From a virus, in IMG/VR virus record IMGVR_UViG_3300020183_000477, positions 1 to 23,333 of that record: a stretch of DNA of 23,333 nt; one strand, given 5' to 3'. Numbering within the stretch: the stretch's first letter is position 1; every line of letters begins with the position of its first letter. The translations under genes and the position numbers were made by a program. The notes under the pieces are model-generated. The model saw nothing but the letters and a program-made list of their open reading frames with translations. It had not been told where the DNA came from and did no database searches. This document shows positions 1-23,333 of this stretch, piece after piece.

Positions 1-73
1 AGTTATTACTACTTGTTTCTTTTCCTTTTCCTAATACACTATTTACTGTATGCAGTAGGGCTGCATTAATCAT
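1..73 (-). CDS. 5' end of a gene running off the left edge (possibly a phage primase)
   Basis: An ATG at 73-71 opens a reading frame that stays open to the window edge and gives 24 residues, beginning MINAALLHTVNSVLGKGKET. It follows the GIY-YIG gene on the same strand after a 27-base AT-rich gap without a clear Shine-Dalgarno sequence. The opening 'LLHTVNSVLGKGKETSSNN' resembles my memory of the start of primase-like zinc-finger proteins in T4-like aquatic phages, where a cysteine-rich zinc motif follows directly. That motif would lie outside the window, so the product name is only a guess. That it is a real gene is more likely than the name. Confidence 0.4.
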   Translation of the reverse strand, partial: MINAALLHTVNSVLGKGKETSSNN

Positions 74-100
74 AACTAATAATATAGTTAAAATATTTTA

Positions 101-529
101 TTAAACCAAATCTTTAGTGAAAAACTTACCTAGTATATTGTCATTATAGCTGTTAGTTCCTGGGATTAAACACTCATACTTACATTGATAATGCATTTCA
201 TAGTATGTGAGTTGTTTTTTAGTTTTACAAGGCATAAGTATCATACACTCAAAAAACATTGGACTTAGTTCATTAATATCATTGAGTAATTCTTTTGATG
301 AACCCCAATATGTTTTCCAGTCACTTTCAACACGAATAACTTCATGTGTTGGTTTGCGGCCTGGAGTTGGTGGTAATTCAGCGAGTTGTTTTTTGGTTAG
401 TTTTTTCTTTTTGTTGTACCAAAAATACTTTTTACCAACATAAAATTTACCATCTGTTAAATTAGTGATTTTGTAAACAAAACCAATGTAGTCTTCAGGA
501 TTTAATTTATCCCAGTAGTTCCATTTCAT
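101..529 (-). CDS. GIY-YIG family endonuclease
   Basis: This 142-residue protein carries the signature of a GIY-YIG nuclease. The GIY position reads F-V-Y (residues 17-19), the YIG position reads Y-V-G-K (30-33), a 'YWGSS' motif sits at 75-79, and a glutamate in 'YYEMHYQ' (Glu111) is in the place of the catalytic metal-binding residue. A lysine-rich insert (about 40-47) separates the first two elements from the rest. The family cuts DNA. In T4-like phages members act as homing endonucleases (Seg proteins) or in host DNA degradation (endonuclease II). No second DNA-binding domain is visible and the gene stands alone rather than in an intron, so either a free-standing homing enzyme or a phage-encoded nuclease fits. 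It has its own upstream ATATTTATA site and lies just beyond the structural cassette. Confidence 0.8.
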   Translation of the reverse strand: MKWNYWDKLNPEDYIGFVYKITNLTDGKFYVGKKYFWYNKKKKLTKKQLAELPPTPGRKPTHEVIRVESDWKTYWGSSKELLNDINELSPMFFECMILMPCKTKKQLTYYEMHYQCKYECLIPGTNSYNDNILGKFFTKDLV

Positions 530-541
530 AACATTATTTTA

Positions 542-550
542 TATAAATAT
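542..550 (-). promoter_or_regulatory. Candidate late promoter element (ATATTTATA), site 1
   Basis: The coding strand reads ATATTTATATAAAATA, with the 9-mer ending 12 bases before the ATG of the GIY-YIG gene. It is identical over 14 bases to the elements in front of the genes starting at 3821 and 18370. Promoter function is inferred from position and recurrence, and from the gp55-like sigma gene in this window. Confidence 0.5.
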
Positions 551-563
551 TAAAAATAGATGT

Positions 564-980
564 TTAGATAGATGATGATAATGGAATATCTTTAAAATTA
601 ATATCCCATTTGATCAAAAATGTCATATCAGTATTTGATGAGATAGGAATTGGAGTTGCCATTTTACCAACAGCTAATAAATCATTAGTATCATTATATA
701 AACCAACAGTAGACACATATGGTGAAAACTCTGAACCTGAAATAGATCCAGTAGTGAAATCTTTTAATATACCATAATTATTTTCTGATGTTGTATAAAC
801 AATATTTCCATTAATTGATGAACTATATGGTGTTAATATACCTTGTGAACCTGATAATAATGTTGGATTATATGATGTATTAAATTCATAGTCTTTTATA
901 GTACATTTGATAAAAGTCTCATAAACAACATGGTTGTTTTTAAAACTAACATCAAAATTTGGTACTATAGTTCTAATCAT
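564..980 (-). CDS. Small virion protein, stand-alone copy of a structural module
   Basis: This 138-residue protein has no enzymatic motif. It is rich in Ser, Thr, Asn and Tyr, as beta-structured tail or fibre proteins are. Residues 91-106 (TVGLYNDTNDLLAVGK) match residues 308-323 of the 344-residue protein two genes upstream ([16 protein letters not shown]). The similarity covers nearly the whole protein: a segment containing 'YNPTLLSG' here corresponds to '[11 protein letters not shown]' there, and both end in a strand followed by an F or similar terminus. It therefore looks like the C-terminal module of that protein made as a separate gene. It is the last structural gene of its block, 19 bases after the Pro-Thr stalk gene. 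Its role, perhaps attachment or capping of a fibre, is inferred only from context. Confidence 0.6.
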   Translation of the reverse strand: MIRTIVPNFDVSFKNNHVVYETFIKCTIKDYEFNTSYNPTLLSGSQGILTPYSSSINGNIVYTTSENNYGILKDFTTGSISGSEFSPYVSTVGLYNDTNDLLAVGKMATPIPISSNTDMTFLIKWDINFKDIPLSSSI

Positions 981-999
981 TTTATTTTTATTAAATAAA

Positions 1000-2100
1000 T
1001 TAACATTGAGCTTGAGATTGTATAGTTAATCCACCAAAACTTTCTGTTCCATCAATTAAACATCCTGTGCCTACAGTTCCACCTGGACTAACTGTAGTTC
1101 CAGTTGGATTTCCATTACAATCTGTGGCACTCCAAGTAATACTACCACCCGCGTTGTTTACTAAAGTATAAGCTGTACATGTAGGTATTGGTGTTTCTGT
1201 TGGTGTTGGTGTTATTGTAGGGGTTGGAGTTATTGTAGGTGTTGCTGTAGGTGTTGCGGTTGGTGTTGCAGTTGGTGTTGCAGTTGGTGTTGGAGTTATT
1301 GTAGGTGTTGCGGTTGGTGTTGCAGTTGGTGTTGCAGTTGGTGCTACAGTTGGTGTAGGTGTTGCAGTTGGTGTTGCAGTTGGTGTTGCAGTTGGTGTAG
1401 CTGTAGGAGTGGATGTTGGTGTTGATGTTGGAGTAGGAGTTGGAGTAGGAGTTGGAGTGGGAGTAGGAGTTGGGGTTGGCATAAATCCATCAGGAATTAT
1501 ACTTAATACAGCTATATTTTGCTCATAAAATACATTACCAATATATGAACTTTGAGATAGTAATGTTCCAATAGATGAACTCACATTACTACCACTAAAA
1601 CGTAAATTATAATTTCCATCATCAAAAATTTTATAAGTAGCTGATGAAGCACTTATATATGATAATTCTAAAGTAGTTGGTAATATTTTATCACCAGTTA
1701 ATTGGCGTGGGAAATTAATAACATAAATTAATGATCCATTTCCAGTTGGAAAAAATTTTATTGTATCTAAATTACCTAATTCAATAAATCCATTATAATA
1801 TGAAGATGTAGATAAAGTACCATCATTAAAAATAGTACCTTGCATTGAACTTGTATTAACATATGTTGGTAAAAAGTTAGGATAATAAGTTGTGTTTATC
1901 ATGTCATAAACTAAACGATCATATTGACCATTAGTCTCAAGCTCATTATGTGGATCAAATAATGAACTAGTGAACTTAACACCTGCATTTACTGTGATTT
2001 GAAAGTCAGTTAAAGACCCAGATAATATATTCCAGCTTTTATTTGCTGTATATGGAACTACAAATGAGTCTGATACATTAATTCGTTTAAACACTGACAT
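1000..2100 (-). CDS. Adhesin-like virion protein with Pro-Thr stalk and four-cysteine C-terminal domain
   Basis: The protein has 366 residues in three parts. Residues 1-206 are a Ser/Tyr/Asn-rich beta-type domain that shares elements with the neighbouring 344-residue protein ('DD..', 'SYIG', and a closing 'IIPDG' comparable to 'MIPDEG' there). Residues 208 to about 306 are an almost pure Pro-Thr alternation with Ala, Ser, Ile and Val substitutions. Residues 308-366 form a compact domain with cysteines at 308, 328, 347 and 366 and a 'SPGGTV' turn. A rigid extended Pro-Thr stalk presenting a disulfide-bonded tip suggests a receptor-binding or surface-decoration protein. That role is inference, since no binding family is recognised. 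No signal peptide is present, consistent with a virion part. The gene starts 10 bases after the stop of its upstream neighbour. Confidence 0.65.
1182..1479 (-). repeat. Low-complexity Pro-Thr coding repeat
   Basis: About 300 bases consist of imperfect 6- and 12-base units. The commonest plus-strand unit is GTTGGTGTTGCA, which encodes ATPT on the minus strand. The tract encodes the Pro-Thr stalk of the 366-residue protein and is in frame throughout. Unit number is likely to vary by slippage or recombination, and short-read assemblies could miscount it. Confidence 0.9.
1246..1343 (-). repeat. 44-base perfect direct repeat inside the Pro-Thr tract
   Basis: Bases 1246-1289 are repeated exactly at 1300-1343, a period of 54 bases (18 codons). 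This is a higher-order duplication on top of the 12-base units and indicates recent expansion of the stalk by whole codons. Confidence 0.8.
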
Positions 2101-2110
2101 TGGCAGAACA

Positions 2111-3145
2111 TTAGAAATCTAATTTAACACGTAATAATAATTCTTTAGTAAAATCTTTTATTAATGGTTTGTTTAATTTAGCAACAGCAATTAAATCACC
2201 AACATTATTATACATACCTACAGTTGTTATAAATGTCTGTGGATTATAAATTAATGATGTATATAATAAATTACCATTTGAATCAATCACAGTTGGATTA
2301 GTAGTGTAATTATTATCAGCATTTTTAACACGTACAAAGAAATAACGTGATGAAATAGTTTCATAGTTTTGTAAACGGAAACTAGCTCCTGATTTTAATA
2401 AATCAAATGTTTTTCTATTATTATAATTAAAAGATGGATTAGCTGAAGCCACAGTATTGGAACTATCTTCATTCCAAGTCACATTTAAACCACCTAAACT
2501 ACCTACTGGATTAGCTAAAGCACGTGGGTTTAATATGATTAATCCTTCATCAGGAATCATCAATCCATAAGAACCACTTACAGTATAATTTGAAGAAAAA
2601 ACACTATCAAAAGATCCACTTAATAATTGATAAACACGACATGTACCAATATAAGTTGCTGTGGATGTGACAGTTGAATCATCAGTTAATTTTAAAACAT
2701 TACTACCAGTAGCTAATGTTAATGTTATTGAACCAGGATTAAATGATTCTTTAAAACGTGCTCTATTAATTGATAATACAATAATATCTTTAGATATATT
2801 AACTGATGATCCAAATGTTATATTTGTATTTTCATCTCCATAAAGTAATGTTCTAAATTGTCCATAGATATCTCTAGTAGGAGTTTTATCAATAATAGAT
2901 GGATTAAAATAAGCTGAGCCTGAGCCACTTACATGTCCATAAGCTATAGAAAATTGAATTTCAGCACTAGAATCAGATGAAGATGTTTGATAAACATCTA
3001 AATAAAATTTACCTGGAGTTGAAGCTTCTTGAGTTGAACTTGAATGAAAAGTAGTTAAAGTAGTTACATTTCCAGTCCACATTGGAGAAATTGAAACATC
3101 TGAACTTATTACTGAGTCTTCAGGATTAAATGCTATAAATGACAT
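2111..3145 (-). CDS. Modular virion structural protein, probable fibre or adhesin component
   Basis: This 344-residue protein is rich in Ser, Thr and Asn with many short beta-prone stretches and no enzymatic motif. Residues 1 to about 200 form an N-terminal region with '[14 protein letters not shown]', '[14 protein letters not shown]' and '[14 protein letters not shown]' segments. Residues 247-344 form a C-terminal module that recurs as the independent 138-residue protein at 564-980. The N-terminal region resembles part of the first 206 residues of the Pro-Thr stalk protein. It is therefore the full-length relative from which both neighbours look like partial or rearranged versions. It follows the 222-residue protein after 7 bases and belongs to the same transcription unit. 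Virion location is inferred from composition and from the adjacent baseplate genes. Confidence 0.6.
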
Positions 3146-3152
3146 ATATTAA

Positions 3153-3821
3153 TTAGGTTTTAGTTATAGTTAAAGGTATAGTTATTCTAGCCCCACTATC
3201 TCTACCAGTTACAGTTATTGTTGTTGTGATAGTAGCTCCTGGTAAAGCTGAAGTACCAAATAATGTATTAATTGTTGTTGCAATTAAACTAAATGAAGTA
3301 CCAATTTGACTTCTAGATAAATTAGCACCACTTGAATTTGGAATAGTTGTACTAATTGCCAAACCAGTAGTATCAATACCAGTTCCAGCAAATGTACTTA
3401 AGAATCTTGAATCTCCCACAGTCATTAAGTAACCAGATGGTTCAAAAGTTGAAACAGCTCCTAAGTAATTTAATGTTTGAGGAGTAATATTGATAGCGGC
3501 GGCTTGACGTAATGTCACAGTTGTATATCCAAGATTTAATACAGGTAATTTAGAAGTACCACGTGGTAAAGTTACTAATTTATATTTTAAGTTTTGAGTA
3601 TCATCTGTAAATGCTTGTAATAAAGGCATTTTTTCAATTGCTTCACCAAAGAAAGCTGAACCAGATGGATGAGTTGGGTTATACAAAGTATAATCAATTT
3701 CATCATCTGCTAATGCAAATTGTGTGATTTGGAATGAGCCGTCATTACGAGCCATTAATTCACGGCCCTTTTTTGTTAACACGGCATCAATTGTTACTAA
3801 TTGGTTGTTTAAATATGACAT
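3153..3821 (-). CDS. Virion structural protein with N-terminal TKKGRE motif
   Basis: The protein has 222 residues. The N-terminal segment 'VLTKKGRELMARNDGSFQIT' (about 14-33), followed by 'FALADDEIDYTLYNP' (about 35-49), is a pattern I associate with conserved structural proteins of T4-like aquatic phages, though I cannot attach a T4 gene number. The rest is beta-prone and Thr-rich: after residue 130 come runs such as 'TTTITVTGRDSGARITIPLT'. No catalytic, membrane or coiled-coil feature is seen. It opens the transcription unit that continues with the adhesin-like genes and has a strong ATATTTATATAAAA element just upstream. It may connect fibres or adhesins to the baseplate, but that is context only. 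Confidence 0.55.
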   Translation of the reverse strand: MSYLNNQLVTIDAVLTKKGRELMARNDGSFQITQFALADDEIDYTLYNPTHPSGSAFFGEAIEKMPLLQAFTDDTQNLKYKLVTLPRGTSKLPVLNLGYTTVTLRQAAAINITPQTLNYLGAVSTFEPSGYLMTVGDSRFLSTFAGTGIDTTGLAISTTIPNSSGANLSRSQIGTSFSLIATTINTLFGTSALPGATITTTITVTGRDSGARITIPLTITKT

Positions 3822-3837
3822 CTTTCAATGTGTTTTA

Positions 3838-3846
3838 TATAAATAT
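3838..3846 (-). promoter_or_regulatory. Candidate late promoter element (ATATTTATA), site 2
   Basis: The coding strand reads ATATATTTATATAAAAC, with the 9-mer ending 16 bases before the ATG of the 222-residue protein, in the 26-base gap after the 1650-residue gene. It would start the adhesin cassette. Its function is inferred from recurrence. Confidence 0.5.
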
Positions 3847-3847
3847 A

Positions 3848-6800
3848 TTATGGAATAAGAACTGTACTAAATATTTTACTCTTTAAGTCACTTACAATAT
3901 TAGCTAATTTAACATCAACATTAGGTGCTAAATTAATATTTTTAACAATACCTGCTGATGTTTGTCCTGAGCGTTTTTTATAACTAATAACAATATTTGT
4001 TTCATCAGGTATTCTTCTACTAAAAATATATTTACTAATACTACCAGTTAAATTATTAGCTGAAAATGATTGTATGCATCCTAAATCAATATTTCTATTT
4101 AATGACAATGACATTGAATCAGTAAGTGATGTTGGAGTATGAACATTAATTACTTCATATTCTTCTATTATTGAAAATCCTTCAGCTGAAGATGAAAGAT
4201 TGTGTAATCTAACTAAATCACCAGAATTTAAAATAAATGGATAATCAGCTTCACCATACATTGTAATTAATGATTGAGTAAACATATGAGAGTCATCACC
4301 ATCAAAATAAAATCCTTCACTAACATAACTACCACTAATAACATTATAATAAAATTCAGATATTACTTTTGAAGCTATTAATACATTTGATTGACTAACA
4401 TGTACTTTAAAAAATGGAGATGGATCTAATGATGAACTTAAGTAAGTGCTAACATTACTTAAACCACCAAATCCACTACCTCCACCTGATTGAAGTAAAA
4501 CTGATGTTAGGGTAGTTGTAATATTAGTTACTGTACCAACATGATTTGTATTTAAAACTACTGTATTTGTTAATTGACTAGGAGTGATAGGAATTGAAAA
4601 GAATAAGAAGTTTAAACCTATATTTCCTGGTTGATCAAAAGTAACAACTCCAGTGACATTAACAGCATTACTTAATGGAGTTACTCCAATATAATTTACA
4701 GTGACATCAATAAGTTCTACATTAAATGGAGCTTGTGTTCCACCAGATTGAGCTGAGCCATTAAAATTAGCAAGTAAACCAGCACCAGCACCACCTTGTG
4801 TTGAAACATTAGTTAGTTTAGGTTTAACTAAAATATAATTTAAAGTATCATCTCCAAATCTATTCCATAATACAGGATAAAATCTAAATCCACCAGCAAA
4901 TATAGGTTTATTACCATCTAATATTTGTTGCTTAGATGGATTTTGGTTATCAAATAATCCTATATTAATTGTTTCTCCTGATTTAAATGTATTTTGTACT
5001 TGATATAAATTATACTTTTGATCTTCACTTAATAAATCATAATTACGTTTTGTTAGTTCAGTTAAATTACTATTTTCATCAATTAGATATTTAATATAAA
5101 CATTTGAACGCTCAGGCATTGAGAGTAAATCAGATCCTGAAGCTGCTACTTCACTAAAGAAAGCAAATTGTCTTGTATTTTTATCTATAGTAGCTGTTTT
5201 ACCAAATGTAGTATCACCATTTGAAAATACATTATATAAAGTACTTGTTGTAGTTGAACCTTCATATCTTGGTCTTGTATGACGTTGGTATGTGTCTGTG
5301 AAATCTTGATATTGATAACTTTCAGTTACATATTGACTTCCTGATATATAAAAAGCATTACCTGATATAAGTGTTATCTTTTTTTTAATATTTGAATTTT
5401 GATTTAATTCAACATTATTTAGCAATGGATTAAATTCAACATTCCAAATACTCTCAGAGTATGAACTAGTATTCTTTGGTTTAAAATTAATAGCAAAAGG
5501 ATTAAAATTAGCTATATCAAAATCATCATGTATGAATATAGATGATGATGGTAATTCACCTGTAAAGAAATCTCTACCATCAGATGTCATAGTTACTAGT
5601 CCTAAATTACTTTTAACAGTGTAATTATAAAGTGATTGACTATAATCACCACTATTACTAGCTGTGATAAATAAAGTATTAATAGAACCACTTTGATTAT
5701 TATGTCTAGCTACTTGAGGAGCTAGTATTTTAACATCTGGTCTTTCAAGTAAATGCGGTTTAATAACAATACCTGTAGCTACATTAGTTCTAGCTGGTGT
5801 AAAATCTTTAAGTGTTCTGAAGAGTGAATTATGAAAATAACTAATTAGTGTTATAAAGTCTTTATAATTAAATGTATTAATATATTTTTTAAAATAATCA
5901 AATCTTAAATTATCTAAAGCTTTATAACCACTACCTCTAGGATCACCTATAAATTCATCAATTGTATAAGTTGAACCTAATTGAGCTATAATATCTTTAT
6001 TAATTTCATCTTGTGGTGATAAACCAGCATCTAGTAAGTGTATATCTTTTGATGTTGGTAAAGTAGGTTGTAAAATAATACTTTTATTAGGTAATAATTG
6101 AGTACCATATAAACTACTACTTACAATTCTTATTTTATCAGTTACTGGATTAGCATATCCTGAGTTTGGAGTATCAGCATAATATGTTTCTACAAATGAA
6201 ACATAGTTATTTTGATTAGAAAAATTACTAAATGAAGCTGTCCATCCTTGAATTGTTTGATTAGGAGCTGTTGAATTTACTGCTGTTGTGACACTATGAT
6301 TATAAGTGTATAAGTTATTTCCCAAAGTAAAACGAGCAGCTAAATCATTATAAGCTGAAGATGTATAATTACCTTCAATTGACTCAGGATTTAATACATG
6401 AGAATTAAAAGCTGATTCAGACACATAATTAGACCATAATCTTAGTTCTTGTAATGAACCACTAAATGGGTAAGATCCATCTCCAAATGTTATAGCACCT
6501 TGTTGATACCATAATGAGTTGGAAACAGCTGTGTTAGTAGTTAAACTAGCACTTGTCTTATGTCCTACTTCTCCCCAAACATTGTTTTTAACAAAAAATT
6601 CATATGTTTGAGAAGAACCAGTCTCATTTATTCTTAAATTTGGATTTGTTCTTTGAACTAATACTGAATACCAATCAGTATTATTATTAGAATTAGTGTT
6701 TGATCCTGTTTGATAAATAGGAATAGTAGAAGAAGTGACAGATAATCCACCTAATTTAAATTGAAAATATCCAAAATCACCTACACTACCTGAATATATA

Positions 6801-8800
6801 GAATTTGCTGAAGCAGTACTAGTATATAATAAATTAAATTGAATATCAGAACCACTATAGAATAATGATTGAGTAGTGAAATTAGATAATAATATATTTG
6901 ATGCAGTTGGATAAGCTCTAAATCTAAATTCAATACCATTTGGAGCAATATCATTATATCCTGTTCTAACTAAACTTTGTGATGTATAATTCCAAGGTAT
7001 ATTTATTGTATTTGAACCACTAACATTTAAAGCATAAGTAAATCTATCATATTCATATTCACTAGTAGATTCAATTTTATCAACACCACCATATTCAAGA
7101 TAAGACATTACAGTTGGTGGAATACCAAATATAGTATTTAAATATTGAATAAAACGAGTTGTACCTTTAGATTTAAGTAATAAAGGTAAGTTATGATATA
7201 AACGTTTATAAATACCTTTTTGTTGATCTTGACCAGGTATTTGATATTGAGAAGCACTAATTAGTGTTTGGTATGAACCTGTGTTAGGTAAATAGGAACC
7301 ATCAGGATTTACACCATACAAATATTTAAATACATTAGTACCATCTTCATCTGTATAGGTATCAATACCCATGGATTGAAGAGCAAAGTATACTACATCT
7401 TTAGATATACCTTGATCTAAAGCATTTTTAGCCTTATATAAGTCAGTTATAGCTTTAATATGAATCCAAATATCATCAAACATTTGGCCTATTGAAGCTA
7501 CAAATTTAAATACTAACTCATTGTCATTATTCTCAGCTATATAACCAGGCATAGCATATAGTAAATAGTTTTGGTTATTATCATCATACAATGAGGCAGA
7601 TAAATAACTACCACTATACCAACTTATAGCTTGGGAGGATGTAACTGAATAATTTACAAATGGTTTAACTGAATTTTGTTTTGGCCAAGAAAAAGAACCA
7701 CTTGTATAAAATAAATGTTGTTCAAAACCATCAAAATTTTGAATAGTTTGATTTATTTTATTTTTATATAATTGAGCATCTAATTGAGCTGTTGGTGTAG
7801 AACTAGCAGCTGCTGAAGATGAAGCAGATGAATATAATTCAATATTATTTAATTTATATTTAAATCCTTCTAATCTACGAGCTGCTGATGAAAAATGAAC
7901 CCACTCAGTATATTCAAAATTATCATAATCAATATTAATAGCAAAATTAGAAGCACTTAATTGACCAAGTAATTGTTGTAATGGTCCAAATGATGCTTGT
8001 GAACTAGTAATTTGATTAAAATTAAAATATGGTGTAGGTCCTACTCTTAAGTTATCTAAATCTAAATCAAAATTAGGTCCACGTAATGTTGGAAATGTAA
8101 TTGGAACAGGATCAATAGTTATACTAACACTAAATTCTTGTGGGTTAGATATTGCATCAACAATACTAACTAAAGTATTTATATCAATATTAGTTGGTAA
8201 AGGATTAAGTAATTTAATTAATATTGTTGGAGTTGGAATATTACTATTTAATACTAAAGATCCTAAATCTAAAGCTATATTAATAGCTGGTATTAATCTA
8301 TTTTGTCCAAGATTTAGATAAAATTCTTTAAAATAAGGAGTACTTTGAAAATCATAAATAAAATCAAGAGCAGATTGTTGTAGAACAGAATTTGATATAT
8401 TATTAGTTGATAATCTAATTTCAGTTCTATCTGCTGAGATTTCTTTTATAAAAAAAGTTCTATTATAAGTTAGATCTATTTTAGGTCTTAAAATATTATA
8501 TATTACTTTAAATTCTCCAAATTGTAATCCTAAATTTTTTAAATCTAAAGATGGATCAAATAATAATTCTTTTAAAGATATAGATCCAGATGTTGGTAAA
8601 AATGTTCCTGGAATTGAATAACCTTTAAAAGGAATAACAGAATATAAAATATTACCAGCTGGATTAGCAACATGTAATTCAACATAATCTTCAGAGTTAC
8701 CAAAAACACGCATCATCTCTCTAGATGGAACTAAAGTGGCTGATGATGATCCTGATAGGATATTATTATTTCTTGGTAATTTTATAACAGTTGTTGACAT
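3848..8800 (-). CDS. Giant structural protein with LamG-like domain, probable wedge or fibre component
   Basis: At 1650 residues this is the largest gene in the window. Composition is Ser/Asn/Tyr-rich. About residues 600-800 read like a LamG/concanavalin-type beta-sandwich: 'GIEFRFRAYPT', then 'DWYSVLVQR', then 'ITFGDGSYPFSGSLQELRLW', the usual order of strands with the closing 'G.L.ELRLW' motif. Such domains bind glycans. Upstream lies a low-complexity 'SSASSSAAASS' spacer (about residues 320-335). The N-terminal 200 residues and the segment after 850 have no family I recognise. Its position downstream of gp25 and gp6 matches where T4 places gene 7, another very large wedge protein, so a gp7-like wedge role is possible. 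Sequence identity to gp7 is not evident. It starts one base after its upstream neighbour's stop codon, and the reading frame is intact. Confidence 0.6.
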   Translation of the reverse strand: MSTTVIKLPRNNNILSGSSSATLVPSREMMRVFGNSEDYVELHVANPAGNILYSVIPFKGYSIPGTFLPTSGSISLKELLFDPSLDLKNLGLQFGEFKVIYNILRPKIDLTYNRTFFIKEISADRTEIRLSTNNISNSVLQQSALDFIYDFQSTPYFKEFYLNLGQNRLIPAINIALDLGSLVLNSNIPTPTILIKLLNPLPTNIDINTLVSIVDAISNPQEFSVSITIDPVPITFPTLRGPNFDLDLDNLRVGPTPYFNFNQITSSQASFGPLQQLLGQLSASNFAINIDYDNFEYTEWVHFSSAARRLEGFKYKLNNIELYSSASSSAAASSTPTAQLDAQLYKNKINQTIQNFDGFEQHLFYTSGSFSWPKQNSVKPFVNYSVTSSQAISWYSGSYLSASLYDDNNQNYLLYAMPGYIAENNDNELVFKFVASIGQMFDDIWIHIKAITDLYKAKNALDQGISKDVVYFALQSMGIDTYTDEDGTNVFKYLYGVNPDGSYLPNTGSYQTLISASQYQIPGQDQQKGIYKRLYHNLPLLLKSKGTTRFIQYLNTIFGIPPTVMSYLEYGGVDKIESTSEYEYDRFTYALNVSGSNTINIPWNYTSQSLVRTGYNDIAPNGIEFRFRAYPTASNILLSNFTTQSLFYSGSDIQFNLLYTSTASANSIYSGSVGDFGYFQFKLGGLSVTSSTIPIYQTGSNTNSNNNTDWYSVLVQRTNPNLRINETGSSQTYEFFVKNNVWGEVGHKTSASLTTNTAVSNSLWYQQGAITFGDGSYPFSGSLQELRLWSNYVSESAFNSHVLNPESIEGNYTSSAYNDLAARFTLGNNLYTYNHSVTTAVNSTAPNQTIQGWTASFSNFSNQNNYVSFVETYYADTPNSGYANPVTDKIRIVSSSLYGTQLLPNKSIILQPTLPTSKDIHLLDAGLSPQDEINKDIIAQLGSTYTIDEFIGDPRGSGYKALDNLRFDYFKKYINTFNYKDFITLISYFHNSLFRTLKDFTPARTNVATGIVIKPHLLERPDVKILAPQVARHNNQSGSINTLFITASNSGDYSQSLYNYTVKSNLGLVTMTSDGRDFFTGELPSSSIFIHDDFDIANFNPFAINFKPKNTSSYSESIWNVEFNPLLNNVELNQNSNIKKKITLISGNAFYISGSQYVTESYQYQDFTDTYQRHTRPRYEGSTTTSTLYNVFSNGDTTFGKTATIDKNTRQFAFFSEVAASGSDLLSMPERSNVYIKYLIDENSNLTELTKRNYDLLSEDQKYNLYQVQNTFKSGETINIGLFDNQNPSKQQILDGNKPIFAGGFRFYPVLWNRFGDDTLNYILVKPKLTNVSTQGGAGAGLLANFNGSAQSGGTQAPFNVELIDVTVNYIGVTPLSNAVNVTGVVTFDQPGNIGLNFLFFSIPITPSQLTNTVVLNTNHVGTVTNITTTLTSVLLQSGGGSGFGGLSNVSTYLSSSLDPSPFFKVHVSQSNVLIASKVISEFYYNVISGSYVSEGFYFDGDDSHMFTQSLITMYGEADYPFILNSGDLVRLHNLSSSAEGFSIIEEYEVINVHTPTSLTDSMSLSLNRNIDLGCIQSFSANNLTGSISKYIFSRRIPDETNIVISYKKRSGQTSAGIVKNINLAPNVDVKLANIVSDLKSKIFSTVLIP

Positions 8801-8801
8801 A

Positions 8802-9236
8802 TTATATTTGTGTTCCTGTATTAATATTACTTTCTAGTAATATTTGATTTTTTAATTCAATATTTTCTTCTCTTAAGTTAGAGATTTCTGTTGTTAAGTC
8901 ATCTAAAGATACACCTAAATATTCTAAACTACGAGTAGCTAATCCTAGATGAGAATTTTCTGAACCAGAAGGAGGAATATTATAAAATAAGGCATTATAT
9001 TGTTCAAAAAAGTTTTGAATATCTTGTTCAATTGTAGCTTCTCCCTCAACAACAGCTGCTTGTGATCTAGCTAATTGTTTAAAATTAGTATTTATAACAT
9101 TATTAAAACTTTGTAAACCATAAATAGTTTTTTGTATTTGTATTTGTTCAGATTGATTAGTTTTAGAATTTGGAGATGAAACTGTTAAAGAAGTTCTATT
9201 AACTGAGTTATTTACTGTGTTATTATAAGTTGCCAT
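8802..9236 (-). CDS. Coiled-coil protein of the baseplate gene cluster
   Basis: This 144-residue protein begins with an Asn/Ser/Thr-rich extended region (1-35). It continues as a predicted helical protein and ends in a heptad-patterned segment 'LDDLTTEISNLREENIELKN' (about 113-132) that looks like a coiled coil. No enzyme motif, signal or membrane segment is seen. It lies 2 bases after the DNRLRE-like gene and 1 base before the giant structural gene, so it is presumably produced in step with them. It may be a trimerisation or connector subunit or an assembly chaperone for the giant protein. I do not recognise the family. Confidence 0.5.
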   Translation of the reverse strand: MATYNNTVNNSVNRTSLTVSSPNSKTNQSEQIQIQKTIYGLQSFNNVINTNFKQLARSQAAVVEGEATIEQDIQNFFEQYNALFYNIPPSGSENSHLGLATRSLEYLGVSLDDLTTEISNLREENIELKNQILLESNINTGTQI

Positions 9237-9238
9237 TA

Positions 9239-10342
9239 TTAAATAGTTTGTAACACTTTAAAATAATAATCATCATCATAAATGTAAGTACCACCATCAA
9301 TTTGTGATTTAATTTGTACTTTATAATAACGATCTGGTTCTAATCCATTCATATATAACATAAAAAAACTACTTGTTGGATCAACACTTAATCGAGTGGC
9401 TGAAGTATCAAAATCAATTATTTTAGTATTTGACTGTAAATCAATAATAGAATAATATGAAGCTGTTGGTAATAATTTATTATTAATATATAAAGAACTA
9501 GTTACAAATGACCTAACTGGATATTTGTCTTTAGCATATATTCTAAACTTAACAAATTCACTATCATAAAAAATATTTTTATTATTTGATAATGATACTA
9601 ATATATTATTATCGCCTACATATGATAATGATCCTGTATTATTAAAATCTATATTATCCCTCCATTTAAATTCTAAACATGGAGGATAAATTGTGTTAGT
9701 ATCTCTAGAAAAGAAATTAAATGTATATTTGTAGTTTGGATTAAATTCAATTGAACCTGTATTACGAATAATAAATCCATTATTTGAAATCACACTAGCT
9801 GTCCAAGCAGCTACAATTGATGTGACATTAACATTAATATCTTTAGATGAAAAATAATTAAATGTTTGATACTTATTATAACCAGATGATGTATAATAAT
9901 TAGCTCCTCCAGCATTACCAGGTAACCATGAAGCTGTTATATTAGCTGGAAATCCAGCAGTATCCCAAGCATTTGTTTGATTAGCACTTCTATACTCCCA
10001 ACTACAACCATCATCTGTTTCAGGAATATTATTAAAACGTCCTGTTCCCATATCCCAACTTTCATAAATTGGATTAATTTCAATATTAAAATTAGTTGGA
10101 ATCCCATCAACATTGGCATTATATAGTTTTAAAGAAGCAGTATAATTAACTCCTGATTTAGCTATAACATCAGAAATGTCATCATTATCAAATTGAATTA
10201 AAATACGTGCTGTTGATGATGATGGAGTATTAATAGATAATTTTTTAGATAAATCTAAAATAGCATCTAATCCAGCATTTAAAGTTGGATAATCTGAGTA
10301 GATTGTTGTGTCCTGTGAAGGAAATATTTTGTAAACACCCAT
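9239..10342 (-). CDS. Structural protein with DNRLRE-like N-terminal domain
   Basis: The protein has 367 residues. The N-terminal part has the pattern of the DNRLRE/disaggregatase-type beta-sandwich: 'FPSQDTTIYSDYPTLNAG' (7-24), then 'ARILIQFDND' and 'ASLKLYNA', that is, a Q-D-T-I-S-P-N-G opening followed by R-L-F-D and L-L-Y strands. These modules are found in secreted and surface proteins and are often linked to carbohydrate binding. Conserved aromatic patches follow ('ESWDMGTGRFN', 'CSWEYRSA'). The C-terminal third ('GLEPDRYYKVQIK') resembles an immunoglobulin-like or fibronectin-like strand set. It is the first gene after an ATATTTATA element and precedes the coiled-coil and giant genes. 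A virion or baseplate-periphery role is likely, but there is no T4 counterpart I can name. Confidence 0.6.
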   Translation of the reverse strand: MGVYKIFPSQDTTIYSDYPTLNAGLDAILDLSKKLSINTPSSSTARILIQFDNDDISDVIAKSGVNYTASLKLYNANVDGIPTNFNIEINPIYESWDMGTGRFNNIPETDDGCSWEYRSANQTNAWDTAGFPANITASWLPGNAGGANYYTSSGYNKYQTFNYFSSKDINVNVTSIVAAWTASVISNNGFIIRNTGSIEFNPNYKYTFNFFSRDTNTIYPPCLEFKWRDNIDFNNTGSLSYVGDNNILVSLSNNKNIFYDSEFVKFRIYAKDKYPVRSFVTSSLYINNKLLPTASYYSIIDLQSNTKIIDFDTSATRLSVDPTSSFFMLYMNGLEPDRYYKVQIKSQIDGGTYIYDDDYYFKVLQTI

Positions 10343-10362
10343 TTATAATAGTATTATTCTAG

Positions 10363-10371
10363 TATAAATAT
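10363..10371 (-). promoter_or_regulatory. Candidate late promoter element (ATATTTATA), site 3
   Basis: The coding strand reads CATATTTATACTAGAATA, with the 9-mer ending 20 bases before the ATG of the DNRLRE-like gene, in the 45-base gap after the endolysin gene. It shares the 9-mer, but not the following AAAATA, with sites 1, 2 and 5. Confidence 0.45.
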
Positions 10372-10387
10372 GGGCTAATTATAGAAA

Positions 10388-10981
10388 TTATTTCAATAAA
10401 TTGTAGTATTCTTTAAAGTGTTTTTGGCGGTCTGGTAAACCAATTGTACCTCCATTAACACATTTAGTCACAGCTAATACAGATGCATCAGAAGCATCAA
10501 CACATTTACCTAAGCAATTCTTATGAAAAAACCAAGCAGCTGATAATAATGGATATTTTGTTGCTACTAAATCTGGTGTTTCAACTAAATTTTCAGGAAC
10601 AACTTTATCAAATTCAATGTAGTTAGCTTTACCAGTTAATTGAATATAGCCACGGCCACGGAATTTATAACCTTCACCTGTAGCTTCAGCACCATTACCC
10701 ATACGTCCCCCATAAACTAAATTAGCAATTTTTTCTGGTTTACGCTCATATAATTTAGCTTTATCTTCTGTTGGGAAGTATTTTTTAAATATTGTCAATA
10801 AACCTTTAGCTCCATAGTTTAAGTTTTCATTAACTACTTTAAAACCACCTGATTCATGTCCACATTGAGATAAAAAATGAGACAACTTAACAGCTGTGTC
10901 AATTTTGAATTTTTCCATTACCTCAGGAATTTGAGTTATAACACCATCTGGAATGTGTCCTTTAAGTTTATTTAAGTCCAT
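10388..10981 (-). CDS. GH19-type endolysin (chitinase-fold peptidoglycan hydrolase)
   Basis: The 197-residue protein is a single glycoside hydrolase family 19 domain. 'LSQCGHESGGF' (37-47) contains the proposed general-acid Glu43. 'NENLNYGAKGLLTIFKKYFP' (51-70) and the invariant-type 'GRGYIQLTGKANY' (109-121) line the substrate cleft, and 'GLPDRQKHFKEY' closes the domain. Length and lack of a signal peptide or cell-wall-binding module fit a phage endolysin that cleaves the glycan strands of peptidoglycan at the end of infection. The fold is shared with chitinases. No holin is visible next to it. It lies 11 bases downstream of gp6 and is last in its transcription unit, so it is probably expressed with late baseplate genes. 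A virion-associated role is an alternative. Confidence 0.9.
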   Translation of the reverse strand: MDLNKLKGHIPDGVITQIPEVMEKFKIDTAVKLSHFLSQCGHESGGFKVVNENLNYGAKGLLTIFKKYFPTEDKAKLYERKPEKIANLVYGGRMGNGAEATGEGYKFRGRGYIQLTGKANYIEFDKVVPENLVETPDLVATKYPLLSAAWFFHKNCLGKCVDASDASVLAVTKCVNGGTIGLPDRQKHFKEYYNLLK

Positions 10982-10992
10982 ATATTTAAATT

Positions 10993-12867
10993 TTAATAGG
11001 TTACTACTTTACCATAAATATCAGTGTCAGGAAATCTCACTTCAAAAATCATAGGATCAAGTGATGGGTAAATAACACCTTGTTTTGTGGCACCTTTTAT
11101 ATCATATGAGTATGGTGAATAATTACCTCCAGCTAGATTTGTAATATCAACATTAATTACTGATTGAACACCTTTAACAGCTCCAATTAAATTATATATA
11201 TTTGAATAAATAATTGGTTGATTAATTTGCCATTTATCTATATTAAAATAATTTTGTATTTCTGTTATAGCTTTAGTTAATACTTCTTGTGAATTATAAG
11301 CTGGTAAAACTGAGATATCAAAATTAATTTTTATATTAGCATAATAAGCATCTTTAATAATAATAGCATCACTAGCCATTTTATGATAAGATAAATATGT
11401 TTTTAGATTTTGCTTAATAGTATTAGAAGTTGTAGTTATTTTACCATTTATATCTGTTGATAAAACACAAATTGAAAGTGCTAATGGATTATTAGTGATA
11501 AAATTTTGTTTATCAGTGTCATTAGCAACTAAATAATTTTGAGATACATAAGCTTTACTTATATAACCAAATTTAGCTGGCATTGATAAAGCACGAACTA
11601 AGTAGTCAGCTTTAGTTACATTCCTATTTTGAGTTGGAAAATTAGCTAAAGCTTGTAAACGTATTTGTTCTGTTGTTTCACCAGGTCCACCACCTGATGA
11701 TGGTTCTGGATTATTGAAACGAAGTGAGTTTTCAACTATTGTTAAAATAGAATTATTTAAATTAAAATTATCTACAGTTATATTAACAACACTTCCTAAT
11801 CCAATATCATCAGATGGTAAATTAGCTTCTGCTCCTCCTCCAACTAAATAAGTCACTGTTAAAGTAGTGTTTGAAGGAGCAACACCATATTCATTTGTAT
11901 ATTGAAAGTTAGATGGATCATAAGCCATATTTAATTTACTAATACCATCTACTAAACCTATACCAACATTATCTGGATTTGGAATAATAACTTCATCTGG
12001 TGATGATGTTACACCACTTCCAAATTCTAAAAGTAAATTATTATCATCATTAAAACGAGTTACAAAACGTCTATCTACTTTTTTAAGACGTAATAAGAAA
12101 CAAGCATTATCATTATCATTATAATAATTAGGCTCATTCATAGATATATTTAATGTTTCATCAAATATAGTATCTTGAGCTAAATAAGGTACTTCATAAT
12201 ATTGATTATTTTCACTGTCAGTCACACTTAATACTTGAATAATATTTGAATCATTAATAACAACAGTTGGAAATTGTTCAGGATTACCAAAATTAAATGT
12301 AGTTGTTTTAATTTGTCCTGATATTGCTTCAACTTGTTTTTTAAGTAAATAATATTGTGGATTAGTAGTACCTGTATAATATTGATATATTGTTATAGTT
12401 GTTGGATCAAATGAAGATGAAAATCTAAAATTAACAAGATCTTGAGTTATAAAAGTAATATTTGGTTTAGATATAGATTTAACACTAGAATTTTTACCTA
12501 ATCTTAAAGTATATCGAAAATCAGGAGCATAATTAGGTGCTCCATCAGAAGGTAATAATTGATAAACATCTAAATTAACTGTTGAAACTGATGTTATTTT
12601 GGGTCTGTATCCTAAAGCATAAGCTAAAGCTATAATATTTTTTCTCTCTTGAGCATATAGTAATAATGTTTCTTGTAATTGAGTATCAGTGTAAAATGAT
12701 AAAATATCACCTATATAAGCAGCCATTTCTATAAACATATTTCCAGGAGCAGATGGACTAAAGTCCATGTAATTATTCTGGAAGTAGGTTCTAGCATAAT
12801 TAATTAAGTCTTGCTTTAATGTATTAAAGTCTTTATCAAAATATTTTATATCAGGTACATTTGCCAT
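10993..12867 (-). CDS. gp6: Baseplate wedge protein, gp6-like (baseplate J family)
   Basis: The 624-residue protein has the N-terminal hallmark of T4 gp6-type wedge proteins: 'FNTLKQDLINYARTYFQ' (14-30), then 'DFSPSAPGNMFIEMAAYIGD' (35-54), 'LLLYAQERKNIIALAYALGY' (68-87) and 'RPKITS'. A central region with 'ETTEQIRLQALANFPTQNRN' followed by 'VTKADYL' is typical of the baseplate-J-like family, as is the C-terminal 'ITEIQNYFNIDKWQINQPI' stretch. gp6 dimers form the inner ring that joins the wedges around the hub and drive the change of baseplate shape on contraction. Length is close to T4 gp6 (about 660). It directly follows gp25, 2 bases away, the same order as in T4. Confidence 0.93.
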   Translation of the reverse strand: MANVPDIKYFDKDFNTLKQDLINYARTYFQNNYMDFSPSAPGNMFIEMAAYIGDILSFYTDTQLQETLLLYAQERKNIIALAYALGYRPKITSVSTVNLDVYQLLPSDGAPNYAPDFRYTLRLGKNSSVKSISKPNITFITQDLVNFRFSSSFDPTTITIYQYYTGTTNPQYYLLKKQVEAISGQIKTTTFNFGNPEQFPTVVINDSNIIQVLSVTDSENNQYYEVPYLAQDTIFDETLNISMNEPNYYNDNDNACFLLRLKKVDRRFVTRFNDDNNLLLEFGSGVTSSPDEVIIPNPDNVGIGLVDGISKLNMAYDPSNFQYTNEYGVAPSNTTLTVTYLVGGGAEANLPSDDIGLGSVVNITVDNFNLNNSILTIVENSLRFNNPEPSSGGGPGETTEQIRLQALANFPTQNRNVTKADYLVRALSMPAKFGYISKAYVSQNYLVANDTDKQNFITNNPLALSICVLSTDINGKITTTSNTIKQNLKTYLSYHKMASDAIIIKDAYYANIKINFDISVLPAYNSQEVLTKAITEIQNYFNIDKWQINQPIIYSNIYNLIGAVKGVQSVINVDITNLAGGNYSPYSYDIKGATKQGVIYPSLDPMIFEVRFPDTDIYGKVVTY

Positions 12868-12869
12868 TA

Positions 12870-13289
12870 TTATCTGCTTAAATTAGTTGTTGAAACATTT
12901 ATCACTAAATTATCATTTTGGTTATTAATAGAGTATTCTAAAACTAAATTAATAAGATTTAAATCTGATTGTTTTTTAATTATTATATCTCTAATAATAA
13001 TATTAGGTATAAATGCTATTATTTCTGTCTCTAATCTAGCTGCTACACTATCAAAAGTTGTATCTGGTTCAAATAGAGATGCTCTTAAATTTCCACCAAA
13101 TTGAGGATTAAAAAAACGCTCACCTTTATCTGTTAATATATAATTTATTAAATTAGATTTAACTTGTTCTTTAGTTGTAAATGTTTGATTAAAAACATTA
13201 GTGTTATTATTAAATAAAACATTAATACCAATGCCCTTTTTTTGGCCTACATCTTGTGGGTTAAGTCTATATGCGGGTCTATTTAACAT
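12870..13289 (-). CDS. gp25: Baseplate wedge protein, gp25-like
   Basis: The 139-residue protein belongs to the GPW/gp25 family found in contractile tails and related injection systems. The diagnostic motif 'ILTDKGERFFNPQFGGNLRA' (51-70), followed by 'LFEP', is complete, and it is preceded by 'NLINYILT'. gp25 sits at the inner baseplate next to gp6, where it links to the sheath and helps start sheath assembly. The ATG overlaps the stop of the upstream gene by one base (TAATG), implying translational coupling. Length matches the family (about 130). Confidence 0.93.
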   Translation of the reverse strand: MLNRPAYRLNPQDVGQKKGIGINVLFNNNTNVFNQTFTTKEQVKSNLINYILTDKGERFFNPQFGGNLRASLFEPDTTFDSVAARLETEIIAFIPNIIIRDIIIKKQSDLNLINLVLEYSINNQNDNLVINVSTTNLSR

Positions 13290-13744
13290 TAGATTTTACC
13301 GTCTTGTTTCATTTTACTCATTAAAGCACTAAAATCAGGCACAACATCAATTTTAACAGCATTAATATCCCCAGCTGGTCTAGTATTGGCTAACATTTGA
13401 TCAACACTATTAACAACAGGAATATTAATTGGTCCACCAAAGCCTTGAGCCATTGTAGAATCCATATTACCTAATGACTTCCAATCATTAGTAGTAGCTG
13501 TTTCATTCAATATCTCATTTAAAATATTATTATTAGTAAATGTTTTTGGTTTTAAGGGCTGTGTAGGTTTGGCAGGTTTTATAGATTCAACCATGGAATT
13601 TTTCACAGTGGTTTGTTTGGTCTCTGCCACCACTGGCTTAAGGTCTGGTGCCTCAAGCAATATTCCAAGCTCTTCCCTCACAACAGCTTGTACCTCTTCA
13701 CGTATAACTTTACGTAATAATTTTACAAATGTATCAGCTTTCAT
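13289..13744 (-). CDS. Conserved-looking phage protein upstream of gp25, function unknown
   Basis: The protein has 151 residues. The N-terminal 33 residues form a charged amphipathic helix ('FVKLLRKVIREEVQAVVREE', 6-25). A Pro/Lys/Thr-rich linker (about 55-75) follows, and the C-terminus ends in 'VPDFSALMSKMKQDGKI'. A helix, flexible linker and short C-terminal helix suggest a tether or assembly factor rather than an enzyme. No membrane or catalytic motif is visible. Its stop overlaps the gp25 start (TAATG), so its synthesis is probably tied to gp25 and gp6, and it is the first gene of that unit. A role in hub or wedge assembly is inferred only from this. Confidence 0.6.
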   Translation of the reverse strand: MKADTFVKLLRKVIREEVQAVVREELGILLEAPDLKPVVAETKQTTVKNSMVESIKPAKPTQPLKPKTFTNNNILNEILNETATTNDWKSLGNMDSTMAQGFGGPINIPVVNSVDQMLANTRPAGDINAVKIDVVPDFSALMSKMKQDGKI

Positions 13745-13747
13745 GTC

Positions 13748-13756
13748 TATAAATAT
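13748..13756 (-). promoter_or_regulatory. Candidate late promoter element (ATATTTATA), site 4
   Basis: The coding strand reads AAATATTTATAGAC immediately before the ATG at 13744, with only 3 bases between the 9-mer and the start codon. If it is a -10 element, transcription would begin inside this gene, so here the element may instead serve translation initiation or may be fortuitous. It fills a 17-base gap. Confidence 0.3.
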
Positions 13757-13761
13757 TTTCG

Positions 13762-14955
13762 TTATCCAAGTATTAACTTAAGTTCTTCAATTAATTCATC
13801 AGCTTTACGTATTTTACTAGGAGCTGTTTGAGTTATTTTCATTTTACTAAAAGTATCATAAGCAATAGCTTGTAAATCACCAGCTGGTGTTGTAATTACT
13901 TCAATAGTATAATCACGAGTACCATTATTATATATAGTTGAATCAGTATTATCTTGTTTAGATTTACTAGAATCACCATCAACATTTAAAGCTATATTTA
14001 TGTTTGTGTTAAAACTTAATCTCTCAACTTTAAATTTAGCTCTAGTTAATGCTTGTTGAAATGTTCTTAATATAGTTTGAACAAATGTTATTAATAAAAT
14101 ATAATTTTTAATTTTATCTTCTAAGTCTTTAGTTACTTGATCATCAGATTCTTTGCTGATTAAATATTGACCAGTAATTGGTTTAGATGGTGATGGACTG
14201 GCTAACTCAGGACCTGAAGAGATAGCTGTAGTTAGTAATTTCTTTTTTTTTACTTTTAACTTTAATTGAATAATAGCTAAAGCAGTTTTTATAAGTCTAA
14301 GAACAATAACTAAACTATCAAGGATAGTTTTCATTATCTTTATAACTTTTAATAAATTATTTTTTTTTCTTTCAAATTCTTGTTTATATGGAGAATAATC
14401 ACCTGAAAATTTAGGATAAAAAACTATAGCTACTTTATTTTTAACTTCCACACGACCTTTATTTTTTAATTTTCTTTTTGTTTTTTTAATTAAATTACTA
14501 ATAGTGGCGTTAATTACTATATCATTATTAATAAATTTAGTTAATAAAGATATAACAATACTAACAACAGCTGTTTTAGCTATTGATTTAGCCATATTTG
14601 CTTGATCTTGTAAAGAATTTGATAAATTATTAAATTTATCTTGTTGTTGTTGAGATATTTGATTTACTTTTTCTTCACTTTGTTTAACATTTTGTTGTTT
14701 TTCAGAGATAGAAGAAGCAGCAGGTGTAGTTGGTAAAGAAGAAGCAGCAGGTGTAGATAAAGTTGGACTTGATACTTTAACCATTTGATCAACACCAGAT
14801 CCATAATTATCTCTTAAAGCAACTTTAGCTATTCGTACTAAATCAGCTTCTGTTGATGTTGGAGAATTGTTACTATATATTGATTTTCCATTATCAAAAA
14901 CTGTAATAGTTTGATTGAAGCCTGATTTTTTTATTTCATATGTAAATTTGGGCAT
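13762..14955 (-). CDS. Baseplate-cluster protein with long hydrophobic helices, function unknown
   Basis: The protein has 397 residues. An N-terminal beta-type domain (1 to about 60) is followed by an Ala/Pro/Ser linker with a duplicated 'TPAASS' motif (68-82) and a Gln-rich helix. Strongly hydrophobic stretches lie at about 122-140, 201-234 (flanked by 'KVKKKKLL') and 285-307. The C-terminal part is again mixed beta ('FNTNINIALNVDGD', 'YTIEVITTPAGDLQAIAYD') and ends in a helix. The hydrophobic helices with basic flanks could enter a membrane, or pack as a bundle inside the hub or tail tube. It follows the spike-like gene by 2 bases, so a role in the hub, for example a membrane-inserting component, is plausible but unproven. 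I do not recognise the family. Confidence 0.5.
   Translation of the reverse strand: MPKFTYEIKKSGFNQTITVFDNGKSIYSNNSPTSTEADLVRIAKVALRDNYGSGVDQMVKVSSPTLSTPAASSLPTTPAASSISEKQQNVKQSEEKVNQISQQQQDKFNNLSNSLQDQANMAKSIAKTAVVSIVISLLTKFINNDIVINATISNLIKKTKRKLKNKGRVEVKNKVAIVFYPKFSGDYSPYKQEFERKKNNLLKVIKIMKTILDSLVIVLRLIKTALAIIQLKLKVKKKKLLTTAISSGPELASPSPSKPITGQYLISKESDDQVTKDLEDKIKNYILLITFVQTILRTFQQALTRAKFKVERLSFNTNINIALNVDGDSSKSKQDNTDSTIYNNGTRDYTIEVITTPAGDLQAIAYDTFSKMKITQTAPSKIRKADELIEELKLILG
14710..14756 (-). repeat. 20-base direct repeat, period 27
   Basis: The plus-strand 20-mer AGAAGAAGCAGCAGGTGTAG occurs at 14710-14729 and again at 14737-14756. In the encoded protein it duplicates an Ala/Ser/Pro linker motif (STPAASS and TTPAASS), an in-frame 9-codon duplication. 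Confidence 0.85.
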
Positions 14956-14957
14956 AA

Positions 14958-15398
14958 TTAGATTGTAAATGATTTTTCTGATTTGAAATTAATCATATCA
15001 GCTTTAACTTGAAATAATTTTCCTTTTAACATTGTTGTAGCTGGAATTAATAAAGCTGCCATTAGTGGACCTGGTGCTATGGCAGCTGCTTGTACCATGT
15101 CACTATATGTTGATATAGCATCTATAAGATCATTTAATACTCCTTCTAACTCATCTGCTTTAGTAATTGGCTCTGCTTGGCCATTTATATCTAAACCTAA
15201 CTGCATTTTAGGAGCATTAACTAAAAACATATTTTCCTCATTATCACTATCTTCAATACCCACATCAATAGTTACTTTATCACCTGCTGATAAATTAATA
15301 TAATGTTTAGCAGTTATAAAAATATCATTAGAACGAGCATTAAATACTAATCGTCCTGATGATAATAATATTTGTTCTTTATTGTAAGTTTTAGCCAT
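14958..15398 (-). CDS. Small hub- or spike-like protein (VgrG/gp5 C-terminal-type repeats)
   Basis: The protein has 146 residues. The first half alternates short beta strands and turns ('ILLSSGRLVFNARSNDIFIT', then 'AKHYINLSAGDKVTIDVG'). This pattern resembles the part of VgrG and gp5 proteins that leads into the central spike beta-helix. The second half is helical with an Ala-rich, hydrophobic segment ('MVQAAAIAPGPLMAALLIPA', about 102-121). It lies between the SGNH/C39 gene and the 397-residue gene, inside the hub block. It may be a separate equivalent of the gp5 C-terminal fragment. The family match is by eye only. Confidence 0.45.
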   Translation of the reverse strand: MAKTYNKEQILLSSGRLVFNARSNDIFITAKHYINLSAGDKVTIDVGIEDSDNEENMFLVNAPKMQLGLDINGQAEPITKADELEGVLNDLIDAISTYSDMVQAAAIAPGPLMAALLIPATTMLKGKLFQVKADMINFKSEKSFTI

Positions 15399-15402
15399 TG
15401 TT

Positions 15403-17043
15403 TTAAGAAATATAAATTATATCATAGTTTCTTCCATTATCTGAAGGTTGGTCTGTTCCTAAACATACTGTAGAATTAATAACTTGATCAGAAAAAGCAA
15501 TTTTTTGTGATGAAGGATTATGAATTATAATGTTACCATCTATAGTTATACCTACAGCTGTGACATAATGACCTCTACTAAAATTTGTAGTTCCACGTAT
15601 TCTTATAACTATAGGTCTTTGAATTTTTATTAATCTATCTTTATAAGCTTCAAAAATTTGAACTGTAGTTTTTTTAGTTGGATCATTTTCTCTTATTAAA
15701 CTTGGAAAATCTTCTTTAAGTTTTCTAAAATTCAAATTATTACCATCTAGAATATATGGAGGTATTCTTTTATAAGAAGGTTTATTATAAAACATCTCTT
15801 GAGTTATATTAACATCAGATGCTTGAGCTATCATTGTAATTGATGTTACAAGACATCCCCAGTTATTATACTGAGGTATATATGGTGTTTTATCTCCAAA
15901 ATAAAATTGACATTGGTCTGGACTAATACGGTCCCCATCTAGTGTATAATTTTTAGTTAGAGTAGCTTTTTTGTTTACTTTTGATACACGTTCACGTTTT
16001 ATTGTTTGTCCTTTAATTCTAGTAACAAAATATTTACTATAAATAGTAGGATTAGTATAGTCAATTGTAAGAACACCTGGATCTGTTGGTGTTATTATAT
16101 CATATAATTGAGTTGGTTGTTCTTCAATTGGAAGATTATTAAATTCATCATCATATAAATTCTCTTCTTCTAATTCAATTATTGTTGATTCTTTTATGTT
16201 AGTTTTTTCTATAGTTGTTTTTTGTTGAGTTTGTTGTTTTATAACAGCGGGAACAAGTGTTGAACTTATAATTTCATCTATTTCTTTACCAACAGCTACT
16301 ATACCTGGTGTTTTATCATTAGGATGATTAGATGAATATCCAATATCATTTTTTAATTTAAAAACTCCAACATCAGTAAATTTCTTATAATAAGGTGTTA
16401 AAGTATCAACTTTTGTATTTTTAAGATTACCCCATCCATAACTCCCACCAAACACATATAATCCATTAGTAGCACTAGGAAATTTTTCTTTGACTACATC
16501 AATAAAATCTTTAATACTAGTTGTTTCTTGATATCCATCATTAGTACCAATATTGATAAAAACTTTAACTACTTCTTGATTACCAATATATTTTTTTATA
16601 GCCTCATTTAAGTTCTTTAAATTCCAACCTACTTTCCATAATACACCTTGTGGTCCTATAGGTTCTAATAGTTTAGAGTTAGCTTTAATTGACTCTGTCT
16701 GACTATCACCTATTATAATTGCTTTGCCTGGTTTTTGTGGGATATTATTAGTATTAACTATATCATTATTATTTTGTATATTTAATGATTGTTGATTTGT
16801 GTTACCAATATTAACATTAATAGTTCCTTCTTTAGTTATAGCTATATATGATAATGTATTATTTGGATCAGCAGGTTGTACTTTTTTATTTGGGTCTGGT
16901 GTTTGATTAGGATCATCAATTAATGGATTATCACCTGAATATATATAAGTGTTTCCATTAGTTAGAGTTATTCCATTAGCATCAGTTCCTTCAATACTTA
17001 TATTTCCACTACTAACTTGTCTAAAATACTTTTTTTCAGCCAT
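15403..17043 (-). CDS. Baseplate-region SGNH hydrolase and C39-like cysteine peptidase fusion
   Basis: The 546-residue protein has three parts. Residues 1-105 are low-complexity and beta-prone. Residues about 107-262 form an SGNH/GDSL-type hydrolase: block I 'IIGDSQTES' with nucleophile Ser114, block III 'NIGTND' with Asn168, and block V 'SSNHP' with His240. The aspartate normally three residues before that histidine is Ser237 here. After a Gln/Thr/Glu-rich linker (about 265-320), residues about 366-546 form a papain-like C39-type peptidase: 'QYNNWGCLVTS' with Cys397, 'GHYVTAVG' with His492 and 'IHNPSS' with Asn509. SGNH enzymes remove acetyl or other ester groups from glycans, and C39-type peptidases cut peptide bonds. 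Adjacent to a tail lysozyme gene, the protein probably acts on the host envelope during entry. That role is inference. Confidence 0.8.
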   Translation of the reverse strand: MAEKKYFRQVSSGNISIEGTDANGITLTNGNTYIYSGDNPLIDDPNQTPDPNKKVQPADPNNTLSYIAITKEGTINVNIGNTNQQSLNIQNNNDIVNTNNIPQKPGKAIIIGDSQTESIKANSKLLEPIGPQGVLWKVGWNLKNLNEAIKKYIGNQEVVKVFINIGTNDGYQETTSIKDFIDVVKEKFPSATNGLYVFGGSYGWGNLKNTKVDTLTPYYKKFTDVGVFKLKNDIGYSSNHPNDKTPGIVAVGKEIDEIISSTLVPAVIKQQTQQKTTIEKTNIKESTIIELEEENLYDDEFNNLPIEEQPTQLYDIITPTDPGVLTIDYTNPTIYSKYFVTRIKGQTIKRERVSKVNKKATLTKNYTLDGDRISPDQCQFYFGDKTPYIPQYNNWGCLVTSITMIAQASDVNITQEMFYNKPSYKRIPPYILDGNNLNFRKLKEDFPSLIRENDPTKKTTVQIFEAYKDRLIKIQRPIVIRIRGTTNFSRGHYVTAVGITIDGNIIIHNPSSQKIAFSDQVINSTVCLGTDQPSDNGRNYDIIYIS

Positions 17044-17055
17044 AATTTATATTAA

Positions 17056-18021
17056 TTAAGTCCAATGTAAAAGATCATTAGCATCATTAAATCTATTATA
17101 AAAATCATTAGCGTATCTACTTCTTTTAGAAGGAGAAAATGTGCCACGTTTATGACTTTTTCCAGCTCTGTAAACATCTATTCCTTCAGTACAACCATAA
17201 CATCTTTCAACTGTAGAAGCAAAAAGATAGGCTGCTATATCAGCAGTTAATGGACTTGTATTGCTTACTGCTTTTGTAAAGTCATTATATGATCTTGTAA
17301 AAGAGACATCTGTTATAAAAGGTAATTGATGCTCAATTAATGATGTTCCTTGTGGAGGTGAAGCTAATTTTTTTATATCAAAGTATTTAGCATTCCATTG
17401 TATTAAACCATAGCTTGTAAAGCCATTAAGATCATCATATCCTTCACTTGGTTTAAATCCACATTCAGCTTGAATATTACCCATTATTCCAGCTGTTACT
17501 TCCTTAGATAAACCTAAATTTTTAAAATAATTTTTAACAATTAATTGATTATTAACTATTTCTTGTTTATTAGATATGGTTGACTTAGTTCCTATATCAT
17601 TATTACTATATGAATTAGTACTATTATCAATATCTCTATTTCCATTTGAAGGTATTGATGAATTATTATTAATAATCTGATTAATAGTAACTGGGTTTAA
17701 ATAATATGATATTCTTTCATATTGAGACAATATGTCACCAACTGTATTGTTTGGTCCTTTTAATAAAGGAACAATATCACCTATTCCAGGTGTTTGAGTA
17801 TTATTAGTATAAAATGGAACAGCTTTACCTGTTACAGTAGATGATAAATTATCTCCTATTGGTTTATAAATTATAGATCGATCTAAATTTGTCTTTACAA
17901 CAAATCCATATGAGTATGGTTCTTTATTTTTATTAAAAATAGAGTTTTTTCCTCCACTAAATCCATTATTATTTTTATATTCAGTTTTTCCTCCAGTAGT
18001 TATGGTATTATTAGTTCCCAT
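17056..18021 (-). CDS. Baseplate hub protein with OB-like domain and phage tail lysozyme domain
   Basis: The protein has 321 residues. Residues about 35-110 ('YSYGFVVKTNLDRS', 'GKAVPFYTNNTQTPGIGDIV') look like the small beta-barrel (OB fold) that starts gp5-type hub proteins. An Asn/Ser-rich linker (115-155) follows. Residues about 160-315 match the phage tail lysozyme family: 'YFKNLGLSKEVTAGIMGNIQ', then 'AECGFKP' with the likely catalytic Glu186, and 'SYGLIQWN' (203-210). It would puncture and locally digest peptidoglycan when the tail contracts, the job of T4 gp5. Unlike gp5 there is no C-terminal beta-helix in the same chain; the following genes may supply it. The start overlaps the upstream gene by 11 bases in another frame, which suggests coupling. 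Confidence 0.8.
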   Translation of the reverse strand: MGTNNTITTGGKTEYKNNNGFSGGKNSIFNKNKEPYSYGFVVKTNLDRSIIYKPIGDNLSSTVTGKAVPFYTNNTQTPGIGDIVPLLKGPNNTVGDILSQYERISYYLNPVTINQIINNNSSIPSNGNRDIDNSTNSYSNNDIGTKSTISNKQEIVNNQLIVKNYFKNLGLSKEVTAGIMGNIQAECGFKPSEGYDDLNGFTSYGLIQWNAKYFDIKKLASPPQGTSLIEHQLPFITDVSFTRSYNDFTKAVSNTSPLTADIAAYLFASTVERCYGCTEGIDVYRAGKSHKRGTFSPSKRSRYANDFYNRFNDANDLLHWT

Positions 18022-18370
18022 TTTCTAATTGTTTTGGCTCTTCAATTTTAATACCACTTATTTCTTGAAATAATAATTCTTTATCACGTTCACTTAATAT
18101 ACCTCCATCACCCTCACCTTGAGTGTTAGATATAGCGCGTTGAACAATACCAGCCATTTTAATTAAGGCCTCATCATTCTTAACAGCTATTTCCATATAT
18201 TCTTTAAGTAATGGAACAAGCATCATGGCATCACCTGGCTCTTGAATCATTGGTTTGAGCTGGTCTATTAATGATTTAATTTCCTTTTCTTTACGGTTAG
18301 CATTCTTGTATATATCTTCAAGAAGACTTGAAAAGGTTTTATCTTTAAATATAACTTGGTTAAAATCCAT
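18011..18370 (-). CDS. Helical protein at the head of the hub operon, function unknown
   Basis: This 119-residue protein is almost entirely alpha-helical. 'FKDKTFSSLLEDIYKNANRK' (8-27) opens it, 'KEKEIKSLIDQLKPMI' is amphipathic, and 'AMMLVPLLKEYMEIAVKNDEALIKMAGIVQRAI' forms a second long helix. Similar small helical proteins precede hub genes in other T4-like aquatic phages, but I know of no assigned function. It has no enzyme motif and no membrane segment. Its last codons overlap the tail lysozyme gene by 11 bases. It may be a hub assembly factor or chaperone, or a regulator. The gene follows an ATATTTATATAAAATA element. Confidence 0.6.
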   Translation of the reverse strand: MDFNQVIFKDKTFSSLLEDIYKNANRKEKEIKSLIDQLKPMIQEPGDAMMLVPLLKEYMEIAVKNDEALIKMAGIVQRAISNTQGEGDGGILSERDKELLFQEISGIKIEEPKQLENGN

Positions 18371-18381
18371 ATTCTATTTTA

Positions 18382-18390
18382 TATAAATAT
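18382..18390 (-). promoter_or_regulatory. Candidate late promoter element (ATATTTATA), site 5
   Basis: The coding strand reads CATATTTATATAAAATAGAAT directly before the ATG at 18370, with 11 bases between the 9-mer and the start. It matches site 1 over 16 bases (ATATTTATATAAAATA). It separates the sigma-factor operon from the hub operon. Confidence 0.5.
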
Positions 18391-18405
18391 GGAAGGCGAA
18401 AAGAG

Positions 18406-19155
18406 TTATAACGCCATAGTGATACGTCCATGCTCATAAAATTCATTATACTTACGAACATATATGAGTTTTAGACGTTTAATTATTTTAGTAATTTGAG
18501 GTGTTGATGCCTCAGTCATTTCTTTAATGTAAATATATAAGGCTTTTTTATTGAAAATATCTAAATTTTCACTTTTTCTAAATAATTCCATTATACCATC
18601 AGCTATTTGAGCATCACGTTGTTTAGGAAATAATATAAACATATTATGATCAATATACTTAGTGAATTGTTTCAAAAATGATGTAGGTTCAAGATTATTA
18701 TTTTTTTCACTAATGTTCACTAAATCAATTAATATTGATTTATCTTCATCAACAGCTTCAACAGGTGCTTTATCTTTTAACTTCTTATAATTTGCATTAT
18801 TATATAGAATAAGATAGCGTTTAGCAATAGTACCAAAGTAAGAATAAGCTTTTCCCTTACTTTGATCATATAAGTGTAACTTTTCAAGAAGAAAGGCAAC
18901 AACCTCATGTTGAAGTTCAGGGATTGTGTCCACTTCTGTATAATAAAATTTAAAAGTATGAATGATATTCTCAGCCAATTTATGAAAGGCATAATTAATT
19001 TTTTCATTAAATATCTTATTTCGTTTTTTAGGACTTCTTAGTCTTAAATACTCAATGATAGCATCTTCAGTTTCTTGAGTAAAATAAACATTAGCTGTTT
19101 TTGGTTTGCGTTTACGGACAGTCCCCTTCTTAGTTAATAATATTTCTTCACTCAT
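18406..19155 (-). CDS. Phage late sigma factor, T4 gp55-like
   Basis: This 249-residue protein resembles sigma-70 region 2 as found in the divergent gp55 family. Residues about 50-73 ('NEKINYAFHKLAENIIHTFK') correspond to the first helices. Residues about 76-115 ('DTIPELQHEVVAFLLEKLHL', 'YDQSKGKAYSYFGTIAKRYL') show the classic D-QE...L...FD...G-K-FSYF...A order that contacts core polymerase and the -10 element. The N-terminus is basic ('KKGTVRKRKPK'). The C-terminal 60 residues are helical and basic and may supply a further DNA contact or clamp-interacting end. In T4, gp55 directs host RNA polymerase to late promoters. This gene is the last of the glutaredoxin-HD operon and sits next to the late structural genes it would control. 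Confidence 0.75.
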   Translation of the reverse strand: MSEEILLTKKGTVRKRKPKTANVYFTQETEDAIIEYLRLRSPKKRNKIFNEKINYAFHKLAENIIHTFKFYYTEVDTIPELQHEVVAFLLEKLHLYDQSKGKAYSYFGTIAKRYLILYNNANYKKLKDKAPVEAVDEDKSILIDLVNISEKNNNLEPTSFLKQFTKYIDHNMFILFPKQRDAQIADGIMELFRKSENLDIFNKKALYIYIKEMTEASTPQITKIIKRLKLIYVRKYNEFYEHGRITMAL

Positions 19156-19156
19156 C

Positions 19157-19429
19157 TTAGCTTCTTAAATAATGTTTTAATGAATCTTGGATGTTTTGTA
19201 AATTACGGAAGAAGAAACCAATTTGATCATCTGATTTAAATGCTTCTGTTAATTCAACTTGATTAAGTTGTTTACTTGATTCATCAATAATAGTAGATAT
19301 ACTATCAATAATAGATTTTTGTTTAGAAGCAATTTGTTCTAATTTAATTACTTTAGTATTTAAGTTCCAAATAATATACCCAAATATTGTGAACACCCAA
19401 AGTACAATTGAAATAATTCCTAGTATCAT
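19157..19429 (-). CDS. Small single-pass membrane protein
   Basis: The protein has 90 residues. Residues 1-22 (ILGIISIVLWVFTIFGYIIW) are one uninterrupted hydrophobic helix, followed by 'NLNTK' and a long polar, probably coiled-coil tail ('VIKLEQIASKQKSIIDSIST'). This fits an N-terminally anchored inner-membrane protein with a cytoplasmic helical domain. Its ATG overlaps the HD gene stop (ATGA), and its stop is 1 base before the sigma-factor start, so it is translated as part of a coupled operon. Candidates include a lysis regulator or spanin-like or superinfection-exclusion protein, but nothing in the sequence decides this. Confidence 0.6.
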   Translation of the reverse strand: MILGIISIVLWVFTIFGYIIWNLNTKVIKLEQIASKQKSIIDSISTIIDESSKQLNQVELTEAFKSDDQIGFFFRNLQNIQDSLKHYLRS

Positions 19430-20205
19430 ATATTTTTCATTATATCGGCTAAAGCTGGATTAACCATTTTTTTAAGTGCTTTCTGCTTAACAGCCGAATT
19501 ATTTTTATTTAATTTAAAATTGTCTTTTTTAGGTTGATAAAGAATTGGTTGGCGTGGGCTAGTTAATTTAAGTAACCACTCAACTTCAAATTCAATTCTG
19601 GCAGCTAATAAATCTGCTTGATGTACAACATAAATAAGTGATGTGCGTGGTTTAGTCTCTGGATTAAAAGTGATTAAATATGACTTGTTAGCTTCATCAT
19701 ATAAACCATCATGTAACTTAATAGCCAATGTCTCATTTTTAGTAGGTAAAATACCATTACTAATAAGTAAATGTAAACCACGATCAGGTACTGACATATA
19801 TTCTAAACGGTCATTAAACATATAAGTTTCATTCAACTTATCTCGTCTCCATTGATCTGTTTGTTCTATATACGCTGGTTGCTCTTCATCCCCAAATTTT
19901 CCTAAGTCATGATTGATTGCTGAGAATACTAATTCTTCAGTTGTGTAAGTAGCTATCATACCCATTTCTCTCCACACAGCATCAATTTTAAGAGCAGCTG
20001 ACACAACTCGGTTTACATGGTCAATATAACCACCTGGAAAACAGTTGTGGTATTGTGGGCGATGTGAAGCAGGCATCATTACAAAGCGTTCTTCATGTTT
20101 CTTATAAAAATCAAGCATTTTAACACCTCGTTCTCCTGAGATATATTGCTTAATAGTATTAAGAAAATGATGCCAATTAGATTGTATTTGTTCTGGAGTT
20201 AGCAT
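19426..20205 (-). CDS. HD-domain metal-dependent phosphohydrolase
   Basis: The 259-residue protein has a full set of HD-superfamily metal ligands in order. His53 and His63 lie in 'YHNCFPGGYIDHVNRV', then 'NHDLGKFGD' gives the His99-Asp100 pair, 'KLHDG' gives His165, and 'VVHQADLLAAR' gives His195 and Asp198. HD enzymes hydrolyse phosphodiester or phosphate bonds in nucleotides, alarmones, cyclic dinucleotides or RNA ends. The order and the 'FPGGYIDH' segment recall the YhaM-type nuclease HD domain. The substrate cannot be read from sequence. The C-terminal 40 residues are basic ('KKDNFKLNKNNSAVKQKALK') and could bind nucleic acid. It sits between a 57-residue gene (6 bases) and the small membrane gene (ATGA overlap). 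Possible roles are nucleotide salvage, host RNA turnover or defence-signal degradation. Confidence 0.8.
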   Translation of the reverse strand: MLTPEQIQSNWHHFLNTIKQYISGERGVKMLDFYKKHEERFVMMPASHRPQYHNCFPGGYIDHVNRVVSAALKIDAVWREMGMIATYTTEELVFSAINHDLGKFGDEEQPAYIEQTDQWRRDKLNETYMFNDRLEYMSVPDRGLHLLISNGILPTKNETLAIKLHDGLYDEANKSYLITFNPETKPRTSLIYVVHQADLLAARIEFEVEWLLKLTSPRQPILYQPKKDNFKLNKNNSAVKQKALKKMVNPALADIMKNI

Positions 20206-20211
20206 AACTTA

Positions 20212-20385
20212 TTATTGTTCTGAACTAATTAATGTTTTAATTTCTTCAACTTTATCTTTTAATTTACTAATCATTTCTTTAGCTAATAAAAGATTCATTT
20301 TTGGATCTGATAATCTAGATTCAAAACCAATTAACATATTTTCAAGTTGATCTAGTTTATTTTCTACTGGTTGTTTATATCTCAT
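20212..20385 (-). CDS. 57-residue helical protein
   Basis: An ATG at 20385 opens a 57-codon frame (MRYKQPVENKLDQLENMLIG at the start) ending TAA at 20212. The ATG overlaps the stop of the glutaredoxin-like gene in the ATGA arrangement, and the stop lies 6 bases before the HD gene, the same packing as every other gene pair in this operon. The protein is charged and almost wholly helical, with heptad-like spacing at 31-53 ('NLLLAKEMISKLKDKVEEIK'), so a small coiled-coil protein is likely. Its function is unknown. It falls below common length cut-offs and could easily be left out of an automatic annotation. Confidence 0.75.
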   Translation of the reverse strand: MRYKQPVENKLDQLENMLIGFESRLSDPKMNLLLAKEMISKLKDKVEEIKTLISSEQ

Positions 20386-20687
20386 ATATATTCTTTTATA
20401 ATATTAACTAATTGTGGTATTGTATCAAATGTAAGTAAAGTATCTGTTGTCTCCAACTCTGTTTCTGGAGTAATGGTTATTATTTTATTTCCTAGATCAA
20501 TAAATACAATTGGATATGATTCTGTTTTAAATTTTTGTTCTATTTGATCTGCAAAATCAGAAAATTGTTCAGCATCAATATTAGTATAGGTTATTCCGCA
20601 ACCATCTAATTCACTCTTCAACCATGTACAATAATCACAATCATTTAATGTTAATAATCTAACTCCTACTTCTTTCTTATCACTCAT
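20382..20687 (-). CDS. Glutaredoxin-like thiol-disulfide protein
   Basis: The 101-residue protein has a thioredoxin fold of glutaredoxin length. 'LLTLNDCDYCTWLKSEL' carries the redox C-x-x-C pair Cys17 and Cys20, and the cis-proline motif 'SYPIVFI' has Pro59. An additional Cys30 follows the first helix. Phage glutaredoxins donate electrons to ribonucleotide reductase, and T4 encodes one (NrdC), but no reductase gene is in this window. The usual 'GGxD' after the cis-Pro strand is replaced by 'LGNKIITITPETE', so glutathione binding may differ. It is the first gene of the operon that ends with the sigma factor, 128 bases after the ATPase gene. Confidence 0.8.
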   Translation of the reverse strand: MSDKKEVGVRLLTLNDCDYCTWLKSELDGCGITYTNIDAEQFSDFADQIEQKFKTESYPIVFIDLGNKIITITPETELETTDTLLTFDTIPQLVNIIKEYI

Positions 20688-20756
20688 AAATCACTTATTA
20701 GTGTTCTAAAAAATATGGAAAATTCTTTGGGGAGCCAAATTTTTTTAATGTTCATA

Positions 20757-20765
20757 TATAAATAT
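20757..20765 (-). promoter_or_regulatory. Candidate late promoter element (ATATTTATA), site 6
   Basis: The coding strand reads TATATATTTATATATGAAC, lying just after the hairpin at 20770-20795 and 69 bases before the ATG of the glutaredoxin-like gene. The arrangement of terminator, then promoter, then leader is the clearest transcription boundary in the window. Confidence 0.45.
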
Positions 20766-20769
20766 ATAA

Positions 20770-20795
20770 GAGGGATGAGCTTACACTCACCCCTC
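20770..20795 (-). terminator. Hairpin after the AAA+ ATPase gene, probable terminator
   Basis: The minus strand reads GAGGGGTGAG, a six-base loop TGTAAG, then CTCATCCCTC. All ten pairs form with one G-U. It starts 20 bases after the ATPase stop codon in an otherwise AT-rich gap, and TTATATATTTATAT follows. The stem is strong, but the T-run is interrupted, so termination efficiency is uncertain. Confidence 0.55.
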
Positions 20796-20815
20796 AGGCT
20801 AAACTAACACCAACA

Positions 20816-22012
20816 TTATTTAGTTATATATTTAACTAATTCCTTATTTAACATCATTAACTTAAATTTACCTGGATTACTGTTGTAAATTGACTTAATC
20901 ATATTATAACAAACATCAGTTGCAAATATTTTCTCAGTTACAATCTTACCAATACGCTCAATAATTGGTTTTTCAACTGTATTTTCCTTTGAAAAATATT
21001 CTAAATAGTTAGCAACCCTTGTACCTAATGTAGCTGCAATATCTGCTCTATATGCTTTATCTTTACCAACTAAACTCTTAAGTGTATTCATAACATACTG
21101 TTCATCTTGTGATAAAATATTTTCTGGTGAAATCATCTTATCCAATTTATTATTAATGAACATAGTAAATAAAGTACTAAACTCACTACCAACTGAGCCC
21201 TCACCAATCATTTGAATTAGTGGTAATGAATTTTCAAATGATTTAAGTGAACTAATACTATTAAAAAACATACTAACACTTCTACTATTAGTTTCTTTAG
21301 TTACTAATTCTGGATGCATTAATAAAAAGTTAATACATCTACCATCTAAACGATTCTCTTCAGCCCATTTACCCCAACATTTAAGATCAAATTTTAAGTC
21401 AACTGTGATAAATCTTGTTTTTTGAGCATTATCAATACTATTAACTAAATAATCTCCATTATCAGGATTACTTGTTAATACAATATGCCAATCCTGAGGT
21501 AATTTCCAGCTAATATATTGTTGACGATCAATTAACTCCATTACAGCTTGAATGAATCTCATATCAGCTCTATTCCAGTCATCTAATAATAGAATACCAC
21601 CATTTTCTTTACCACTAATCCATTCTGGCGGGCAATAACTCATACGGTTCAATCCTGTTGTGGAATAACCTTCCTTACGATAGTCCTCAACAGCATTTTC
21701 ATCTACCCATACTCTTTCTTTATTATCAGTCATTTCAAACTGACGAATTGGAAAACCAACCAAGTCACCTATTTCTTCAATCTGTGCAAGGTTCAATTTA
21801 ACAAAGTTCAAACCCAACTCATTAGCTAATTGAAGAATAGATGATGTTTTACCAATACCTGAATCACCCACTACCTCAATACTAACTGGTTGTTTATTGT
21901 TTTCTTGTAGATAACGATTGTTATCAATAATGTGTTTAAGGAAATCTTTTAGCTCCTTAACGTTAACTGCTACTTTAGCATTTTGTTTTTTTGTTGTTGA
22001 TGTTTTAGCCAT
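20816..22012 (-). CDS. MoxR-type AAA+ ATPase
   Basis: The 398-residue protein has a complete AAA+ module. The Walker A motif 'GDSGIGKTS' lies at 49-57. 'LNLAQIEEIGDLVGFP' (73-88) is typical of MoxR-like ATPases. The Walker B motif 'ILLLDDWNRAD' at 140-150 is followed by 'VLTSNPDNGDY' as sensor I (about Asn182) and a likely arginine finger Arg200 in 'QKTRF'. The C-terminal 150 residues are helical lid and tail. MoxR ATPases act as chaperones that remodel or insert cofactors into partner complexes together with a VWA-domain protein. The gene next to it encodes just such a partner, 41 bases away in the same direction. The target in a phage-infected cell is unknown. Confidence 0.85.
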   Translation of the reverse strand: MAKTSTTKKQNAKVAVNVKELKDFLKHIIDNNRYLQENNKQPVSIEVVGDSGIGKTSSILQLANELGLNFVKLNLAQIEEIGDLVGFPIRQFEMTDNKERVWVDENAVEDYRKEGYSTTGLNRMSYCPPEWISGKENGGILLLDDWNRADMRFIQAVMELIDRQQYISWKLPQDWHIVLTSNPDNGDYLVNSIDNAQKTRFITVDLKFDLKCWGKWAEENRLDGRCINFLLMHPELVTKETNSRSVSMFFNSISSLKSFENSLPLIQMIGEGSVGSEFSTLFTMFINNKLDKMISPENILSQDEQYVMNTLKSLVGKDKAYRADIAATLGTRVANYLEYFSKENTVEKPIIERIGKIVTEKIFATDVCYNMIKSIYNSNPGKFKLMMLNKELVKYITK

Positions 22013-22053
22013 TGTTATTTATTTTATATCATAATTTAACTTAATAATTAAGG

Positions 22054-23295
22054 TCATACAATCTGTACTTTAGCACCTGGTAATTCATCATTGATTCTTC
22101 TTCCTGAACAGTGAACCCATAAAACAGGTTTACATGGTTGTGTTTGTTCAATACTACATTCACCATCAGTTAAGTAAATTAAGTTCTGGAATTTATCTTT
22201 ATGTTGTTGAAGATATTTCATTACTGGTTCATAACTAGTACCTCCACGGCCTGTTACTTCTTTAGCCTCCTCAGCTTTACCTACATATTCATAAACACGT
22301 CCAATTGTAGCATCACATTCAATAACAGTCACTTCAGTACCTGTTTTCCATATATGATGAATTTCACTTAAAAACTCTTTTAAATCATCTTTACTAACTG
22401 ATCCTGATGTGTCAACAGCTACAAGTGTATTTTTACGTTGTTTAATTTTAAGGGCTGGATTACCATAGAAACGTTTATTTGGTTTACGTCTTGTTTTCTT
22501 AGTAAACACCTTACTAGCCATACCATTAAAACGTCTTAGATATGCTCTCCAATCAATAACTGGTTCTTCACTAACATATAAACTATCAATTAATTCTTTT
22601 AATTCACCAGGTATAGTACCTCTTTGTTTTTGTACTTGTTCAGCTGTATCTTTTAATTGATGTTCAATTTGTTTTTCCATCAATTTCTTTTCTGCCTCAT
22701 CCATGTTCTCATATTGTTTCCAAAACTCATGAGATGCTTTTACTTCAACTTGAGTACCATCACCTAATGTAATAGTTCTTGACTCACCATCCCCATTAGC
22801 ATCTTTCATTGCTTGAACAAACTTAGCAACATCACCATCAGGATTGTTTTGCTTTTCCTGTTGTATCAACTCATAATATTTTCTAGTACCTGCTTTAACA
22901 GGTAAATTAAGAGCAGCCCAAGGTGCTTTAGTAATTTCTAAACCATCCCAAGTTTCATCTTTATAAGAATCTTCAATGTACTGATTAATTTCCAAATCAG
23001 CAGCTATATTCAATAACTCCTTTTCTGAATATGAATCATACATTTGTAAATGTTTAAATGCAATATGTAATAGTTCATGTTTCAAAACTGCTACTTTACA
23101 ATTATCACTTATAGTTTCCCAAAACTTAGGACTAATAACTAACTTAGTATTAATACCATCTTTAGCAACACAAGCAGTTGAGACAGCATCACTTAATTCT
23201 TTATTTAAACTAATCAAAAACAGACCATAAAATGGTTCCTTGAACATTAATGTTTTTGAATGTTTAGCAATATCAGCATGTATATTATCTATCAT
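22054..23295 (-). CDS. Putative metallopeptidase with VWA-like C-terminal domain (DUF2201-type)
   Basis: The 413-residue protein combines two parts. Residues about 60-110 contain 'VAVLKHELLHIAFKH' with a zincin HExxH motif (His73, Glu74, His77), followed by 'NIAADLEINQYI'. Residues about 285-413 form a VWA-like domain with a MIDAS metal site: 'AVDTSGSVS' (Asp295, Ser297, Ser299), 'GGTSY' (Thr353) and 'YLTDGE' (Asp377). The middle (140-230) is charged and helical. This layout matches proteins usually annotated as putative metallopeptidase/VWA (DUF2201), which co-occur with MoxR ATPases; the neighbouring ATPase gene is exactly that. VWA partners recruit substrates for the ATPase. Whether the HExxH site is proteolytic is not known. 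The ATG at 23295 is preceded by an AT-rich stretch without a clear Shine-Dalgarno sequence. Confidence 0.82.
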   Translation of the reverse strand: MIDNIHADIAKHSKTLMFKEPFYGLFLISLNKELSDAVSTACVAKDGINTKLVISPKFWETISDNCKVAVLKHELLHIAFKHLQMYDSYSEKELLNIAADLEINQYIEDSYKDETWDGLEITKAPWAALNLPVKAGTRKYYELIQQEKQNNPDGDVAKFVQAMKDANGDGESRTITLGDGTQVEVKASHEFWKQYENMDEAEKKLMEKQIEHQLKDTAEQVQKQRGTIPGELKELIDSLYVSEEPVIDWRAYLRRFNGMASKVFTKKTRRKPNKRFYGNPALKIKQRKNTLVAVDTSGSVSKDDLKEFLSEIHHIWKTGTEVTVIECDATIGRVYEYVGKAEEAKEVTGRGGTSYEPVMKYLQQHKDKFQNLIYLTDGECSIEQTQPCKPVLWVHCSGRRINDELPGAKVQIV

Positions 23296-23333
23296 ATAAT
23301 TTATTTTTAATTAATTTAATTACTGAGCCTCGG

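Follow-up and report, generated by a model that had tools for sequence, protein, structure and literature searches.

A putative middle segment of a split phage tail spike bearing SGNH-like and C39-type peptidase domains

The window analysed here is a 23.3-kb virus record (IMGVR_UViG_3300020183_000477, 23,333 nt). Its minus strand carries an open reading frame of 546 residues with an ATG start (15403..17043), comprising a putative spike piece, an SGNH-like domain, a linker and a C39-type peptidase. The order of genes on this strand is a lysozyme gene (17056..18021), the 546-aa gene, genes of 146 aa (14958..15398), 397 aa (13762-14955) and 151 aa, a gp25-type baseplate wedge gene (12870..13289) and a gp6-type baseplate wedge gene (10993..12867). 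The upstream partner encodes a phage tail lysozyme in residues 158-311 (Pfam PF18013, E=4e-14), for which the best solved-structure match was phi29 gp13 (E=7e-4), and the T4-type nature of the baseplate context is confirmed by the gp25 and gp6 homologues. These results bear out a preliminary description of the locus, which had given this reading frame, placed it beside a tail lysozyme in a T4-type baseplate cluster and named S114, N168, H240, C397, H492 and N509 as catalytic residues, all of which are present. They also agree with its remark that it could match no described protein to such a combination in a T4-like hub: tblastn of the whole 546-aa protein returned no match among 50,697 phage records, and neither did the C39 domain or the SGNH-like domain (that of the window or that of a relative, L010) when searched against the same records. 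No relatives of the SGNH-like or C39 domain emerged when bacterial and archaeal genomes were scanned by pattern, so no host or prophage source was identified. An assembly chimera was considered and rejected as unlikely, since three other IMG/VR contigs carry the 546-aa protein at 100% identity. Loci for comparison (handles beginning with L) were gathered through relatives of gp6 and of the 146-aa gene and comprise about 40 IMG/VR contigs (~43), most of which cover the upstream part of the locus wholly or in part.

Two further features of the region were observed. A GH19 chitinase-type endolysin gene lies directly after gp6 in the window (10388-10981) and likewise in the nearest relative, L005; in Microcystis phage Mel-JY01 a chitinase-type gene adjoins the spike gene, and L019 has none at the post-gp6 place. 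Tandem repeats with 12- to 54-base units (window 1172-1479) encode a long Pro-Thr(-Ala) linker in a 366-aa protein at 1000-2100, and slippage in these repeats could vary the length of that linker.

The C-terminal domain of the 546-aa protein (residues 367-546; 15406..15945, minus strand) is a C39-type cysteine peptidase, putatively papain-like in fold. Pfam Peptidase_C39_2 (PF13529) matched residues 386-510 at 32.1 bits (E=2e-7), above the gathering cut-off of 24. Q391, the likely oxyanion residue, precedes C397, H492 and N509 in the expected order, and all four are kept in the L019 relative, whose domain is 53-57% identical, with a dN/dS of 0.51 between the two domains. The best PDB profile match was 3erv, a putative C39-like peptidase (E=1.1).

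Residues 104-262 (16258..16734, minus strand) make up the SGNH-like serine hydrolase domain, in which S114, G139, N168 and H240 occur in order and are invariant in L005 and L010. The pattern GDS...GxND...H[PLA] matched 4 of the 1,087 ORF segments of the loci compared, namely the 546-aa protein, its near relative in L005, the L010 domain and an independent SGNH-like domain on L121. Among shuffled ORFs the mean number of matches was 0.00, and only one of 200,000 shuffles of residues 100-270 matched the pattern. The L010 domain lies at the C-terminal end of a protein of 2,160 aa encoded by a 321-kb contig; it is 38% identical to the window domain and shares with it the stretch GSYGWGNLK. No SGNH-type Pfam model reached its cut-off (Lipase_GDSL, 13.4 bits vs 23.6, E=0.085). 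The L121 domain matched Lipase_GDSL_2 weakly (E=7e-5, below cut-off), and its similarity to the window domain was marginal, with 1 of 100 shuffles scoring as well.

An AlphaFold model of the SGNH-like domain alone showed the expected strand-helix order at low confidence (pLDDT 54, pTM 0.57), with part of the fold at very low confidence; the full-length model of the 546-aa protein (pLDDT 32.6) was unusable. Among the top PDB matches from Foldseek, the OatA C-terminal domain, BT3161 and a PAF-acetylhydrolase-like protein appeared alongside topoisomerases; a Tupanvirus SGNH protein headed the viral matches, and all of these had E>0.01. The VIA-align list is neither for nor against an SGNH assignment, because a beta-carbonic anhydrase came first with a Z similar to those of SGNH enzymes (5.0-5.8). 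The assignment is based on motifs, relatives and weak fold matches, and since no family profile reached its cut-off the domain is termed SGNH-like and not a confirmed member. Two hydrolases in one chain had been proposed in the preliminary description. The peptidase half of that proposal is upheld by a Pfam profile above cut-off; for the other half the motifs are as proposed, the low-confidence model has the strand-helix order expected of SGNH, the SGNH-type profiles stay below cut-off, no Foldseek match falls below E=0.001, and the fold is not proven.

An Asp three residues ahead of the catalytic His is typical of SGNH hydrolases, though not universal. The 546-aa protein has S237 at this position and the L010 relative is also without the Asp; the canonical DxxH is found in the independent L121 domain only, as DGIH. 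With the usual catalytic Asp missing, the activity of the SGNH-like domain could be reduced or lost. This absence, and the very low confidence of part of the fold model, would fit a catalytically dead domain acting as a binding or spacer module, with the cysteine peptidase as the only active enzyme. We consider such a reading quite unlikely: Ser, Gly, Asn and His are invariant in an L010 domain only 38% identical, some SGNH esterases function with a Ser-His dyad, and the dN/dS of the SGNH-like domain (0.30) counts against a dead enzyme. Taken together with the value for the C39 domain (0.51), it suggests that both catalytic halves are under constraint.

The origin of the N-terminal residues was approached by comparison with isolated phages, of which Flavobacterium phage immuto (46%) and Microcystis phage Mel-JY01 (45%) are the closest by gp6. 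The equivalent position in immuto, upstream of gp25 and gp6, is occupied by a single 378-aa protein, and this was compared with profiles of three pieces from the window's clade. The N-terminal piece of the lysozyme gene (residues 1-125) matched immuto residues 14-124, in the N-terminal third (E=2e-4). The first part of the 546-aa protein, here called the anchor (residues 1-103; 16735..17043, minus strand), matched residues 144-241 (E=0.03, weak if taken alone), and the 146-aa gene matched residues 244-376, the C-terminal third (E=1e-10). The three window pieces are collinear with the immuto protein, and with 200 column-shuffled templates none of the three scores was attained even once. The N-terminal, middle and tip pieces are placed relative to immuto and not to T4 gp5. 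The immuto tip contains six copies of the motif [NSDG]A[KE] (at 260, 269, 277, 284, 292 and 299), one every 7-9 residues, a spacing that resembles the octads of T4 gp5C (PMC3004832). Neither the N-terminal spike piece nor the tip piece matched any Pfam or PDB profile, those of OB folds and beta-helices included; residues 1-125 of the lysozyme gene would presumably be the OB-like hub-binding part.

On these sequence comparisons the 546-aa protein is more plausibly interpreted as one part of a split tail spike; in the clade of the window a single spike gene appears to have become three, with enzymes at both junctions. We infer that the direction was a split, not a fusion, and the pieces would presumably still assemble together. 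With enzymes at both break points, separate genes would yield what T4 gp5 gains by chain cleavage, and the split would be an alternative to T4 proteolysis as a means of having wall enzyme and tip on separate chains.

In syntenic loci of related phages the slot proteins begin with counterparts of the first ~100 residues of the 546-aa protein. These loci show ~15 or more module combinations, a few of them from truncated contigs. The N-terminal gene carries a tail lysozyme, a SleB-type hydrolase (PF07486, above the Pfam cut-off), an alpha/beta-hydrolase-like domain (recognised by a GxSxG motif only), a short uncharacterised tail or no recognised module. The anchor gene carries C39 alone, SGNH-like plus C39, SGNH-like plus a large domain without family, a second C39-like domain (Pfam below cut-off), a CHAP-like domain (weak Pfam match, below cut-off), an M15-like domain (motif only), a tail lysozyme (PF18013, 75.8 bits) or large domains without family. 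Both the apparently spike-derived first ~100 residues and what appears, from these alignments, to be an exchangeable catalytic cassette had been missed in the preliminary description.

Several individual loci are of interest in their own right. The 2,160-aa protein of L010 (L010:1989-8471) ends in a tail lysozyme and the SGNH-like domain, its remainder has no family match, and it may be a very large hub protein. In L121 (L121:8606-9961) the hub slot has a second anchor-type gene, whose terminal domain shows the dual-specificity phosphatase motif HCLHGADRTG and a sub-cut-off match to Pfam DSPc (E=0.007); it would be unusual for the spike anchor of a phage to bear a phosphatase-like domain. A GxSxG-type domain (for example GFSRGG, GWSRGG or GFSLGG) replaces the lysozyme on the N-terminal piece at L106:7062-8066, L058:2210-3217, L119:7036-8040 and L056:1702-2832, and the two examples scanned with Pfam gave no match. 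A domain of ~280 residues with no significant family match lies between the anchor and the last enzyme in L068, L058, L106, L112, L119 and L121.

The nearest relative, L005, has the same anchor and SGNH-like domain as the window and a different C39-like C-terminal module. The two C-terminal modules are only ~24% identical, whereas the neighbouring proteins barely differ, and the module swap junction lies at residue ~317, within the acidic linker and lead-in (residues 263-366; 15946..16257, minus strand). Nucleotide identity between the two loci shifts near domain borders. It is 96-99% in the lysozyme and 70-84% in part of its N-terminal piece, 94% across the gene junction and the first 16 residues, mostly 76-83% in the anchor and 96-99% in the SGNH-like domain; it then falls to 82-86% in the linker and ~42% in the C-terminal module, and is 96% again in the gene that follows. 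Synonymous divergence is low in the SGNH-like domain (0.06) and the lysozyme (0.08) and higher in the N-terminal piece (0.27), gp6 (0.32) and the anchor (0.50), values consistent with a recent exchange of the SGNH-like and lysozyme modules. In a profile-profile comparison of the two alternative C-terminal peptidases, 5 of 100 shuffles scored as well, which is not significant, and common ancestry of the two is not claimed.

These exchanges bear on whether the C39 domain could be a maturation protease that trims a hub protein, in the manner of C39 leader peptidases and of T4 gp5 cleavage. The founding members of the C39 family are processing peptidases, which counts for such a role, as does the single cleavage of T4 gp5 during assembly (PMC3004832). 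We regard the role as very unlikely. The clade's spike already consists of separate chains, so a maturation cut is not needed, and one would expect a maturation protease and its target to change together, whereas here the C39 module has been swapped for one ~24% identical with neighbours barely changed. In relatives the slot holds tail lysozyme, CHAP-like or M15-like modules instead of C39, and the hub-protein processing that had been offered earlier as one possible function is disfavoured by these other cell-wall-enzyme types at the same position.

Our preferred reading, which we hold to be probable, is that the central spike is split over three genes and that the 546-aa protein is its middle segment, carrying an enzyme arm that cuts the wall after puncture. 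The anchor would have the lysozyme-bearing N-terminal piece on one side and the tip piece on the other, like the middle of the immuto chain, with the SGNH-like and C39 domains hanging from it. Tail contraction would carry the spike tip and the enzymes across the outer membrane. In the periplasm the lysozyme would cut glycan strands, the SGNH-like domain would remove esters, most likely muramic acid O-acetyl groups that otherwise hinder lysozyme, and the C39 domain would cut stem or bridge peptides. A periplasmic wall role is suggested by the lysozyme neighbour, by the other wall-enzyme types in the slot and by the precedent of the A-1(L) hub. The combination of ester, peptide and glycan cleavage at the tail tip, predicted when the locus was first described, fits this comparative anatomy.

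The main rival to this reading is that the SGNH-like domain acts outside the cell, deacylating capsule or O-antigen at adsorption, so that only the C39 domain and the lysozyme would work on the wall. SGNH domains of phage tail fibres are indeed proven esterases (PMC13123978). The domain described here is attached to a spike-type anchor instead of a fibre, and all SGNH-bearing loci found (the window, L005, L121 and L010) also encode a tail lysozyme, including a direct fusion in L010, where a related tail lysozyme and the SGNH-like domain share one chain; with few independent cases this co-occurrence is a pattern and not a statistic. The central spike of T4 is buried in the baseplate until contraction, which also counts against action outside the cell, and we judge this rival to be unlikely.

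Tail-tip wall hydrolases on a central spike are known; for the apparently split and rapidly exchanged form seen here, no description was found in the literature searched. In these modules esterase-like and peptidase domains are paired by nature, and the tail tip looks as if it were an interchangeable tool holder for cutting the host wall. Phage host range is usually ascribed to receptor-binding proteins. A conserved spike anchor with fast-exchanged enzymes suggests a second layer, in which phages adapt to peptidoglycan modification and cross-linking. A wider proposal, possible although we hold it tentatively, is that a freshwater lineage of large phages split its spike gene into three and that the break points became docking sites at which wall and envelope enzymes (lysozyme, SleB, SGNH-like, alpha/beta-hydrolase-like, C39, M15-like, CHAP-like and phosphatase-like) are swapped, tuning host range through periplasmic wall chemistry and not only through receptors.

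Several known systems resemble parts of this arrangement. In Bacillus phage phi29, gp13 pairs a lysozyme with a peptidase at the tail tip. The upstream lysozyme of the window matches this protein (PDB 3csq/3csr, 'Morphogenesis protein 1'; E=7e-4); unlike the window, gp13 has a peptidase of another class, belongs to another tail type and has neither an SGNH domain nor a spike anchor. SGNH-type esterases on tails are represented by G7C gp63.1, which deacetylates LPS, and by receptor-binding proteins of Klebsiella prophages, two of whose fibres hydrolyse p-nitrophenyl acetate (PMC13123978). Those enzymes reside on receptor-binding fibres and act on capsule or LPS, whereas in the window the domain is borne by a spike-type anchor, with a lysozyme and a peptidase as neighbours. 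The freshwater myophage A-1(L), a cyanophage, likewise has several wall hydrolases on its central hub; its hub protein gp15 combines a lysozyme domain with endoglucanase and peptidase domains, and the latter two activities were assayed (PMC10966104). The A-1(L) enzymes are in one hub protein, for which the portion consulted describes no SGNH domain, split spike or swapping (PMC10966104). In T4 gp5 the OB domain and the beta-helix flank the lysozyme, and cleavage at Ser351/Ala352 separates lysozyme from helix (PMC3004832). No sequence homology of the window spike pieces to gp5 was shown; the likeness is one of plan, with a wall hydrolase between the hub-binding and tip parts and with enzyme and tip becoming separate chains. 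Unlike in T4, the separation in the window is genetic, over three genes, there are two insertion points, and these hold a lysozyme together with SGNH-like and C39 domains.
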